Source: Nitrososphaerota archaeon (GTDB lineage: Archaea; Thermoproteota; Nitrososphaeria; Conexivisphaerales; UBA164). Taken from it: a stretch of 64,000 nucleotides of DNA. Position numbers and translations under genes: made by a program. The stretch lies in NCBI GenBank assembly GCA_023381255.1, contig JAMCTX010000002.1, positions 54,742 through 118,741 of the forward strand, written 5' to 3'. The notes below the pieces were generated by a model. The model ran no database searches and was not told where the DNA came from. It was given only the letters and a program-made list of their open reading frames with translations. Of this stretch, positions 1-64,000 are shown piece by piece. Within the stretch, counting starts at the first letter, position 1; every line of letters begins with the position of its first letter.

Positions 1-502
1 TGTTTGACTGAAAGGCAAGAAGGTGGGCTGCTTCAACCTGTATTTTCTGCCCGGGCTGCAGAGTTATCTGATCAAGTGCCCCGTATGCATGCAGAAACAA
101 TTTTCCTGATCCGGTGAACCTGGCAAGGAAAAGGCCTTCGCCACCAAATATGCCGGCTGAAAGTTTTGCCATCTGCGAATCATAATTTACGCTGTTTTCT
201 GCCACCAAAAATGAGTGCGCTTCCGCCAATATGGGTTGGTCAACATCAATTTGGAAAACCTTCCCCGGAAATATCCCAGCAAATGCTGCTTCTCCTGGGC
301 CGCTTACCTGTGTCACAAAAAAGGTGGAACCCGTTATTTCTCTTTTCAGTGCTCCAAATAACCCCCCCTTCATTATGGTTTGCATCGAGACCGTTTCAGA
401 TTTGGTTAGCATATGACCTGCATCGCCGTAGACGCTTTCTCCTGGGCCCAGTTTCACCTTGACATACTGCAAATCATTTCCTTGAATGTTAAATTCGACC
501 AT
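1..502 (-). CDS. AIM24 / TIGR00266 family protein, 3' end cut by the window edge
   Basis: Partial gene: 167 codons are visible from an ATG at 502 leftwards, and the stop lies outside the window. I translated it by hand. It opens MVEFNIQGNDLQYVKVKLG, then shows a glycine-rich segment (KGGLFGALKREITG, about residues 44-57), SGPGEAAFAGIFPG, and near the cut edge GGEGLFLARFTGSGKLFLH. This pattern of short beta strands ending in a GEGLF...TG.G signature is that of the AIM24 (DUF124) beta-sandwich family. The molecular role of archaeal members is not established. The start is supported by a TATA box about 29 bp upstream. No operon partner is visible; the gene downstream lies outside the window. Confidence 0.8.
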   Translation of the reverse strand, partial: MVEFNIQGNDLQYVKVKLGPGESVYGDAGHMLTKSETVSMQTIMKGGLFGALKREITGSTFFVTQVSGPGEAAFAGIFPGKVFQIDVDQPILAEAHSFLVAENSVNYDSQMAKLSAGIFGGEGLFLARFTGSGKLFLHAYGALDQITLQPGQKIQVEAAHLLAFQSN

Positions 503-524
503 GCAATTTAATAATCAATTTATT

Positions 525-535
525 GTTTTATATAA
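525..535 (-). promoter_or_regulatory. TATA box of the AIM24-family gene
   Basis: On the minus strand the sequence reads TTATATAAAAC, centred about 29 bp before the ATG at 502. This is the distance expected for an archaeal promoter giving a leaderless or very short-leader mRNA. Confidence 0.5.
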
Positions 536-632
536 TTTGCGTTTTATAAAGATGGTTTAATTAAATCAGCAGTCAGGCACATAAAATATATCTAACTAGA
601 TATCGAGCTAGAATACCACCAAGAACCTTAAA

Positions 633-1427
633 TTACCTACCTTTGATGATATTAATTATGTCATCAATTTTTGCGGGTTTGAACCCGTTAATGCTGTTGC
701 CAGACAGTGTCATGTTATAAAGCTCAATGTTGCCATGCATTATGGCAAATTTTTCCAGCAGCTGTTTGCCTATTCTGAGCTTTGCGATTTTCCTTGCCTT
801 ATCCTTTTTTGATATATTTGAAAAATTGCCGATTTCCTCCCCAAAATCCATGCCTATCAGCACGATCATTTCCGGGCCAAGTACGAGCGCGAATTGAGCA
901 CTCCTATCGCCATCAGTGAATCCCCCGAAATTGTAAAGATTTCCGCGGGGCTCGCATTGCGTGGTTCCGATTAAACTTTTTAGCTGGTGCACGTAACTGG
1001 TTAATGCATCAATGTTGTCTCCATGAGAATGCACAACAGTCACGGAGCCGTCGTTTGACATTTTGACCTCCTCTTCCGGATAACCGTCAAGGTCAGTGAC
1101 TATGAAATCTGGATTGGTGCCGGTTATTTTCTTTAATGCGTAAGAAGCCCCATCCGCAGCTATCGTCACAAAATTTTCTAGGATGGAGTTTGCCATCAAA
1201 GATTCCAGGTCGGCTTCCAGGGAAGGGCCTGCACCCAAAACCAGAACTTTCCTGCCGCCATACTGCTTAACGATTTTTCTCAGATCGATTGCCGGCTTCC
1301 TGTCCATAAGCCGGTTAAGGTATGACGAACTCATGTAATCCTTGCCGATATCCAACCCGAGTTTGTCGGCTATTTCAAAATAAGAACCTGCGTCCCATCC
1401 GTTAAGGTGAAAGTACTGCCCGTCCAA
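633..1427 (-). CDS. mptE: 6-hydroxymethyl-7,8-dihydropterin pyrophosphokinase, MptE-like (DUF115)
   Basis: A 264-residue protein of the MptE-like/DUF115 family, which transfers pyrophosphate from ATP to 6-hydroxymethyl-dihydropterin in archaeal pterin (methanopterin or folate-type) cofactor synthesis. Visible signatures are VLVLGAGPSLE (about residues 61-71), IAADGA (about 89-94), the metal-binding FIVTDLDGYPEEE (about 108-120), VVHSHGDN and LIGMDFGEE. Length is normal for the family. The ATG at 1427 lies 26 bp inside the 3' end of the alcohol dehydrogenase gene, so the two are probably co-transcribed and translationally coupled. Family membership is clear; which C1-carrier the organism makes is not shown here, since no other pterin gene is nearby. 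Confidence 0.8.
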   Translation of the reverse strand: MDGQYFHLNGWDAGSYFEIADKLGLDIGKDYMSSSYLNRLMDRKPAIDLRKIVKQYGGRKVLVLGAGPSLEADLESLMANSILENFVTIAADGASYALKKITGTNPDFIVTDLDGYPEEEVKMSNDGSVTVVHSHGDNIDALTSYVHQLKSLIGTTQCEPRGNLYNFGGFTDGDRSAQFALVLGPEMIVLIGMDFGEEIGNFSNISKKDKARKIAKLRIGKQLLEKFAIMHGNIELYNMTLSGNSINGFKPAKIDDIINIIKGR

Positions 1428-2412
1428 CTATCCTTCCATCCTTCATCATTTTTAAAACTTCATTGGCTTCAGCCACTTTAAACCTTGTGGTTTTAATTTT
1501 TATTTTACCCTTTGATGCCAGGTACAAAACTTCATTCATGTCGCTGCGAGGCCCAATCATGGACCCCCTGACCTTAATCTCCTTTACAAACCTGAAATCG
1601 TGAATATCCCCGAAGACGCCCATCACAAACGTTCCCCTCTTTTTTACAAGCCTGAGGGAAGCGTCAATTGCTTTTTGCGATGGCGAAAACACTATCACAG
1701 AACCTGCACTATCATGGTATTTTTCAAGATTATCATAGTTCCTGTTTGTCATTATTACATCGTCAGCCCCCATTTCCTTTGCCAGCTGGGCATGTTCATC
1801 ACTTGTAGACACCGCGATCACGCGGGCACCAAACAGTTTGGAAGTCTGTATTGCTACATGCCCCACTCCCCCTATACCAACCACATAGACCGTGCTTTCT
1901 GGGCCAAGGGCTGCCATCTTTGAGGCCCTGTAAGCCGTTACGCCAGGGCAGAACAGAGGCGCATCCGACTGCAAGTCTATCCCTTCCGGTATGCTGTACA
2001 CGTAGTTTGCCTTTGCAAGCACGTATTCTGCATAGCCTCCGTCAACGGTTTCGCCAGTTATCTGCGCGCTGTCACATAAATGCTCATTGCCTGTAAGGCA
2101 GTGTTCACACCTTCCGCAGCTGTTCCATAGTGGTGACAAGCCCACGGGCTGGCCAGCCTTCAGGTTATTCACCCCTTCCCCAAGCTCAGCAACTTTGCCT
2201 ATTATTTCATGCCCGGGAATTATTGGCAATTTAGCGGGCACCCCGTACTGAACCCAGTCGCCCTCTATCATATGAAGATTTGAATGGCAGACGCCGGTTG
2301 ATATGATCTTTACCAGGATTTCGCCGGTTGAAGGTTTGGGGGTAGGATAATCTTCGTATTTTAGCGGATTAGATTCAATTTTTCCAACATCATGCAGGAC
2401 CATCGCTTTCAT
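1402..2412 (-). CDS. Zinc-dependent alcohol dehydrogenase, MDR superfamily
   Basis: A 336-residue medium-chain dehydrogenase that should interconvert an alcohol and an aldehyde with NAD(P). The catalytic zinc ligands are visible as C42 (GVCHSNLH) and H68-E69 (PGHEIIG), with the later Cys in CPGVTAYRA. The structural zinc site is C99, C102, C105 and C113 (CGRCEHCLTGNEHLC). The nucleotide-binding loop is GIGGVG. The usual GVCHTD motif reads GVCHSN, a mild change. A TATA element at 2431-2442 sits about 25 bp before the ATG, indicating a leaderless start. It heads a two-gene unit with the MptE-like gene and is divergent from a PadR regulator, which may control it. The physiological substrate cannot be told from sequence. 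Confidence 0.88.
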   Translation of the reverse strand: MKAMVLHDVGKIESNPLKYEDYPTPKPSTGEILVKIISTGVCHSNLHMIEGDWVQYGVPAKLPIIPGHEIIGKVAELGEGVNNLKAGQPVGLSPLWNSCGRCEHCLTGNEHLCDSAQITGETVDGGYAEYVLAKANYVYSIPEGIDLQSDAPLFCPGVTAYRASKMAALGPESTVYVVGIGGVGHVAIQTSKLFGARVIAVSTSDEHAQLAKEMGADDVIMTNRNYDNLEKYHDSAGSVIVFSPSQKAIDASLRLVKKRGTFVMGVFGDIHDFRFVKEIKVRGSMIGPRSDMNEVLYLASKGKIKIKTTRFKVAEANEVLKMMKDGRIVGRAVLSP

Positions 2413-2461
2413 GCATATTATTTGATGCCATTAATTTAAAAAGCTATATGAAGATGTTAAA

Positions 2462-2473
2462 CCTGTGCACAGG
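2462..2473. promoter_or_regulatory. Perfect 12-bp palindrome between adh and the PadR gene
   Basis: CCTGTGCACAGG is its own reverse complement. It lies about 25 bp upstream of the adh TATA box and about 80 bp upstream of the PadR TATA box, within the divergent intergenic region. The motif CATACCA at 2481-2487 also recurs inverted (TGGTATG, 2562-2568). A dimeric regulator site is plausible, with PadR the obvious candidate; no binding evidence exists. Confidence 0.4.
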
Positions 2474-2583
2474 CGGTTTTCATACCAAAAATTTATCGCA
2501 AACCAGGCATTCACGTTGCGCACAACCTGAAATGTGCACTCGGTCATTATGTTTATTTAGATGGTATGAAAATAATATATAAA

Positions 2584-2904
2584 ATGACAAAAGCGAAAAA
2601 TCCAAAGGGCCTTCTTGAAGCCTGCGCGCTTTATCTTTCATCCAAGTATCCATTTACAGGGAAAGATCTAATGGACTTCACAAGTAAAATCACCGCCGGC
2701 GCCTGGAAACCAAGTCCGGGTTCTGTCTACCCTCTGCTGGAAAGGCTTAAGATGCGGGGGTTAATTTATTCGGTCTCTTCTGAAAGATATATAATTACGG
2801 ACAGCGGCAAACAGGAACTGAATAACCTGGTATTGCAGCTTAAAAATATCAAAGGCATGATAGATGCAGTACTGGATAATATCAAAACTGACCAAACAAA
2901 ATAA
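2584..2904 (+). CDS. PadR-like winged-helix transcriptional regulator
   Basis: A protein of 106 residues from the ATG at 2584 (an in-frame ATG at 2566 would add six). The later start is preferred because a TATA-like TTTATTTA at 2552-2559 lies about 28 bp upstream, giving a leaderless mRNA. The sequence has the PadR pattern: an N-terminal helix, KDLMDFTSKI, then PSPGSVYPLLERLKMRGLI as recognition helix, the wing with ERYIITDSGKQEL, and a short C-terminal helix for dimerisation. Divergent from the alcohol dehydrogenase and directly upstream of the ribosomal operon; adh is the more likely target. The effector is unknown. Confidence 0.8.
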   Translation: MTKAKNPKGLLEACALYLSSKYPFTGKDLMDFTSKITAGAWKPSPGSVYPLLERLKMRGLIYSVSSERYIITDSGKQELNNLVLQLKNIKGMIDAVLDNIKTDQTK

Positions 2905-3090
2905 GGCGCAAGTTAAACGCGACTCAGACAAATGCCTTCATATCACTGATCACCATAACTCTGAATCATCACAGTCGCTGACCGGTATATTATAACCAAA
3001 CTTAATTAATTTACCTGAGTCACAACACGGAAAAATCATACCAAACAGGCCTCCTATACATCAACCAATTCAGTTGGTAAATTGAAACAT

Positions 3091-3130
3091 AAATATTTAT
3101 TAACACTTAAAACAAGTGTTGGGAAGGTGA
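3091..3130 (+). promoter_or_regulatory. Promoter of the uL3 operon with inverted repeat and Shine-Dalgarno
   Basis: A TATA box (AAATATTTAT, 3091-3100) is followed at once by an inverted repeat AACACTT-AAAAC-AAGTGTT (3102-3120). With the usual 26-bp spacing the transcript should begin near 3121, so the repeat would lie between TATA box and start point, where a bound repressor would block initiation. The expected leader starts GGGAAGGTGA, whose AAGGTGA (3124-3130) is a good Shine-Dalgarno. A second inverted repeat, ACCAA-TTCAG-TTGGT (3064-3078), lies upstream of the TATA box. Confidence 0.5.
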
Positions 3131-3136
3131 AGGCTT

Positions 3137-4039
3137 ATAGGCCACAGAAAGCATCATGCACCACATAGAGGATCTTTGGCGTTTTATCCAAGGGTGAGGA
3201 CGTCTCACATTATGCCCAGGATAAGATACGTTAGTCAGGATAGTAATCTTGGACTAGCGGCAGCTGTTGGATTAAAGGCTGGTATGGGCCACGCTTTAAT
3301 TGTCGATGACAGGAGCGGGAGCCCAAATTTTGGCAAACCGCTTTTTGTTTCTTATACGGTTGTTGCAATTCCTCAAATCAAGGTGGTTGATGCGAAAATT
3401 TACAAGGAAATTGACGGGTATCTCAAAAACACCGGTAAGCTGGGACAGGATTCTGATATCAAGGGCGCTGATGAAATAAGGGCAATAGCCCAGATTGTCC
3501 CCAAGGATTCTGGTTTTTCGCAGAAAAAACCGTTTGAAATTGAAATCCCCATTACAGGAAAAAACAACGAAGAAAAGGCCGAATTTGTAAAAAAGTATAT
3601 CGGGCAGTCTTTTGACCAAAACGAGGTTCTGTCAAAATGGAGCTATGTAGATATAGTCGGGATCACTAAGGGCAGAGGGTTTCAGGGACCAGTAAAGAGG
3701 TTTGGGATAAAGAGGAAGCAGCACAAATCCAGGAAAAGCGTCAGGGCTGTAGGGACAATAGGTCCCTGGCATCCCGCATCCGTAATGTATACTGTTCCAA
3801 GAGCCGGGCAAATGGGATACCACAGAAGGACGATATACAACCTGAGAATCATGGGCATTTCCAAAGAGCCCGGAATTCAGCTTACGACCAAGACAGTAAA
3901 AGGCAACTATCTGCTGCTGAAGGGCACCGTGCCAGGACCGGTTGGAAGGCCAGTGGTGATAAGGAAGGCAGTGAGGATAAAGGCGCAGGCAAAAATGCCA
4001 TCCATAATAAATTTAAGCTTAAATGGTGTTAAAATATGA
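3137..4039 (+). CDS. rpl3: Large-subunit ribosomal protein uL3, apparent ATA start
   Basis: uL3 of the 50S subunit. From position 3137 the reading frame gives (M)GHRKHHAPHRGSLAFYPRV, matching the conserved N-terminus of archaeal uL3 (GHRK...RRGS). There is no ATG, GTG or TTG in frame between the in-frame stop at 3128-3130 and the TTG at 3176; starting at that TTG would cut off the conserved RGS segment. ATA at 3137 is placed 6 nt after the AAGGTGA Shine-Dalgarno, so it is the likely initiation codon, giving 300 residues. Further family features are VGLKAGMGHA, FGIKRKQHKSRK and GTIGPWHPA. The downstream uL4 start overlaps the stop by 4 bp (ATGA). First gene of the operon. Confidence 0.9.
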   Translation: MGHRKHHAPHRGSLAFYPRVRTSHIMPRIRYVSQDSNLGLAAAVGLKAGMGHALIVDDRSGSPNFGKPLFVSYTVVAIPQIKVVDAKIYKEIDGYLKNTGKLGQDSDIKGADEIRAIAQIVPKDSGFSQKKPFEIEIPITGKNNEEKAEFVKKYIGQSFDQNEVLSKWSYVDIVGITKGRGFQGPVKRFGIKRKQHKSRKSVRAVGTIGPWHPASVMYTVPRAGQMGYHRRTIYNLRIMGISKEPGIQLTTKTVKGNYLLLKGTVPGPVGRPVVIRKAVRIKAQAKMPSIINLSLNGVKI

Positions 4040-4785
4040 AAGCTCCTGTATATGATTTGGAAGGAAAAAAGGGAAGAAAAACTGAACTGCCGGAAATATT
4101 CGATTCAAGGGTCAATTCCACGCTGATAAATAGGGCATTTTGGATAATGTTTACCCATAATTTGCAGCCTCAGGGCAGGGATCCCATGGCAGGAATGAAG
4201 GTAAGCGCTTTGTCATGGAATACCGGACATGGCATGTCAAGGATTGCGAGGATAAAAGGCGCAGGAACCAGAAGGGCAGGGCAGGCCGGCGGGGTTGCCG
4301 GCGTCGTAAAGGGAAGGCTAACCCATCCGCCTACTTCATTAAAGGTAGTGTATAAAAAAATAAATAAAAGGGAAAAAATCTCGGCAACAATGTCGGCTTT
4401 GGCAGCTACCGCAAGTTCAGATATGGTTAGCTTGAGGGGCCATAAGATAGATCAGGACATTTCCGTGCCAATCGTTTTAGTAGACGAATTTGAATCGTTA
4501 TCCAAGACCAAGGATATAATCCAGGCACTTCTAAAGCTAAAGCTAAATGAAGAGCTTGAAAGGGTAAAGGAAAAAGGCGTGGGGCCGCTGATAGTTACCT
4601 CTACCAGGAACAGTTTATACAGGGCTGCCAATAACATATCAGGCCTTGAAGCTGTTACTGCAAGCGACGTCAGCGTTCTGCACCTGGCTCCCGGAGGAGT
4701 GCCGGGAAGGCTTGCGATATACACAAAATCTTCATTAAAAGCATTGGCAAAGAGGTTTGATGGGGTGGGCGCATATGGACGTTGA
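4036..4785 (+). CDS. rpl4: Large-subunit ribosomal protein uL4
   Basis: A 249-residue uL4, a 50S assembly protein that lines the exit tunnel. Family features include the N-terminal [36 protein letters not shown], the basic loop [21 protein letters not shown] (about residues 74-93) and the RLTHPPTS segment. The ATG overlaps the uL3 stop as ATGA, indicating coupling. In archaea and bacteria uL4 can act as an autogenous regulator of its own operon; nothing here shows that directly. Confidence 0.95.
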
Positions 4786-5041
4786 CACAGCTCATAACAT
4801 AATAAAAGGAGTATACAAGACAGAAAAGAGCGTTGACCTTATTTCAAAGGAGAACAAGCTGGCCTTTGTTGTTGACAGCAACGCTAATAAACGGCAAATA
4901 AAAGAGGCAATTGAATTGTTATACGATGTAAAGGTTGTTCAGGTAAATGTATTGAAGGGAATAAAGGGTAAAAAGGCCTATGCAAAGCTGGCGCCGCAGA
5001 ATCTGGCAAGCGAGCTGGCAACGAAATTAAGCGTGATTTAA
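4775..5041 (+). CDS. rpl23: Large-subunit ribosomal protein uL23
   Basis: An 88-residue uL23 that binds 23S rRNA next to the tunnel exit and helps dock SRP. Features are [35 protein letters not shown] and [19 protein letters not shown]. The start at 4775 is chosen over an in-frame ATG at 4757 because it follows GGGGTGGG by a suitable spacing and gives the usual family N-terminus; it overlaps the uL4 end by 11 bp. One base separates its stop region from the uL2 start, so the genes form a tight operon. Confidence 0.93.
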
Positions 5042-5042
5042 A

Positions 5043-5756
5043 ATGGGAAAGCATATTCTAACCCAAAGAAGGGGAAGGGGGACACCCCAGTTCCGTTCAA
5101 GAAAAACTGCAAAGGTAAGTTCAACCAGGTACCCGATAACTGACCCCTCTAAGACCGTGGAATATACGGTAAGAAACATAATACATGAAAGCGGAAGGCT
5201 TGCCCCATTGATGGTTGTATATGGGCAGGGTCATACGTACTATCTGCCGGCGGTAAAAGGACTGGAAGAAGGCAGAAAAATATTCATAGGCCCGGGGGCG
5301 CCTGTAAAGGACGGCAACATAATTCCTGTTGGCAATTTGCCTGAAGGAAGCCTCGTTTATAATATTGAGAAAGTGCTGAACGATGGCGGCAAATTTGTTA
5401 AAAGCGCCGGGGGATATGCCATTATAATGGGCCATGAAGCAGGGTGGACAAGCATCAAAATGCCATCAGGAAAAAAGATAACGTTTCCATCAAGCGTCAG
5501 GGCAACTGTCGGGATAGTCGCAGGGGGCGGAGTAAATGAAAAACCCATACTCAAAGCCACACTGCACAAGATGACTATGAGGGCAAGGGGAAGGAAATAT
5601 CCAACCGTAAGGGGAATTGCGATGTCTGCAGTTTACCATCCGCATGGCGGAGGGAGGCACCAGCATCCAGGCAAATCTACAACAGTTTCAAGGCTAACGC
5701 CGCCAGGCAGAAAGGTCGGCAACATTGCAGCCAGGAAGACAGGCAGGGGCAAGTGA
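5043..5756 (+). CDS. rpl2: Large-subunit ribosomal protein uL2
   Basis: A 237-residue uL2, a core protein of the peptidyl-transferase region. It begins MGKHILTQRRGRGTPQFRS as in archaeal uL2, and keeps the catalytic-centre segment AMSAVYHPHGGGRHQHPGKS near residues 198-217, with the conserved histidines in HPHGGGRHQH. The C-terminus is basic. Starts one base after the uL23 stop. Confidence 0.96.
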   Translation: MGKHILTQRRGRGTPQFRSRKTAKVSSTRYPITDPSKTVEYTVRNIIHESGRLAPLMVVYGQGHTYYLPAVKGLEEGRKIFIGPGAPVKDGNIIPVGNLPEGSLVYNIEKVLNDGGKFVKSAGGYAIIMGHEAGWTSIKMPSGKKITFPSSVRATVGIVAGGGVNEKPILKATLHKMTMRARGRKYPTVRGIAMSAVYHPHGGGRHQHPGKSTTVSRLTPPGRKVGNIAARKTGRGK

Positions 5757-5802
5757 ACATGACAGAAATATTTTTATTTAGCGCGGTTTGGAGTGGGTCT
5801 TA

Positions 5803-6192
5803 ATGCCAAGGGAATTCAAATACCGCGGATACTCTGCAAATGACCTGGTTAATATGCCGTATGATCAGCTTTTTCAGATACTCCCCTCCAGAGCCAGAAG
5901 AAGCCTGAACAGGCTTGGTTCAGAAATGAATCCGGGCAAAAAGGTTCTTTTTGAAAAGCTCAAACTGGAGAGGGAAACGACAAAAACCCATGACCGCGAC
6001 ACAGTAATTTTGCCGTTCATGATCGGCAAGAAGCTGTCCGTATATACAGGCAAGGAATTTGTTCAAATAGAAATAAAACCTGAGATGATAGGGCACTATC
6101 TTGGGGAATACGTAAGCCCGATAAAGAAAGTAGTTCATGGAACGCCAGGAATCGGTGCAAGCAGAAGCTCGCTATACGTTCCGCTCAAATGA
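5803..6192 (+). CDS. rps19: Small-subunit ribosomal protein uS19
   Basis: A 129-residue uS19 of the 30S head. Family marks are MPREFKYRGYSANDL, LPSRARRSLNRL, THDRDTVILPFMIGKKLSVYTGKEF and the C-terminal YVSPIKKVVHGTPGIGASRSS. The ATG at 5803 is preferred to one at 5788 because it follows GGAGTGGG and lies about 29 bp after a TATA-like ATTTTTATTTA (5769-5779), which could also serve as an internal promoter. The expected next genes (uL22, uS3, uL29) are absent: a convergent homoserine kinase overlaps its last codons by 8 bp, so the ribosomal cluster ends here. Confidence 0.95.
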   Translation: MPREFKYRGYSANDLVNMPYDQLFQILPSRARRSLNRLGSEMNPGKKVLFEKLKLERETTKTHDRDTVILPFMIGKKLSVYTGKEFVQIEIKPEMIGHYLGEYVSPIKKVVHGTPGIGASRSSLYVPLK

Positions 6193-7108
6193 TTTCATAA
6201 ACGCCGCCTGCAACTTCCGTCTTTTTTACAGTTACACTTATGTTAAATTTGCCATAGATTTTTGCTATTACGCTTTCAAAATTTTCATTTGACGATAAAA
6301 TTAAGAGAGAAGGCCCGGCACCGCTCAAACAGACGCCGTCGGCGCCATTGCTTATGAGCCCCGCCTTTATTTCATCAAAAAAAGGAATCAAAGATGCCCC
6401 TGCCCTCATTTTCTGGTGGTAGCTATCTTCGTTTATTGCTGCTGCAATGTCAGCATAGTCCCCGTACAGGACGCCCTTTACCAGCTTTATGAGCGCATAT
6501 TTCTCATTTACGTACTGCGCAAAATCAACAGGCTGGCCCAGCGACGCCCTGGCCTTTTTTGTTTTTGATTCGCTGATTTTGACGTCTGGAATGGCAACGT
6601 AGAACCTCATGTTTCTGTATATTGAAAAGGCGTTAAACGGGTTTTTTGAATAAACAAACGAAAAGCCTCCCAACAGGCTTGCCGAAACGTTATCGGCATG
6701 GGGCGTTCCCGAAAATGCGCCCTCCGCTTTCGCGGCTATGTCCACAAGCTCGTTTAAATCCAGCCTGGAATTTATCATCAGGTTCGCCGCAAACGCGCCT
6801 GCCGCGGCCGAAGCGCCGCTTGAACCCAGCCCCCTGCCTGCTGGTATTCCTTTGATGAGCTTTACATCAATTCCAAAACCAGTTCCGGCCCTTTCGAAAA
6901 CCTCCCTGGCAGCTATTGTGGCTGTGTTCTCAGCCGGAACTTCGCCCATTCCCGTTACTGTGCTGTTTATTTTATCGCTTCCGTTGTAGGCCATTTCAAC
7001 TTCATCATAGAACGCATCAAGCGCGACGGCAGCCGTGTCAAATCCGGCAGAAAGGTTGGCCGAACTGCTGTACGCCCTTACTTTTACCCTTTTCCTTGAA
7101 GGCTTCAT
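6185..7108 (-). CDS. thrB: Homoserine kinase (GHMP kinase)
   Basis: A 307-residue GHMP kinase that phosphorylates L-homoserine with ATP on the way to threonine. The phosphate-binding loop PAGRGLGSSGASAAAGA is at residues 89-105; the N-terminal RAYSSSANLSAGFD is the substrate side of the family; the C-terminal GAGPSLLIL is GHMP motif 3. The ATG overlaps the stop of the upstream oxidoreductase by 4 bp (ATGA). The aspartokinase is 10 kb away and the only threonine-synthase-like gene in the window looks catalytically dead, so the rest of the pathway must be elsewhere. Confidence 0.9.
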   Translation of the reverse strand: MKPSRKRVKVRAYSSSANLSAGFDTAAVALDAFYDEVEMAYNGSDKINSTVTGMGEVPAENTATIAAREVFERAGTGFGIDVKLIKGIPAGRGLGSSGASAAAGAFAANLMINSRLDLNELVDIAAKAEGAFSGTPHADNVSASLLGGFSFVYSKNPFNAFSIYRNMRFYVAIPDVKISESKTKKARASLGQPVDFAQYVNEKYALIKLVKGVLYGDYADIAAAINEDSYHQKMRAGASLIPFFDEIKAGLISNGADGVCLSGAGPSLLILSSNENFESVIAKIYGKFNISVTVKKTEVAGGVYEII

Positions 7109-8001
7109 TTGCTGCTCACCCCTATCCTGTCCAGAATTTCAGTTGCGACTTTCATGTCAGCCAGCCCTTCATCGATGCCTGCGGGGAACTTGCCTCCGCC
7201 GAGATATTTAATGAAAGCCTGGTCTTCGTCTTTTAGCAGATCGTCCTCGTTTCCGCCCTTTGTTATTTTTTTGCCGCCCATCGTGCAGCTTGACTCACGA
7301 GATATAAAATTGGAGGAGACAACGGCGTCAGAACAAACGCCTATCCCCATCCTGAGCCTTTCCCTGGATGCCCACGAGGCCACCAGGTGCGCGGTTCCCC
7401 CGCTGCCTTCAAGGGTTGATGTTACAAAGACTTCCCTTCCGCCCTCATCCTTTTCACTCCACGCGCTCAATACCGTGAGCTGGCCGAAAATGCGGTTTGC
7501 TATGTTGATATCATGAATCATCGTGTCCAAAACAACCCCCACGTCCCTGATTCTTTCGGGGCGCCTTCCAACCCTGTAGAGTGCAACGGATTTGGCGTCT
7601 TTGCGTTCAAGGCAGTCTATCAGAGATATAACGGCCGGGTTAAACCTTTCTTCATAGCCAATTGCCAGCCTGCTTTCGCTATTCATCGCATTTTTTATTG
7701 CAAGCGCCTGTTCCAGGTTTACGGCAAGGGGTTTTTCAATCAGGAGGCCCTTGCCGGCTTTTAGAATTTTTACGGCGATCTGCGAGTGGGTTGAGGCCGG
7801 CGTGGCCAAAACTATTCCATTAACATCCGATCTGAGCATTTCATCAAGATCCTGCAGCGCCCTTACACCGTATCGGTCTGCAATGGTTTTTGCCCTGCTG
7901 AAGTCAACATCGTAAATGCAGCAAAGTGCTTTGAGGTTGCTGAGCGCATTTGCATGGTTAGACCCCCACATTCCCGCACCTATTACACCAATTTTGGTCA
8001 T
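7105..8001 (-). CDS. Gfo/Idh/MocA family NAD(P)-dependent oxidoreductase
   Basis: About 298 residues from the ATG at 8001; in-frame ATGs at 8010 and 8025 are possible but add residues before the Rossmann fold. The fold starts directly as MTKIGVIGAGMWGSNHAN, followed by the family's LATPASTHSQIA and the catalytic-lysine motif EKPLAVN. The C-terminal half is the substrate domain with GYEERFNP and TMIHDINIANRIFG. Members act on sugars, inositols or related hydroxy compounds; the substrate is unknown. It is translationally coupled to homoserine kinase, but it is not a homoserine dehydrogenase by sequence. A TATA-like TTTATTAA lies about 31 bp upstream of the chosen start. Confidence 0.82.
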   Translation of the reverse strand: MTKIGVIGAGMWGSNHANALSNLKALCCIYDVDFSRAKTIADRYGVRALQDLDEMLRSDVNGIVLATPASTHSQIAVKILKAGKGLLIEKPLAVNLEQALAIKNAMNSESRLAIGYEERFNPAVISLIDCLERKDAKSVALYRVGRRPERIRDVGVVLDTMIHDINIANRIFGQLTVLSAWSEKDEGGREVFVTSTLEGSGGTAHLVASWASRERLRMGIGVCSDAVVSSNFISRESSCTMGGKKITKGGNEDDLLKDEDQAFIKYLGGGKFPAGIDEGLADMKVATEILDRIGVSSK

Positions 8002-8044
8002 TTTTTCCATAATAGTTTTACACATGGTTTAATAAAGCTTCACC

Positions 8045-8530
8045 ATGGACCCCGTTGATCTGTTGCTTTACGAACATTCAGCGCTGAGAGTTCTCAAATC
8101 CGAATGGGAAGGCGGATATCAGAGAGTGGACTTTAAAATGTTGAACGACTTTGTGGTCAACCATCATGCCAGGGTGGAGGACGTTTATGTCTTCCCCATG
8201 ATCAAGGCCTCCAATCCGGATGACCTTGAACTGGCAAAAAACGTTGACAGAATAAGCGCCGACCATAAATTAATCGAGACGCTAGGAAGCAACATAGTAA
8301 AGTGGATCAGCAGCAACGATACAGATATGCTGAAAAGGAGAATCCCGGTCTACTGGAAAATACTTTCGGAGCACAACATGACAGAAGAAAAAACTGTATT
8401 TTACAGGCTGAAGGGCACCCTGGACAGCGTAAACGGCATAGTCGAAAGCATAAAATCATTTGGAATAGATGAATACATTAAAATTACAGGCATTTCCAGT
8501 TCAATGCTGGAGATGTATTTTTCGCCATGA
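8045..8530 (+). CDS. Hemerythrin-like HHE domain protein
   Basis: A 161-residue four-helix protein with the hemerythrin-like ligand pattern: H11, H40-H41, E45, H74, H110 and E114 (motifs EHSALR, NHHARVEDVYVFP, DHKLIE, EHNMTEEKTVFY). These residues would hold a non-haem di-iron centre used for oxygen or nitric-oxide sensing or for iron handling. The last 25 residues are non-canonical. Its stop overlaps the start of the alpha/beta hydrolase (ATGA), so the two form an operon. Function within the pair is not known. Confidence 0.82.
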   Translation: MDPVDLLLYEHSALRVLKSEWEGGYQRVDFKMLNDFVVNHHARVEDVYVFPMIKASNPDDLELAKNVDRISADHKLIETLGSNIVKWISSNDTDMLKRRIPVYWKILSEHNMTEEKTVFYRLKGTLDSVNGIVESIKSFGIDEYIKITGISSSMLEMYFSP

Positions 8531-9117
8531 GCAAGGAAGTAAATATTGACATAGACGGATACAACGTAAGGTATTTTGAAAAGGGCACGGGAAAGCCGGT
8601 TGTAATCCTGCACGGGGCTTCTTTCAACGCCGAAATATGGGTTAAAACCGGAACCCTGGATGCGATAGCCGGTTCCGGCTGGAGGCCGATTTCCGTGGAC
8701 ATGCCAGGGTTCGGGAAAACCGAGCGCGGCGGATATGACACCGTTGCGTCGTTTCTTGACAGGCTTTTCGGGAAACTCGGCATAGAGAAGGCGGTTATCG
8801 CAGGGGCGTCGCTGGGGGGAAGGGAGGCACTTGCATTCTCGGTCAAATACCCGCAGAGGGTGACCGGGCTGGTTCTCGTTGGCGCGGTAAGCGTGTGGAT
8901 GTATGAGGACATGCTTGAAAGGATAAAGGGGGTGCCCGCGCTGCTGATCTGGGGAAGCGAAGATAACATATCGCCAAAGGAGAATTACCAGATAATCATG
9001 AAGCATCTGACGAATTCCAGGCTTGCTATAATAGGAAAAATACACCCCTGCTATCTTGAAGAGCCCGCTAAATTTAACATGGAACTGACGGATTTTCTAA
9101 AATCCATTACTGCTTAG
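8527..9117 (+). CDS. Alpha/beta hydrolase, ABHD14-like
   Basis: A 196-residue single-domain hydrolase. It keeps the oxyanion motif LHGASFNAEIW (about residues 28-38), TLDAIAGSGWRPISVDMPGFG, the nucleophile elbow GASLGG (S95), an aspartate in IWGSED and a late histidine in GKIHPC. The LHGASF...W...TLD..A..G.R...VD.PGFG pattern resembles the ABHD14 (CIB) family. Recent work on mammalian ABHD14 ties it to deacylation, but the archaeal substrate is unknown. Coupled by a 4-bp overlap to the hemerythrin-like gene; its 3' end overlaps the convergent TtuA gene by 11 bp. Confidence 0.8.
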   Translation: MSKEVNIDIDGYNVRYFEKGTGKPVVILHGASFNAEIWVKTGTLDAIAGSGWRPISVDMPGFGKTERGGYDTVASFLDRLFGKLGIEKAVIAGASLGGREALAFSVKYPQRVTGLVLVGAVSVWMYEDMLERIKGVPALLIWGSEDNISPKENYQIIMKHLTNSRLAIIGKIHPCYLEEPAKFNMELTDFLKSITA

Positions 9118-10066
9118 CTGCCAGTTTATTTTTTATGGAACAAAACGAGCATATTTCCCTGTCCTTCGTAGTCGGCCTGCCGCACAGCTTGCACCTTCCC
9201 ACATCTTCATCCCTTGAATATATGTCATGAAGGGCAGGCCTTATCTGCTTTTCAAACGTCTTGACCATATTCATCATTGTGCCAGGCATTTTGGCCTCCA
9301 TGCTTTTCATCATGTCCCCGATCCTTTCCTGGCTCACTGACCCGAATTCAGAAGAATAAGGACACGGGTCGTAAATGAACGGATACCCCCTTAAAATGGC
9401 ATAGTGGAGTATTTCGCCTTCGGGCGTAAAGAAAAGCGGCTTGACCTTTTTTACGCAGTACCCCCTTTCGGGCGGGTTTACCATTGAGTTTCTGGAAAGG
9501 CTTTCTAGGTTGCCGTACACATACCCAGAAAATATGAACTGTGCCATATCGTCCAGATTATGCCCGGTGGCAAGCGTGTCCGCGTCCATTTCCTCAGCAG
9601 CAGCATTGAGTATGTACCTTTTGGACAGCCCGCATACACTGCATGCCGGCCTGTTTGTGCCACGTTTAGCCTTGTCGATTGTAAAATTATAATCGCTGCC
9701 AAGGTCTATTACCTTGTATTTTACGTGCGCGATCTCAAAGTTCTTGACTGCAGTTTCCACGCTCTTCCTTGAATAGCCCGTGCCGTTATCTATTCCAAGG
9801 TCAATTGTAAGGCCTACAATTTCTATATTAAGCTGTTTTGACGCCTGGCTGAGAAGGTGAAGCATGGTGGTGCTGTCCTTTCCGCCTGATACCGCTACGG
9901 CGACCCTCTTCGAGTTTTCAAACAGCCTGTACCTTTTGGAATCCCTGATGAACCGCTGGTCGAACCATTCAATAAAATGTTCACGGCACAGGTACATTTT
10001 CATGTAGGGAATTTCTCGCACAGCTTCCTTATCGCACAGGCTGCATTTCATTACAGGTTTAGACAA
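9107..10066 (-). CDS. ttuA: tRNA 2-thiouridine synthetase, TtuA/Ncs6 family
   Basis: A 319-residue ATP-dependent thiolase that activates a tRNA uridine by adenylation and replaces oxygen with sulfur; in thermophiles it makes s2T54, in others it modifies U34. The N-terminal zinc ribbon is C8-C11 plus C27/H30 (CSLCDKEA, YLCREH). The PP-loop SGGKDS is at residues 60-65. The iron-sulfur cysteines appear in RPACSVCGL and YDPCPYSS, and the C-terminal zinc ribbon in CKLCGRP and CSFCS. The overall domain order is exactly that of TtuA. Divergent from the RuBisCO gene. Confidence 0.9.
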   Translation of the reverse strand: MSKPVMKCSLCDKEAVREIPYMKMYLCREHFIEWFDQRFIRDSKRYRLFENSKRVAVAVSGGKDSTTMLHLLSQASKQLNIEIVGLTIDLGIDNGTGYSRKSVETAVKNFEIAHVKYKVIDLGSDYNFTIDKAKRGTNRPACSVCGLSKRYILNAAAEEMDADTLATGHNLDDMAQFIFSGYVYGNLESLSRNSMVNPPERGYCVKKVKPLFFTPEGEILHYAILRGYPFIYDPCPYSSEFGSVSQERIGDMMKSMEAKMPGTMMNMVKTFEKQIRPALHDIYSRDEDVGRCKLCGRPTTKDREICSFCSIKNKLAAKQ

Positions 10067-10110
10067 GGCCGGATATTAAAACATCTCTGTCATTTTGAAA
10101 AAAATCGTGA

Positions 10111-10121
10111 AATATATAAAT
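10111..10121 (+). promoter_or_regulatory. TATA box of the RuBisCO gene
   Basis: AATATATAAAT, centred about 29 bp before the ATG at 10145. The spacing implies a leader of a few bases at most and helps rule out the long in-frame N-terminal extension upstream. Confidence 0.55.
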
Positions 10122-10144
10122 ACTCTTGGTGTCAATATACATGT

Positions 10145-11443
10145 ATGAGCGAAGAAAAGGTTGATTGGTATCTGGACTTTGTGGACAGCAAAAGGGAACC
10201 AAGGAAGGATGAAATTCAGCTGCTTTTCAAGGTTACCCCGGCGAAGGGGTTCAGCATTGAAGAGGCGGCCGGAAGGATTGCAAGCGAAAGCAGCGTGGGA
10301 ACGTGGACAACGCTTTCCACCCTGACCCAGGAAACCATAAACAGAATGGCCAAGGCGTACAGAATATCCAATGACCTGGTATGGGTTACATATCCGCTGG
10401 AACTGTTTGAGCTCGGAAGCATACCGCAGCTGTTCTCGTCGGTATTTGGGAACATTTACGGAATGAAAGCAGTATCAAGGTTAAGGATCATGGACATAAA
10501 GTTCCCCGAGGAATACGTGAAAAGTTTCAGGGGACCCCAGTTTGGCCTTGAGGGGGTTCAAAACATACTGAAGGTAAAGGGAAGGCCGATACTGGCCACC
10601 GTGCCAAAGCCAAAGCTGAGCCCCAGCCCTGAAGCGCACGCAAAGATAGGCTATGAAATATGGATGGGCGGGGAGGACCTCTTAAAGGACGACGAAAACC
10701 TGACGAGCCAGCCCTTTAACAAATTTGAGGACAGGGTCAGGGAGGTTTTAAAATACAGGGACAAGGCGGAAAAGGAGACAGGCGAAAGGAAGAGCGCCCT
10801 GATAAACATCACGGCTGAAACCGAAGAAATGAAAAGGAGGGCAAAGCTGGTGAAGGACTACGGCGGGGAGTTCATAATGATAGACATACTCACCGTCGGA
10901 TGGGCAGCGCTTCAAACAATGAGGGAGGTCGCAGAAGACCTTGGGCTTGCGATTCACGCACACAGGGCATTCCATGCAGCATTCGACAAGCTGCCAGATC
11001 ATGGGGCTACAATGCTTGTGCTTGCAAAAATGTCAAGGCTGATTGGGGTTGACCTGCTCCATATAGGAACCGGTGTTGGAAAGATGGAAGGAACAAAGAG
11101 CGAAGTAATCCGGCACAAGGAAGCCGTAACTCTGGAGGACGTGCCCCAGGAAGACATTTACTTTTCACAAAAGTGGTACGGGCTCAAGCCTGTTACCCCG
11201 GTGAGCTCGGGCGGGCTGCATCCGGGATTAATACCGGCGCTGCTTGACTATATGGGACCTGATATCGCTGTCCAGATAGGCGGAGGCGTGCTTGGGAATC
11301 CTCTCGGGGCCAGGGCCGGAGCAAAGGCTGCAAGGGACGCAATAGATGCATGGCAGAAGAAGATCCCGCTGGAAGAATATGCGGAGAAAAGCAAGGAACT
11401 CAAGGCAGCCCTTGAAAAGTGGGGAACAAAGAGCTTCGAATGA
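10145..11443 (+). CDS. rbcL: Ribulose-1,5-bisphosphate carboxylase/oxygenase, form III large subunit
   Basis: A 432-residue RuBisCO large subunit; it carboxylates ribulose-1,5-bisphosphate to two 3-phosphoglycerates. The frame is open further upstream but the TATA position and the MSEEKVDWY start fix 10145. All key sites are present: GTWTT (about 52-56), GNIYGMK, the catalytic K155 in PKPKLS, the carbamylated lysine K181 with D183-E184 in GGEDLLKDDEN, HRAFHAAF, loop 6 GTGVGKMEG, SSGGLHPG and GGGVLGNPLG. Length and sequence place it with archaeal form III, which in known cases works in the AMP/nucleoside salvage route. No AMP phosphorylase, ribose-1,5-bisphosphate isomerase or phosphoribulokinase is in the window; RpiA is 30 kb away. 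Confidence 0.93.
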   Translation: MSEEKVDWYLDFVDSKREPRKDEIQLLFKVTPAKGFSIEEAAGRIASESSVGTWTTLSTLTQETINRMAKAYRISNDLVWVTYPLELFELGSIPQLFSSVFGNIYGMKAVSRLRIMDIKFPEEYVKSFRGPQFGLEGVQNILKVKGRPILATVPKPKLSPSPEAHAKIGYEIWMGGEDLLKDDENLTSQPFNKFEDRVREVLKYRDKAEKETGERKSALINITAETEEMKRRAKLVKDYGGEFIMIDILTVGWAALQTMREVAEDLGLAIHAHRAFHAAFDKLPDHGATMLVLAKMSRLIGVDLLHIGTGVGKMEGTKSEVIRHKEAVTLEDVPQEDIYFSQKWYGLKPVTPVSSGGLHPGLIPALLDYMGPDIAVQIGGGVLGNPLGARAGAKAARDAIDAWQKKIPLEEYAEKSKELKAALEKWGTKSFE

Positions 11444-12160
11444 TCACGCCAGGCCGCTTTTGATTTCCTGAATTTCCCTTAACAATTTTTCTTCAATCCT
11501 TTCCTTTCTTTCTGCATAGTATTCGTATATTTTCAATGCCTTATGCTTCATTTCTGCGGTGTTTTGGAAGGGTACCCCAGCCCTACCGATGCTTGCCTTA
11601 GATACAAGCCACGCAATGAACGATTCCGGGGATTGGTCATTTATATCCATGTAAATGGCTTCCCTTACCTTGTTATACGCAAGCGTTGCAATCATCTTCC
11701 GTTCAATTTCATCATATAGCCCGCCATCCTCGTCTATGATTCTGTGGATTTCCCCGAGCTTTTCCTTATGCATCTTGTCAAGGGCTATGCCGGTGGCGCT
11801 GCTTAAAAATCCGTTAAATTCCCTGAGAGGCCCAAGGCTGCCGTGTGAATACAATATTGACGACACTGCGGCGCTGTCAGCAACGGCCAGAACAAGTGCT
11901 TCTTTGACGTTTTCAACGTCCAGGGAAAGGGTTCCGTTTGATATCAGGGTTAATGCCTTTTCAATATCTATCGGGCCGCCGTAAACCTGGTTTCCGTTAC
12001 TTTCGATCAGCGGCACTGTTAAAATCTGCCTGCTTATTGCCAGATGATAATTCACTGACATGTCGACAAGCTTTACCGATTTTACCATATCATTGCTCTT
12101 AAGCGCCCTGAGCAGGCTGTAACTTGTGTAGCACGCCGGGTGATAATATACCGTAAACAT
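11444..12160 (-). CDS. Thioredoxin-fold (glutaredoxin-like) domain protein of unknown function
   Basis: A 238-residue protein. The N-terminal 75 residues look like a thioredoxin fold: MFTVYYHPACYTSYSLLRAL with a monothiol CYTS motif (C10-S13), a cis-proline site TVPLIE and GGPIDIEKAL as in glutathione-transferase-like domains. The remaining 160 residues are helical with no motif I recognise; a C-terminal stretch from about 205 is highly charged and likely coiled coil. No partner suggests a substrate. It is convergent with RuBisCO (no gap) and divergent from PEP carboxylase. Confidence 0.55.
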   Translation of the reverse strand: MFTVYYHPACYTSYSLLRALKSNDMVKSVKLVDMSVNYHLAISRQILTVPLIESNGNQVYGGPIDIEKALTLISNGTLSLDVENVKEALVLAVADSAAVSSILYSHGSLGPLREFNGFLSSATGIALDKMHKEKLGEIHRIIDEDGGLYDEIERKMIATLAYNKVREAIYMDINDQSPESFIAWLVSKASIGRAGVPFQNTAEMKHKALKIYEYYAERKERIEEKLLREIQEIKSGLA

Positions 12161-12205
12161 TTTTACGAACCATAGCTCGCAATATTTTTAAGCTTTATCG
12201 ACACA

Positions 12206-12239
12206 TTTTTAAATCGTGCCATTGAAGCTTTGCTTCAAT
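12206..12239 (+). promoter_or_regulatory. PEP carboxylase promoter with an 8-bp inverted repeat at the start site
   Basis: TATA box TTTTTAAA at 12206-12213, about 28 bp before the ATG at 12238, so the mRNA is leaderless. A perfect inverted repeat ATTGAAGC-TTT-GCTTCAAT occupies 12221-12239, filling the space between TATA box and start codon and including its first two bases. Such a position suits a repressor. Confidence 0.55.
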
Positions 12240-13776
12240 GAGGGTAATTCCAAGAACAATGGCGACGCAGCATCCGGACAATGCCAGGGTGCCAAACTGG
12301 GTTAGGGGAACGGAGATAATTGCCAGCGACGATGAGGTTTACGAAGCATATATTTCGTATTCAGATTTTGGCGTTGAGGAAGTCATGTGGGATGCCGAAG
12401 GCAAGGATGTTGACACCCACGTTGTCAGGAAGCTATTTACGGATTACCCCGAGCATTTCAGGGACAACGTTCTGGGAAAGGACCAGTATCTTACATACAG
12501 GGTCCCGAATCCCTCAATTGAGGGCGCTGACAGGAAGGTGTTTGCCGAAACCCTTGAAAGCATACCCATAACGTATGACGTGGCGGAGAAGTTTTACGGC
12601 GAATCAGTAACCACGCCGGTTTTCGAGGTCATCCTGCCCTTCACTACAAGCAGTGAAGAGCTGATTGCTCTTGCAAACTATTATGAAAAGGTGGTTGTCA
12701 ACAAGGAGGACACGATGCTGACTGAAAACATTTCGGTAAAGGCCATGATAGGGGAATTCAGGCCTAAAAAAATAGAGATAATTCCGCTGATCGAGGACAT
12801 GGATTCAATGCTGAATATAAAAACAATAGTGGGCAGGTACATTTCGGCATTTAATGTGCCCTACCTTAGGGCGTTTATAGCCAGGTCTGATCCAGCCATG
12901 AATTACGGCATGCTTCCTGCGGTTCTGCTATCAAAATATGCGCTTTCGGACTTAAAAGAACTTTCAACGGAATCCAACGTTGAAATATACCCCATAATAG
13001 GGGTTGGTTCGCTGCCTTTCAGGGGGCACTTCAGCCCTCGCAACGTTAAGAATTCCATGGAAGAATACAAGGGGGTTTGGACGTTTACAGTGCAGTCGGC
13101 ATTCAGGTACGATTATCCCAAGGAGGAAGTCAAGGATGCAATCAGGTACCTTAACATGAGCAAGCCTGTAGAGCCGGAGCAATTCTCAGACCATGAAAGG
13201 CAGCTGATAAGAAAAATCGCCACCGTCTACAGGGAAAGGTACCAGATGGAAATCGAAGGCCTTGCGCCCATAATAAACGAGGTTGCCGACTTTGTTCCAA
13301 GAAGGAGGGCAAGAAAGCTGCACATAGGGCTTTTCGGCTATTCGAGAAGCACTGGAAATGTAACATTGCCCCGCGCCATAACGTTTGTAGCGTCCCTGTA
13401 CACAATAGGGATACCCCCCGAAATAATAGGCCTTTCATCGCTGGGGAAACTGAACGAGCAGGAGTGGAACTTCCTGGCTGAAAAATACAAATATTTGAAG
13501 GAGGACCTCAGGGAGGCCTCCAAGTACCTCAACATGGATTCGCTGGAAATGCTGAAAAGCGGCTTTAACCTGGATGAAAGGATAATAGAACTTGTCAAGC
13601 AGGACGTTTTATTTATGGAAAACCAGATTGACGTAAAGGTGCCCAACCATCAGTACGACACGGTAAAGCACAGGCTGTTTTCAAGCCTGGCGCTGACAGC
13701 CTTGATAGAAAAAAAGGATTCAGAAGTTAAAATGGCAATATCGGAGATGGCTGCTATCAGGAACTCTCTGGGCTGA
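12238..13776 (+). CDS. ppcA: Phosphoenolpyruvate carboxylase, archaeal type
   Basis: A 512-residue archaeal-type PEP carboxylase (shorter than the bacterial enzyme of about 900 residues). It makes oxaloacetate from PEP and bicarbonate to feed the citric acid cycle. Family features are PRTMATQHPDNARVPNW at the N-terminus, EVMWDAEGKDVDTHV, PLIEDMDSM, GVGSLPFRGHFSPRN (about residues 256-270), FVPRRRARKLHIGLFGYSR and PRAITFVASLY. The start codon is fixed by the leaderless promoter. Its neighbour RuBisCO makes this a region with two CO2-fixing enzymes, but the two have separate promoters. Confidence 0.94.
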   Translation: MRVIPRTMATQHPDNARVPNWVRGTEIIASDDEVYEAYISYSDFGVEEVMWDAEGKDVDTHVVRKLFTDYPEHFRDNVLGKDQYLTYRVPNPSIEGADRKVFAETLESIPITYDVAEKFYGESVTTPVFEVILPFTTSSEELIALANYYEKVVVNKEDTMLTENISVKAMIGEFRPKKIEIIPLIEDMDSMLNIKTIVGRYISAFNVPYLRAFIARSDPAMNYGMLPAVLLSKYALSDLKELSTESNVEIYPIIGVGSLPFRGHFSPRNVKNSMEEYKGVWTFTVQSAFRYDYPKEEVKDAIRYLNMSKPVEPEQFSDHERQLIRKIATVYRERYQMEIEGLAPIINEVADFVPRRRARKLHIGLFGYSRSTGNVTLPRAITFVASLYTIGIPPEIIGLSSLGKLNEQEWNFLAEKYKYLKEDLREASKYLNMDSLEMLKSGFNLDERIIELVKQDVLFMENQIDVKVPNHQYDTVKHRLFSSLALTALIEKKDSEVKMAISEMAAIRNSLG

Positions 13777-13836
13777 TGCGAAAATTCATCGTAAAAACGC
13801 AGGGTTAAAATACGGTCAATCAAAGTAGGCTTAGGG

Positions 13837-14403
13837 TTGAGCGACCGGATTATTCTGGGAATAACGGGCATGCCTGGAGCAGGTAAAACTACAGTTGCCA
13901 AGCATATTTCATCCAGAGGGATAAAAGCGCTTGCAATGGGGGACATAATAAGGGAAAAGGCAAAAGAAATGGGATACGGGGCAGGGAAGGAAGGGCAAAA
14001 GATGGTTGTGAAAGAATTAAGGGAAGCCGGGGGGAAGGACATTGTTGCGAAGCTGACGCTGGAAAAGATGATAGGAATGGGCCTGGAAAACGTGATAATA
14101 GATGGGATAAGGTCAATGCACGAAGTGGAGCTTTTTTCAAGCAATTTCAAAGTGATACTGCTTGCAGTTCATGCAAGCCAGGCCAGGAGATACGAATTTC
14201 TGTCAAAGAGGGGAAGGACTGACGACCCGCATAAAATAGAAGACTTCAGGGAAAGGGACAAGCTGGAACTGGAGCTTGGAATAGGCACAGTGATAGCGCT
14301 TTCAGACCTGATGATAGTAAACGAAGACATCTCGCTGAACGAGCTGCACGCCCGAGCGGACAGCCTAATAGAAAAGCACAACATATTTGGCAGCAAAAAG
14401 TGA
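13837..14403 (+). CDS. UPF0200 P-loop nucleotide kinase-like protein
   Basis: A 188-residue protein with a Walker A motif GMPGAGKTTVAK (residues 11-22), MGDIIREKAKEMG, IDGIRSMHEVELF, and RRGRTDDPHKIEDFRERD-like lid residues (KRGRTDD...DFRERDKLEL). This is the archaeal UPF0200 family, related to adenylate and dephospho-CoA kinases; the substrate is not established. The start is TTG at 13837 (no ATG available before the P-loop). Situated 60 bp after PEP carboxylase; probably its own unit. Confidence 0.8.
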   Translation: MSDRIILGITGMPGAGKTTVAKHISSRGIKALAMGDIIREKAKEMGYGAGKEGQKMVVKELREAGGKDIVAKLTLEKMIGMGLENVIIDGIRSMHEVELFSSNFKVILLAVHASQARRYEFLSKRGRTDDPHKIEDFRERDKLELELGIGTVIALSDLMIVNEDISLNELHARADSLIEKHNIFGSKK

Positions 14404-14496
14404 AAAAGTTCCGGGCAAAAGGCGGCGTTCCTATCGTATATCGTCAAAAATTTTTAAAAATATGACAAAGATATAAAAGGGGCACCTGTTATTATA

Positions 14497-14955
14497 ATGA
14501 TTATGGAAGAACTTGACGAGGTGGATTCAAAAATCCTTCGGTGCCTTACGGGGGATTGCAGGCTTTCCTACAGGAAGATAGCAAATTATCTTAATCTGTC
14601 CACTTCCACTGTAAGCAAGAGGATCAACCGAATGATAGACAGCGGGATAATTTTGTCCTTTGTACCGCTGCTCAACTCCAACCTGCTGAACATAAACATG
14701 TACGTTATAGGCGCAAAGGTGAAGCCGGGGTATGACGTTGACGAACTTGCAAAAAGCATAGGCAACGAAGATTATGTTACGAACATATTTTTGACCGTCG
14801 GTTCATACGACATGATCATCATGATGGAGGCCAGGGATAACAAGGATATGCTTGAAAAAATGAAGCGGATAACAGGCATAAACGGAATCGGAAGTTTTGA
14901 ATCGTTCCAGATAATCGACATCAAAAAGCAGAGCCCGGTAAATATACCGCAGTGA
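14497..14955 (+). CDS. Lrp/AsnC family transcriptional regulator
   Basis: A 152-residue regulator. The N-terminal helix-turn-helix reads DEVDSKILRCLTGDCRLSYRKIANYLNLSTSTVSKRINRM (about residues 5-45), and the C-terminal RAM domain has YVIGAKVKPGYDVDELA and SYDMIIMMEA. Such proteins bind DNA as dimers or octamers with an amino acid as effector. A TATA element (GATATAAAAG, 14470-14479) lies about 26 bp upstream of the ATG at 14497 or 14503. Just before it is an AT-rich imperfect dyad with GTCA...TGAC ends (14443-14466), a likely autoregulatory site. Confidence 0.88.
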   Translation: MIMEELDEVDSKILRCLTGDCRLSYRKIANYLNLSTSTVSKRINRMIDSGIILSFVPLLNSNLLNINMYVIGAKVKPGYDVDELAKSIGNEDYVTNIFLTVGSYDMIIMMEARDNKDMLEKMKRITGINGIGSFESFQIIDIKKQSPVNIPQ

Positions 14956-15013
14956 AAGATGCGCAATTTGCCAAAAAACAACAGACTTGAAATCATGCTG
15001 CCACAGGGATTGA

Positions 15014-15568
15014 ATGCAAGTGGGCAGATTGAGGCTTCTGATTATATTTGAAAACCGGGGCAAAAAGGGCAGGTGCGAAGCAAAGGCCATTAAGGAGAAA
15101 CTAAAGAGCATAATTAATGCCATAAACGATGTAAGAGTTGACACAAATCACATTGAGGTTGACCTGTTTTCTGATGACGCCTGCGACACGGATAAAATCA
15201 AAGCTGAAATCAAAGAAAAAATAATTCAAACAGTAAACGTAAACGAAGAGGTAAACCCGGATTACAGGTCTTATCTGGCGCAAAGGAGGTTCTGGGAAGC
15301 CCATGAATCGCTTGAGGAGCGCTGGAAAAGGGAAAAGGACCAGAAGGTGAAGGACAGCATAAGGGTTTCAATACAATTTTGCGCCGCAATGGTGCACTAC
15401 CAGAGGTGCAACGTAGAGACCGCAAAGGAAATTTTAAAGCGCGCAATGGCAATAAACTCCGACATTCAGCTTGTGCAAAGCATCATAGGGGTTAATATGA
15501 ACAGCATGGACAGGATTGACCCGGATCTGGAGCAGGCAATTAACCAGATGGTTGAAGCCGGCCATTAA
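15014..15568 (+). CDS. DUF309 domain protein
   Basis: A 184-residue protein. The C-terminal half has the DUF309 signature RRFWEAHESLEERWKR (about residues 93-108) and a following helical segment with HYQRCN. The N-terminal 90 residues are a mixed alpha/beta region (MQVGRLRLLIIFENRGKKG) that I do not recognise. DUF309 has no known biochemical activity. It lies 58 bp after the Lrp gene and 18 bp before the AmrS gene, in the same direction, so it may be co-transcribed with AmrS. Confidence 0.65.
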   Translation: MQVGRLRLLIIFENRGKKGRCEAKAIKEKLKSIINAINDVRVDTNHIEVDLFSDDACDTDKIKAEIKEKIIQTVNVNEEVNPDYRSYLAQRRFWEAHESLEERWKREKDQKVKDSIRVSIQFCAAMVHYQRCNVETAKEILKRAMAINSDIQLVQSIIGVNMNSMDRIDPDLEQAINQMVEAGH

Positions 15569-15586
15569 ATTTCAGCAAAATGTATA

Positions 15587-16666
15587 TTGCACCTGCGGGT
15601 GTGTTTATCATTGATAAAAAAAGCTGAACTTTTCCAGGCAGCAGGCGACAGGGTGGTTTGTACAGCCTGCGCCAGAAATTGCCGCTTAAAGAACGGTCAA
15701 ATAGGTTTCTGCGGCGTAAGGAAATTAATAAACGGCCAGCTTTACCTTTTGAACTACGGCACGGTTGAAGCCATACACATGGACCCCATCGAGAAAAAAC
15801 CGTTTATGCATTTCAACCCGGGCAGCAAGGTGTTAAGCATGGGCACAACTGGATGCTCGTGGATGTGCCTCTATTGCCAGAATTATGACCTTAGCCAGAG
15901 AAGAAACATTTCCGGAGTTGAAGTGCAGCCTGAAGAGCTGGTGAACATTGCACTTAGATACGGCGCAGAGGGGCTTGCATTCACCTACAACGAGCCTCTC
16001 ATTTACCTGGAATATGTCAGGGATGCAGGGCTTGAAGCCAGAAAAAGGGGATTGTTCAGCGTTTTTGTAAGCAACGGGTATGCCACGGAAGACGGAATAG
16101 GCATGATGAAAACGTTCCTGGACGCAATTACGGTGGATATAAAGGGAAACGCCAACAAGGAATTTCTCAGAAAATACGCGGCTGTGCCGGACCCGGGACC
16201 AATATTTGAAACCATTTCAGAGCTCCACAAGTCGGGCGTGCATGTTGAAATAACGGACCTGGTGGTCCCGCAGGTGGGGAACCATCTTGAGGACGCTAAA
16301 AAGCTCTCAAAATGGATTGTCGACAACCTTGGACCGGACGTGCCCCTGCATTTCCTGAGGTTTCACCCGGATTATAAAATGGACTGGCTTCCACCCACCC
16401 CGATGGCTGACCTTGAAAGGCATTATAAGGCAGCCAAAGAGCAGGGCCTTAACTTTGTGTATATTGGGAATGTGCCCGGCAGTAAATATGAAAGCACCTA
16501 CTGCCCGAAATGCGGCACGGAACTGATAAAGCGCGACGGATTTGAAATTCTGGAATGGAATCTGGACAAAAACAGCAGGTGTCCCAGATGCGGCTACAGG
16601 ATGCCCATTGTCGGGAAGTTTTACGGGGGGAGTATGGAGGAAAGGTTTCACCCTGTTACAATCTGA
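15587..16666 (+). CDS. amrS: AmmeMemoRadiSam system radical SAM protein
   Basis: Up to 359 residues; the true start may be the TTG at 15611, which gives the more typical N-terminus MIKKAELFQ, because the preceding codons show no conservation I can see. A cysteine-rich entry segment (CTACARNCRLKNGQIGFCG) precedes the radical SAM core, whose cluster motif is CSWMCLYC (CxxxCxxC). The core continues with LAFTYNEPL and VSNGYA. A C-terminal zinc ribbon is formed by YCPKCGTEL and SRCPRCGYRM. AmrS proteins occur with Memo and AMMECR1 proteins in a set whose reaction is unknown; neither partner is in this window. Confidence 0.85.
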   Translation: MHLRVCLSLIKKAELFQAAGDRVVCTACARNCRLKNGQIGFCGVRKLINGQLYLLNYGTVEAIHMDPIEKKPFMHFNPGSKVLSMGTTGCSWMCLYCQNYDLSQRRNISGVEVQPEELVNIALRYGAEGLAFTYNEPLIYLEYVRDAGLEARKRGLFSVFVSNGYATEDGIGMMKTFLDAITVDIKGNANKEFLRKYAAVPDPGPIFETISELHKSGVHVEITDLVVPQVGNHLEDAKKLSKWIVDNLGPDVPLHFLRFHPDYKMDWLPPTPMADLERHYKAAKEQGLNFVYIGNVPGSKYESTYCPKCGTELIKRDGFEILEWNLDKNSRCPRCGYRMPIVGKFYGGSMEERFHPVTI

Positions 16667-16670
16667 AATT

Positions 16671-18035
16671 TCAGCTTGATTCAATAAATTCCGAGTGCAC
16701 GGATTTCAGTGCCTTAATGCATGAAGAGGATTCAACAACAAACCCGATGTTCAGCTCGCTGGAACCCTGGGTTATCATGAGCACGTTAATTGAATTTCTT
16801 GCAACAGAGTTAAAAAGTTTGGCAGCAACGCCTGGGGTGCCCTTCATGCCTTCGCCCACAATTGAAATTGCGCATGCGCTGTTTACGGCATGATAATCGT
16901 TTATGTCCTTTCCAAGGAACTCAAACTCTATTATGCTTTTGCACCTGTTCAGCGCGCATGCAGGCACTATTATGCTCAGCTCGGTTGCTGATGCGCTCAA
17001 GGACATCATCCTTATTTCTATGCCATGCTCGATCATCCTGGCCAGTATTCTGGGCACAAGCTTCTGGATGTTAACCCCTTCAAGCGTTATGATGGATATT
17101 TGGTCTATATACGCAACGGCCTTGGCCACGTTCGGCGATATCTGGGAATCGCGGGCTATCAGCGTTCCCGGCAGATCCCTGTTGTTTACATTCTTTATGT
17201 TGATTTTGATGCCCTGCTTTGAAAGCAGGTCCAGGCTAACCGGGGAAAAGAGCTCGGAATTGAACGACAGCAGTTCCCTTGCTTCATTATACGAAAGGCG
17301 CGATATGGGTTTTGCGTTTGATATAAAGCGGGGGTCAGCTGTCATTAAACCGTCAACGTTGCTCCAAACTTCAAGGGTATCCGCATTCAGGGTTACGGCA
17401 AATGTGGCGGCTACCATATCAGAACTGCCCTTCCCCATATATGTAACCCTGCCGTCCCTTGTTTTTCCTGTCAGCCCGCCGACTACAAGCACCCTGTTTT
17501 CCCCGGCATGGTTTACGGCATTTTTTATTGCCTGGTAAGACGAATTATAAAGCGGACTGGCTGATCCGTATTCGTCATCAGTAATTATGCCCCAATCCCC
17601 CCCGCTTCTTGCATCAACGGCAATCCCGATTGACCCTGCTGCTGTTTTGAACGTCTCAATAGAAAACGATTCAGCATAGGAAATTACACGGTCTTTTATT
17701 GACGGGGTTATCTCGCCAAGAACCGATATCGTTCTTAATAAGTTAAGAAGCTCATCCCTCAGTTCCGCCAGCTTATTTCCGCCCCCGTATCCGTTTTTAT
17801 TCACCTCCTCCAGGTAAAGCCCATAGAGCTCGCTGACCCTGGACGCCGAATCCTCGAGCTTGCCTGCAGCTGCAAGGTTTGACGCTTCATTGAGTAAATC
17901 CACGGACCCCTTTACCGAAGAAATTATGCCAACGGCTTTGCCGTGCTTTGACCTTTCGCCCATGATTTCGGCCGCTTTGATATAGCCGCCGTTTTTTAGG
18001 GCGCTGCTGCTGAATTTCATGACGCTTAATTCCAT
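16671..18035 (-). CDS. lysC: Aspartate kinase, divergent
   Basis: A 454-residue aspartokinase homologue that would phosphorylate aspartate for lysine, threonine and methionine synthesis. Recognisable segments are VGGLTGKTRDGRVTYMGKG, SNVDGLMTADPRF, LSYNEARELL and INIKNVNNRDLPGT, with a C-terminal pair of ACT domains (from about residue 310). Several motifs depart from the norm: the N-terminal KFGGTS reads KFSSSA (K7 kept), GRGGSD reads GKGSSD, WTDVDG reads WSNVDG, and GAKVLHP reads NSELFSP. It may be active but altered, or a regulatory relative. A TATA-like TTTTTTAA lies about 28 bp before the ATG at 18035. Confidence 0.75.
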   Translation of the reverse strand: MELSVMKFSSSALKNGGYIKAAEIMGERSKHGKAVGIISSVKGSVDLLNEASNLAAAGKLEDSASRVSELYGLYLEEVNKNGYGGGNKLAELRDELLNLLRTISVLGEITPSIKDRVISYAESFSIETFKTAAGSIGIAVDARSGGDWGIITDDEYGSASPLYNSSYQAIKNAVNHAGENRVLVVGGLTGKTRDGRVTYMGKGSSDMVAATFAVTLNADTLEVWSNVDGLMTADPRFISNAKPISRLSYNEARELLSFNSELFSPVSLDLLSKQGIKINIKNVNNRDLPGTLIARDSQISPNVAKAVAYIDQISIITLEGVNIQKLVPRILARMIEHGIEIRMMSLSASATELSIIVPACALNRCKSIIEFEFLGKDINDYHAVNSACAISIVGEGMKGTPGVAAKLFNSVARNSINVLMITQGSSELNIGFVVESSSCIKALKSVHSEFIESS

Positions 18036-18132
18036 AACACAATTAGCTTGAATATTACAATTAAAAAACTTTTAAAACCAATGCAGCAACTATGGGAAAA
18101 GTTTAAAGACGATGGCGAGGCAATTGCCATGA

Positions 18133-18516
18133 ATGATTTGCGAATTATGTGGCAAAACCATAATGGGTAAACCATACAGGATTTACGTTGAAGGGGCCTA
18201 CATGACCGTGTGCGAAAGCTGCGCAAAATACGGCAAACCTGCAGATTCAGTTAACCCGCCAAGGGAAAAACACGTGGACAAGGCGAAAAAAACCAGCCAG
18301 GACATACCTGAGTATGAAATAGTCGACAACTACGGGCAGATAATAAGGGGCATCAGGGAAGGTATGGGATTGACCCAGGAGAAATTCGGAATAAAGTGCG
18401 GTGTCAAGCCATCGTTGCTTGCAAAGATTGAGCAGCAGAAAATAATCCCGGATTACCAGACAATAAGGAAGCTTGAAACATCATTAAAAATCAAGCTGAC
18501 TCGCCCCTCAGCATGA
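18133..18516 (+). CDS. Archaeal multiprotein bridging factor aMBF1
   Basis: A 127-residue protein with an N-terminal zinc ribbon (C3, C6, then C27, C30 in MICELCGK and VCESCAKYG) and a C-terminal cro-type helix-turn-helix (YGQIIRGIREGMGLTQEKFG...KPSLLAKIEQQKIIPDYQTIRKLE). This is the TIGR00270 aMBF1 arrangement. It is related to eukaryotic MBF1 and in archaea has been associated with the 30S subunit. The ATG at 18133 starts directly at the zinc ribbon. Divergent from the aspartokinase. Confidence 0.9.
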   Translation: MICELCGKTIMGKPYRIYVEGAYMTVCESCAKYGKPADSVNPPREKHVDKAKKTSQDIPEYEIVDNYGQIIRGIREGMGLTQEKFGIKCGVKPSLLAKIEQQKIIPDYQTIRKLETSLKIKLTRPSA

Positions 18517-18678
18517 TGGAAGTTAAAATTTACAGAAAATATAATATCAGGCATGATTTATAAAACTTGATGATTAAAGGATTGCATTTGGGCCCGGTGC
18601 AGAATTTCGCGGATAGGTTAACGGCTTTTTTTCAGGGGGGCCGTCCAATGGTAAACTTTGCAGGGGCATGGAAATAAA

Positions 18679-19743
18679 ATGGATGAGCGAATGGCCATAA
18701 TAACTTACCCAAACGAATTTTGCAAGCAGGAAGCCTGGGAGCTTGTGCAGAGCGCAGGCTACTCGCCAATTGCAATATTTACATCCAAAAAATTTGGGAA
18801 TGGAAAGCTGGGTTTGCCTTCGGGCAAGGCCACTTCCATAAAGGAACAGATACAGCAGCTGGATGCGGCTTTTATTCTTGTAGACGAGCATATAAAAGCG
18901 TCCCAGGCCTATGAACTTTCAAAGTTCTTTGACGGAATCAGGGTCATAGACAGGAACAAGCTTATACTGGATATTTTTGAAAACAGGGCTTCAACCGCGG
19001 AAGCCAAGCTTCAGGTCAAGCTTGCGGAATTGACATATGAAATACCGAGAGTGAAGGACATGGTGAGGATCAGGAGACAGGGCGAACAGACCGGAATGTT
19101 TGGGTACGGGGCATATGAAGCTGACAAATACGTCAGGAGCCTCAGGAGGCAGATGCACGAAATATCAAGGAAGCTTGACGAATTTAGGACTAGAAAGGAA
19201 ATACAGATGGAAAAAAGGCAGGAGGGGGATTTTTTTCTGGTTTCACTGGCTGGATATACGGGCGCAGGCAAAACCACGATCTTCAACCTGATGTCAGACC
19301 AGGAGAAGCCCGTTACAGGAAAATACTTTACCACGCTTACAACCACGCTCAGAACGATAAACGGAATAAACGGCGCCTACATAAGCGACACGGTGGGATT
19401 TATAGAAAGGCTTCCGCATTACATGATCGACTCATTTAAATCAACTCTCGAGGAGATAACCTATTCGGACCTTGTTTTGCTGGTGACTGACTACAGCCTG
19501 CCCGAAAATGAATTTTACAGGAAGTACAGGGCAAGCGTTAACGTGCTCAAGGAACTGGGGGTGCCCCTTTCAAGGGTAACGGTGGTGCTGAACAAGGTTG
19601 ACAAGAGGAAGGATACGTACAAATTTCAGGACGACGAAATCAGCAGCTCGGTGGAAATTTCAGCAAAAAACAATTTTAATGTGCAGGTCCTAAGATCAGC
19701 GATAATCAATTCAATGAAATCAGCAGAAAACAGGTCACTGTGA
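18679..19743 (+). CDS. hflX: GTPase HflX
   Basis: A 354-residue HflX, a ribosome-associated GTPase that can split stalled ribosomes. The N-terminal HflX domain (to about 165) contains LQVKLAELTYEIPRV and the GMFGYGAYEADKY segment, followed by a coiled stretch (RRQMHEISRKLDEFRTRKE). The G domain shows G1 GYTGAGKTT, G3 DTVGFIERLP and G4 NKVD. The ATG at 18679 is preferred to one at 18658 since it begins with a typical N-terminus and is preceded by CAGGGG. Upstream 18517-18678 holds no gene I can support. Confidence 0.9.
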   Translation: MDERMAIITYPNEFCKQEAWELVQSAGYSPIAIFTSKKFGNGKLGLPSGKATSIKEQIQQLDAAFILVDEHIKASQAYELSKFFDGIRVIDRNKLILDIFENRASTAEAKLQVKLAELTYEIPRVKDMVRIRRQGEQTGMFGYGAYEADKYVRSLRRQMHEISRKLDEFRTRKEIQMEKRQEGDFFLVSLAGYTGAGKTTIFNLMSDQEKPVTGKYFTTLTTTLRTINGINGAYISDTVGFIERLPHYMIDSFKSTLEEITYSDLVLLVTDYSLPENEFYRKYRASVNVLKELGVPLSRVTVVLNKVDKRKDTYKFQDDEISSSVEISAKNNFNVQVLRSAIINSMKSAENRSL

Positions 19744-20235
19744 CGACTTCTGCTTTAAGTTTTCGGCAAGCCACATGATGCCTGTTGTCGTAATCATGTA
19801 CAGGTTGCCCACTTCATTGCTTATCCTTTCAGCATGGCCCTCTTTCACAAGTTCACTCAGCCTTGAACTTACTGATTTTGACGAAACGCCCAGGTCCGAG
19901 GATATTTCCTGTATGCTGAGGCCTGGAGCCTGCATTGAAGATAACAGGTATGAAAGCTTGGCAGCTGCAAGCTGAAGCCCTATTTTCTGCTTCAGGCTGA
20001 AGCCTTCAGCCATAACCACCCGGGGCCCTTCCTCTGTAATCCTTATAAAATTGCCAAACTTCTCGATCAGGTCCTTTGAATCATATCTAAGGTGTATTTT
20101 CTGGGCAAGGTCCAGTTCTGGCAAATTTTTTGCCAGGAATCTGTTAACAGCTTCATATATTGAATTTGCATCGCCGGCAAATGAAGCCTTCAGGGAACCA
20201 TATTCAACATCAACCCTAACCTGGTTTTCGCTCAT
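19735..20235 (-). CDS. Winged-helix protein with N-terminal beta domain, second of a pair
   Basis: A 166-residue protein from the ATG at 20235, which follows the stop of the upstream gene by one base. The first 40 residues (VRVDVEYGSLKASFAGDANSIYEAVNRFLAK) resemble in layout the start of the neighbouring gene product. The C-terminal part is a winged helix: PGLSIQEISSDLGVSSKSVSSRLSELVKEGHAERI, then a wing with YMITTTGIMWL. Probably a DNA-binding regulator or chromatin factor; I do not know the family. Its end overlaps the HflX 3' end by 9 bp (convergent). Confidence 0.6.
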   Translation of the reverse strand: MSENQVRVDVEYGSLKASFAGDANSIYEAVNRFLAKNLPELDLAQKIHLRYDSKDLIEKFGNFIRITEEGPRVVMAEGFSLKQKIGLQLAAAKLSYLLSSMQAPGLSIQEISSDLGVSSKSVSSRLSELVKEGHAERISNEVGNLYMITTTGIMWLAENLKQKSSQ

Positions 20236-20236
20236 A

Positions 20237-20749
20237 TTATATTTCACCCTGTTTGATCAATTGGCTTACAGTCACCGTCGCTGAACTTACGTACACGTAT
20301 TCCCCTCTTTCGCTTTTAAACCTTCTTATTTTGCCCTCCTTTGCAAGCCTCAATAGGGTAACAGCAACTGTCTGCTTGGGATACACCATTCCATAGTTGT
20401 CCAGAATTTCCTTGACCTCCGCAAGCCTCCTGGGCTTTTTACCCCATTCAGCAGAAAACAGCCGGAGTATGTTTATCGGAAGAGAGCCATTTGGTTCAAG
20501 CGAAACCTGGGGCAGCTGTTCAATTCTGTCTGAAACTTTCCCGCTTTCAGCAGGATAGCCCTTATCAGCGGCATTTAATTCAGCCTGGCTGGCGCGCTGC
20601 TCGTTTTGCGCACTGTTAGGTGCGCTTGATGCTTCGTCAAACATTTTCATTGCAAGTGCGCTTAGGAACTCCATGTCCGCTTTTTGCCCGCTCAATTCGA
20701 TCTCATTTACACCTATTTTCAGCTTTATCCTCGCATAATCGTATGACAT
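20237..20749 (-). CDS. Winged-helix protein with N-terminal beta domain, first of a pair
   Basis: A 170-residue protein. N-terminal 40 residues (ARIKLKIGVNEIELSGQKADMEFLSALAMKM) form a beta-rich domain; residues 45-80 are a low-complexity polar linker; the C-terminal region from about 85 is a winged helix (INILRLFSAEWGKKPRRLAEVKEILDNYG..., KQTVAVTLLRLAKEGKIRRF) ending in a predicted wing with GEYVYVSSA. Same domain order as the gene immediately downstream, with which it forms a two-gene operon. No function is assigned. Confidence 0.6.
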   Translation of the reverse strand: MSYDYARIKLKIGVNEIELSGQKADMEFLSALAMKMFDEASSAPNSAQNEQRASQAELNAADKGYPAESGKVSDRIEQLPQVSLEPNGSLPINILRLFSAEWGKKPRRLAEVKEILDNYGMVYPKQTVAVTLLRLAKEGKIRRFKSERGEYVYVSSATVTVSQLIKQGEI

Positions 20750-20900
20750 ATTATTTGTAATAAAAACAGGTATTATAAACTTTTTTGCAGAAAGCCGCTG
20801 TCAAATAAGGGTTAACGTGATTTACTTTGTTATCTTGAAACGTCATGGCGTCTTGATTACATTTTATTACAGGCCGATTATTTTAAACTGTCAGAAAAGC

Positions 20901-20909
20901 TTATTTAAA
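20901..20909 (+). promoter_or_regulatory. TATA box of the eS30 gene
   Basis: TTATTTAAA, centred 26 bp before the ATG at 20931. This places the transcription start at or next to the start codon and shows that the short frame, not the longer upstream extension, is the real gene. Confidence 0.55.
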
Positions 20910-20930
20910 GGCCGGATTGCTATTACGGGC

Positions 20931-21107
20931 ATGCCAACACACGGCAGTATAACAAAAGCGGGAAAAGTCAGGGGACAGACGCCGAAGCTTCAGGGTAGGG
21001 AAAGGCATAATTCGCCGCCAAGATTGACGTTAAAGGGAAAATATCAAAAAAGGATGGTTTTAAAGAGGAAGGCCGGACAGAACTGGTCTTTTTCGTCCAG
21101 GCCATAA
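20931..21107 (+). CDS. rps30e: Small-subunit ribosomal protein eS30
   Basis: A 58-residue basic protein: MPTHGSITKAGKVRGQTPK, then RERHNSPPRLTLKGKYQKR and the conserved end LKRKAGQNW. This is eS30 almost throughout its length. In archaea eS30 is typical of the TACK lineages and absent from many euryarchaea (established knowledge), so it is useful for placing the organism. Leaderless by its TATA box. It stands alone, not in a ribosomal cluster. Confidence 0.92.
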   Translation: MPTHGSITKAGKVRGQTPKLQGRERHNSPPRLTLKGKYQKRMVLKRKAGQNWSFSSRP

Positions 21108-21125
21108 AATCTGTGCCCTTGGTCA

Positions 21126-22268
21126 TTATAGGATTTGGTTCAGCAGCCTAACGAACTCCTCGCCGGTGCGGGGCATTGTTTCCTTTTCTTTTTGCAGCAG
21201 CCTTTCCAGGTTGCTTACCGCATTTATAACCGCGCTTCTCAAACCCCAGCCTTCGCCTATTATTGAATTTTTATAGTTGGGCCCGACAACCTGAAGCCTC
21301 ACTTCGAAGTGAATCCTACCTCTGCTAGTCAGTTCGCTGTTCCTTATGTAAAATGTAATTGTTGAATTGTCCAGAAATTTTGCATATTTTCTGACAAGCC
21401 CTTTCACCTTTTCGCTTATAATTTCCTTGTCAAAGTCAATGCTGCGCATGTCGTTTTTTGTGCTTATCTGAACAAAAACCGTCGGCCCCCGCTCGGTTCT
21501 GGAGGCTATCTGCTTCAGTATATCCTCCTTTGTAACTATGCCGGCAAGCTGGCCGTTTTCAATAACCGGAACTGATGAAAATGAATTTTCCATCATAAGT
21601 TCAAACGCCCTTGCCGCATTTGCGTCGTGATTTAATGCCTTTACGTCCGCACTCATGATGCTCTTTATGCTCTGGTCAGCCATGTACTTATATTCACCCA
21701 GCCTTTTGTCCCTTCTTTGCTTAAAGCCGGATTTTATCACCTTTTCAACAATGTCGTGCAGTGAAACTATCCCGGCTATTTTGCTGCCGTCCATAACAAG
21801 CAGCCTGGCAACCCCCTGCTTTCTCATAAGCGCCAGCCCCTGTCCCACCGTAGATTCAACGGTTATTTTAACGGGGTTGGGGGTCATTACAGTTTTTACA
21901 TTTACTTTTTTTAATTCGTTCAGGAAGGACTTTATCAGGTCGTCGGCCAGAACGCCGCCCACGAACGCGCCTGCTTGGTCTGTCACCGGTATCAGCTTGA
22001 AGCCGCTTTCAACCATCAATTTGGCTACCTGTTCCGGAGGCTCGTCCCCGGTTATTCTGGGCGCCTTCTGCATTATATTTTTCACTTTGATGGCGGAAAG
22101 GTCGGAATTCAGCCTGTAGGCAAGTGATTCGCTTATTATGCCGGAATACTTCTGGCCGTTTAAAACCACAAGGTTTCTCTGGTATTTAAAGAGGTTCTGG
22201 ATTTGTGATACGGTGCTTTCTTCATTTACGGTTATCAGGTTTGACCTGATAAGCTCTTTGCTAACCAT
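21126..22268 (-). CDS. Four-CBS-domain protein with extra C-terminal domain
   Basis: A 380-residue protein. Four CBS motifs, arranged as two Bateman modules, fill about residues 1-255 (for example KNIMQKAPRITGDEPPEQVAKLM, TVMTPNPVKITVESTVGQGL and SIMSADVKALNHDANAARAFELM). These normally bind adenine nucleotides or SAM. The last 120 residues (from VFVQISTKNDMRSIDFD) are a distinct alpha/beta domain with FEVRLQVVGPNYK; the layout recalls the HPF/S30AE ribosome-hibernation fold, but I cannot confirm that. Single gene, convergent with eS30. Confidence 0.78.
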   Translation of the reverse strand: MVSKELIRSNLITVNEESTVSQIQNLFKYQRNLVVLNGQKYSGIISESLAYRLNSDLSAIKVKNIMQKAPRITGDEPPEQVAKLMVESGFKLIPVTDQAGAFVGGVLADDLIKSFLNELKKVNVKTVMTPNPVKITVESTVGQGLALMRKQGVARLLVMDGSKIAGIVSLHDIVEKVIKSGFKQRRDKRLGEYKYMADQSIKSIMSADVKALNHDANAARAFELMMENSFSSVPVIENGQLAGIVTKEDILKQIASRTERGPTVFVQISTKNDMRSIDFDKEIISEKVKGLVRKYAKFLDNSTITFYIRNSELTSRGRIHFEVRLQVVGPNYKNSIIGEGWGLRSAVINAVSNLERLLQKEKETMPRTGEEFVRLLNQIL

Positions 22269-22373
22269 ATTTGTTATCTGTTAATTGCAGCTTATAATAT
22301 TTGTGCGAACATGCGAAATTTTTCCTTTGTATTTAACAAAAAAAGATACACGCGGGAAGGATTATTAGTAAAA

Positions 22374-22405
22374 CTTTATAAATAAGTTTAACCAGCTTTA
22401 CTGGT
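22374..22405 (+). promoter_or_regulatory. Promoter of the ribbon-helix-helix-like gene with an inverted repeat
   Basis: TATA box CTTTATAAATAAG (22374-22386) about 26 bp before the ATG at 22406, so the mRNA is leaderless. Between them lies ACCAG-CTTTA-CTGGT (22391-22405), a perfect 5-bp-arm inverted repeat abutting the ATG. The encoded protein has a ribbon-helix-helix-like N-terminus, so autorepression is plausible. Confidence 0.5.
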
Positions 22406-22846
22406 ATGACTAGCGAGGAAGACGAAAAAACCGTTACCATAAAGGGCGTAAGGAGCGACCTGTTCAAAAAGGTAAAGGGGCTGGCTTACCAGAGCGGAAA
22501 GACGATGGGCGATATAACAAACAAGGCATATGAAACCCTTGTTTCAAGCGCCCAGGGGTTTGAAGAGATCTCAAAATCATTTCAGCTGGGGGTAAACGAA
22601 TCAAACGCCATAATAGTTGAAAACATAAAGGACATCAGCCTGAGCGGCGAAGAAATAAAAAAGGAAAACAAAAGGATACTGTTGAGGGACATAGATTCCT
22701 TAAAATTGAGCAGGATTACAGACGAAATACTCGACAGGTACATTGAGCGGATAATAAATGTAAAGGAGCTGCAGGTCGAGGGCTCGATTTCCAAGATAAA
22801 GCTGCTGTCAAAATGTGAGAACATTTTAAAAGTATCATTTTCTTAA
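22406..22846 (+). CDS. Ribbon-helix-helix-like protein of unknown function
   Basis: A 146-residue protein. Residues 7-45 (KTVTIKGVRSDLFKKVKGLAYQSGKTMGDITNKAYETL) have the strand-helix-helix pattern of ribbon-helix-helix DNA-binding proteins. The rest is two long charged helices (LGVNESNAIIVENIKDISLSGEEIKKENKRILLRDI) and a C-terminal segment with no motif I know. Start fixed by leaderless promoter. The gene ends 10 bp before TiaS and may be co-transcribed with it. Family not recognised. Confidence 0.6.
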   Translation: MTSEEDEKTVTIKGVRSDLFKKVKGLAYQSGKTMGDITNKAYETLVSSAQGFEEISKSFQLGVNESNAIIVENIKDISLSGEEIKKENKRILLRDIDSLKLSRITDEILDRYIERIINVKELQVEGSISKIKLLSKCENILKVSFS

Positions 22847-22856
22847 TAAAGCAAGG

Positions 22857-24149
22857 TTGCAGGACAGCAGTTCCTTTATAAAAATCGGGGTTGACGACAC
22901 AGATTCACCGGATGGTATGTGCACGACCTATGTTATGCACAAAATAATCCAGGCGGTAGGGGAAAAAGGCGGTAAACTTTACGGCTTCCCGAACCTGGTC
23001 AGGCTTAATCCTTCCTGCCCGTATAAAACCAGGGGGAATGCTGCACTTTCTGCAACATTTGCAGTTAATGCGGGCGATGAAAGAAAGCACTTTGATGTTG
23101 CGACAGATATAGTATTGAAATTGTCAGAAATAAGCCATCCAAGGACCAATCCCGCAGTTTTGATGCTTAAGGGCAGGGATGTTCCGGTGGATATTGTTGA
23201 ATTTTCCAGGAGCGCCGTAAAGAGGATGCTGAGTGTGGAGTCTGCAATCAGGTTGATGAAAAAACACGATATTGCAGGCATGGCAATAAACGGCCCCAGG
23301 GGCATGGTGGGTGCAATGGCTGCGCTGGGATATGATTTTCCGTCGGGATACACGTATGAAATCATTGCTTACAGGTCAGAAGGCATGTGGGGAAAACCCA
23401 GGATTGTGGACAGGGAAAGCGTGATAAAGATGGACATGCAGACCAGAAGCTGCACCTTTGACAACTATGATTATACCAGCAGCGAAATCAAGATAGCGCC
23501 TCACACCCCGTGCCCGGTACTTGTGGGCATAAGGGCAATCGATTACCAGTGCCTGGAAACGGCTTTAAAATCATTGAAATTCGAGGAACGCGTGGCCGGT
23601 TACAGGATTTATAAAACCAATCAGGCAACGGACGACCACATTATTCCGGTGGCAGGCATAGAGCAAATAGAGCCATATACTTCAGTGACCATCGAAGCGA
23701 CAGTCAAGAACTTGCCCAAAACGGAAACGGGCGGTCACACGTTTTTATATATAGAAAAAAATGGAAGGGAGCTAAGGCTGGCTGCATACGAACCCACAAA
23801 GCAGTTTAGAAACATAATAATGCAGCTCAGGCCGGGAGACAGGGTGAGGGTTTACGGGTCGTACAACCCCAAGGACGGCGAACCGGAAACCCTTAATCTT
23901 GAGAAGATTGAAGTTCTGGAAGTGGCGCAGTACGGCAGGCTTTCCAATCCGGTTTGCCCCGTTTGCGGGCACAGGATGAAATCCGAGGGCAAAGAAAAAG
24001 GTTATCAATGCCCTAAATGCAGATACCGCATGACTGGCCCAAAGGAATTCAAGCCGGAAAAAAGGGTCATAACAGCAGGCGTTTACGAAGTCCCGTCCAG
24101 GGCAAGGAGGCACCTGTCCAAGCCCTTTAATTTGGCGGTGAAAAAATAA
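22857..24149 (+). CDS. tiaS: tRNA(Ile2) 2-agmatinylcytidine synthetase TiaS
   Basis: A 430-residue TiaS, which attaches agmatine to C34 of tRNA-Ile2 so that its CAU anticodon reads AUA. The start is TTG at 22857. The N-terminal catalytic motif IGVDDTDSPDGMCTTYV (about residues 10-26) and the segment SCPYKTRGNAA are characteristic. An OB-fold (VTIEATVKNLPKTETGGHTF, about 280-300) and a C-terminal zinc ribbon (VCPVCGHRM, YQCPKCRYRM) follow in the family order. This enzyme matters for reading AUA codons, although the apparent AUA start of uL3 would be read by initiator tRNA rather than tRNA-Ile2. Confidence 0.93.
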   Translation: MQDSSSFIKIGVDDTDSPDGMCTTYVMHKIIQAVGEKGGKLYGFPNLVRLNPSCPYKTRGNAALSATFAVNAGDERKHFDVATDIVLKLSEISHPRTNPAVLMLKGRDVPVDIVEFSRSAVKRMLSVESAIRLMKKHDIAGMAINGPRGMVGAMAALGYDFPSGYTYEIIAYRSEGMWGKPRIVDRESVIKMDMQTRSCTFDNYDYTSSEIKIAPHTPCPVLVGIRAIDYQCLETALKSLKFEERVAGYRIYKTNQATDDHIIPVAGIEQIEPYTSVTIEATVKNLPKTETGGHTFLYIEKNGRELRLAAYEPTKQFRNIIMQLRPGDRVRVYGSYNPKDGEPETLNLEKIEVLEVAQYGRLSNPVCPVCGHRMKSEGKEKGYQCPKCRYRMTGPKEFKPEKRVITAGVYEVPSRARRHLSKPFNLAVKK

Positions 24150-24150
24150 T

Positions 24151-24561
24151 TTGAGGGGCAAAGTCAGGACAATTGAGGCTGCCGCTTTTGTACATGAAAC
24201 AGAGGACCGGCAAAAAATAGAAGCGGCAATTAAAAATTTGATCCCCCGTGCCTCAATCCAGGAGGAAGATCTGCAGGGTCACTACGGGACATCCATTAAG
24301 AAGATCAACCTGAAGGTTGAGGGACCCGGCACCGACGAAGAGACAACAAGCCTGTTGTCCAAAATGGGCGCCTTCGAAAAGGGCGACATATATTCAAGGA
24401 TAATGGAGGGCATCGAGCGCAATAAAATCTACATCAGGATTGACAAGCAGGAACTGGTCAGGAACCTGATCAAACTGAGCGGGGATAACCAGATAAAAAT
24501 AATCATAACGTTTTATTCTGCAAATGATGCTAAAGAATATCTAGCCGAACAGGGCAGATAG
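24151..24561 (+). CDS. RNA-binding protein of the COG1325 family
   Basis: A 136-residue protein from a TTG at 24151, one base after the TiaS stop, so the two are an operon. The sequence [47 protein letters not shown] and [28 protein letters not shown] matches the archaeal COG1325 family, which has been predicted to be an exosome-linked RNA-binding protein. Direct evidence for its partners is lacking. Its 3' end overlaps the convergent ribosomal protein P1 gene by 21 bp. Confidence 0.75.
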
Positions 24562-24843
24562 GCCTTCGATAGCTTCTCCGCCTTTCTTTTCTTCTTCCTT
24601 GGTTTCTGCCGGAGCCTGTTGCTGTGCTGGCTGTGGAGCCTGTTGCTGTGCTGGAGCAGCCGGTGCTGCAGTTGCGCTCTTTAACACATCATCAATGTTA
24701 ACCTGCTTGAGTGCCGCAACAAGAGCTTTCACTTTAACGTCATCCTCTTCGACGCCTGCAGCTTGGGCAACCTTCTTTAAATTTTCCTCGGATATCTCTT
24801 TACCTGCGCTATGAAGAAATAAAGCAGCGTATACATAGTCCAT
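24541..24843 (-). CDS. rpl12: Large-subunit ribosomal stalk protein P1 (archaeal L12)
   Basis: A 100-residue P1. The N-terminal dimerisation domain reads [20 protein letters not shown] and [24 protein letters not shown]; the hinge is rich in Ala, Pro and Gln (residues 62-82); the end is the acidic tail with the conserved factor-binding GLSALFG. It recruits translation GTPases to the ribosome. The usual neighbours uL1 and uL10 are not adjacent: a kinase-like membrane protein precedes it on the same strand. Confidence 0.95.
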
Positions 24844-24853
24844 CTTTATTCAA

Positions 24854-24901
24854 CCAACTTAACATCCAGTACCAGTGTATATAACCTTATCGCTAAGTTG
24901 G
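24854..24901 (-). promoter_or_regulatory. P1 promoter with inverted repeat flanking the TATA box
   Basis: A TATA element (GTTATATACA on the minus strand, 24877-24886) precedes the P1 start by about 38 bp. Eight-base arms CCAACTTA (24854-24861) and TAAGTTGG (24894-24901) flank it symmetrically at a distance of about 32 bp. A dimeric factor or an RNA hairpin covering one arm may regulate the gene. Confidence 0.4.
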
Positions 24902-24917
24902 CCGGCGTAACTGCAGT

Positions 24918-25601
24918 TCACCAGAGGCTTGCCGTCAAACCCGGAACAAAAAAGTGAGCAAGTAACAGCACTGCAATTGCCACAAGCGGAACCGTGATAT
25001 TATCGTCAATATATCCCTGCTTTTCAGCCAGCGTTGCCAGCACTGCAGCAATTATACCGGCCCAGCCGTAAAGCATGCCTATCGGAACGCTGACAACTAA
25101 CATGGCCACGCTTCCCTGCCAGCCCTTTACCCTTTTCTTGTAGATGAAATTGCGGACTATGCCTGTAACGCCGTCACCCCACGCCATAAACAGTATGGGG
25201 ACCACAGCCAGCAGGAAGGTGCTGTCTATGAACCAGGTGAAAAATACAAGGAGCCCCCACATTATTGTAAAGTGCACTTCATATTCATTACTGGGATCCT
25301 GAAACCAGTACATGAGCTTGCCGTTCCTGTGCGGCAGGTACAGGAATGCGCTGAGCATGGCTGCCATTATCAACGGCAAAACAGGCTCGTGAAACAGATA
25401 AGGCAAAAGTATTGCCACGACCCCGCCTGCCAGCAGGTGTATGACCTTCCTGCCGAAATAAGCCCCGGATTGGGAAGAATATCCGTGAGACACAGCGATG
25501 TTGTAAAACAGCTTTGCTATAATATAGATGACAGCCAGTACCCATACAATCATTATGATTGTGGACGGTATATCAGCAACTAACTGATATAACGTGAACA
25601 T
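24918..25601 (-). CDS. Membrane CTP-dependent kinase-like protein (dolichol/phytol kinase family)
   Basis: A 227-residue protein with about seven hydrophobic segments. The conserved marks of the SEC59/dolichol-kinase and phytol-kinase family are present: GRKVIHLLAGG (about residues 50-60), WGDGVTGIVRNF and KRVKGWQGSVAM. These enzymes phosphorylate a polyprenol with CTP at the membrane; in archaea the substrate could be an isoprenoid alcohol in lipid or glycan-carrier metabolism. 74 bp upstream of the P1 gene in the same direction, but P1 has its own promoter. Confidence 0.7.
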   Translation of the reverse strand: MFTLYQLVADIPSTIIMIVWVLAVIYIIAKLFYNIAVSHGYSSQSGAYFGRKVIHLLAGGVVAILLPYLFHEPVLPLIMAAMLSAFLYLPHRNGKLMYWFQDPSNEYEVHFTIMWGLLVFFTWFIDSTFLLAVVPILFMAWGDGVTGIVRNFIYKKRVKGWQGSVAMLVVSVPIGMLYGWAGIIAAVLATLAEKQGYIDDNITVPLVAIAVLLLAHFFVPGLTASLW

Positions 25602-25702
25602 AAATATATAAAATATTTTACTGTTAATAAATATTTATCGGCGTCAACATTTTCCTCATCTGGCTGAAGCGTTGTTTCTAAACACCCAAGCATTATGGGG
25701 TT

Positions 25703-25746
25703 GGCCTGAAGGGTGCCCTCTCAGGCCGTTAGCAAAATTTAAATAC
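25703..25746 (+). promoter_or_regulatory. Sugar ABC operon promoter with long palindrome
   Basis: TATA box AATTTAAATA (25736-25745) is about 27 bp before the ATG at 25768, so the transcript is leaderless. Just upstream is a dyad of 11 paired bases per arm, GGCCTGAAGGG-TG-CCCT(c)TCAGGCC (25703-25727), with one bulged base. It is GC-rich in an AT-rich spacer, a likely site for a sugar-responsive activator or repressor. Confidence 0.55.
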
Positions 25747-25767
25747 AAAAACAATAATATAATTTCG

Positions 25768-27189
25768 ATGCAAAAAAGAAAAAGCATAGGTAAAATTGCG
25801 ATTGCATTGATTGTCGTAATAATTGTCATAATAGCTGGCGCAGGCGGATACTACTATTATTTGAGCACCATTCCGCCAAAGCCAACTCCAACACCTACTC
25901 CATCCGTGACCACGTTAAATGTTGTTGTGGTTGGTGGATGGAACCAGCAAAATGTTGAAACAGCTGCTAATGATTATATGGCGCTTCATCCCAATGTGAA
26001 AATAAACCTAATAATAGCCACATTTTCAAGTTATCTAGAGAAAGAAGAAGTTGCTGAATCACAGGCTAACGCATCATCATATGATATATTTACGTGGAGT
26101 CCCACGTCTTCTGGCCCTATAGCACCATATGTCACACCTCTCAATTCGTTTATATCAGCGGATAACTATAACCTCTCCAACTTCGCTTCAGGCATGCTGG
26201 CTTCGGGAGGCGAATACTATAATTTAACTTCAAAAACAACCACTGTTATAGGCTTTCCAATCGATACCAGCATATACAATCTATACTATTTGAAGAGCAT
26301 ATTTGACAACGCCACCCTTGCATCAGAATTTCAATCAATTTATCATGTTCCGTTTAATCCCAACGAATGGACAAACTGGACAGAAGTGATATGGGCAGAC
26401 CAGTTCCTCACCTCCAATCACGTCACCCAATACGGGATGCTTATAGATGACAATCCAACGCACGGCATGATTGACGCGTTTCCAGCAATATTTTACTGGT
26501 GGTACCGCTCCAATTCCACACTCAACGGCGGGACGTCCAGCGGCCTTCCGGGATATGGCATCCTGTTCAATACAGCCGGCCAGCCTGACTTCGCAAATGC
26601 GGCAGGCGCAGCTGCATTGGAAACATATAAGGCACTGATACAGTACGGCGATCCATCTCCAAATATCGAAATAATAGATTACAGTACACTGGAATCTGTG
26701 TTTGAAACTGGACATGCCGCGATGGATCTGGGGTGGACTGAATACGGAACCACATTTAACAGCACCACAACTTCACCAGCAATTGGAGGAAATGTGGGTG
26801 TTGCGCTGTTGCCTGGAGGCTACAGCGAAGCAGGAGGAAGCATTATGGGAATAGCCAAGTACGCCTCAAACAAAACAGCCGCTTTCCAGTTCCTAGAATT
26901 TCTTACCACAAACAATGAAGCCATAAAGGCATATTATGCCGGCGGCTTTGTACCAACTGAACTCAGTGCGCTTAAGATCCTGGAAACAAATGCTACCATA
27001 TCCGGATTTATTCAAACAGAGTACCAGGGCACATTGGTTGCAAATGCAAATCCACCGCTTCTGTCGATATCTTCAACAGTCTTGGTTCCTGAATTCAATT
27101 ATGCTATAAACAACTATTTGACAGGAGTTACGACAAATCCATTATCAGCATTACAGACAGCCGCAACTGAATGGTCACATGCAGTGTAG
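25768..27189 (+). CDS. ABC transporter extracellular sugar-binding protein
   Basis: A 473-residue substrate-binding protein. Residues 9-30 form one membrane anchor, followed by a Pro/Thr stalk (PPKPTPTPTPS) typical of archaeal cell-surface binding proteins. The mature part follows the family 1 (MalE-like) pattern: TLNVVVVGGWNQQNVETAANDYMALHP, SYDIFTWSP, and the late PGGYSEAGGSIMGIAKYASNKTAAFQFLEFL. Many NxS/T sequons suggest glycosylation. The leaderless promoter fixes the ATG; the longer upstream frame is not used. It is followed 12 bp later by the permease gene. Confidence 0.88.
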   Translation: MQKRKSIGKIAIALIVVIIVIIAGAGGYYYYLSTIPPKPTPTPTPSVTTLNVVVVGGWNQQNVETAANDYMALHPNVKINLIIATFSSYLEKEEVAESQANASSYDIFTWSPTSSGPIAPYVTPLNSFISADNYNLSNFASGMLASGGEYYNLTSKTTTVIGFPIDTSIYNLYYLKSIFDNATLASEFQSIYHVPFNPNEWTNWTEVIWADQFLTSNHVTQYGMLIDDNPTHGMIDAFPAIFYWWYRSNSTLNGGTSSGLPGYGILFNTAGQPDFANAAGAAALETYKALIQYGDPSPNIEIIDYSTLESVFETGHAAMDLGWTEYGTTFNSTTTSPAIGGNVGVALLPGGYSEAGGSIMGIAKYASNKTAAFQFLEFLTTNNEAIKAYYAGGFVPTELSALKILETNATISGFIQTEYQGTLVANANPPLLSISSTVLVPEFNYAINNYLTGVTTNPLSALQTAATEWSHAV

Positions 27190-27201
27190 AGATGATAATC
27201 A

Positions 27202-28986
27202 GTGAATACCAGATGGGCTGACAAGTACGCTGCAATACTGTTGGCCCTTCCCCTTATTTTTTATTTATTGATATTTACCGCTTATCCGATGGTTGAATCT
27301 GTCATTTTGAGCTTTTCAAAAGTTGGATTGCTGTATGAATTTAAAGGATTGGTTGGGTTACAAAACTACCAAACACTAATTTCAAACGTATTTTTCAGGC
27401 AAACTTTCATAAATACTTTGATTTTCGTGTTCGCTGTTGTTGTAATTGACATGCTGTCAGGACTGATCCTGGCATTGAGCCTGGAAAGAATAAGCAGGGG
27501 AAAATCAGTAATCACAACAATTCTAATGTCGCCCATGATCTTACCAGCCGTGGTGGTTGGGGCAATATGGGAGGTAATACTTGCCCCATATATAGGCCCG
27601 GTGGACTATCTGCTGAGCAGAATAGGATTTGGCAACATAGGATGGCTAGCTAATCCCAGGCTTGCCCTGCCAAGCCTGATAGTAATTTCAGTGTGGCAAA
27701 GCATCCCGTTTATTTTCCTGTTGATACTGGCTGGAGTGCAATCAATACCCCAGCAATTAAAGGAAGCAGCTAAAATTGACGGGCTATCAACGTCCCAGAT
27801 TTTCAGTGAAATAACAATGCCGATGATACTTCCGGCATTTGCAGTTTCATTTTTAATGGCGTTGATCAACTCATTTAGGGTTTTTGACATTATATACGTG
27901 ATTGATCAGGGCGGCTTCAATCCGGCAAATTCGCTCTTGACTTACTTTTCGTATGAATTCGCGTTCATCCCCGGCTTTCAGGGCGTAGCCATGGCCGCAA
28001 TTATAATCATAACTTTAATAGCCACAGTCGTGGCCATGTTTTTTATAAACAGGGTGGGGTTAAGGGAACGCCTGGGGCTGAAGGAGGCATCAAACAGTGT
28101 AAAAAGGTTCAAACTGGGAATACGCTTGCCTTCGTTCAATATACCCCCTGGCATTTCAAAAATTCTTGCCTATTTCATACTGATAGTAGCATCAATCATA
28201 TCATTCTTCCCGTTTCTGTGGGCAATTATTACAAGCTTAAACACAACAGGGATAGTGACCACGCTTTTGCCGCCAGTTACAGACATAGGATTGGACAATT
28301 TTGTCAAGGCAATATATCAGGGAGCAGGCTATCTGGCGAGCAGCCTGGTGATAGCTCCGGTTGTGGCAGGCATTACAATATTGATAGCGGCACCGGCATC
28401 TTATGCTATAGCAAGATACAAGCTGGGCGGCACAAAATTGCTTTCCTGGAACCTTTACATTTACGCCATTCCTTCAATAGTTTTCCTGATTCCGCTGTAC
28501 CTGCTTGTGGGCAGGCTTGGGCTTTTGAATACATGGTGGGCGCTGATGCTGATATATCCGATTTTTACGATACCCCTTGCAACGTGGATCCTTGTCGGAT
28601 TTTACAGCGATGTGCCCAAGGAGATTGATGAAGCCGCGCTCGTAGACGGGAAAAGCAAACTGGGGGCCTTCTTTAGCATAATACTTCCAATTGTAAAGCC
28701 GGCCCTTGCAGTGGTTGCATTTTTCTCAATACTGGCAAGCTACACAGAATTCATGTTTGCTTTAACAATTGGGGAAACGCCTTACCTATTTAATTTTCCA
28801 CCGCGCGGGACTGAAACTGCAACCGTGTTTATAGCAATTGGGGTTTCCTATGGCGCCGGGCATCCAATCAATTACGCCCTGCTGGCTGCAGCTGGCCTCA
28901 TTGTGTCCATTCCGGTGATAATCATATCGGCTGTTTTGCAAAAATACATAGTAAAGGGCCTCGGATTTGGAACAATAAAAGGCTGA
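27202..28986 (+). CDS. Fused MalF-MalG-type ABC transporter permease
   Basis: A 594-residue membrane protein that joins two permease domains in one chain. Residues 1-290 are MalF/UgpA-like and residues 315-594 MalG/UgpE-like, with a short basic linker (about 290-315). Each half has its own EAA loop for the ATPase: EAAKIDGLSTSQIF (188-201) and EAALVDGKSKLGAF (477-490). Each half has about six hydrophobic segments. The start is GTG at 27202. In most systems these are two genes. Partners are the binding protein just upstream and, most likely, the MalK-like ATPase encoded convergently 146 bp downstream. Confidence 0.92.
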   Translation: MNTRWADKYAAILLALPLIFYLLIFTAYPMVESVILSFSKVGLLYEFKGLVGLQNYQTLISNVFFRQTFINTLIFVFAVVVIDMLSGLILALSLERISRGKSVITTILMSPMILPAVVVGAIWEVILAPYIGPVDYLLSRIGFGNIGWLANPRLALPSLIVISVWQSIPFIFLLILAGVQSIPQQLKEAAKIDGLSTSQIFSEITMPMILPAFAVSFLMALINSFRVFDIIYVIDQGGFNPANSLLTYFSYEFAFIPGFQGVAMAAIIIITLIATVVAMFFINRVGLRERLGLKEASNSVKRFKLGIRLPSFNIPPGISKILAYFILIVASIISFFPFLWAIITSLNTTGIVTTLLPPVTDIGLDNFVKAIYQGAGYLASSLVIAPVVAGITILIAAPASYAIARYKLGGTKLLSWNLYIYAIPSIVFLIPLYLLVGRLGLLNTWWALMLIYPIFTIPLATWILVGFYSDVPKEIDEAALVDGKSKLGAFFSIILPIVKPALAVVAFFSILASYTEFMFALTIGETPYLFNFPPRGTETATVFIAIGVSYGAGHPINYALLAAAGLIVSIPVIIISAVLQKYIVKGLGFGTIKG

Positions 28987-29131
28987 ATGATTAGTTTAAA
29001 TTTATGTATTTTTTGGATTCAGGCATGGCAGCGTAAATCATCCTTCAATTGGACTTTTTACATTAACGCGTTCTCCCCGGTATTGCCTTAAATCATGGTG
29101 CCAAGGTAGATTTTTAACCCGGTTTGATCAT

Positions 29132-30181
29132 TCACTTAACCGGCCATATTCTTTTATTATCCAGAAACACCAACAGCTTGCCAGGGTCAAATGCTATATA
29201 TATATCGTCATTCATGGATATGCTGAGTTTGCCGAATATTCTGGCCTTGTACAACTCATTTCCTGATTTTAGCGTTATTATGTATTCATGGCCCAGCGGT
29301 TCTACCACCATTACTTTTGCCGGAATGCCATCCTTTGCAATTGAAATGTCTTCAGGCCTTATTCCCACAGCTACGTGCCCATTAAACTGCTCGCTTAATC
29401 CAATATGAATATTTGTGTTTAAGAATTTCAGGTTGCCCCCGGATAGCTCACCGCTGAATAAGTTTATTGGCGGGCTTCCAAGAAAACTTGCCACAAATGT
29501 ATTTTTTGGATAAAAGTATACATCTTCGGGGCCGCTCAGCTGCTGTATTATGCCGTCTGAAATCAGCGCGATCCTGTCAGCCATTGCCATTGCCTCGGCC
29601 TGGTCATGCGTTACATAAATCGTGGTAACGCCAAGCTCCTTTTGCAGCGACTTCAAAAATGACCTGGCGGATACGCGCAGCTTCGCATCCAGATTGGAAA
29701 GGGGTTCGTCCAGCAAGAAGGCCTGCGGATGCCTTACAAGCGCCCTGGCCAGGGCAACCCTCTGCTGCTGCCCGCCACTCAATTGCCTTGGATATCTTTC
29801 CAGCAATGATGATATTTCCAGCGTTTTTGATATTTCCTCTATCCGTGACTTTATATCAGCCCGATCAATTTTCCGTGCCTTCAACGGCATTTCTATGTTT
29901 TCATAAACGGTCTTATGGGGGTACAGGGCGTAGTTCTGGAATACCATTGCTATATTTCTTTCTCTTGGTGTTAAATCATCCACCAATTTATCCCCTATCC
30001 AGACATGGCCCTTATCCTGGCGTTCGAGCCCCGCGACTATCCTCAACGCAGTTGTTTTGCCGGACCCCGAGGGGCCAAGCAAAATCATAAACTCCCCGTC
30101 GTTTATCTCTAGATCTATTCCCTTAAGCACCTGCGTGCTGCCGAAATTTTTCCATACATTTTCCAGTCTAACGGATGGCAA
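29132..30181 (-). CDS. MalK/UgpC-type ABC transporter ATP-binding protein
   Basis: A 349-residue ATPase with Walker A GPSGSGKTT (about 37-45), Q-loop in VFQNYALYPH, signature LSGGQQQRVALARAL, Walker B LLDEPLSNLDAKL and the switch histidine in VTHDQAEA. The C-terminal 110 residues form the MalK-type regulatory OB domain (VAVGIRPEDISI). Start is TTG at 30181. It is convergent with the fused permease and probably powers it. The 50-bp gap to the upstream winged-helix fusion gene contains AT-rich promoter-like sequence. Confidence 0.9.
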   Translation of the reverse strand: MPSVRLENVWKNFGSTQVLKGIDLEINDGEFMILLGPSGSGKTTALRIVAGLERQDKGHVWIGDKLVDDLTPRERNIAMVFQNYALYPHKTVYENIEMPLKARKIDRADIKSRIEEISKTLEISSLLERYPRQLSGGQQQRVALARALVRHPQAFLLDEPLSNLDAKLRVSARSFLKSLQKELGVTTIYVTHDQAEAMAMADRIALISDGIIQQLSGPEDVYFYPKNTFVASFLGSPPINLFSGELSGGNLKFLNTNIHIGLSEQFNGHVAVGIRPEDISIAKDGIPAKVMVVEPLGHEYIITLKSGNELYKARIFGKLSISMNDDIYIAFDPGKLLVFLDNKRIWPVK

Positions 30182-30231
30182 ATTGTTACATACATTAAAT
30201 GAATTATTATTTAACTTTTTATTAATGCCTG

Positions 30232-31569
30232 TTACATGGAAAGCAGCAGGCCCGCTATTCTTTTCCCTGAATCGGTAAGCTCATAGAGCACAATGTTGCG
30301 GCCTTTCACCGTGAAATTTTCACCCTTTATAAGCCCATCCCTTTTCAATTCGCTGAGGCTTATGTAGACAGCCGGCAGGGTATCCTTTATTTCAAACTCC
30401 CTTAATTTCTTCCATATTTCATAGCCATGCGACCTTTTGCTGTACAGGATTTCCAGTATTGCCTTTTTTGTTTTCCCGAGCTGAACTTCGGCAACGTTCC
30501 GCTTTGGCCTTATGTCAATCAGGGCGCCAATTGCCACAGGGTCTTTCAGGCCGGTGCCGGTCAATATATAAAGAATGTTTGCTTTCTGGTCAATTTTGCT
30601 TTCATCAGAAGACCTGTAAAGGCCTGCCAGGGCCACAGCCGCGGAGGGTTCTGCAAACAGGCCCTCCGATTTCGCGAGCATAGCCGTAGCCTTCAATATT
30701 TCATCATCTTCAACTTCTACCATAAATCCGTCGGTCTCATTCAGGGCCTTTTCGGCGGCCTTCAGGTTTATTTTTTGCGCAAACAGGTCATCCGCCACCG
30801 CGCTCTGATTTTTAACCCTGACGCCCACGAGCCTTGGCATTTCGCCCATCAGGCCGGCTTCCTTTAAATCAACAAGTCCCGAATATATCATTGACAGCGC
30901 CCCGCCCTCTCCCACGCTTACGAATATATAATCCGGCAGTTTAGTTGTCTGTTCAAATATTTCATACGCTATTGTCTTAAGTCCCGACAAAAATATCGTG
31001 TCGCTTTCGCCAGTGGTGTAAAATCCCTCAAGCGTCCGCTGGGATTCGCTGACGGCATCCTGCAGGCTGTCATAAAAATTTACAGATGCGCCATAGCACA
31101 TTGTCTGGTAGAGCTTTCCAGTTATCAGCTTTCTTGTTGCATATACGGAGCAGGGGATCCCTGCCTTTGCAGAATAAGCTGACAGCGAAGCCCCCAGGTT
31201 GCCGGAAGAAAAGCACTTTATGCCCTTGTATTTGCTGGAAATGGCGTAACTGATGGCAACCGAGGAACCCCTGTCCAGGAATGACCCGGTCGGGTTAACT
31301 GACTCGTTTTTTATCATCAGAGAACCGGCCTTTAAATCGTCCCTTATCTTCTCGGAATAGATTAACGGCGTGCTTCCCTCACCCAGGCTGACAATCCTGT
31401 CAACCGGGGGGAGGAGGTTCCTGTAATTCCATATTCCATTGGCCCTCATTGCCGTGGCTTTTATTTTTTTCAATTCATATTTGAGCGGATAATAGACAGT
31501 AAGGTTGCCGCAGGCGGAACACCGGCCGCCGTTTTCCTGGACGTGGCCGCAGACATAGCACTTGAACAT
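30232..31569 (-). CDS. Threonine-synthase-like protein without PLP lysine, fused to winged helix
   Basis: A 445-residue protein. N-terminal zinc ribbon: C4, C7, C17, C20. Residues 60-360 follow the fold type II threonine synthase pattern: GEGSTPLIYSE, SSGNLGASLSAYSAKAGIP (121-139), VSVGEGGA, FAEPSAAVALAGL and TGTGLKDP. The PLP-lysine motif NPTGSFKDRG here reads NPTGSFLDRG: residue 98 is leucine (CTG at 31276-31278), so a Schiff base with PLP cannot form there. The phosphate loop GNGG reads GEGG. The last 83 residues are a PadR-like winged helix (KKAILEILYSKRSHGYEIWK, YISLSELKRDGLI, YELTDSGKRIAG). I infer a transcription factor that senses an amino acid or phosphoester. It is divergent from an amino-acid permease. 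Confidence 0.85.
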   Translation of the reverse strand: MFKCYVCGHVQENGGRCSACGNLTVYYPLKYELKKIKATAMRANGIWNYRNLLPPVDRIVSLGEGSTPLIYSEKIRDDLKAGSLMIKNESVNPTGSFLDRGSSVAISYAISSKYKGIKCFSSGNLGASLSAYSAKAGIPCSVYATRKLITGKLYQTMCYGASVNFYDSLQDAVSESQRTLEGFYTTGESDTIFLSGLKTIAYEIFEQTTKLPDYIFVSVGEGGALSMIYSGLVDLKEAGLMGEMPRLVGVRVKNQSAVADDLFAQKINLKAAEKALNETDGFMVEVEDDEILKATAMLAKSEGLFAEPSAAVALAGLYRSSDESKIDQKANILYILTGTGLKDPVAIGALIDIRPKRNVAEVQLGKTKKAILEILYSKRSHGYEIWKKLREFEIKDTLPAVYISLSELKRDGLIKGENFTVKGRNIVLYELTDSGKRIAGLLLSM

Positions 31570-31594
31570 ATTAATTTAATTTATAGATAAACCA

Positions 31595-31606
31595 ATATTT
31601 AAATAT
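31595..31606. promoter_or_regulatory. Palindromic TATA box shared by two divergent genes
   Basis: ATATTTAAATAT is a perfect palindrome centred at 31600.5. It lies 31.5 bp before the ATG of the winged-helix fusion gene (minus) and 27.5 bp before the ATG of the permease (plus), the right distance for both. I see no second TATA element in the 58-bp space, so one TBP site may serve either direction. Confidence 0.6.
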
Positions 31607-31627
31607 GGTTTTTCGCATGGGCAAGCC

Positions 31628-33121
31628 ATGTTCAAAAGGAACGCATCGGGGCTTGTGAAGGCGCTGAAAATGAGGGACGTGTTTATTTACAATTCCCTCA
31701 CCATCTCGCTGTTTTCGATGATGTGGTTCCTGCTTTTTATCTTCCAGCCGGTTGCCTTCACAGGCGGGAGCATTGTGCTTGGAACGGCGCTCCTGGCAAT
31801 AGTTGCGGTGCCTTTCTTTATAACATATTCTTACCTGAGCAGGGCTTACCCTCTGGCAGGCGGCGACTACATATTCCAGAGCAGGACCATGCACCCGGTT
31901 GTGGGCTTTGTATTTACGTTTACTGGATGGGTTTTATGGCAGCTTTTCTTCATAGCCTGGTTCGGGTATTATATTGTTGACGCGCTGCTGCTGCCCTACC
32001 TGTATTTTATGTCAAAACTTACCGGGTCATGGGTGTTTTTAAGCATGTACGGGGTCATGAACTCCAGGTACTTCGTGTTTTTTGCGACGGCGATTCTGCT
32101 TGCAATCGCGTTCCTGATATCCATGAGGGGGTTGAGATTCTACGTTAAAGTCCAGTACCTGATATTCATCCTGATGGTGGCAGGCGGCGTTTCAGCGCTT
32201 GCCATTCTATTTGGGCACGATTCCTATCACGTCATCAGCGCAGCAGCTTCCCTGGGTTCCCTGGGCAGCATCAACTGGCTGAACACCATCGGCACGTGGT
32301 CCCTGAGCTGGGGCGCTGTCGGCTATGGCATGTGGTCTGTCTTGAATAACGAGGAAATATCTGGGTCGGAAAGCCGCAAAAAGTATTCAGCTGCAATGGT
32401 AGGAGCCGTGCTGCTCAACGTGTTTTACGTCGTGGCTGTATGGGTTGGGTTAAAGGCTGCTGTGGGGTATGCCCAGCTAAGCCAGCTGTCCCAGCTGTGG
32501 TACAGCGGCAGGCTGACCGGCATGCTTGCAACGGTGGGCGCGCCATATTATACAGTGCTGATGGCATTTTTGAACCCGAATCCCATACTCTACACAGTGC
32601 TGATAGTTGGCGCCGCTGTGTCGATGTTCCAGGTCATGATTGCAATCATGATAGGTTCCAGCAGAATTGTCCTTGCGCAATCGCTGGACGGCATTTTGCC
32701 GATAAAGCTAGCCACAGTGCAGGACAGGAGCCACAGCCCGATCTATTCACTGGCGTTTGACCTCTTCATTTCAATGATATGGCTTGTGCTGATAGTTTTC
32801 ATGCCATCCATAGGCCCGTTCTTTGTATCAGTGGTCTTCGCCACGCAGGTTACCTGGATGTTTTCCATGATTTCAGGGATGATAAAGGCTAAAAGGGAAA
32901 GGAACCCCGGCATACTGATAGCTTCAGCCATTGGTTTTCTGCTAAATGCCGTAATAGCCGCTTTCTACATAATTTACCCCCAGCTGGGGTTCATGTCCAT
33001 CACCTCAATGCTCGTGGTATCGGGTTTGTTTGCCGTTGCGTTCATATATTTTGCGGCCAGAAACCTGTACCTGAAGAGGAAAACAGGGTTCACGATCAAA
33101 GACAGAGTAAAGGAATTATGA
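31628..33121 (+). CDS. APC-family amino acid permease
   Basis: A 497-residue transporter with about 12 hydrophobic segments in the LeuT-fold arrangement of amino acid-polyamine-organocation carriers. TM1 contains the broken helix region FTGGSIVLGTALL, and the loop YLSRAYPLAGGDYIFQSR is the typical APC motif. It should import an amino acid at the expense of protons or sodium; the substrate is unknown, though its regulator-like neighbour suggests threonine, serine or homoserine-type compounds (inference). The leaderless start is at 31628. Confidence 0.85.
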   Translation: MFKRNASGLVKALKMRDVFIYNSLTISLFSMMWFLLFIFQPVAFTGGSIVLGTALLAIVAVPFFITYSYLSRAYPLAGGDYIFQSRTMHPVVGFVFTFTGWVLWQLFFIAWFGYYIVDALLLPYLYFMSKLTGSWVFLSMYGVMNSRYFVFFATAILLAIAFLISMRGLRFYVKVQYLIFILMVAGGVSALAILFGHDSYHVISAAASLGSLGSINWLNTIGTWSLSWGAVGYGMWSVLNNEEISGSESRKKYSAAMVGAVLLNVFYVVAVWVGLKAAVGYAQLSQLSQLWYSGRLTGMLATVGAPYYTVLMAFLNPNPILYTVLIVGAAVSMFQVMIAIMIGSSRIVLAQSLDGILPIKLATVQDRSHSPIYSLAFDLFISMIWLVLIVFMPSIGPFFVSVVFATQVTWMFSMISGMIKAKRERNPGILIASAIGFLLNAVIAAFYIIYPQLGFMSITSMLVVSGLFAVAFIYFAARNLYLKRKTGFTIKDRVKEL

Positions 33122-33153
33122 TGGCAAAACCATTGTTAGGCGGTGAAATTTAA

Positions 33154-34278
33154 ATGGTGATATTGACCCCGGGCCCCACTGAAATACCGAACGAGGTTCT
33201 GGCGTCGATGCTAAAAAGCGTCAACCCGGATCTGGACCAGGGGTTCTTCAACCTCTACAATGAACTTGCGGGAAGCATAAAGAAGATGATCAATCATGAC
33301 GGCAGCATTTATGTGATGAGCGGTGAGGGGATGCTTGGGCTTGAAGCGGCAATTGCCAATACGGTGAAAAGGGACGACAAAGTCCTGTCAATATCAAACG
33401 GCGTTTTCGGCGAATCGTTCGCTGATCTTGCGAGGGGTTATGGAGCCCAGGTTACGACGGTGAACGGGCCTTACGATGAGCCTGTCGATGCAAGCAAAAT
33501 GCCGGACCTGAGGAATTACAGGGCAGTTACGTTTGTTTATGTTGAGACGCCTGCAGGGCTGATAAATCCCATAGGGGATGTGGCAAAAGTTGTAAAGCAA
33601 AGCGACGCGCTTTTCATCGTGGACGCCGTTTCTGCGGTAGGGGGGGTGCCTGTCGACTGCAAAAGCCTTGGGGTCGATATATGCCTGATGGCAAGCCAGA
33701 AGGCCTTCAGTTCAACGCCGGGGCTGGCCATCGTGGCAGTGAGCGACAGGGCGAAGGCAGAAATGAAAAGGGTCAACTACGGGGGGTATTACATGAACAT
33801 AAACAAGTGGGACGAAAACCTGGGAAAGGGCATGTTTCCATATACGCCGTCAGCCAATGACATACTGGCCCTGAAAACCGCAATTGACATGATATACGCT
33901 GAAGGGCTTGAAAGCGTCTACAGGAGGCATGAAGAAAGCAGGAATGCAACAATCAGCGCACTGAAATCGATGGGCATTGTGCCGTTTGTAAAAGACATAA
34001 AATATGCAGCACCGACAGTTACCGCATTTTACTCGCCCCTTGACCCAATGTTGCTTCTTGATTTTACCTGGAAAAAGCTGGGCGTAATGCTTGCGGGGTC
34101 TTGGGGGCCGCTTGCCGGCAAGGTGATGCGAATAGGCCACATGGGGTATACGGCAAGAAAGGACTTTGTAATACAGGCAATAGCGGCCCTGGCCGCTGCA
34201 ATGAACAACTACGGGTCCAGGGTTGACATCGAATCGGCTGTCAGGGCTGCGAACAGGGAGTTTTCATCTCCTGCCTGA
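33154..34278 (+). CDS. Class V aminotransferase (alanine-glyoxylate/serine-pyruvate type), copy 1
   Basis: A 374-residue PLP enzyme. It begins MVILTPGPTEIPNEVL, has the cofactor-region VMSGEGMLGLEAAIAN, IVDAVSAVGGVPVD (PLP-ring aspartate) and the lysine motif MASQKAFSSTPGLA. Members transfer the amino group from alanine or serine to glyoxylate or similar acids. It follows the permease by 32 bp, so it may belong to that transcript, fitting an amino-acid uptake unit. The 3' end overlaps the convergent CbiA gene by 15 bp. A paralogue sits at 44.6 kb. Confidence 0.88.
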   Translation: MVILTPGPTEIPNEVLASMLKSVNPDLDQGFFNLYNELAGSIKKMINHDGSIYVMSGEGMLGLEAAIANTVKRDDKVLSISNGVFGESFADLARGYGAQVTTVNGPYDEPVDASKMPDLRNYRAVTFVYVETPAGLINPIGDVAKVVKQSDALFIVDAVSAVGGVPVDCKSLGVDICLMASQKAFSSTPGLAIVAVSDRAKAEMKRVNYGGYYMNINKWDENLGKGMFPYTPSANDILALKTAIDMIYAEGLESVYRRHEESRNATISALKSMGIVPFVKDIKYAAPTVTAFYSPLDPMLLLDFTWKKLGVMLAGSWGPLAGKVMRIGHMGYTARKDFVIQAIAALAAAMNNYGSRVDIESAVRAANREFSSPA

Positions 34279-35628
34279 ACTGGCGCATGATTCCAGGAAC
34301 CTTCTAGCCGCGCTGGCGCTGGACCCCAGATGAAAGTGGGAGTAGGTGCCAATTGAACTGTATGACAGCAGGCCATCGTTCTGCCCGTCAACCCCGACGC
34401 CCCTGAGAACCTTCATCGCAACCCCCTGGTCTTTCGAGATTTCAACCAGGTTTGAGTAATGGTATTCATGGCCCCTTAATTTCTGCCCTGTTGAAGATAT
34501 CGGGTTATCCATTCTTGCCTCAAGCTCGGTGTACCCGATCGTTAGCCTGTCGGTCAATTTCACCCTTGCACCGAAGACTCCTGCCCACCTGCGGAACTTT
34601 TCCTTGTCATAAATCCCCTCCGTAAGGTACATAAGGCCGCCGCATTCGGCCAGGATTGGCGTGCCGTTTGAAGAGGCGTTTTTCAGGAACCTGATGGTGC
34701 GGCCTGACTTTTCCAGCTCCCGGGCAAACAGCTCAGGAAACCCACCACCCATGATTATTCCTTCCGTGCCGTCCGAGGGGGGTATGTCATTGACCGGGCT
34801 GAAAAATTCAATCTTTGCGCCCATTGCCCTCAGCGAGGCAAGCGAATCCCAGTAATAGAAGTTAAATGCATCGTCAAATGCAACAGATATCCTTGCCGTG
34901 ACGCTTTTCCCGGGGTGATGGCTGCCGTTGACCTTTACCGGCGTTTTGTCCATCAGGCCCAGAACGGCATTAATATCGAGGTTCTCTGAAACCTTTTTTC
35001 CGATACTCGCATGATCAATGTGCCTTTCGGCTGTTGGAACAAGCCCGAGCTTTCTTTCCTCAAGCATCAAGGAGCTGTCTTCGTATATGTGTCCAACATA
35101 AACAATGTTACTGTAGCCTTTGATTGCCCTCCTGACATATTCCGCGTGCCCTTCGCCTGCCACCCGGTTAAGCACGATCCCAATTTTTCCCCCTGAAAAC
35201 CCGGCTATTCCCAGGGCTGTCGCGAGGGCCGTCTGCGCCGTCTTCGAAGCATCGATCACGACAATAGTGCCTGAATGAATCATGCCTGAAATCCTGTACG
35301 TGCTTCCAAAGAACCTGTCCCTCCCGGTGTAAGCGCCATCCAGGTAGCCCATAACTCCCTCAATTACGCACATGTCGGAATTTTTGCATCCGTCAGAAAA
35401 CGCATTGAGAAGCCCCGACCTTCCCATAACCCAGAGGTCAAGGTTTATCGCGTGAAGCCCGGACACGGCTTCAAGATACGACGGGTCTATGAAGTCAGGG
35501 CCTATCTTGAACGGCTGCACCCTGTAGCCCATTTTCCTGAGGCCGTAAATTATGCCCATTGTGGCAAGCGTTTTTCCGCTGCTTGACCCTGGAGCGGTTA
35601 CCACTACCCTTGGGGTGCTGATAAGCAT
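34264..35628 (-). CDS. cbiA: Cobyrinate a,c-diamide synthase (CbiA/CobB family)
   Basis: A 454-residue two-domain enzyme. The N-terminal ATP-binding domain starts VVVTAPGSSSGKTLATMGI and has KIGPDFIDPSYL and CVIEGVMGYLDGA. The C-terminal glutamine amidotransferase domain has the catalytic cysteine in ILAECGGLMYL and the histidine in RGHEYHYS. It amidates the a and c side chains of cobyrinic acid using glutamine. No other cobalamin gene is in the window, so it may act in salvage, with a distant pathway, or on a related tetrapyrrole such as in the CfbB branch. Confidence 0.88.
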   Translation of the reverse strand: MLISTPRVVVTAPGSSSGKTLATMGIIYGLRKMGYRVQPFKIGPDFIDPSYLEAVSGLHAINLDLWVMGRSGLLNAFSDGCKNSDMCVIEGVMGYLDGAYTGRDRFFGSTYRISGMIHSGTIVVIDASKTAQTALATALGIAGFSGGKIGIVLNRVAGEGHAEYVRRAIKGYSNIVYVGHIYEDSSLMLEERKLGLVPTAERHIDHASIGKKVSENLDINAVLGLMDKTPVKVNGSHHPGKSVTARISVAFDDAFNFYYWDSLASLRAMGAKIEFFSPVNDIPPSDGTEGIIMGGGFPELFARELEKSGRTIRFLKNASSNGTPILAECGGLMYLTEGIYDKEKFRRWAGVFGARVKLTDRLTIGYTELEARMDNPISSTGQKLRGHEYHYSNLVEISKDQGVAMKVLRGVGVDGQNDGLLSYSSIGTYSHFHLGSSASAARRFLESCASSGRR

Positions 35629-35805
35629 GCACTAGCAATGGCGCACCGGATATTAAACGGTTAATGTTTTTCCGTAAACTCGCAAGCTGATTAATTTTAG
35701 GAAATTTATGCCCTTTTTTGTCCTGCATTTCACGCAAAGTTTTTCCCAAAAGCTGAGTTTTAGGAAAAGATAATGATTTATCTGGCCTTCCACATACCCT
35801 AGTGC

Positions 35806-36333
35806 ATGCAAATAGCAGTTGCTGCGCACAGCGGAAATCCGGGCACTTTGGCTGCCGGCGAAAGCGTGGAATTTATAAAAAGCCTCAGATGCAAAAACCC
35901 GGTCCTGATCCTGGGGGGCTACTGGGGGCTGATGAAGATTGTGGTGGACGAAGCTGTCAAGAGCGGCATGACGGTCATCCTGATGCTCCCTGTTGAAAAC
36001 GAAAACGTAAGCCTGCCTCCTGGGGTTTTGAAGGTGAAAACAGGGCTCGAGTACCGCGCCAGGTCCGTTCCGCTTGTGAGGTCGGCTGATGCGCTGGTAG
36101 CCCTGGGGGGAGGCGCGGGCACGATCATAGAAGTGGCCATGGCATATTCCATGGGAAAACCGGTTTACGTTTTGCACAATTCCGGAATGAGTTCCGACAA
36201 CCTCAGGGTTGCATTCCCGGAATACATGGACGACAGAAAAAACTCGAAGATATTCTACTGCAAAAGCGGAAGGGAGCTCGCCGAGGCGGTATGCAATTCC
36301 GCCGGCAGGCAGGATGTCACGGATTTTGGTTAG
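35806..36333 (+). CDS. LOG-like Rossmann protein, TIGR00725 type
   Basis: A 175-residue single Rossmann domain: MQIAVAAHSGNPGT, LILGGYWGLMKIVVDEA, RSADALVALGGGAGTIIEVAMAY. The GGGAGTIIE motif corresponds to PGGxGTxxE of LOG proteins (phosphoribohydrolases acting on cytokinin-like nucleotides); TIGR00725 members carry this variant form and their substrate is not settled. The 177 bp upstream contain no gene I can support. The 3' end overlaps the convergent ROK kinase gene by 17 bp. Confidence 0.75.
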   Translation: MQIAVAAHSGNPGTLAAGESVEFIKSLRCKNPVLILGGYWGLMKIVVDEAVKSGMTVILMLPVENENVSLPPGVLKVKTGLEYRARSVPLVRSADALVALGGGAGTIIEVAMAYSMGKPVYVLHNSGMSSDNLRVAFPEYMDDRKNSKIFYCKSGRELAEAVCNSAGRQDVTDFG

Positions 36334-37225
36334 GAACGCGTCCCAGAGTTCCACCGTTGCCTGCAAGTATGCCTGCTCCTATCAGCGGCGCATCATGCCC
36401 AAGGGGCGTGGGGATTATTGCGGGCATCCTGTTCACTATATAGTGCTTGACCTGGCCCATGATCTCGCCCAGAAGCAGGTCTGAATTGTTAAGGAACACC
36501 GAGCCGCCAAGCGTAACTATATCGGGGTCATATGCGTTTATGGCCGACCCTATTCCTGCAGCGCTGATCTTCGCGCACTGAGTTACAAAGTCCCTGGCAG
36601 CGGTGTTACCATCCCTTGCCATTTTAAATATCTGCGCGGGGTCAGCAACATCCAGCCCGCTGTATTTTTTAAAAAACTTTGGCAGATTGGCCCCTCCGCA
36701 GTAAGCTTCCCAGTGCGATTTGCCTCCGCATCCGCAGCGTATATCATCATCATAGTTGACCACCAGGTGCCCTATTTCGTGGGCGTTCCCGTCCTTGCCA
36801 AGCAGCACGCGGCCGTCAACCACCGCACCTGCACCAATTCCAGTGCTCATTGTTATGTACAGCAGGTTATTTACATCCTTCCCTGCGCCAAAAACAAGCT
36901 CGGCCAGGACCGAAGCAACGCAATCGTTCTGGAGGTATGTCTTTGCGCCAAGGTTATCCTCCAGCTCCTTCACTATGTTAATTTCCCTGTTGATCCAGTT
37001 TATCGGCCTGATGGTACCCCTTTTCAGGTCAAGGGGGCCGGCCGAAGCGAGACCGACGCTTTCAAAACTCAGGGAGGAAGTGTAATTCTTCAAAAACCCT
37101 ATGATGCTCCGTTCGTCGGCGCCAACCATGCTGGCCGTTTCCCTCCCAGTTATCCTCCTCCCGTCCCACAGGCCGACCCTCAGGTTGGTAGCCCCAAGGT
37201 CAATCGCCAGGTATTTGCTGCGCAT
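36317..37225 (-). CDS. ROK-family sugar kinase
   Basis: A 302-residue kinase from the ATG at 37225; an ATG at 37276 overlapping the upstream stop (ATGA) is an alternative that adds 17 residues. The phosphate-1 motif is AIDLGATNLRVGLWDG; the sugar-binding HEIGH is present (GNAHEIGHLVV); the ROK zinc motif CGCGGKSHWEAY keeps two of the usual three cysteines. The likely substrate is glucose or another hexose, phosphorylated with ATP. Last gene of a minus-strand run with the PRPP-synthetase-like protein. Confidence 0.85.
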   Translation of the reverse strand: MRSKYLAIDLGATNLRVGLWDGRRITGRETASMVGADERSIIGFLKNYTSSLSFESVGLASAGPLDLKRGTIRPINWINREINIVKELEDNLGAKTYLQNDCVASVLAELVFGAGKDVNNLLYITMSTGIGAGAVVDGRVLLGKDGNAHEIGHLVVNYDDDIRCGCGGKSHWEAYCGGANLPKFFKKYSGLDVADPAQIFKMARDGNTAARDFVTQCAKISAAGIGSAINAYDPDIVTLGGSVFLNNSDLLLGEIMGQVKHYIVNRMPAIIPTPLGHDAPLIGAGILAGNGGTLGRVPNQNP

Positions 37226-37272
37226 TTTCCTGTATTGCACCTGCAGAAATAAAACGGTTTTGCCCCGCGGTT

Positions 37273-38001
37273 TCATGCAACGGCCTTGATGAATTCCGCA
37301 ATCGAGGGGGCTATGTCTATGGCCTCCACGCCGTTCCAGGGTATTGCGTTTGTTGAAATTACGTTGGCTATCGGGAACAGGGGGGATGGGTCGTTCGCAA
37401 AGTAGGTCGAGAACACATACACGTTATACAGTTTTTCAAAATACGTCATTAAAACCGGCTTCAGTGATGGCGGGTCCTCGATGAAATTGTCGATTATAAG
37501 AATGTCCTTTTCGCTTTTTCCTATTGAATTTTCGATTACCTTGCCCTGCACCAGCAATTCGTTGTTGAACGTTATGACTTTGGCTCTGATGCCCATCTGC
37601 TTGAATTTGCTTATGAGTATGGGGAACGCGGACAAATTTATAGCTGGCTTTCCGGTAACGCCGAGCTTTGATATGGGGGTGAGGTCAAAGAAGATTACCC
37701 TGCCCACCTCATTTATTTTGTACATTTCCTTCTCAAAATCCTGGATGTCATTATCCTTCTGGTGAAGGCTGGGCAGCAGAAGCAGGGCCTCAACATAACC
37801 CACGGACGACAGCGAATCTATGACGCCTTTCAGTTTTCCGGTTTCAGCGGCTGCCTTGCCCATGTAGCTCCAGAGCACTATGAACCGTTCTCCCGAGGAG
37901 AATGACGCAGAGGAAGGGTACGCGCCGGAGCCTGTCAGATTTGAAAGCAGCGAGGCTACATGCTTTAGCCTTGGGTCGTATATTATCGAAAAATTTTTCA
38001 T
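37273..38001 (-). CDS. Degenerate ribose-phosphate pyrophosphokinase-like protein
   Basis: A 242-residue protein whose layout follows PRPP synthetase, but with the working residues changed. Where the enzyme has PYxxYxRQDR this protein has LLPSLHQKDND (about 76-85). VxVDLH reads VIFFDLTP (102-109), losing the metal histidine. The PRPP loop DDIIDTGGT reads DNFIEDPPS (171-179). The TDTIP motif reads STNAIP (216-221). I infer a phosphoribosyltransferase-fold protein without synthetase activity, perhaps like the regulatory PRPP-synthetase-associated proteins. It is three bases after a small membrane protein gene and overlaps the ROK gene start. Confidence 0.6.
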   Translation of the reverse strand: MKNFSIIYDPRLKHVASLLSNLTGSGAYPSSASFSSGERFIVLWSYMGKAAAETGKLKGVIDSLSSVGYVEALLLLPSLHQKDNDIQDFEKEMYKINEVGRVIFFDLTPISKLGVTGKPAINLSAFPILISKFKQMGIRAKVITFNNELLVQGKVIENSIGKSEKDILIIDNFIEDPPSLKPVLMTYFEKLYNVYVFSTYFANDPSPLFPIANVISTNAIPWNGVEAIDIAPSIAEFIKAVA

Positions 38002-38004
38002 TTT

Positions 38005-38271
38005 TCAGTTTTCCTTCTTTTCTTGGCTTGGTTCTTCCTGTGGAGCGTCTTCAACTGGTTTCGGTGCAGGGGTGGTAAGCAGGGTGTACCCGATCCATGC
38101 AAGCACCCCAAGTATTGCTGCCACTGCAATAAACGCGGTTACCTGAAGCAGTATCAGCGGGTAGGCGACGTCAAGGTAGGCGTAAACGAAGATCACGATT
38201 ATGCTAACAACCATTATCAGCGCTCCCAGTGCCTTATCATTGCTCATATGTTTTTGTATTGAATTGTGCAT
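38005..38271 (-). CDS. Small two-span membrane protein
   Basis: An 88-residue protein with two hydrophobic helices (about residues 14-34 and 38-65) and a charged, Pro/Glu-rich C-terminal tail (KPVEDAPQEEPSQEKKEN). No known family. It lies between a phosphoesterase gene and the PRPP-synthetase-like gene, 3 bp from the latter and 18 bp from the former, so it is part of the same unit. An in-frame ATG at 38247 (MSNDKALG) would shorten it by eight residues. Confidence 0.6.
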   Translation of the reverse strand: MHNSIQKHMSNDKALGALIMVVSIIVIFVYAYLDVAYPLILLQVTAFIAVAAILGVLAWIGYTLLTTPAPKPVEDAPQEEPSQEKKEN

Positions 38272-38289
38272 TTAAAAACATTTTTGTTT

Positions 38290-39024
38290 TCAATCAAATT
38301 CAGCCTCAACGGCGCCAAGCTTGCTCACCCTGCCTATGTCATACCCGTTAAGCGTAATGGCCTCCAGGTCAGCAACCTTCACCTTAAAGAACGGAATTTG
38401 CATGTCAAAATTTTTAATCGAAAACCCTGGCAGGAGGTCGTTGAACGGGGGCATCAGTATCAGCGTTTTTTCGCCTGACCTGCCAACGAGCCAGACAGGA
38501 TACTTCCCGCCCGCGTACTTGATGAAAAAATGAAAGTGGGCCATGACGATTATGTCTGATTCGCCAGCAGCCTTTGAAGGCCTTGCGTGGCCGTGAAGCA
38601 GGGTTATTTTTTTCCCCTGCTCCTCCAGGATCAATCCAGTGGAAGGCGCAAATTTTATTTCATTTCCGAGGATTTTCTCCATAAGCGCGTCATGATTGCC
38701 CGGAATCAGGGTCACTGTAAACCTTTCCTTCATGAAGGAGATGAGCCTGAACAGCTCCTGCGATTCCTCAATGGAAGGCGTGATTATGGAGTTCTTCAGG
38801 TCGCCGACTATCAAAAGCTCTTCCGCCTGGCTGAGCTCGGCTATCGAGGAAATCCGCTCCTTGTATCTCGGGAGCATGTCAGGTATGTGTATCCCGTTGT
38901 CCCTTGCGGCAAGTTCATAGCCAACATGCAGGTCAGCTATGGCGACCCGCGAGCGCCCTATCTTCAGGGCCGGATACCCGTCTATGAATTTTATGGATTC
39001 GGGAAGGGATGAAACCGCGCTCAC
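38290..39024 (-). CDS. Calcineurin-like phosphoesterase, COG1407 (ICC-like)
   Basis: A 244-residue metallophosphoesterase. Metal-binding motifs: AIADLHVGYE, VGDLKNS, PGNHDALME, LLHGHARPS and AHFHFF. The ADLHxGYE start is typical of the COG1407 archaeal subfamily of unknown substrate. The C-terminal 40 residues are extra. Its ATG overlaps the stop of the unknown gene upstream by 4 bp. Confidence 0.82.
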   Translation of the reverse strand: MSAVSSLPESIKFIDGYPALKIGRSRVAIADLHVGYELAARDNGIHIPDMLPRYKERISSIAELSQAEELLIVGDLKNSIITPSIEESQELFRLISFMKERFTVTLIPGNHDALMEKILGNEIKFAPSTGLILEEQGKKITLLHGHARPSKAAGESDIIVMAHFHFFIKYAGGKYPVWLVGRSGEKTLILMPPFNDLLPGFSIKNFDMQIPFFKVKVADLEAITLNGYDIGRVSKLGAVEAEFD

Positions 39025-39707
39025 TTTCTGTTCTCTAATACCAGGGGGGCAACTTCCGAAAACGCATAAGCTACAAGGTCTTCAAGCGTTCCCTTCGAGA
39101 ACATCGTTATTACGCAGTTCCTGGTCAGGCCTATTATCTGGCTTATGTTCTTTGCCTTTACCACTATGTACCAGAGAAGGCCGTGATCCTGGTATTCCTT
39201 GAACAGGTCCGTCTGCGAAAGCATGTCCCCGTATAATGCAAGCACGTTCACGTTGGGAATATCCACCTGGTCAAAGTAAGCCACCCTTGTCTCGTCAAGG
39301 CTCTGCTGATAGTAGTTCAGGAACACGGGGGGCTCGATCCTGGCCTCGACCACGAACCCGGGCCTTATAAAAAGCGCCTTGCTTATTTCGTTGGCCATGT
39401 AATTTGCAACGGGCTTCTTTGCAAGTATGAACAGGAACACGGTTCCGTTTACCATTTTAAAAAATACCGGTATGGATACGGTGGACACGCTTGGCTTTTT
39501 GCCGTCCTTGGTTCCGAGGTAGATAATTTTATCCCAGTATATTGTTCCCGCAAGGTCGCTTTCAGTTACGGAAACGACCGAAAACTCCGTGGTTAGGTTG
39601 ATTTTGCTTTCAAAGTCCTCCTGCGTAATCTTAAAAGAGGCCAGCTTTTCCGCCAGGCTCTGAAACCCTTCCTGCGTGTTTACCTTGAAAAGCTTTCCAG
39701 CCAGCAT
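39021..39707 (-). CDS. Conserved-looking protein of unknown function
   Basis: A 228-residue protein without a transmembrane segment or motif I recognise. It is mixed alpha/beta with a run of strands in the middle (VSIPVFFKMVNGTVFLFILAK) and a C-terminal helix. It sits between the PAC2-family gene (10 bp upstream) and the phosphoesterase gene (4-bp overlap), so it is made together with them. Codon choice is like its neighbours. A real gene by spacing and coupling, but no function is suggested. Confidence 0.6.
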   Translation of the reverse strand: MLAGKLFKVNTQEGFQSLAEKLASFKITQEDFESKINLTTEFSVVSVTESDLAGTIYWDKIIYLGTKDGKKPSVSTVSIPVFFKMVNGTVFLFILAKKPVANYMANEISKALFIRPGFVVEARIEPPVFLNYYQQSLDETRVAYFDQVDIPNVNVLALYGDMLSQTDLFKEYQDHGLLWYIVVKAKNISQIIGLTRNCVITMFSKGTLEDLVAYAFSEVAPLVLENRK

Positions 39708-39717
39708 TGGATTTCAC

Positions 39718-40449
39718 CTAGGTGTAGATGTTTGTGTTGGGCTTGTATTCTCCCTGAGAAGTTTCCTTAAGAAGCTCGGCCTCGATGGTCTCCGCGCCCT
39801 TGATGAGCGGTGCAACGTCCACGTTGAACTTGTAGTATTCGGAGGTTACCTGCACGGCAGTTGCTGCAGCCCTCGGGTCGATCCTGTCAGACGAAGCGTA
39901 AACCAGAACAGCCGCGGCAGGGAAGTTCAATATCTCAAAATAGTTCAGCAGTATGGCCACGGGACCCACTATTATGTGGTCGTCCTCCAGCGGCTTGGCA
40001 TCCTTGAGGGCACCCCTTTTTTTGAAGCTTGACGTGGCTGCTATCCTGTAGAGCGTGTCGTCGTTTTTCAGGGATGAATCAAGCCCCCCTATGAGAAATG
40101 CCTCCTTAACGCCCTTTTTTATTATGCTTTCAGCAAATTCCCTGTAAAATTCAACCTCCTGCTCCTTCTGCAGCGGGACGTCCACCTTGAACAGCGACAA
40201 ACTTTCATTCCTGTATATCTCATAAGGCGTGCTTATTTTGCCGTTGTTTAGGGTGGAAACCGGAGCGCCATAGCTGTAATCCACAATGCAGCACCTCTCC
40301 AGGTTGAGCTTCTGGATCAGGTACTTGACCGTCCAGTAGCCAGTGGCGCCTATTCCGTGAAACCCGCTTATCAAGCTTGACCCCTTTAATGACACGTTTT
40401 TCGGGTAAAAAGTTATAGACTTCAACCTAATGGAGTTAAATTTATGCAA
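39718..40449 (-). CDS. PAC2-family protein (proteasome assembly chaperone-like)
   Basis: A 243-residue protein. The N-terminal GSSLISGFHGIGATGYWTVKYLIQKL and the downstream EAFLIGGLDS are characteristic of the PAC2 superfamily, which in archaea includes the PbaA/PbaB proteasome assembly chaperones. Whether this one acts on proteasomes is not shown. The ATG-proximal segment (ITFYPKNVSLKGS) forms the first strands of the fold. It heads the run PAC2-unknown-phosphoesterase-small membrane protein-PRPPS-like-ROK. Confidence 0.78.
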   Translation of the reverse strand: MHKFNSIRLKSITFYPKNVSLKGSSLISGFHGIGATGYWTVKYLIQKLNLERCCIVDYSYGAPVSTLNNGKISTPYEIYRNESLSLFKVDVPLQKEQEVEFYREFAESIIKKGVKEAFLIGGLDSSLKNDDTLYRIAATSSFKKRGALKDAKPLEDDHIIVGPVAILLNYFEILNFPAAAVLVYASSDRIDPRAAATAVQVTSEYYKFNVDVAPLIKGAETIEAELLKETSQGEYKPNTNIYT

Positions 40450-40520
40450 TTAAAAAACGTATTGGTCATTATTCGGGTTTTGCAAAAAGCGCGGGCGTGA
40501 AAGCGGCCATGGCCTGCCTG

Positions 40521-40865
40521 TCAGGATTTCGTGCCTTCCCTTTTATAATTCTCCTGAATCGTGTCTTCAACCTTCATGAAGTATATCTTTGTGGCTATTG
40601 GCATTTTCGGCAGGTTATCTTCTATCGCCTTTACAAGGTAGGATATGGCCCTTTTTGATATATCAACCTTAAATTTCATTGGCAATATGGGGTCCTGTAT
40701 CACGGTGAATTTATCCCTGAACTCTTCCGGCGCTATTTTCTGGTAATCTTCCTGAATTATCTGATACCATTCCAGCAAAACTTCAGGTGACAGGCCCTCC
40801 TTCTGGTCAACTATGGTCTGTACAAGCTTTGCGATTGTGTCAATGCTTAAAACATCATCGCTCAT
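40521..40865 (-). CDS. Small protein of unknown function
   Basis: A 114-residue soluble, mostly helical and acidic protein (VLSIDTIAKLVQTIVDQKEGL, RAISYLVKAIEDNLPKMPIATKIYF). I do not recognise it. It lies 71 bp upstream of the PAC2 gene and 54 bp downstream of RpiA, on the same strand as both, so it could be transcribed with either. Length and composition are compatible with a real small gene. Confidence 0.5.
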   Translation of the reverse strand: MSDDVLSIDTIAKLVQTIVDQKEGLSPEVLLEWYQIIQEDYQKIAPEEFRDKFTVIQDPILPMKFKVDISKRAISYLVKAIEDNLPKMPIATKIYFMKVEDTIQENYKREGTKS

Positions 40866-40919
40866 TTTGCAACATCATGCCATTGCAAGTTAAAAAAGTT
40901 TATCCATCACGCAGAAGCC

Positions 40920-41561
40920 TCATTGCTGCTCAATGATGTGCAGGTGGACATCGTAAATGAACAGCCCCGCATCAACGACTCCGGGCAGAAGCTTCACCTT
41001 CTCATACACCGGCCTTAAATCGTCTTGGTTCGCATAAGCTATGTCGATGATCATGTTACCGTTTTCAGTAAACGTTGGATAGCCCTTCTGGTCCTTCCTG
41101 AGCTGCCACTTCAGGCCCAGTTCGTCCAGCTTCTTCTGCACCAGATTTATGGCAAACGGAATCACTTCAGCAGGCAGAGGATGCGACAGTTTTCTTGATA
41201 TTTTTTCCTTTGTGATAAATACATGCCTTTCACGCGCCATTTCCCATATTATCCTTTCCCTTGTCAGTGCTCCTCCGCCTCCCTTTATGATGTAATTGTT
41301 CGTGGAGCTGACTTCGTCGGCGCCATCTATGACTATGTCGATGCCGCTAACTGGGGGCTCTATCATGGTGTAATAATCCGAAACCAGAAACTTGATCTGG
41401 GAAGACGAAGGCACAGCTCCGGGTTTGACTCCCAGCCTTTTGAACTCAATTCCAAGCGCCTTTGCTATGGTGTATGCGGCAGCCCCGCTTCCCAGCCCAA
41501 TCACGGGCACCGGCTTCATGTTAACGGAGCTTTTTATAAAACTACCCAGTGTGTTCTCCAT
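40920..41561 (-). CDS. rpiA: Ribose-5-phosphate isomerase A
   Basis: A 213-residue RpiA interconverting ribose 5-phosphate and ribulose 5-phosphate. Family motifs are GLGSGAAAYTIAKAL (about 22-36), SSQIKFL, DIVIDGADEVS, KGGGGALTRERI and VIPFA. It could connect PRPP/nucleoside metabolism with the RuBisCO route in this organism, though the genes are 30 kb apart. It follows G1PDH by 44 bp and could form part of the same transcript. Confidence 0.93.
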   Translation of the reverse strand: MENTLGSFIKSSVNMKPVPVIGLGSGAAAYTIAKALGIEFKRLGVKPGAVPSSSQIKFLVSDYYTMIEPPVSGIDIVIDGADEVSSTNNYIIKGGGGALTRERIIWEMARERHVFITKEKISRKLSHPLPAEVIPFAINLVQKKLDELGLKWQLRKDQKGYPTFTENGNMIIDIAYANQDDLRPVYEKVKLLPGVVDAGLFIYDVHLHIIEQQ

Positions 41562-41605
41562 AGCATTATGTGCGGCGCGATTATATTTGAGCGTATCGCA
41601 TGCAA

Positions 41606-42628
41606 TCAGATTTCCAGGCGGTCAAGCATTTCGTTGATTTTGCTTTCTGACAGTCCCATTTTATGCAGTATGGTGTACCTTTCGGGCCTCAATGTTGGCG
41701 CCATGGTTATTGCCTTTACAGCTGTTTTCCTGTCGATGCCAAGCTCCTTATAGGAAACTGGGAGGCCCGCCTTGTTCAGGCTTGATTTTATTTTACCCCA
41801 GTTCAGTCCGTAAAGGTAGGAAGTAAAGACTGTGCTTACCCCTACCTTTTCGCCGTGCATTCCCTGGCCCGGCGCAAGCACATCCAAGGCATGCGTTATG
41901 AGATGCTCGCTACCGCTTAGCGGCCTGCTGGACCCGGCAATGCCCCCTGCAACGCCGGCGCTTATCAGCGCCTCCAGCAGGTTCCTCACAGAATCCAGTT
42001 TGAGGCTGCCGATGCCTTCGGCGCTTGCAAGCGCATGCCTGGCGCTTTCCAGGGCAAGTTTTGACGCATACCCGCCATAATATTCGCCCTTCTCCTTCCA
42101 TGCGAGATGCCAGTCCCTCACTGAAGTGATTTTGCCGATCAGGTCCCCAAGCCCGCTGTTGATCTGGCCCTCTGGCGCCTGCATTATTATAGATACGTCA
42201 GCAACCACGCCCAGCGGCGGCTTGACCTTCAGCGAATATGGGTATTTTCCTCCCCTCAATGAAGAAAACGGGCTTGCTATCCCGTCGTTGGAGGCATTGG
42301 TGGGCACGCTGAGCACCGGCCTGCCCAGCTTGAAGCCCACGTACTTTGCTATGTCCAGCGTTTTTCCGCCACCTATCCCAATCACAAAAAGGTGATTGGC
42401 AGCCCCAACCTGGGCGAGCACCCGTTCGGCTTCCTCGTACGTAGGCTCATTGACGATTACGGTGTCATACGAAAAGTCCGAAAGCGCGCTTTCGATTTCG
42501 CCGCCGAATTTTTTCAGCACGTGGGGGCCGGTTATTATGAGCCCCCTGCTTTTTAATTTAAATATGTTTGATATGTTATCCCTGTTAAACGACCCGTCAC
42601 CTATTATAACTATCTGCGGCAACTCCAT
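41606..42628 (-). CDS. egsA: sn-Glycerol-1-phosphate dehydrogenase
   Basis: A 340-residue enzyme that reduces dihydroxyacetone phosphate to sn-glycerol-1-phosphate, the backbone of archaeal lipids; it is a hallmark of archaea. Motifs are FVIGIGGGKTLDIAKY, VPTNASNDGIASPFSS, SGSEHLITHALD and MHGEKVGVS, with the zinc histidines visible in the last two. The ATG at 42628 is chosen since it follows AAGGTG at a good distance; a GTG at 42640 would add four residues and leave a one-base gap to the upstream stop. Confidence 0.94.
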   Translation of the reverse strand: MELPQIVIIGDGSFNRDNISNIFKLKSRGLIITGPHVLKKFGGEIESALSDFSYDTVIVNEPTYEEAERVLAQVGAANHLFVIGIGGGKTLDIAKYVGFKLGRPVLSVPTNASNDGIASPFSSLRGGKYPYSLKVKPPLGVVADVSIIMQAPEGQINSGLGDLIGKITSVRDWHLAWKEKGEYYGGYASKLALESARHALASAEGIGSLKLDSVRNLLEALISAGVAGGIAGSSRPLSGSEHLITHALDVLAPGQGMHGEKVGVSTVFTSYLYGLNWGKIKSSLNKAGLPVSYKELGIDRKTAVKAITMAPTLRPERYTILHKMGLSESKINEMLDRLEI

Positions 42629-42641
42629 TATGTGCTGCACC

Positions 42642-43901
42642 TTAAGCCCCCCTCATAAAATCTTCAAGCTTTGATTTATGCTCTTCGAATTTGTCTTCAA
42701 AAATCAGGCGGTGGTTTTCCTTGACAAGCTTTCCGCCTACTATGACGTCCTTTACTGTATGGTGCCCCCCCTGGTAAACCACAGAGGAAACGGTGTCCCA
42801 GGAAGGCCTTGTCCTGGTCAGGTCCACGGCTATAAAATCGGCAAGCATGCCCTGCCCGAGATAGCCTGCGGGTATCCCAAGGGCGCCGTGCCCGTTCAGG
42901 GTGGCCATTTTCAGCGCCTTCCTGGCATTGATCCTGGTGTTTGCGCTGCTTGCCCTTGACAGCATGACTGCAAGCTTCATTTCATTGAACATGTCCAGGA
43001 CTTCCGAACTTCCCGCGCCGTCGGTCCCCAGGCTTACATTCATGTTCAGCTCGTCCATTTTGCTTATATTTGCTATCCCGCTCCCCAGCCTGGCATTTGA
43101 GGAAGGGCAGTGGGCGACATTCACTCCTGCTGTTGCGAGCTGGCGTATTTCTTCATCGTTCAGGTGCACCGCATGGGCTGCTATCAGCCCCTTCCTGAGA
43201 AGGCCTACAGACTTCAAATATTCAACCGGGCGCAGCCCGTGCTTTTCCTTTATCAGCATATCCTCTTCAAGCGTTTCTGAAAGGTGAATCTGGACCCTGT
43301 AGCCCCTTATTTTGGCTATCTCCACAAGAAGCTCCTCAGAAACAGCGTAAAGTGAATGGGGGGAAAGAACCATTTCTATGCCGTGTTCAGAGAGCTGCCT
43401 GGCATAGCTGTCAACGTTCCTCACCCTCTTCCAGCTTTCCTCCTTCATGTATTCCACGGTGTCCAAAAAGGAAAGCGCGAGCTTGGCCCTTATCGGGAAG
43501 TTAAGCTCCTTCAGGGCTTGGACCATTGGCTGTATATCGTAAAAATCCAAAAACGACGTTATCCCGGAATCCAGCATTTCGCCGATTCCCACAACGTTGC
43601 CTGTAACCAGTTCTTCGTGTTTTAGCTTGCCTTCAATGTTCCACACCTTTCCAAGCCATGAATGAAGGTCGTCCTGCTCCCCTATGCCCCTCATGAGGGT
43701 CATCGCTACATGGGAATGGGTGTTGGCAAAGCTTGGCATAATCATCGATTTGCCCAGGTCGTGAACTTCATCGTAATCCATCCCTTCCTTTAACGGGCCC
43801 GCATAGATTATCTTGCCGTCTTCTACAAGCAGGGCTGGATCAGAAATCGGCTGCCATTCGGAACCCGGCAGCATGTACTTTGCTTTAAATAACTGTTTCA
43901 A
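42642..43901 (-). CDS. mtaD: 5-methylthioadenosine/S-adenosylhomocysteine deaminase
   Basis: A 419-residue amidohydrolase of the MTA/SAH deaminase group. Metal site: FANTHSHVAMTLMRG, LSPHSLYAV, IHLSET, AHAVHL and LGTDGAGSS. It would remove the 6-amino group of methylthioadenosine or S-adenosylhomocysteine. I place the start at the TTG at 43901, which overlaps the FKBP stop (TTGA) and leads straight into MKQLFKAKYMLPGSEW; the open frame continues upstream but enters the FKBP gene. It is followed by G1PDH within a few bases. Confidence 0.9.
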   Translation of the reverse strand: MKQLFKAKYMLPGSEWQPISDPALLVEDGKIIYAGPLKEGMDYDEVHDLGKSMIMPSFANTHSHVAMTLMRGIGEQDDLHSWLGKVWNIEGKLKHEELVTGNVVGIGEMLDSGITSFLDFYDIQPMVQALKELNFPIRAKLALSFLDTVEYMKEESWKRVRNVDSYARQLSEHGIEMVLSPHSLYAVSEELLVEIAKIRGYRVQIHLSETLEEDMLIKEKHGLRPVEYLKSVGLLRKGLIAAHAVHLNDEEIRQLATAGVNVAHCPSSNARLGSGIANISKMDELNMNVSLGTDGAGSSEVLDMFNEMKLAVMLSRASSANTRINARKALKMATLNGHGALGIPAGYLGQGMLADFIAVDLTRTRPSWDTVSSVVYQGGHHTVKDVIVGGKLVKENHRLIFEDKFEEHKSKLEDFMRGA

Positions 43902-44572
43902 GATTTTCTTTGGTATTTTTCGGAGAATTGCACTTCGTTGATTTCTGGAAACAGGGCGAAGCAATCGTTTGCAACCGCCCTCTTCAAATATTGCAGCCCG
44001 TCCATGAGATATGTTTCGGGTGGCAACTCAACCTTCAGAATTCCTTCCGCAAAAGTGAACTGCGGGTTTTCAACGTCAATCCTCCTCTGAAGCACGTTTG
44101 CAACCTTTTCATTCATGTCTGTTAATTCCTTGACGACCTCTACATCGTATATTATGGTTTTGCCTGCAAGCCTGTCATTGAAGTCAACCTGAACCCTCCC
44201 GCTCCCAATTGAGATCACGGTGCCGGGCTGGTTGTCGATCTCCACCTCAGCGCCAACCTGCAGGTCCTTTGCCTTGTCCCCGAATTTCCTGAGCGGGATT
44301 ATCCTGACCTTTGTGGGGTTCCAGGAGCCGAATGCCTTCTCCGGCGGAAGCTCGATCGTCTTCTTGTCCCCCACATTGAGAGCCAGCAGCTCGTCGTCGA
44401 GAGACTTTAAAACCCAGCCCTTTCCCAGAGCAACCAGGCTTGGCTTGTACTTTGAACCCTCCTTGTATGACTTTGAAGTCTTGGCAACATCTTCCACCGT
44501 GGTCTCTATTATATCCCCGGTTTCCTTTATCCTGGCGGTATAATTTAGCAGAATTAAAGATCCCTGCTGCAA
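43898..44572 (-). CDS. FKBP-type peptidyl-prolyl isomerase, SlyD-like
   Basis: A 224-residue archaeal FKBP. The FKBP domain begins GSLILLNYTARIKETGDIIETT; the inserted chaperone flap runs from about residue 75 (LPPEKAFGSWNPTKVRIIPLRKFG) and contains VEIDNQPGTV; the domain closes with VDFNDRLAGKTIIYDVEV. A C-terminal extension of about 75 residues follows, seen in long archaeal FKBPs. It catalyses proline isomerisation and acts as a chaperone. Located three bases downstream of an aminotransferase gene. Confidence 0.9.
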   Translation of the reverse strand: MQQGSLILLNYTARIKETGDIIETTVEDVAKTSKSYKEGSKYKPSLVALGKGWVLKSLDDELLALNVGDKKTIELPPEKAFGSWNPTKVRIIPLRKFGDKAKDLQVGAEVEIDNQPGTVISIGSGRVQVDFNDRLAGKTIIYDVEVVKELTDMNEKVANVLQRRIDVENPQFTFAEGILKVELPPETYLMDGLQYLKRAVANDCFALFPEINEVQFSEKYQRKS

Positions 44573-44575
44573 CTT

Positions 44576-45730
44576 TTACTCTAACCCCTTCAACTTATCC
44601 AGGGCGATGGATATAGCTTTATCTGTGTCAGCGCTGTAGCCAAGCTCCTTCAGCGAAAAGCCGACTGCTGCAACAGTAGGCATCACCCTCGACTTTTCAA
44701 TTATCCCCATGTTTCCTATCCTGAATATCTTTCCCTTGAGCTCGCCGAATCCGCCGGTTATGATTGTATTGTAGCTTTTTTCCATGGCCGACCTGAATTT
44801 GAGGTCATCCACCCCGGATGGGTATTTGACGGAAATCACGACGTTGGACCTGAATTTCTCCTCGACAAAAGGCTGCAGCCCCATTGCTTCAAATGCCGCA
44901 TAATACGCGGAAGCCGCTATCCTGTGCTTGCTCACCCTTTTGTCTATTCCCTCCTTTGATATTCTGGACAGCGCGGTTTCAAGGGCATAGAAAATGGGAA
45001 GCGCTGGAGTGAACGGCGTTTCGTATTTGGCCAGGTAATCAACATAGCTTGCGTAATTGAAGTACGTGGAAAGAGGCGGGTTCTTCCTTACAAAGTCAAC
45101 AACCCTGTCGCTTACCCCGACCAGGGCCACGCCAGGCGGAGTGAACAGGCATTTCTGGCTGCCCGCTATCACGACATCGGCTTTCCATTCGTCCATTGGC
45201 AGCTCATCGCCGCCAAAGACCGAGATGGCGTCAAGCACGTAGAACATGCCGTATTTTTCAGCCACTTCACCGAGCTCCTTTGCCATCCTGTATGTAGTCC
45301 CCGGGGACGTATCATTGTAGACCAGAAATATCCCCTTGGCATCCCTGTTTTCCTTTGCGGCAGATTCGATAGCTTCAACAGAGGGTGCAGTTCCAAACGG
45401 GGCGTTTACGCGAACCGCCTTTCCCTTTGCGGTTTCTATCTGCGAAGCAAGGCGCCCGCTGAATTCGCCGAACACCGGAACTATGGCCTTGTCGCCAGGC
45501 TTCAGCAGGTTCATGATTGCGGATTCTGCTCCGCCGGTGCCCGAGGAACTCAAAACAATTACGTTTCCCTTCGTTTTAAATATCTGCTTTGAAGAATCCT
45601 CAATGCTTTTCATCAACCGGTGGAAGTCTTCGCCCCTGTGGTTTATTATCGGTTTGCTCATTGAAAGCAAAACATCATCGGGCACATCTACTGGCCCGGG
45701 CAGCATAACATTTCTTCTTTGAAACTCCAA
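44576..45730 (-). CDS. Class V aminotransferase (alanine-glyoxylate/serine-pyruvate type), copy 2
   Basis: A 384-residue PLP enzyme, paralogous to the one at 33.2 kb. It has RNVMLPGPVDVPDDVL, VLSSSGTGGAESAIMN, FYVLDAISVFGGDELPMD and the lysine motif AGSQKCLFTPPGVALVG. The substrate pair is probably a small amino acid and glyoxylate or a related keto acid. It opens an operon with FKBP, the deaminase and G1PDH. Confidence 0.88.
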   Translation of the reverse strand: MEFQRRNVMLPGPVDVPDDVLLSMSKPIINHRGEDFHRLMKSIEDSSKQIFKTKGNVIVLSSSGTGGAESAIMNLLKPGDKAIVPVFGEFSGRLASQIETAKGKAVRVNAPFGTAPSVEAIESAAKENRDAKGIFLVYNDTSPGTTYRMAKELGEVAEKYGMFYVLDAISVFGGDELPMDEWKADVVIAGSQKCLFTPPGVALVGVSDRVVDFVRKNPPLSTYFNYASYVDYLAKYETPFTPALPIFYALETALSRISKEGIDKRVSKHRIAASAYYAAFEAMGLQPFVEEKFRSNVVISVKYPSGVDDLKFRSAMEKSYNTIITGGFGELKGKIFRIGNMGIIEKSRVMPTVAAVGFSLKELGYSADTDKAISIALDKLKGLE

Positions 45731-45818
45731 TTACCTATCACCACTTACCCTTATTGAATTAGCTAATAAATATTTAACTGATTTTCGACCATCGTGCTTA
45801 AATCTTCAGAAATCTGAT

Positions 45819-46247
45819 TTAAAATTCAAGCTCTATAACCTGCAGCCTTTTTCCGGTTGTGTCGGGCAATATTGCACTGCCCTTGTACGCATCGCCGTAG
45901 ATCAGGCCCGCCAGCTCGCCGTCAACGGTGATTTCCGCCTGGAACGAGCCCAGGAACAGCTGGTCGGACGACGAAAGATTAGAAACCATCCCCCTCATAA
46001 AATCTGAAAGGGGCGCAGTCACGTCAGTGTCGCAGCTTACGGCACCGTGGTCATCGTGGGAATCAAATTCATAGTTGCACTGGCCCTTATTTTCGCTCAG
46101 GAATTTCGCAAGGGTCTCCTTTAAATTGATGCCCTCGGACGTCGGGAAAAGCTCCCCCAGAAAGCCCATGTGGGGAACAACGTTGTCGCTTACGCGCGCA
46201 ATCTCCTTATCAAGTTTATTCCACCCGGATTCTGATACCTTAAACAT
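45819..46247 (-). CDS. Small protein of unknown function
   Basis: A protein of 142 residues from the ATG at 46247 (an ATG at 46253 adds two), about 26 bp after a TATA-like CTTAATAAAC. It is acidic and mixed alpha/beta, with a patch FDSHDDHGAVSCDTD that has several possible metal ligands. I know no family for it. An 88-bp gap separates it from the aminotransferase gene downstream, and it probably has its own promoter. Confidence 0.5.
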   Translation of the reverse strand: MFKVSESGWNKLDKEIARVSDNVVPHMGFLGELFPTSEGINLKETLAKFLSENKGQCNYEFDSHDDHGAVSCDTDVTAPLSDFMRGMVSNLSSSDQLFLGSFQAEITVDGELAGLIYGDAYKGSAILPDTTGKRLQVIELEF

Positions 46248-46324
46248 CAACATCTTTCCATTGATGCGTTTATTAAGTATTTCTAAACATTAACACCAGT
46301 GCAGCATGCAATACACTCTTCCAC

Positions 46325-46480
46325 AAAATTTAAGTGCTTGAGCTGGGGCCAAATAACCTTGGAGCCTTAACGCTTGCTGCGGCTTAGTGACCAAGTGCGT
46401 GTCTTATATCCAGCCCTCGTGCGTTATCTTCATTTGCTGCCTGTTGTAGCTGTGCGTTAATGAATGAAGAACAAAGAGAC
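46325..46480 (+). ncRNA. Possible structured RNA upstream of small membrane protein genes
   Basis: A 273-bp space without a supported gene. A TATA-like AAAATTTAAG (46325-46334) would start a transcript near 46356. From there CTTGGAGCC (46358-46366) can pair with GGCT (46381-46384) and CCAAG (46391-46395) across a six-base bulge, and CTGG upstream can pair with CCAG (46410-46413). The words TTGCTGC and GTGCGT recur twice or more. Base composition is more GC-rich than the flanks. This is weak evidence and not matched to a known RNA. Confidence 0.25.
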
Positions 46481-46526
46481 AAAATAAAAAGCTTATATAT
46501 AATAACTTCGCCAGATTATAAATGGT

Positions 46527-47024
46527 ATGAGCAATACTAATCCCGATAGCTCCGAACTTGAATTACGCAATGTTCCTCCACGTGTACTTGCTATTGTAAA
46601 CATAGTAATAGGCATTCTCTTATTGATTTCAGTGCCTATCGCAATGATCAGCAGCTACAATTATTATCCACACACATACAATTATCTTGATGTCGGCATC
46701 AGTTCGATAATTGCAATAATCATAATCATTGTCGCGCTGTTAGATTATGCATCCCATAGAAAAGGCAAGGGCAGCATAATATGGCCAGCAATTTTATTCA
46801 TATTCTCATTTATTCTTATGTTCCAATATATCGACCCCTATGATTTCCCTGCATTAAAAACATACCACCTTTACATAATTCCTGTATTCATATCACACAC
46901 TCCCTATTATGTTTCTTATCACGTGTATGATATGCTGTTTGGAATCAGCCTTGGGTTTGGCATTTTCCTGTTAGTTACATCAATTTGGGAAATAGCACAG
47001 CTGGCTAAATCAAAAAACGCATAA
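46527..47024 (+). CDS. Four-span membrane protein of unknown function, copy 1
   Basis: A 165-residue protein with four hydrophobic segments (about residues 17-39, 52-72, 86-104 and 134-158) and a polar extracellular-side loop containing YHLYIIPVFISHTPYYVSYHVYD. It is clearly similar to the gene at 47358: both have an N-terminal ELELR/ELELH, a VLAIVNIVIGIL/LVALIVGILDL segment with SVPIAM/TIPIAM, and YHLYII in the second loop. Strong TATA box (CTTATATATAATA) about 30 bp upstream. Both members are AT-rich relative to the region. No known function. Confidence 0.65.
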   Translation: MSNTNPDSSELELRNVPPRVLAIVNIVIGILLLISVPIAMISSYNYYPHTYNYLDVGISSIIAIIIIIVALLDYASHRKGKGSIIWPAILFIFSFILMFQYIDPYDFPALKTYHLYIIPVFISHTPYYVSYHVYDMLFGISLGFGIFLLVTSIWEIAQLAKSKNA

Positions 47025-47357
47025 ATCGTAAGCGGTTTCATTTTTTTGATATTATGCTTGTAAATACTGATAAATAATGCCAATTACTGTATATAATAAA
47101 TAATTATAGTGTTTTATCTCTATTAATGGTTAATGACAATCCGCAAATGCTCTTCTTTCCATTCCTATGTATAACCGCTTCAAGCATTTTCCAGTAAACG
47201 AAAAGCCTTGTTAAAAAGGACGTTATGACTGATATCAAGTACTGTAACTTTGATATTGAGGTGCAAGCTTGGCGATATAATATTTTAGAAAGGAGACGGC
47301 AAGGAGTAAAGGAATGTTTAAATAGGCTAAACAAATAAATAATACATTGGAGATAAT
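47025..47357. other. AT-rich intergenic stretch between the two membrane paralogues
   Basis: 333 bp with no gene I can support. A minus-strand open frame covers 47104-47418 but overlaps the start of the next gene and has no recognisable sequence. TTTAAATAGG (47324-47333) and TGGAGAT just before the ATG at 47358 give that gene a promoter and a ribosome site. Confidence 0.4.
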
Positions 47358-47837
47358 ATGTCAACAGAAGAAACCGGTGAACTTGAACTTCATGCTGGAA
47401 ATCCAAAAACCTGGTCACTTGTAGCGCTTATAGTTGGTATTCTGGACCTGATTACAATACCCATTGCCATGACAATGAGCTATTCTTATAACTACTTGGT
47501 TGTTGAAATAAACAGCGTTGTAGCAATAATTGTAATTATATTAGCCTCCATAGATTACATCCAGAAGGGCAAAGGCGGAAAAGGGATTGCCATTCCAGTT
47601 GTTTTGCTGATTCTGGGATTCGTTATATTTTTCATGTTTCCACAGGCTTATTCCACGCCCTATATAATGCAGTACCACTTGTACATAATAAATACTGAAA
47701 CATCAAACCAGGTTTTGCATGTCTCCAACTACAATGCAAGAGATGCCTTGTGGGGCCTGAGTTTCGGGTGGGGATTTATACTGTGGCTGATAATGGCCCT
47801 GGACATATACGCAATCAAAAAACAACCTGCAAAGTAA
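47358..47837 (+). CDS. Four-span membrane protein of unknown function, copy 2
   Basis: A 159-residue paralogue of the protein at 46527: same length, same four hydrophobic segments, same order of short motifs (IPIAMTMSYSYNYL, VVAIIVIILASIDYIQKGKG, YHLYIINTETSNQV, GLSFGWGFILWLIMALDI). A Shine-Dalgarno GGAGAT precedes the ATG, unlike the leaderless first copy, so the two may be translated differently. A long oligo-T terminator follows. Function unknown. Confidence 0.65.
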   Translation: MSTEETGELELHAGNPKTWSLVALIVGILDLITIPIAMTMSYSYNYLVVEINSVVAIIVIILASIDYIQKGKGGKGIAIPVVLLILGFVIFFMFPQAYSTPYIMQYHLYIINTETSNQVLHVSNYNARDALWGLSFGWGFILWLIMALDIYAIKKQPAK

Positions 47838-47842
47838 GGTTA

Positions 47843-47868
47843 ATTTTTTTTAATTTTTTTAATATTTT
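47843..47868 (+). terminator. Oligo-T terminator after membrane protein copy 2
   Basis: Two runs of seven or eight T separated by TAA, then AATATTTT, begin six bases after the stop codon. Such T-rich tracts are the standard archaeal termination signal. Confidence 0.6.
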
Positions 47869-47985
47869 AAGGCCATGCCGGGATGGAAGCATTACAATAA
47901 ATATCCTGAGCTGAGCTTATTCCATCTTTAGGATGCAGGCATTGAACAATTATCCGAAAGTACAATCATTATTAAACGGCATCGT

Positions 47986-48738
47986 TCACTTCCATCCTGT
48001 CAGTATCTCTTCCCTCTGGAATGTTGCCCTTGCAATGTAGAACATGATTACGTCAAGCGCCCCCAGTGCACCTGCTATTATGGCAAGGTTAGAGGTGTTT
48101 AGCGAAAAGAAGCCGATTTCTGCGAGAAGGTAAATGCCGAAGAACGGTATCACAACGAGGGACCCAAGCTGCTGGGCGCTCCTGACATCATTTATCCTCG
48201 AAGAGATCAGCACGCTTATCTCCACGCTCAGCAGAGAGGCAAGGGGCACCGAAAGCAGTATGACTCCAATGTTCCAGTTTGGGTAGTAGAAGTAACCAAG
48301 CAGGCTGTGCGTGAAGCTGTCCATGAGAACCATATAAGCTACTGCCCCGGCATAGAGCGCAGCCACGGGTATAATCAGAGCTGACAGTATCTTTCCCAGA
48401 AGTATGTCACCGTCTGAAACCGGTGTTGCAAGAAGGGGCTCCAGGCTCTTCTGCACCTTTTCGCCGACCAGGGTATATGATGCTATTGCCGTTGGGATTA
48501 CCAGTGCGCCTATGATGAACCATATTGAAAACGCGTTCAAAAGGTTCACGGCAACACCGGCCGAAAGATTGCTGTGCCTGAGCCTGGCGTAGTTGATTAT
48601 TAACGGGAAAACCACCCCCACTATCAGGGGTAGGGCAATGGTTGAATACATTATTGTGCTCTTCTTAATGTAGATCTTCAGGTCCTTTCTTGCTATGGTC
48701 CATGCGTTTTGCAGGTTCATCCTACTCACCCCTGACAA
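47986..48738 (-). CDS. ABC-2 type transporter permease
   Basis: A 250-residue membrane protein with six hydrophobic segments, of the ABC-2 (NatB/YadH-like) type: N-terminal NAWTIARKDLKIYIKKS, the SYTLVGEKVQKSLEPLLATPVSDGDILLGK loop characteristic of the family, and a C-terminal helix ending RATFQREEILTGW. It pairs with the ATPase upstream, whose stop it overlaps by 17 bp. Export substrate unknown. Confidence 0.85.
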   Translation of the reverse strand: MSGVSRMNLQNAWTIARKDLKIYIKKSTIMYSTIALPLIVGVVFPLIINYARLRHSNLSAGVAVNLLNAFSIWFIIGALVIPTAIASYTLVGEKVQKSLEPLLATPVSDGDILLGKILSALIIPVAALYAGAVAYMVLMDSFTHSLLGYFYYPNWNIGVILLSVPLASLLSVEISVLISSRINDVRSAQQLGSLVVIPFFGIYLLAEIGFFSLNTSNLAIIAGALGALDVIMFYIARATFQREEILTGWK

Positions 48739-49639
48739 GCTTCATATATACATCTTCAAGAGAAAAGCTTGTTTCTGTCATGAATTCAACGCTCCCGCCT
48801 GCATCCTGCACAGCTTTCAGTATTGCCGGATTGTCATGGGCAAAATCATTCACGCTGACAACCATGGCGTTCTGGCCTTCAATTTCAACCTTGTAGCCAG
48901 CGTCCTTTACGGCGGCGATTATTGGTTCACTCAGCTGGTGAACCTGAACCCTGACCCTCCTGCCTGAAAGCGATTGCCTGAGCTCCTGCGGGCTTCCCAC
49001 CGCGATGAGCTTTGTCTTCACTATGGCAACCCTGTCGCAGATCCTTTCGGCTTCATCAAGCATATGGGTGTTCATGAATATTGTCCTTCCCTCGCTTTTC
49101 AGGTCAAGGATGAAGTCCCGCACGGTTTTTGCTGCCTCGGGGTCAAGATTTGAAGTTGGTTCGTCCAGGAACAGCACCCTGGGTTCGTGAACAAGCGCCC
49201 TTGCTATAGCAAGCTTTTGCTTCATCCCCTTGGAGTATGTCGCCACAGGCGCATTCCTCCTTTCCCAGAGGCCAAGCATTTTTAGAAAGCGCTCTATCTG
49301 CTCCCTTCTTATCTGTTCGCCAAGCCTGTACAGCCTGCCGTAGAAATCCAGGTTGTCGTACGCGCTGAGTTCTTCGTACAGCCCCACGTTTTCAGGCAGG
49401 ATCCCTATGATCCTCCTTATCCTTTCCTCGTCAGCACTGTTGCCTATCTCAAAGTCCCCAATCCTTGCCTTCCCGGATGTTCTTGAGATCAGGCATGAGA
49501 CCATTCTGACGAAGGTTGTCTTTCCAGCGCCGTTGGGACCAAGGAACCCGAAAACCTCGCCCTCGTTTACACTGAGGGTAATTGAGTCTACTGCAGTTAT
49601 GTCGCCGAACTTCTTTGTCAGATTTTCAGTTTCAATCAT
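48722..49639 (-). CDS. ABC-2 type transporter ATP-binding protein
   Basis: A 305-residue ATPase from the ATG at 49639 (the frame is open further upstream, without conserved sequence). Walker A GPNGAGKTTF, signature YSKGMKQKLAIARAL, Walker B LFLDEPTSNLDPEA and the H-loop MNTHMLDEAE are intact. The C-terminal 70 residues are the extra domain of exporter ATPases of the CcmA/NatA type. Forms an exporter with the permease downstream. Confidence 0.9.
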   Translation of the reverse strand: MIETENLTKKFGDITAVDSITLSVNEGEVFGFLGPNGAGKTTFVRMVSCLISRTSGKARIGDFEIGNSADEERIRRIIGILPENVGLYEELSAYDNLDFYGRLYRLGEQIRREQIERFLKMLGLWERRNAPVATYSKGMKQKLAIARALVHEPRVLFLDEPTSNLDPEAAKTVRDFILDLKSEGRTIFMNTHMLDEAERICDRVAIVKTKLIAVGSPQELRQSLSGRRVRVQVHQLSEPIIAAVKDAGYKVEIEGQNAMVVSVNDFAHDNPAILKAVQDAGGSVEFMTETSFSLEDVYMKLVRGE

Positions 49640-49753
49640 AACGCCCTTTTTTTCCAAATATGCTGCATTTGCTCCATAAAGATAATAAACATTGCTGTAA
49701 ACGGTTACGTTAATTGAAAAATGTGCACGCATCATTCATGGCAATCCCAGGAC

Positions 49754-50503
49754 CTATTGTTCAAGAACATCCGAAACATCTTCATACCATTTTTTCCTGG
49801 TGCCTATTGCGCTCCTGATTTTCCACCTTGCAGTTTTGGGCGATTTTTCCATTTCACTGGCAAACGCAAGAATTTTCTTGTCCAGGGTCACTTTCAGGTC
49901 ATTGTAATCTGAAAGCGTGGAGAGATGCTGCAGGGCCCTGGTTAAATTGTCCGTAAACGTCCTGTATATCCCCCAGTCGCTGGAAGTATATGCGGTTATG
50001 TATTTTATCTCAATATCACGGCAGGGATCAGTGCCGATTTCGTGGTCGAGAAAGATGACCAGCACATCCTTGACGTCATTTTCATCCATTTTCACTATCT
50101 GAAGCTTTGACATCAGGAGGTCGCTTACGGGCAATGCAGGTTTGCAGAGAAGAAGCCTGCCCCTGAAGTCAAATTTATGGGCCATTTCAAACCTGTCTAA
50201 GAAAACGTCCACCCTCCTGTCGTTGGCATCATCAATGAAAACAAGCCTTCTGCCACCGTACTGCGCGTTGAACCTCTGGTTTGCCCTGTATCCACGTTCC
50301 ATGAAAAAATCGGAAATTGCCCTCAATTCTTTGCCGGTCCCGATCACGTCTATGTCCTTGTACCCCCTCTTAAATGGCGGTTCTGCTGCGGAAGGGCACG
50401 CGTGCCAGACGCCGATGCCGCCGATAAGCCTGAGGGTCAACCCCCTGAATTCTGATTCGCTGATTATTGCCTCGGATTCGCTGATTATGTCGCTCAGGGG
50501 CAA
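49754..50503 (-). CDS. Nucleotidyltransferase-fold protein
   Basis: A 249-residue protein starting at TTG 50503, preceded by a strong GGAGGGTGA Shine-Dalgarno embedded in the end of the upstream phosphoesterase gene. The stretch LRLIGGIGVWHACPSA...RGYKDIDVIG and later RRVDVFLDRFEM match the minimal nucleotidyltransferase core (G-[GS]...DxD and a third aspartate). Such proteins include antitoxin/toxin-type and tRNA-modifying enzymes; no toxin-antitoxin partner is evident. Function not determined. Confidence 0.6.
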   Translation of the reverse strand: MPLSDIISESEAIISESEFRGLTLRLIGGIGVWHACPSAAEPPFKRGYKDIDVIGTGKELRAISDFFMERGYRANQRFNAQYGGRRLVFIDDANDRRVDVFLDRFEMAHKFDFRGRLLLCKPALPVSDLLMSKLQIVKMDENDVKDVLVIFLDHEIGTDPCRDIEIKYITAYTSSDWGIYRTFTDNLTRALQHLSTLSDYNDLKVTLDKKILAFASEMEKSPKTARWKIRSAIGTRKKWYEDVSDVLEQ

Positions 50504-50509
50504 TTTTTG

Positions 50510-51454
50510 TCACCCTCCAGTCAGAATGTAGCTTATTATTTTGCTGTCGCCAATGTTGACTAGGGCCCCTCGCAGAATGCCGTACTGGTAATCGCTTCCC
50601 GGGTTGATTACCAGGGTCCAGTTTAGCATTTTTGCCCCCCTTGATTCGTGCACGTGACCGTGCAGCCCGAGCATGGGATGATACTTTTCCAGCATTTCCC
50701 TTACAGCCCTGCTGCCCACAGCCTCCATAACCGGCATTCCCGATACAGTGACAGGCCTGAATTGCGCGTCGAGTTTTGGGGCAACATCAAGCCCGCTGTT
50801 AAAAGGCGGGGGATGAATGTTGAAGATCGATTTCCCCGGTTCTTTCAGTTTTGACGCCATTTCATCAATTTTATCGCGGAGGGCTTCCTCGGGGATGTCC
50901 CTGGGCGCGTGCCAGGGGGTCATGTTGGCGAACCCGGTGCTTATCATTTCATGGCCGTTCAATTCTATGACCCTGCCTTCAGGATGTATTACAAAACTTG
51001 AAGAATCAAGGATGCTGTCCAGCTCCATGGGGTCGTCGTTTCCGGCATTGATTATTACGGTAACCCCCCTGAGCTCCGTTTCGGCAAGCCTGACCCATTT
51101 TTCCAGCCTTTCCTTCATCAGGTCCAGGAATGCCCTGTTAACTGCCTTTTCGTTCTGCATAAAATTGTCATATTCTCCTTCACCTATTTTATACGGATAA
51201 TATCCGTAGTCTGCCGCTTCTTCAGCATACCTGCGTTCTTGGTCTTTTGATTCGATCAGCATCTTCTGGCCAAAATAATCCGCCATGATAACGCCGCTGC
51301 TTTTTACCACAAAGGGAATTATCGCCTTTCCAGTAAGGTCGCCCCCAATGACCATAATGTCTGGACTGTATGCCTTCGACGCGCTTATGAATTTTCTAAA
51401 GCACTTTTCCGAACCGTGAAGGTCTGTTGCAAAAAACAACTTTATGCTGCCCAT
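50510..51454 (-). CDS. Calcineurin-like phosphoesterase
   Basis: A 314-residue metallophosphoesterase from the ATG at 51454. Metal-site motifs: ATDLHGSEK, VIGGDLTGK, NAGNDDPME (in place of GNHD), FNIHPPPFNSG and LGLHGHVHESRG. The substitution of histidine in the GNHD motif by aspartate is worth noting. The substrate is unknown. It is followed after six bases by the nucleotidyltransferase-like gene, making an operon, and is divergent from rubrerythrin. Confidence 0.8.
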   Translation of the reverse strand: MGSIKLFFATDLHGSEKCFRKFISASKAYSPDIMVIGGDLTGKAIIPFVVKSSGVIMADYFGQKMLIESKDQERRYAEEAADYGYYPYKIGEGEYDNFMQNEKAVNRAFLDLMKERLEKWVRLAETELRGVTVIINAGNDDPMELDSILDSSSFVIHPEGRVIELNGHEMISTGFANMTPWHAPRDIPEEALRDKIDEMASKLKEPGKSIFNIHPPPFNSGLDVAPKLDAQFRPVTVSGMPVMEAVGSRAVREMLEKYHPMLGLHGHVHESRGAKMLNWTLVINPGSDYQYGILRGALVNIGDSKIISYILTGG

Positions 51455-51573
51455 TATAAATGCTGTACAGGGCGGGAAGATTATAAATTTTTTAAGGCAA
51501 AACGGCCCAGAAAACCCCTTCCAGTGTTTTGATTTTGGCATGCTTTTATACGGCTCTGTGCTAACTGGATGTG

Positions 51574-52137
51574 ATGACAGAAGAAGATATGACTATGACT
51601 CAGGATTCTCTGGCTTCAGCCTACGGCGGGGAATCCATGGCCAGCATGAGGTATTCGATTTTTGCTGACATAGCGGAGAAGGAGGGTTACAAGAATGTTG
51701 CACGGCTGTTCAGGGCGATTTCATTTGCGGAAAAGGTGCATGCCAGAAACCACTTCCAGAGGCTTTCAAAGTACAAAAACGGTGTAAAGGTTGTGGCGGA
51801 GGCCCCTTTTGGACCGGGTGACACAAAAAAGAACCTTGAACTGGCTATCATGGGCGAGAAATTTGAAGTCGAGCAGATGTATCCTGCGTATCTTGAACTT
51901 GCTAAAATGCAGGGGGACAAGGCCGCGGAAACCAGCTTTAAATATGCGCTTGAAGCTGAAAAGATCCATCTGGCGCTGTACACCAGGGCTCTGGAGTATG
52001 TCAGCAGGGGGGAGGACCTGCCTGTGAACGGAAGCGTGTGGATCTGCCCCGTGTGCGGTTACACCCTTATGGCTTCAGAACCGCCGGCAAACTGCCCGGT
52101 ATGTAATACATCAGGCAAGACATTCCAGAAGTTTTAG
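51574..52137 (+). CDS. Rubrerythrin
   Basis: A 187-residue rubrerythrin: an N-terminal ferritin-like four-helix di-iron domain (AYGGESMASMRYSIFADIAEKEGY, AEKVHARNHF, EAEKIHLALY) and a C-terminal rubredoxin-type iron site (WICPVCGYTL, NCPVCNTSGKTF). It reduces hydrogen peroxide and protects from oxygen stress. A TATA box TTTTATA (51544-51550) puts the mRNA start near 51573, so ATG 51574 is likely the start; GTG at 51571 is next to it. Divergent from the phosphoesterase. Confidence 0.92.
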   Translation: MTEEDMTMTQDSLASAYGGESMASMRYSIFADIAEKEGYKNVARLFRAISFAEKVHARNHFQRLSKYKNGVKVVAEAPFGPGDTKKNLELAIMGEKFEVEQMYPAYLELAKMQGDKAAETSFKYALEAEKIHLALYTRALEYVSRGEDLPVNGSVWICPVCGYTLMASEPPANCPVCNTSGKTFQKF

Positions 52138-52141
52138 ATAA

Positions 52142-52159
52142 ATTTTTTATTTTTTATTT
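52142..52159 (+). terminator. Oligo-T terminator after rubrerythrin
   Basis: Two runs of six T (ATTTTTTATTTTTTATTT) begin five bases after the rubrerythrin stop codon. The stop codon of the convergent gene at 52158 overlaps its end. Confidence 0.55.
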
Positions 52160-52589
52160 AAGAAGTGGTTGTCACATTTACTATTATGTTTACCGGCCCG
52201 GAGTACGAAACTGTCGGCGTTGCAACTGTTACGTCAAGTATCTTGGATTCACCCGGTGCCATGGACAGTGGCAGAGATTCCGAAAGGTATGTGGTGGGAA
52301 CGCTGAACCCCGGCGTGTTTGAGGTAACAGACCTCACGTATTCAGTTACGGTGTTGTGGTTCGTGATGTTTAGCTCGTACTCAAAGAAGCTTGACGCCTT
52401 TATCGTGAAGGTTGAACTTGGCTGCAGCACTTTGCCAACTATTTGCAGCTTGTAGTTTGAAGGCTCGTTGACAACCAGGTTCACCCCGTCCACGTTAACC
52501 ATTGGTGTTGTCATGTAATTCTGATATATCACTCCGCCAACCACAACCAGCGTGATAATTACGATTGCAAGGGAGTAGGCTGTTTTCAT
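52158..52589 (-). CDS. Membrane-anchored extracellular beta-sandwich protein
   Basis: A 143-residue protein with one N-terminal hydrophobic segment (about residues 6-23) and an outside domain rich in Thr, Ser and Val with several NxT/S sequons. Its beta pattern (VNEPSNYKLQIVGKVLQPSSTFTIKA, YELNITNHNTVTEYV, LPLSMAPGESKILDVTVATP) is that of a small immunoglobulin-like or NEW3-type domain. It starts two bases after the stop of the fused ECF ATPase, so it is part of that transport operon; it may help bind or shield the substrate. Confidence 0.6.
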   Translation of the reverse strand: MKTAYSLAIVIITLVVVGGVIYQNYMTTPMVNVDGVNLVVNEPSNYKLQIVGKVLQPSSTFTIKASSFFEYELNITNHNTVTEYVRSVTSNTPGFSVPTTYLSESLPLSMAPGESKILDVTVATPTVSYSGPVNIIVNVTTTS

Positions 52590-52591
52590 TT

Positions 52592-54331
52592 TTATTCGCC
52601 TTCCTCCTTTCCTTCGCTCTCCTTTTTCACTGTGCCTATTGCCTCAAGTAACGCCGATGCTTCTTCCAGCTTAACCGCGGGAGGCTTGACCCCCAGCTTG
52701 TAGGTCAACTGGAAAACCTGAGGAGGCACAACCGACCAGCTTTTGTTCACCGAGGCTTGGCTGAAAGCTTCTCTCGGGGGGCCTTCCACAGCAACCTTTC
52801 CGTCATAGAAAACAATTGCCTTGTTGCTGTAATCAGCTGCCTGTTTTACGTTGTGGGACACCATTATCAGCGTTATTTTGAAATTCTTGTTCAGGTCCTT
52901 GATGTATGACAGAACTTCCTCACCGCTCTTTTTGTCCAGTCCTCTTGTGGGTTCGTCCAGCAGAAGCACTGAAGGGTTGTTTATCAGCACGCTGCTGATT
53001 GTAAGAAGCCTTCTCTGGCCCACGCTGAGCCTGTGCGGCGTTTCGTCCTTATAGGAGTAGAGTCCGAACATCCTCAACAGTTCCTCTGCCCTCTTTTCAA
53101 CAGCGGCCTTGTCCTCGCCCCTCAGCCTGGGGGAAAACGTGACTTCGCTTATGACTGATGTATTAAGTATCATCTGGTCCGGGTCCTGGAAAACGTATCC
53201 TACCAACTTTGCAATGTCGGCCATCCTGAGCTTTGAAGCGTCTTTCCCGTTAAGCAGGACCTTTCCCTTTGTTGCTTTCTGCAGCCCGGTTACGAGCCTA
53301 AGCGCTGTTGTCTTTCCTGAACCGTTTGGACCCATTATTGAAGCCGATTCCCCTTTCCTTATCTTGAAATTTATCCCCCTGAGCGTAAATTCCTTGCTCC
53401 TTTCGTACTTGAACCACACGTCGTCAAACTCAACGGCATTATCGCCATCGTTCATCGGAAGGGTGTCGGGGTCCAGAAACGGCAGGTCCTTGTTCTGCAT
53501 TTCTGCAGATACGCCCGGGTTCATTTTTATGAATTCATCGATATTTATAGGGGCAACCTTTGCCGTGGGGTTTATCCTTTTGTGCAGTGCAGCTATCTGG
53601 GGCTCCTCTATGCCAAAGGACTCGATGTTCCTCATAAGCGCTTCCCTTATTGGGGCGTCAATAGCTATCTTTTTATCATGGATCAGTATCAGCCTGTCAA
53701 CAAGCCCCAGGACCCTTTCCACTTTGTGCTCGGCCATTATTATCGTGATGCCGTATTCATCCCTGAGCCTCTTTAAAGTGCCAAAAACTTCCTCGGTGCC
53801 GAGAGAGTCGAGCATGCTCGTGGGCTCATCCAGTATGAGCAGTTTTGGCCTCATCGCCAGGGCGCCTGCTATGACAAGCCTCTGCTTTTGGCCTCCGGAG
53901 AGCAGGAACGTTGGCGACCTCCTTTCATCCCATAAATTTACCTCCTTTAACGCCCATTCCACCCTGGAAGATATTTCAGCAGGGTCCACAGCCATGTTTT
54001 CGGGCCCGAATGCTATATCGTCCTCAACTATCAGCGCAAAGATCTGGTCCTCTGGAACCTGGTAAACAGTGCCGACGTTCTTTGCTATGTCCTTCATTTC
54101 TGTGTTCTGGGTGTCAACACCGAAAACATTTATTGTACCTTCAACGTTGGCCTCAATTACATGAGGTATAACCCCGTTTATTGCATTTAACAGCGTTGAC
54201 TTCCCGGAACCTGTCCTTCCAACCAGCAGCACAAATTCGCCTTCATCTATATCAAGATTAATTCCTTCAAGAGCCCGTTCCTTGTCCATTCCGTATGCAA
54301 TGTTCAAATCCTTTATTTCAACAGCCCTCAC
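52592..54331 (-). CDS. ecfA: ECF-type transporter ATPase, two ATP-binding domains fused
   Basis: A 579-residue protein with two ABC domains, as in energy-coupling factor transporters but joined in one chain. Domain 1 (1-240): GRTGSGKSTLLNAI, Q-loop TVYQVPEDQIFA, signature LSGGQKQRLVIAGALA, LLILDEPTSML. Domain 2 (about 290-540): GPNGSGKTTALR, VFQDPDQMI, an altered signature LSVGQRRLLTI, VLLLDEPTRGLD. The Q-loop DP/EDQ form is typical of EcfA. It follows the S-component-like gene by 53 bp. No gene for the usual T component (EcfT) is in the window. Confidence 0.88.
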   Translation of the reverse strand: MRAVEIKDLNIAYGMDKERALEGINLDIDEGEFVLLVGRTGSGKSTLLNAINGVIPHVIEANVEGTINVFGVDTQNTEMKDIAKNVGTVYQVPEDQIFALIVEDDIAFGPENMAVDPAEISSRVEWALKEVNLWDERRSPTFLLSGGQKQRLVIAGALAMRPKLLILDEPTSMLDSLGTEEVFGTLKRLRDEYGITIIMAEHKVERVLGLVDRLILIHDKKIAIDAPIREALMRNIESFGIEEPQIAALHKRINPTAKVAPINIDEFIKMNPGVSAEMQNKDLPFLDPDTLPMNDGDNAVEFDDVWFKYERSKEFTLRGINFKIRKGESASIMGPNGSGKTTALRLVTGLQKATKGKVLLNGKDASKLRMADIAKLVGYVFQDPDQMILNTSVISEVTFSPRLRGEDKAAVEKRAEELLRMFGLYSYKDETPHRLSVGQRRLLTISSVLINNPSVLLLDEPTRGLDKKSGEEVLSYIKDLNKNFKITLIMVSHNVKQAADYSNKAIVFYDGKVAVEGPPREAFSQASVNKSWSVVPPQVFQLTYKLGVKPPAVKLEEASALLEAIGTVKKESEGKEEGE

Positions 54332-54384
54332 GCTAAATTAGCACCAAACCATAAAAAAAGAAATACGACTTAATAAATGTTGCC

Positions 54385-55158
54385 TTACATAGAGCCGACA
54401 ATTACTTTCTTGATATAGTACACCAATGGCGCAAGGATAATTCCCGCAACAATTCCGCCCAGCCCATTGGTAGCTGTCTCAAAGAGGATGTAATTTGGTG
54501 TATATAGATATCCCTCAACAAATGTTGCCCAGAATCCCTGATACCAGAAATTGTATGCTATCATCACCACGAACCCTACCACTGCGCCGTCCAAAAAGTA
54601 CAGCCCCCTTATCTTCCTGACTCCCTCCTTCAGCTGTTTGCCCTTTCCGGCTGGTTGCGCAGTTTGAACCGTGGTTGCGGCAGCCCTGAACGTTCTCTGG
54701 TATGGAGTCCCCATATATTTTCCCCTTAATAGCAGGTAAAGGTCTATCAGCGCCGCATAGGCTGTTATTTCATAAAAGATCCAGAAAGGTTCGCCTCCGA
54801 ATCCATAATGGAATATGTCTGAAAGCACTGTGTATATGAACATCATTATCATCACGCTTCCCGCTTTGCCGATCAGCGCAGCAACCAGGAAGAGTATGAA
54901 CAACTCGCCTATTGTCGTGTAGTAGAAGATTGAAGTTACAGCAGTGAATTTTGGTATCAGCGGTGATATGAAGAAGTTAAATATGACCAGTATAGCAGAC
55001 AAGAGACCCATATAGACGAAATCCACCGTTTTGAAGTTTGCAAGAATGTGCTTGTTCCACGCGTATCCCAGAAGTCCTATGATTACTAGGAAATAGATGA
55101 TCATTCCCCACCATGGTATTACTGAATGCAGATTAAATTCTACTCCGTTCCATGTCAT
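54385..55158 (-). CDS. ECF transporter S-component-like membrane protein
   Basis: A 257-residue membrane protein from the ATG at 55158, which lies about 30 bp after TTTATTAA (55185-55192). Six to seven hydrophobic segments; the middle part, VYMGLLSAILVIFNFFISP...TIGELFILFLVAALIGKAG...YTVLSDIFHYGFGGEP, has the layout of ECF S components, which bind a vitamin or other micronutrient. A cytoplasmic loop of about 40 residues (PYQRTFRAAATTVQTAQPAGKGKQ) is unusual. It opens the operon with the fused ATPase. The ligand cannot be inferred. Confidence 0.65.
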   Translation of the reverse strand: MTWNGVEFNLHSVIPWWGMIIYFLVIIGLLGYAWNKHILANFKTVDFVYMGLLSAILVIFNFFISPLIPKFTAVTSIFYYTTIGELFILFLVAALIGKAGSVMIMMFIYTVLSDIFHYGFGGEPFWIFYEITAYAALIDLYLLLRGKYMGTPYQRTFRAAATTVQTAQPAGKGKQLKEGVRKIRGLYFLDGAVVGFVVMIAYNFWYQGFWATFVEGYLYTPNYILFETATNGLGGIVAGIILAPLVYYIKKVIVGSM

Positions 55159-55355
55159 ACCATAATTATTAAAGAATGATGGCGTTAATAAACATTGCGT
55201 TCGCAAAAAATTTCCCGCTCAACCCATTTTTTTGAATGATTCTGAGAAAAAACCGGGGGCTGGGCAAAAAATGATGCGCTTACCGGCACGATATTGGACT
55301 TTATTGCATAATTTACTCAAAAAATATTTAACGACAGCGCCCGGTGTACACCTCC

Positions 55356-56792
55356 ATGGAATATAAATGGACAGTGTGGTCGGTGGTGGTGATCGGGAGC
55401 CTCATGTCGGCAATTGACAGCACCATTGTAATTCTGGCCATACTGCCAATAGCCGAGGACCTCAGGACAGATTACATAACTATAATATGGGTGATTGTAG
55501 CATACATACTGGTAAACACCTCGCTCATGCTGAGCCTGGGCAGGATAGCCGACATTTACGGCAGAAAGAGGCTTTACAACGTGGGGTTTGTGGTTTTCAT
55601 AATAGGTTCGGCTTTATCAGGCCTTTCCACTTCGGGGTTAATGCTCGTGGGCTTCAGGGCGGTGCAGGGCATAGGCGCAGCCCTCTTGACGTCAAATTCG
55701 TTTGCGCTAATATCTGAAGTGTTTCCGGCAAACGAAAGGGGGAAGGCTTTCGGGTTGAACAGCATAGTGTGGGGCACCGGTTCTGTGCTTGGAATAATAC
55801 TGGGAGGGGTTATAATAACCTACACCACATGGAGGATGATCTTCTTCATAAACGTGCCAATAGGCATCGCGGGGACATACCTTGCCTACAGGTATATACA
55901 GTCACGCCAGGGCAGGGCCGCAAATGAAAGCTTTGACATACTGGCTGCAATCTCCTTCACAGCGGGACTGCTTTTCGCGCTTCTGGGCGCAACCTGGGGG
56001 CTGCTTTATTCATGGAAGGACCCGACAACCTACCTGTTCTTCGGCCTTTCACCGGCCTTCTTCCTGCTGTTCATAGTATACGAATCCAAATTCTCAAAGG
56101 ACCCAATAGTGGATTTCAGCATGTTCAGGAACCGCATATTCTCCTTTTCCGTTACCGTGGGGCTCCTGCAGTCGCTTGCGCTTTTCAGCGTGAACTACCT
56201 GCTGATGTTCTTCTTTGAAGGCATAGTTGGCCTCCCGATAATTACCGCGGCTTACCTGATACTGCCCATGGCCCTCATGTCAGCAGCTGTGGGCCCCTTT
56301 GCGGGCAGGCTTTCAGACAGGGTCGGCGCTCGGGTCGTGGGAACTGCAGGCCTTGCAATACAGGCGTTCGCGCTGCTGCTCCTAACGCAGCTCACGGTGA
56401 GCACATCCATATACCAGGTCGCATTCATAGAGGCAATTTATGGCGTTGGAGGGGGCATGTTCTGGCCGGCCAACACGAGCGCGATAATGTCATCTTCAAG
56501 CAGGGAGAGGTACGGCATAGCCTCCGGGATAATGAACACCTTCAGGAACACAGGCATGGTGCTGAGCTTTGTCGTTGCGCTTGTAGCTGCTACAAGCGTT
56601 ATCCCTGCCTACCTGGTGTACCAGATGTTCGTGGGAACGCTTTACGGGAAGCTCAGCCTGGAGCTTTCGGGGGCATACCTGGGTGGCCAGAGGTTCGCAT
56701 TTATAATTTCAATAGCGCTTCTTGTTGTTGCAGCCGTGATGAGCTCCGCCAGGGGCACAAGGGCAGCCGTGCAGGCCAAAAAACCGCAGTAA
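55356..56792 (+). CDS. MFS transporter, DHA2 (EmrB/QacA) family
   Basis: A 478-residue major facilitator with about 14 hydrophobic segments. The DHA2 hallmarks are [15 protein letters not shown] in TM1, motif [15 protein letters not shown] and motif C-like [14 protein letters not shown]. Such proteins are proton-driven drug or metabolite exporters. The start at 55356 is about 29 bp after an AAATATTTA box and avoids a GTG at 55344 that would precede the expected mRNA start. Single gene. Confidence 0.88.
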
Positions 56793-56824
56793 TATTTTTA
56801 ATACATGCGTTGTTAAAAATGCTA

Positions 56825-57295
56825 ATGATAAAGGTAAATGACATTGCGGTGGACTTCACTCTGCCTGACCAGGACCTGAAAACCGTGAAGCTGTCAGATT
56901 TCAAAGGCAGTAACGTGGTTCTTGCATTCTTTCCGGGAGCTTTCACATCCGTGTGCACCAAGGAAATGTGCACGTTCAGGGACTCGATGTCAAGGTTCAA
57001 CAGGATAAACGCCAGGGTGTTCGGGATAAGCGTGGATTCCCCGTTCGCGCTAAAGGCATTCCTAAAGGACAACAGCCTTAACTTTGAATTGTTGAGCGAT
57101 TTCAACAAGAACGTGAGCAGGACCTACCCGGGGCTGCACAGGAACTTTGCAAAGGTTCTTGGCCTTGAAGTGTCAAAAAGGTCGGTTTTCATAATAGGGA
57201 AGGACTTCAGGGTAAAATACGCGTGGGTAAGCGAAGACCCGGGCGTTGAACCGAAGTACAGCGAAATAGAAAGCGTATTAAATAAACTGCAGTAA
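56825..57295 (+). CDS. Peroxiredoxin, BCP/AhpC-TSA type
   Basis: A 156-residue peroxiredoxin. The active-site motif [19 protein letters not shown] has the peroxidatic C44 and a candidate resolving C49, the C-x4-C form of BCP-type enzymes. Thr and Arg of the active site are also present. It reduces peroxides with thioredoxin-like donors. TATA (TTTTTAATA, 56795-56803) lies 26 bp before the ATG at 56825, which is preferred to earlier in-frame ATGs. Confidence 0.9.
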
Positions 57296-57341
57296 AAGCT
57301 TCGAAAGAGTTAATATTTTATTATAAACATAGTTAAAGCTA

Positions 57342-58160
57342 ATGGTAAAGTACAAAACATTCGGCCCTGACGGCAGGAAGGTATCTGAAATAGGCATAGG
57401 CACATACTATGATCCGGCATGGATAGCGTGGTCCAGGCTCCACTGGCTCAGGGGCAGGAGGGAGAAGGTGAAGGCGATAAGGGCGGGCCTGGAGAATGGA
57501 TGCAACATGATTGACACCGCAGAAATTTACGGGTCAGAGCCCCTTGTCAGAGAGGCGATAAAGGGGCACGACCGGGAACAGCTTTTCATTTCGACAAAGA
57601 TACTGCCGTTCCATATAGGATCATTCATGAAAAGCCTGGAATCTTCGCTCGACAGGCTTGGCACCAAGTACGTGGACCTGTACCTGATACACTGGCGCAC
57701 AGGCGAGGGGAGAATCAGGCAGGCAATGAGCGCCATGGAGGAAGCGCATGAAAGCGGGCTGATAAAGATGATAGGGGTTAGCAACTTTGACCTGGGGCAA
57801 ACCCAGTTCGCAAGGCAGTGTCTGAAGAAGAACACCATTTCTGCTGTGCAGCTTGAGTACAACATATTTAACAGGAGGGCGGAAAAGGACATCCTGCCTT
57901 ACTGCGAGAAGGAGAACATCGCGTTCATGGCATATTACCCGCTTGCCCACGGGAAGCTTGTGGGCAATGAAGCTCTTGGCAGGATTGCCAGGGATGCCGG
58001 CGTTACACCGGCCCAGCTGGCATTGAAGTGGCTGCTCAGGAAGCAGGCCGTATTTCCAATACCCAGGGCATCCAGGGAACAGCACGTTGTGGAAAACATC
58101 AGGGCAAGCGACCTGGAAGTAGACGAAAAGATGCTGGATAAAGTGGATACAGAGATCTAA
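57342..58160 (+). CDS. Aldo/keto reductase
   Basis: A 272-residue TIM-barrel oxidoreductase using NADPH. Tetrad residues are visible: D and Y in NMIDTAEIYGSEP, K in LFISTKIL and H in LYLIHWR. The C-terminal cofactor segment reads FPIPRASREQHVVEN. Substrates are probably small aldehydes or ketoses; unknown here. Own TATA box (TTTTATTATAAAC) about 25 bp upstream. Confidence 0.9.
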   Translation: MVKYKTFGPDGRKVSEIGIGTYYDPAWIAWSRLHWLRGRREKVKAIRAGLENGCNMIDTAEIYGSEPLVREAIKGHDREQLFISTKILPFHIGSFMKSLESSLDRLGTKYVDLYLIHWRTGEGRIRQAMSAMEEAHESGLIKMIGVSNFDLGQTQFARQCLKKNTISAVQLEYNIFNRRAEKDILPYCEKENIAFMAYYPLAHGKLVGNEALGRIARDAGVTPAQLALKWLLRKQAVFPIPRASREQHVVENIRASDLEVDEKMLDKVDTEI

Positions 58161-58305
58161 TGATAGATTAATTTTTTAACCTTGACTTCTCGATGTTGCG
58201 CTCAGGACTGCTTAATGGACACCCGCTTTCGATTGAACAGTCTGTCAGGCGTGAACGTATTCCCTCAAGAAAGAAGAATTACTGAATGATGATTTTGCGG
58301 CAAAT

Positions 58306-58588
58306 TCAGGCTTGCCCGCTGGCCGGCTGGAAAACCTGTTCCTCTATTTTCCAGTCCTCCCTGAAATGCTCATTGGGATCATTCGCAACTGTATCTACCC
58401 AGTAAAGGAAGAATATGCAAAAGGTAATTATGGTCAATATGATGTTAAGCGCGCCTATTTTGTCTAATTTATTGCGTTTGGCATAGCTACGGTCGTTATA
58501 GTGTTTTGGTGGATATACTGCATGAACAACAGAAGCCGATTTAACAAGTGCAGGGCGTTTATTCTGGTTCGTGGTATCCTGGAATCAT
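58306..58588 (-). pseudogene. Apparent frameshifted remnant of a small membrane protein
   Basis: On the minus strand a 90-codon open stretch ends at a TGA at 58308-58306 and reads KRPALVKSASVVHAV, then YNDRSYAKRNKLDKIG, a hydrophobic span LNIILTIITFCIFFLYW and the tail DTVANDPNEHFREDW. It has a natural one-span layout but no start codon in frame; an ATG at 58588 reads MIPGYHEPE in another frame that stops at once. A one-base indel would join the two. I do not recognise the protein. A sequencing error is an alternative to a true pseudogene. Confidence 0.4.
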
Positions 58589-58685
58589 TGGCGCTTTTAT
58601 TTAAAAATCAAGTTGACAAAAAACCGCCGAATTTTTGGCTTCATTCAATTATCGGCTATGGAGAATAGGACTTTATCTTACTCGG

Positions 58686-58828
58686 TTTGCAAAAGGCGAT
58701 AAAGTTTCATTGATAAAAAAGGAATTGGAGCATACATGCAGGCTGGTTAACGAAACTGTGCAGGCATAGACAAGGCAGTTGAACTCAAGGGCGAAAAATA
58801 TAGGTTATTAAGCGGCATGTACAAATAT
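58686..58828 (+). pseudogene. Possible remnant of a second degraded gene
   Basis: Two overlapping plus-strand frames look coding: FAKGDKVSLIKKELEHTC then a stop, continued in the +1 frame as AGIDKAVELKGEKYRLLSG. Together with the minus-strand remnant at 58.3-58.6 kb this makes the whole 58,161-58,833 interval (673 bp) look like decayed genes. No start, family or repeat end is seen. Confidence 0.25.
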
Positions 58829-58833
58829 CAAAC

Positions 58834-59622
58834 ATGATTATTGTAACAAACGATGACGGCGTGCACAGCCCCGGCATTATTGCCCTGGCAAAATCCCTTT
58901 CTGAATTTAACATAAAGGTGGTAGCACCAAAGGGCGCGCAGAGCAGTACCGGAATGAGTATAACCTTTCACAGGCCCATAACCATGTCCAGAGTAAGCAA
59001 AAATAATTACGATGCAATAGCCCTGGCGGGAACGCCAGCAGACTGCGTGTTCGTGAGCATCCACAAACTTTTCAAGAGGAAAAAGGTCGACATGATAGTT
59101 TCGGGGATAAATTTGGGTGAGAACATAAGCATGCAGTCCTTTTTTTCTTCTGGGACAGTTTCCGCGGCAATGTCCGGTTCGATAATCGGGATTAAATCGG
59201 TCGCCTTTTCCAAAGTCATCCCGAATACAACGGAGCTTCTGACGGAAAGGGAATTCAGGCCTGCGGCTGAATGGGCAAAAAGGATAGTGAGCTTCCTGCT
59301 TTCCGAAGGCTTCCCGCCGGGCGTTGACCTGCTGAATGTGAATTTTCCCCTTAAGGTTACCAAGTCAACCAAGGTGCAGGTAACACTAATGGCCAAGGAA
59401 GAATTTGAGGACTACGTGGTAGGGCGGACCGACCCAAGGGGCAACAGGTATTTCTGGCTTGCTGGCGATAAGATAGAAGCTGCAGAAGAAGGAACAGATG
59501 CCTACGCAACCCTTGCTGAGGGAAAGATTTCAATTACACCCATAAGCATCAGCTCAATCCAGAGGGAATCTGACAGGAAGGTGCAGGACCATTTTGACAA
59601 GCTGGTAAACACGCAGGATTAG
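58834..59622 (+). CDS. surE: 5'-nucleotidase SurE
   Basis: A 262-residue SurE, a metal-dependent phosphatase of nucleoside 5'- and 3'-monophosphates. The N-terminal IVTNDDGVHSPGIIAL has the metal aspartates; SSTGMSITFHRPI, GTPADCVFVSIH and MIVSGINLGEN are the other active-site loops. The C-terminal dimer arm is present (SISSIQRESD). Start is the ATG at 58834. It could feed nucleosides into the salvage route that uses form III RuBisCO, but this is inference. The 236 bp downstream hold no gene I can support. Confidence 0.92.
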   Translation: MIIVTNDDGVHSPGIIALAKSLSEFNIKVVAPKGAQSSTGMSITFHRPITMSRVSKNNYDAIALAGTPADCVFVSIHKLFKRKKVDMIVSGINLGENISMQSFFSSGTVSAAMSGSIIGIKSVAFSKVIPNTTELLTEREFRPAAEWAKRIVSFLLSEGFPPGVDLLNVNFPLKVTKSTKVQVTLMAKEEFEDYVVGRTDPRGNRYFWLAGDKIEAAEEGTDAYATLAEGKISITPISISSIQRESDRKVQDHFDKLVNTQD

Positions 59623-59858
59623 TGCGGCAAATTATTTTATGCCGAGATTGCAATCATGCGATTGATTCCCGGAACAGTTTCAGAAAAAATTTTTTCCGAA
59701 AATATTCCTTTTGGGAAACAATCAGCATGAAACAGGGCCTTTGCACCGGGCTTTTTTTCCTAAATTTCGGCAATTTCAAATTAAGGGGAAAAACATTTTT
59801 CGCTTTATCCGTTCACCAGGCTAAAAATGCTTTTTAACCCGAAAGCACAAGCAAAAAC

Positions 59859-60410
59859 ATGAAGGTGAATGACGACCCGGTTCTTATGGAAAGGATCAGG
59901 AAGCACATGCAGGAAAGGAACGGCGCGGGGGAAGAACTGAAAGGGATAATAAGGGTTAACATTGAGCATATTGAGCACCTGCACTTCAGGGGTACGGCAA
60001 CAGAGGGAAGGGGGCTCTCCATCGACATTGACGAATCGCCTGAAAGGGGAGGCGAGGGAAACGGCGTCACGCCCCTGGAAACTTTCCTGATGGGAGCCGG
60101 CTCATGCCTCCTGACGCAGTTTGCCGCACTGATAATAACAGGGGCCCTTAAGGTGGACACGATGAAAGCAACCGTGAGCGGGAACATAGACAGGAGGGTT
60201 TACGGCCTGTTCACTGGAATCGAAATAGAAGTGTGGCTAACTGGAAGCGAGGACAGGAAGGCGATTGTCGATGCAGCTGGCACCTCCGGCGGGCTCTGCA
60301 AAAACGCCCAGGGGCTCTGTTACGTTCACAACACGCTTATGCGAGCCGTCAGCATAACCACCAGAGTGTACATGAACGGCGAACTGGTTTATGCGGACAA
60401 AACAAAATGA
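59859..60410 (+). CDS. OsmC/Ohr family protein
   Basis: A 183-residue OsmC-like protein. It has the domain HLHFRGTATEGRGLSIDID, the first thiol in LMGAGSCLLTQFAAL and the second in GGLCKNAQGLCYVHNTLM, where the family usually has CPVHRTL. Members reduce organic hydroperoxides. Longer than a minimal OsmC because of an N-terminal helix. Leaderless: TATA (CTTTTTAAC) about 26 bp upstream. Convergent with the molybdenum hydroxylase operon, 11 bp apart. Confidence 0.82.
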   Translation: MKVNDDPVLMERIRKHMQERNGAGEELKGIIRVNIEHIEHLHFRGTATEGRGLSIDIDESPERGGEGNGVTPLETFLMGAGSCLLTQFAALIITGALKVDTMKATVSGNIDRRVYGLFTGIEIEVWLTGSEDRKAIVDAAGTSGGLCKNAQGLCYVHNTLMRAVSITTRVYMNGELVYADKTK

Positions 60411-60421
60411 ATTTCTGCCCA

Positions 60422-62752
60422 TTACTCATGCTGTGCATAGTTCATGCTGATCTTTTCGCTTGTTATAGGAAGCCCGTTAATTTCCATTCCGGTGGCGTTT
60501 AATATGGCATTCCTTATAGCCGGGCCTGGGAGAACAATTGGGGGTTCAGCTATTACCTTGGCCCCATGAAAGCCCATGGACCCTGGTTTTTCTATTAATA
60601 TGGGTATGAATTTATCAGGTATGTCCATGCTTGTAGGTATATAGTAATCCTTTAGATTGGGGTTTGCTACCCTGCCGTCAACATGTATCAGTTCCTCCAT
60701 CACTGCATAACCTATTCCCTGCACAGACCCTCCATATATTTGGCCTATGGCCTGTGCTGGGTTTATCACCTTGCCGACATCGTATGCTACATGAAAATTG
60801 AGTATCTTTAATTCGCCTGTTTCAACATCCACCTCGACCTCGGCAACCGCAGCGCCAAAGGTATACTGATTATACGGAGAACCCACCCCTGTATCCGGGT
60901 CCCATATGCATTTTGGCGCAATATAATAGCCTACAACATCCAGACTAACACCGGCCTTAAATGATCTTTTTGCAATTTCATTCCAAGTAATGGTTTTCTC
61001 TGGGTTATCCGTGCTGAATGCATACCCATCAGCTAATTTGATTTTTTCAGGATTGCTATCCAACAAACTTGCTGCAAAAGAAATTACGCGTTCCTTCAGT
61101 TTGATTGCGGCGTTTTTTGCTGCATTACCGCCAATCACCGTAACTCTTGATGCTACAGTGGCTCCGCTTTCCTTATGTTTGTCAGTGTCGGGCCGGTCAA
61201 TAACGAAGTGCTCTAACGGTATTCCAGTTACGGAGGCGGCAATTTGGGCAATACCTGAAACTGCACCTGACCCATATTCAGTCAATGCCGTTCCCAGATG
61301 TATAATGCCATGCTTATCCACATTCAAGTAAACATACGCGTAGTCATTATTTTCCGGTCCTAATGAATTTCCGTGGTGCAGGATTGCCATTCCTATCCCC
61401 CTGCGCACTCTGCCGCTTTGGGTTGAATATTCGGCAACCTTCTTCCTGTAATCGCTTGACCTGACAACGGCGTCAACACATTCGGGCAGGCCGCAGCTGT
61501 CGTCCATGAGCTGCCCCGTGCTGGTGCGCTTCCCGGGCCTGAGCATGTTCATGAGCCTCAGGTCCAGCGGGTCAATGTTCAGCTTTCTGGCTATTTCGTC
61601 CATCTGGGATTCTGCCGCAAATATGGCCTGCGGCGCGCCAAAACCCCTGAAGCTGCCGGCATATGTGTCGTTGGTGTAAACCTTGTACCCATCATTAAGC
61701 ACGTTTGGTATCTCGTATGGGCCGTTTGCGTGGAACGTCGCCCTTATAATGACCATTACGCCAAGCGAAGCATAGGCGCCGCCGTTCAGGTAAATTTCCA
61801 CCCTTGAAGCAGTGAGCCTGCCGTCGCTCTTCACGCCGGTCCTGTGCTTTATTATCGACGGGTGCCTCTTCGTGTGGGCTATCATTGATTCCCTCCTGTC
61901 CATGCTCATCAGCACCGGCTTTCCGGTTTTGAGCGCGCCAAGGGCGGCTATCGATGCAACATCACCGGGCGTCTCGTCAGATTTTGGGCCAAACGCGCCG
62001 CCCGTTACTGCCTGTATAACCTCAACCCTTTCCAGCGGCCAGCCCAGAACCTTTGCCACGGATGCCTGCGTGTTATGCGGCGACTGCATCGAGCCTATTA
62101 TGAGAAGGCGATCGTCATGTGGCACTACAAACGCAGTTTCCGTCTCCATAGGCACGGCGTCCTGGAACTGGGTTTTGTATGTGTTCTCCACAATGACGTC
62201 AGCCTCATTGAACCCCGCATCTATGTTCCCCTTTGCAACCCTCATGTGCTTTGCAACGTTTCCGCTTTCATGGATCTTTGGCGCGTCGGCGCCCATCGCC
62301 TCTATCGGGTCAAACACGGGCTTTATGGGGTCATACTCAACTTCGACCAGGTCCCTGGCCTCCATTGCCCTGATCTCCTTTTCGGCAACTATTGCAGCAA
62401 CTATGTCGCCTGTCGACCTCACCTTTTCATGCGCAAACAGCGGCCTGTCAGGCACTATTGCTGCAGATTCATTTATCCCAGGCACGTCCATGTACGTTAG
62501 CACAGCCCTTACCCCCGGATGAGCAGCAGCCCCCGAAACCTTAATGGACCTTATCCACGCGTGGGGGTGCTTTGAAAGAACCAGCTTCGCGTAAAGGGTG
62601 TTCCTGGGTATCAGGTCGTTCGTGTATATGGGGCTCCCGAGGGCCTTTTCCAGGTCGTCTATCCTCTTGAGGCTCTGGCCTATGTACAGCAGCTCCCCGC
62701 GTTCGGCCTTCTTCTGCAGCTCGGTTATGTAATTTTCAACAGATACAGCCAT
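60422..62752 (-). CDS. Molybdenum hydroxylase large subunit (xanthine dehydrogenase/aldehyde oxidase family)
   Basis: A 776-residue molybdopterin-binding subunit that should hydroxylate an aldehyde or heterocycle with water. Cofactor regions: VTGGAFGPKSDE, YAGSFRGFGAPQA (the substrate-entry loop; carbon monoxide dehydrogenases have AYRCSFR or AYRGAGR there, so this is not CODH form I), GSGAVSGIAQIAA, NPAQAIGQIYGGSVQG, and the catalytic glutamate in IAEPPIVLPGPAIRNA. The N-terminal alpha/beta hammerhead domain (IGQSLKRIDDLEKALG) is complete. It is followed upstream by small and medium subunit genes in one operon. Substrate unknown. Confidence 0.9.
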   Translation of the reverse strand: MAVSVENYITELQKKAERGELLYIGQSLKRIDDLEKALGSPIYTNDLIPRNTLYAKLVLSKHPHAWIRSIKVSGAAAHPGVRAVLTYMDVPGINESAAIVPDRPLFAHEKVRSTGDIVAAIVAEKEIRAMEARDLVEVEYDPIKPVFDPIEAMGADAPKIHESGNVAKHMRVAKGNIDAGFNEADVIVENTYKTQFQDAVPMETETAFVVPHDDRLLIIGSMQSPHNTQASVAKVLGWPLERVEVIQAVTGGAFGPKSDETPGDVASIAALGALKTGKPVLMSMDRRESMIAHTKRHPSIIKHRTGVKSDGRLTASRVEIYLNGGAYASLGVMVIIRATFHANGPYEIPNVLNDGYKVYTNDTYAGSFRGFGAPQAIFAAESQMDEIARKLNIDPLDLRLMNMLRPGKRTSTGQLMDDSCGLPECVDAVVRSSDYRKKVAEYSTQSGRVRRGIGMAILHHGNSLGPENNDYAYVYLNVDKHGIIHLGTALTEYGSGAVSGIAQIAASVTGIPLEHFVIDRPDTDKHKESGATVASRVTVIGGNAAKNAAIKLKERVISFAASLLDSNPEKIKLADGYAFSTDNPEKTITWNEIAKRSFKAGVSLDVVGYYIAPKCIWDPDTGVGSPYNQYTFGAAVAEVEVDVETGELKILNFHVAYDVGKVINPAQAIGQIYGGSVQGIGYAVMEELIHVDGRVANPNLKDYYIPTSMDIPDKFIPILIEKPGSMGFHGAKVIAEPPIVLPGPAIRNAILNATGMEINGLPITSEKISMNYAQHE

Positions 62753-62754
62753 TT

Positions 62755-63222
62755 TTACTCACTGCCTCCAGCATCATAAATTGCGTCAACTATGTCGTAA
62801 TACCCTGTGCACCTGCAGAGGGTGCCGCTTATGGCCTCCTTGACCTCCTCCTTGGTCGGCTTGCTTTTTGCCTTGAGCAGGTCGTACCCCATTATCTCCA
62901 TTGCCGGCGTGCAGAACCCACACTGCGCGGCATGATGGTCCCTGAAGCTTGCCTCGATGTTTTTCATGAGCGGGTCGTCGTTGAGTCCCTCCAGGGTGAC
63001 TATCTCCCTATCCCTTGCCTGGAATGCCGGCGTAACGCATGAAAGTACGGGCTTGCCGTCCATGAGCACCGTGCACAGCCCGCAGTCTCCGGTTCCGCAG
63101 CCCTCCTTTGGCGACTTGAACCCGAAGTCGTCCCTGAGCACGTCAAGCAGCCTGTCTTCAGGCTCAACCAGCACTTCCCTTTCAGTTCCGTTAACCTTCA
63201 TCTTTATCAGCATATTACTCAT
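62755..63222 (-). CDS. Molybdenum hydroxylase small [2Fe-2S] subunit
   Basis: A 155-residue two-cluster iron-sulfur protein. The N-terminal ferredoxin-type cluster is in EGCGTGDCGLCTVLMDG and VLSC (about residues 37-61); the second cluster is CGFCTPAM and CRCTGYYDIVDAI in the helical C-terminal half. It passes electrons from the molybdenum centre to FAD. Start at 63222 overlaps the end of the medium subunit gene by 8 bp. Confidence 0.93.
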   Translation of the reverse strand: MSNMLIKMKVNGTEREVLVEPEDRLLDVLRDDFGFKSPKEGCGTGDCGLCTVLMDGKPVLSCVTPAFQARDREIVTLEGLNDDPLMKNIEASFRDHHAAQCGFCTPAMEIMGYDLLKAKSKPTKEEVKEAISGTLCRCTGYYDIVDAIYDAGGSE

Positions 63223-64000
63223 TTATATCCCCTCCAAGCCTCCGCAGCAGCTTTGCAAGCATTGCCTGGGCCAGGTGTACCCTGTACTCTGCTGAAGCCC
63301 TGAAGTCTGCCGTGAGCTTCAGTTCTTCAGCCAGCTTTTCTCTGGCATCATCAATTGCGCCATCGCTGATTTCCTTCCCCCTCAGAAAGCCTTCAGTCAA
63401 CCTTGCCCTTCCGGGAACCTTCCCCGATGTCCTGTTCAGGGCAATTCTAACGTCGTTAATCCTCCCTTTCTTAACGCTTATTACCATTGCCATGTTGACA
63501 AGGTTTATTATCAATATATTCCTTCTGCCAACTTTTTCAAAGCCTGATACGTAATCGTCCCCGGGCTTGCTGAACTGGACTTCAACCAGTATTTCGTCGC
63601 CCCTTCTTGCAACTGCCCTTTTTCCCGTAATGAAGTTCTCCAGCTTCAGTGTCCTTTTGCCGTTTACGCTCTGCAGCACAACGCTTGCATCAAGAGCCAG
63701 CAAAAGCGGTATATAATCTTCGGAACTTGAAGCAGCGCATATGTTGCCCCCGATGGTTGCCCTGTTCCTTATCTGCGGCCCGCCGAACTTGCTGGCCAGC
63801 TCATAAAATGCGTTTAAGCTGCCCTTAAACGCGCTGCTGCTTTCGATCTCGGAAACAGTTGTCATGGCGCCGATCTTTACTAAATTGCCCTCCGCACTTA
63901 TGTAGGAAAGCTCCCTGCCCACTGCCGACATACCCAGCATTTTTCCCACCTCCACCCCTCCCCCCCCTACCCACACACCCCCCCACCCACACACACACAC
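63215..64000 (-). CDS. Molybdenum hydroxylase medium FAD subunit, 5' end cut or corrupt
   Basis: The open frame runs to the right window edge, 261 codons. From GMSAVGRELSYISAEG onwards it is a standard FAD-binding subunit: IGAMTTVSEIE, FGGPQIRNRATIGGNICAASSSEDYIPLLLAL, and a C-terminal CO-dehydrogenase-flavoprotein domain (GFEKVGRRNILIINLVN). Upstream, the first 20 codons in the window come from a G/T-rich low-complexity run (VCGWGGVWVGGGG) instead of the expected PCMH-type FAD segment, so the real N-terminus (about 40-50 residues) is missing. Operon with the other two subunits. Confidence 0.85.
   Translation of the reverse strand: MCVCGWGGVWVGGGGVEVGKMLGMSAVGRELSYISAEGNLVKIGAMTTVSEIESSSAFKGSLNAFYELASKFGGPQIRNRATIGGNICAASSSEDYIPLLLALDASVVLQSVNGKRTLKLENFITGKRAVARRGDEILVEVQFSKPGDDYVSGFEKVGRRNILIINLVNMAMVISVKKGRINDVRIALNRTSGKVPGRARLTEGFLRGKEISDGAIDDAREKLAEELKLTADFRASAEYRVHLAQAMLAKLLRRLGGDINE
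63945..64000. repeat. Low-complexity C/A-rich run at the right edge
   Basis: The last 56 bases consist almost only of C and A with interspersed T, ending in (AC)n. It interrupts a conserved gene in a place where low complexity is not expected. An assembly or read-end artefact is likelier than biology. Confidence 0.6.

What the first reader, a model, noticed from the sequence alone, without database searches (positions are those of the whole stretch)
3122..3180. uL3 appears to start with ATA
The conserved uL3 N-terminus GHRKHHAPHRGSL is encoded from 3140, with ATA (3137-3139) directly before it and an in-frame stop at 3128-3130. There is no ATG, GTG or TTG before the TTG at 3176, which would remove the conserved part. 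AAGGTGA lies six bases before ATA. AUA initiation is rare; for an essential ribosomal protein it would be a way to set expression low or to tie it to initiation factors.
Basis: partly seen in the sequence, partly recalled or inferred. Interest (0 to 1): 0.72.

Follow-up and report, generated by a model that had tools for sequence, protein, structure and literature searches.

The report
Conserved AUA/AUC start of archaeal uL3
In a group of hot-spring archaea (order Conexivisphaerales), the gene for the essential ribosomal protein uL3 starts with AUA or AUC instead of a normal start codon, in 14 genomes from three families and always behind a strong ribosome-binding site, which points to a real and long-maintained unusual start rather than a sequencing error.

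Summary
uL3 has ATA (3137-3139) directly before the conserved GHRKHHAPHRGSL, an in-frame TGA at 3128-3130, and no in-frame ATG/GTG/TTG before TTG 3176. It is neither an error nor a one-off. Among 17 genomes of the order (Conexivisphaerales) where the start was read, 14 (three families) have ATA (11) or ATC (3) at this codon. The three genomes of a fourth family have ATG at exactly the same codon. No listed uL3-like match outside the order, in 398 genomes of the phylum, has ATA, ATC or ATT there. In the nine genomes of the window's family the leader and start (GGTGAAGGYYT-ATA-GGCCA) are almost unchanged, while no fourfold-degenerate site in the gene is constant. Predicted Shine-Dalgarno pairing to the 16S 3' end is strong in every AUA/AUC genome (-8.5 to -12.0 kcal/mol) and weaker in ATG/GTG/TTG relatives (-0.7 to -8.2). 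uL3 is the only such gene found in the window and among 90 ortholog pairs of two relatives. Best reading: Shine-Dalgarno-dependent initiation at AUA/AUC, kept by selection and probably limiting output of a coupled ribosomal-protein operon. It works like bacterial infC and sigR, but is not one of them. I found no archaeal precedent. Regulation is inferred, not shown.

The parts
3096..3103 (+). TATA-like box TTTATTAA, 33 nt before ATA; in the same place in six of the nine genomes of the family
   Evidence: columns -34 to -41; promoter role inferred, no transcript data
3121..3130 (+). Shine-Dalgarno GGGAAGGTGA; AGGTGA (3125-3130) pairs with 16S 3' end ...GGAUCACCUCC
   Evidence: 16S 3' end read in the window's genome and a relative; duplex energy -12.0 kcal/mol; stronger than at the first standard start of any of 61 window ORFs tested
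3131..3136 (+). six-base spacer AGGCTT, nearly invariant in the family
3137..3139 (+). ATA start codon of uL3
   Evidence: ATA in 11 and ATC in 3 genomes of the order, ATG at the homologous codon in 3 others
3137..4039 (+). uL3 gene, ATA to TGA stop (300 residues)
   Evidence: PF00297 match, solved uL3 relatives
3140..3154 (+). first codons GGC CAC AGA AAG CAT, with unusual synonymous conservation
   Evidence: mean codon identity 0.93 for the three invariant residues G, H, R against 0.43 in the rest of the gene
4036..4785 (+). uL4; its ATG overlaps the uL3 stop (ATGA), so translation is likely coupled
   Evidence: overlap also in G001-G004, G006, G010, G012-G014
4760..6192 (+). uL23, uL2 and uS19, downstream genes of the cluster with standard starts

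Best explanation
uL3 is translated from AUA 3137. The leader pairs with the anti-Shine-Dalgarno through AGGUGA and places AUA in the P site six bases downstream. The ordinary initiator tRNA then decodes AUA, or AUC in sister lineages, with a mismatch at the third position. The strong Shine-Dalgarno compensates for the weak codon. That this is the start codon, and that it is conserved, is well supported by sequence. The next steps are inferred: initiation here should be slower and sensitive to aIF1, which discriminates against non-canonical starts, and because uL4 overlaps uL3, this codon would limit output of the whole uL3-uL4-uL23-uL2-uS19 cluster. I put the start-codon claim at about 0.93 and the regulatory role at about 0.4.
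For: Conservation: ATA in all 9 genomes of the window's family with uL3, ATC in family f2, ATA and ATC in family f3, ATG at the same codon in f4 and in most of the class. The genomes include a single-contig relative of 1.59 Mb (G012) and MAGs from several projects. No standard start lies within 12 codons of the position in any AUA/AUC genome. In 398 genomes of the phylum, 211 match the uL3 N-terminal pattern, and every listed uL3-like match outside the order reads NTG. Selection: third base A in 9 of 9 family members, and never G in 14 genomes, whereas 0 of 36 fourfold sites of the same gene are constant in the family and only 1 of 26 lacks G in the 14. Shine-Dalgarno: -8.5 to -12.0 kcal/mol in all 14, against -0.7 to -8.2 in ATG/GTG/TTG relatives. 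Specificity: uL3 is the only clear case in the window and among 90 ortholog pairs of G012 and G015. aIF1 is present.
Against: There is no transcript, ribosome-profiling or N-terminal peptide data. A strong Shine-Dalgarno could make the codon nearly neutral, so no regulation would be needed. The 14 genomes are related, and the group tree is only moderately supported (72-81), so the change may be one or two historical events. The f4 family manages with ATG.
Confidence: 0.85

Rival explanations
1. AUA/AUC is the start but has no regulatory meaning: an ancestral third-base change was tolerated because of a strong Shine-Dalgarno and has drifted between A and C.
For: Strong Shine-Dalgarno in every case; few independent events on the tree; ATG present in f4.
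Against: G at the third base never appears in 14 genomes although only 1 of 26 fourfold sites of the gene lacks G; AUA to AUG is a single transition that should be easy to fix if neutral or favourable; leader and first codons are unusually conserved.
Confidence: 0.4
2. Translation starts at GTG 3127 in another frame and shifts by +1 into uL3 (GTG AAG GCT TAT, skip A, GGC).
For: GTG ARG GYN TAY is open in several family members.
Against: GTG is GGG in G012, G013 and G014, and the Tyr codon is CAT in G013; GTG lies inside the Shine-Dalgarno; ATG sits exactly at the ATA position in f4.
Confidence: 0.02
3. uL3 starts downstream at TTG 3176 and is N-terminally truncated.
For: It is the first standard in-frame start, and gene callers would choose such a start.
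Against: It would drop the conserved GHRKxxAPRRGSL shared with ATG relatives and largely with solved uL3; the upstream codons are conserved in the family, and TTG 3176 is CTA, CTC or TTA in relatives.
Confidence: 0.02
4. Sequencing or assembly error, or a damaged gene in one MAG.
For: The window comes from a draft genome.
Against: 14 genomes, several projects, one complete contig.
Confidence: 0.01
5. The mature mRNA differs: an intron (bulge-helix-bulge) or RNA editing supplies AUG.
For: Archaeal mRNA introns exist (own knowledge).
Against: A TATA-like box lies only about 33 nt before ATA in most of the family, leaving no room for an upstream exon and intron; the leader is a correctly spaced Shine-Dalgarno. 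Transcripts were not available.
Confidence: 0.03

Closest known systems
Bacterial infC (IF3): AUU in E. coli, ATC in Streptomyces (PMC5472188)
   Same: Conserved AUH start in a translation-machinery gene; the third base differs between lineages without being G.
   Different: The product is uL3, not the factor that checks start codons, so direct self-regulation of the infC kind is not expected; archaeal system with aIF1 instead of IF3; effect not tested.
Streptomyces sigR GTC/GTT start repressed by IF3 (PMC5472188)
   Same: Non-canonical start behind a conserved strong Shine-Dalgarno, misleading GTG inside the Shine-Dalgarno, third base varies (GTC/GTT), coupled downstream gene.
   Different: GUH rather than AUH, a bacterial sigma factor, restricted to one genus; experimentally proven there, not here.
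Archaeal uL3 with ATG/GTG/TTG start
   Same: Same protein, same operon position, same start position.
   Different: Standard start codon and mostly weak or no Shine-Dalgarno in the relatives examined.
Chloroplast genes with conserved non-AUG starts (PMC9845219, title and abstract only)
   Same: Evolutionarily kept non-AUG starts in selected genes.
   Different: Organelle of bacterial descent; codons and factors differ; I did not compare it in detail.

Membership tests
uL3 ribosomal protein family | PF00297 match over the curated cut-off | tested here: met
uL3 ribosomal protein family | conserved N-terminus GHRKxxAPRRGSL | tested here: met
genes with a non-canonical (AUH) start | no usable ATG/GTG/TTG, and AUH at the homologous start position in several lineages | tested here: met
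genes with a non-canonical (AUH) start | N-terminal peptide or mutational proof of the start | not testable with these tools
   no proteomic or expression data
infC-type autoregulation through start-codon discrimination | gene product is the discriminating factor | tested here: not met
   product is uL3; aIF1 is encoded elsewhere (G000 contig C3)
infC-type autoregulation through start-codon discrimination | expression rises when the discriminating factor falls | not testable with these tools
   needs experiment
sigR-type: weak start behind a strong conserved Shine-Dalgarno | strong conserved Shine-Dalgarno at constant spacing | tested here: met
   -8.5 to -12.0 kcal/mol; 3' end of the predicted pairing in the same register in 11 of 14 and two bases closer in three
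sigR-type: weak start behind a strong conserved Shine-Dalgarno | replacement by AUG causes overproduction | not testable with these tools
   needs experiment

The most novel reading that the evidence does not exclude
Archaea of the order Conexivisphaerales gate the expression of a coupled ribosomal-protein operon through a selected AUA/AUC start codon on uL3, read under aIF1 control. It would be the first conserved AUH start described in Archaea and the first used as a control point for ribosomal-protein synthesis there.
Probability: 0.35. Interest if true: 0.85.

Novelty: new variant of a known kind. Interest (0 to 1): 0.7.

Why it matters
Conserved starts outside AUG, GUG and UUG are known from very few prokaryotic genes, and I found none described for Archaea. 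An essential ribosomal protein that keeps AUA or AUC in three families gives a natural substrate for asking how aIF1 checks start codons. It also shows that gene callers limited to three start codons will truncate or misplace such genes. One relative of the order, Conexivisphaera, is in culture, so the claim can be tested.

Tried and rejected
GTG start plus +1 frameshift: rejected because GTG and the Tyr codon are not conserved. Mini-ORF ATG GGA AGG TGA upstream (MGR-stop) with reinitiation or readthrough: present in four family members and G011 but absent in G005, G009, G010 and f3, so rejected. Hairpin presenting AUA in a loop (GGC-UUAUAG-GCC): the middle pair breaks in G011, G012 and G014, and folds are not consistent. 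General relaxation of start choice: no other case in the window, and of 10 flagged ortholog pairs of 90 I judged all but uL3 to be alignment drift into upstream sequence. Two pattern searches had an error of register (the own genome gave 0); their negatives are void and were replaced after validating the pattern. The named loci L064-L069 are the same contigs as G001-G006, not additional genomes (contig lengths), so they are not counted again. Anti-Shine-Dalgarno search with CTGCGGYTGGATCACC failed because the sequence is GCGGCCGGATCACC. ARAGORN on part of G012 found one tRNA-Met(CAT), but I did not test whether it is the initiator.

Full report
What is there. The window is part of a draft genome (G000, 1.28 Mb, 25 contigs). 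The gene at 3137-4039 is uL3, first in a cluster uL3-uL4-uL23-uL2-uS19. Between the in-frame stop TGA 3128-3130 and the conserved GHRKHHAPHRGSL there are only three codons, AGG CTT ATA. The first standard in-frame start is TTG 3176.

Where it comes from. Named relatives found by protein search are MAGs labelled Nitrososphaeria, Thaumarchaeota and Conexivisphaerales. I therefore place the window in the order Conexivisphaerales, class Nitrososphaeria. G012, a single contig of 1,593,902 bases, is probably the cultured Conexivisphaera; this is inference from size and from my own knowledge. The literature calls Conexivisphaera calidus the only isolate among the non-ammonia-oxidising members of the class (PMC10833072).

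Comparison of start codons. Twenty genomes of the order were searched and 17 have uL3. The start region was read in all 17. Family f1 (the window's): nine genomes, all ATA. Family f2: G011, ATC. Family f3: G012 and G014 ATA, G013 and G015 ATC. Family f4: G016, G018 and G019, ATG at exactly the same codon, followed by GHRKHSAPRRGS. In the rest of the class the same position is mostly ATG, with TTG (L049, L070) and GTG (L076) in a few. No AUA/AUC genome has ATG, GTG or TTG within 12 codons of the position. A pattern for the uL3 N-terminus with a free start codon matched 211 of 398 genomes of the phylum. Apart from the window's genome, every listed uL3-like match reads NTG; the listing is cut off, and the pattern needs the motif GHR.

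Is it under selection? In f1 the leader and start, GGTGAAGG(CTT or TCT)-ATA-GGCCA(C/T)AGA, are almost unchanged, although uL3 identity to the window's protein falls to 46% within the family. The three invariant residues after the start have codon identity 0.93, against 0.43 in the rest of the gene (few codons). At fourfold sites of invariant residues, 0 of 36 are constant in f1, and across the 14 AUA/AUC genomes only 1 of 26 lacks G and 0 of 26 are limited to A and C. The start codon's third base is A in all nine f1 genomes, and A or C, never G, in all 14. A to G is a transition and would give AUG, so its absence suggests that AUG is selected against. This is an argument from related genomes and not proof. 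In a tree of four ribosomal proteins f4 falls beside f1, and f2 beside f3, with support of 72 to 81. Thus AUH may be ancestral in the order and lost in f4, or gained twice.

How it would work. The 16S 3' end is GGCCGGATCACCTCC in the window's genome and in G012. Duplex energies of the leaders with it are -8.5 to -12.0 kcal/mol in all 14 AUA/AUC genomes, and -0.7 to -8.2 in 13 relatives with ATG, GTG or TTG. At -12.0 the window's uL3 leader is stronger than that at the first standard start of any of 61 window ORFs tested. The likely mechanism is Shine-Dalgarno-guided initiation at a near-cognate codon. uL4's ATG overlaps the uL3 stop in most of these genomes, so the uL3 start probably limits the whole cluster. 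[quoted passage not shown] aIF1 is present in the five genomes checked.

Is uL3 alone? In the window no other gene shows the pattern. Among 90 ortholog pairs between parts of G012 and G015, ten were flagged by a loose rule; on reading them only uL3 lacks a plausible standard start, the rest being alignments that run a few codons or more into upstream sequence. The search covers about a quarter of one genome, so other cases are possible.

Relation to known systems. It works like infC (ATT in E. coli, ATC in Streptomyces) and like Streptomyces sigR (GTC or GTT behind a conserved AGGAGGTG), both described in PMC5472188. It is not infC-type autoregulation, since uL3 is not the discriminating factor. 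Literature searches found no archaeal AUA or AUC start; the library holds open papers only.

Verdict. Real, conserved and unusual. That AUA is the start is well supported; the regulatory purpose is a hypothesis with a clear test.

Noticed in passing
L049 and L070 (TTG), L076 (GTG): uL3 uses weak start codons (TTG, GTG) also in other branches of the class, so weak starts at uL3 may have arisen repeatedly.
   Followed up: partly
window 3137-4039; L005: uL3 is about 300 residues in most of family f1 but 354 in G009 and 327-343 in the other families of the order: a stretch of some 30-50 residues has probably been lost within the protein.
   Followed up: no
L134:9467-9553 (G012): ARAGORN calls a tRNA of class II length with anticodon tta, which would read a stop codon; probably a mis-called tRNA-Leu or tRNA-Ser.
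   Followed up: no
G002, G003, G004, G006 and G011 uL3 leaders: A tiny ORF ATG GGA/GGT AGG TGA ends in the Shine-Dalgarno just before the AUH start; not conserved in the other genomes.
   Followed up: partly
G019 (L169, L174): This f4 genome, which uses ATG for uL3, carries two SUI1/aIF1-like genes, whereas the four AUA genomes checked have one.
   Followed up: no
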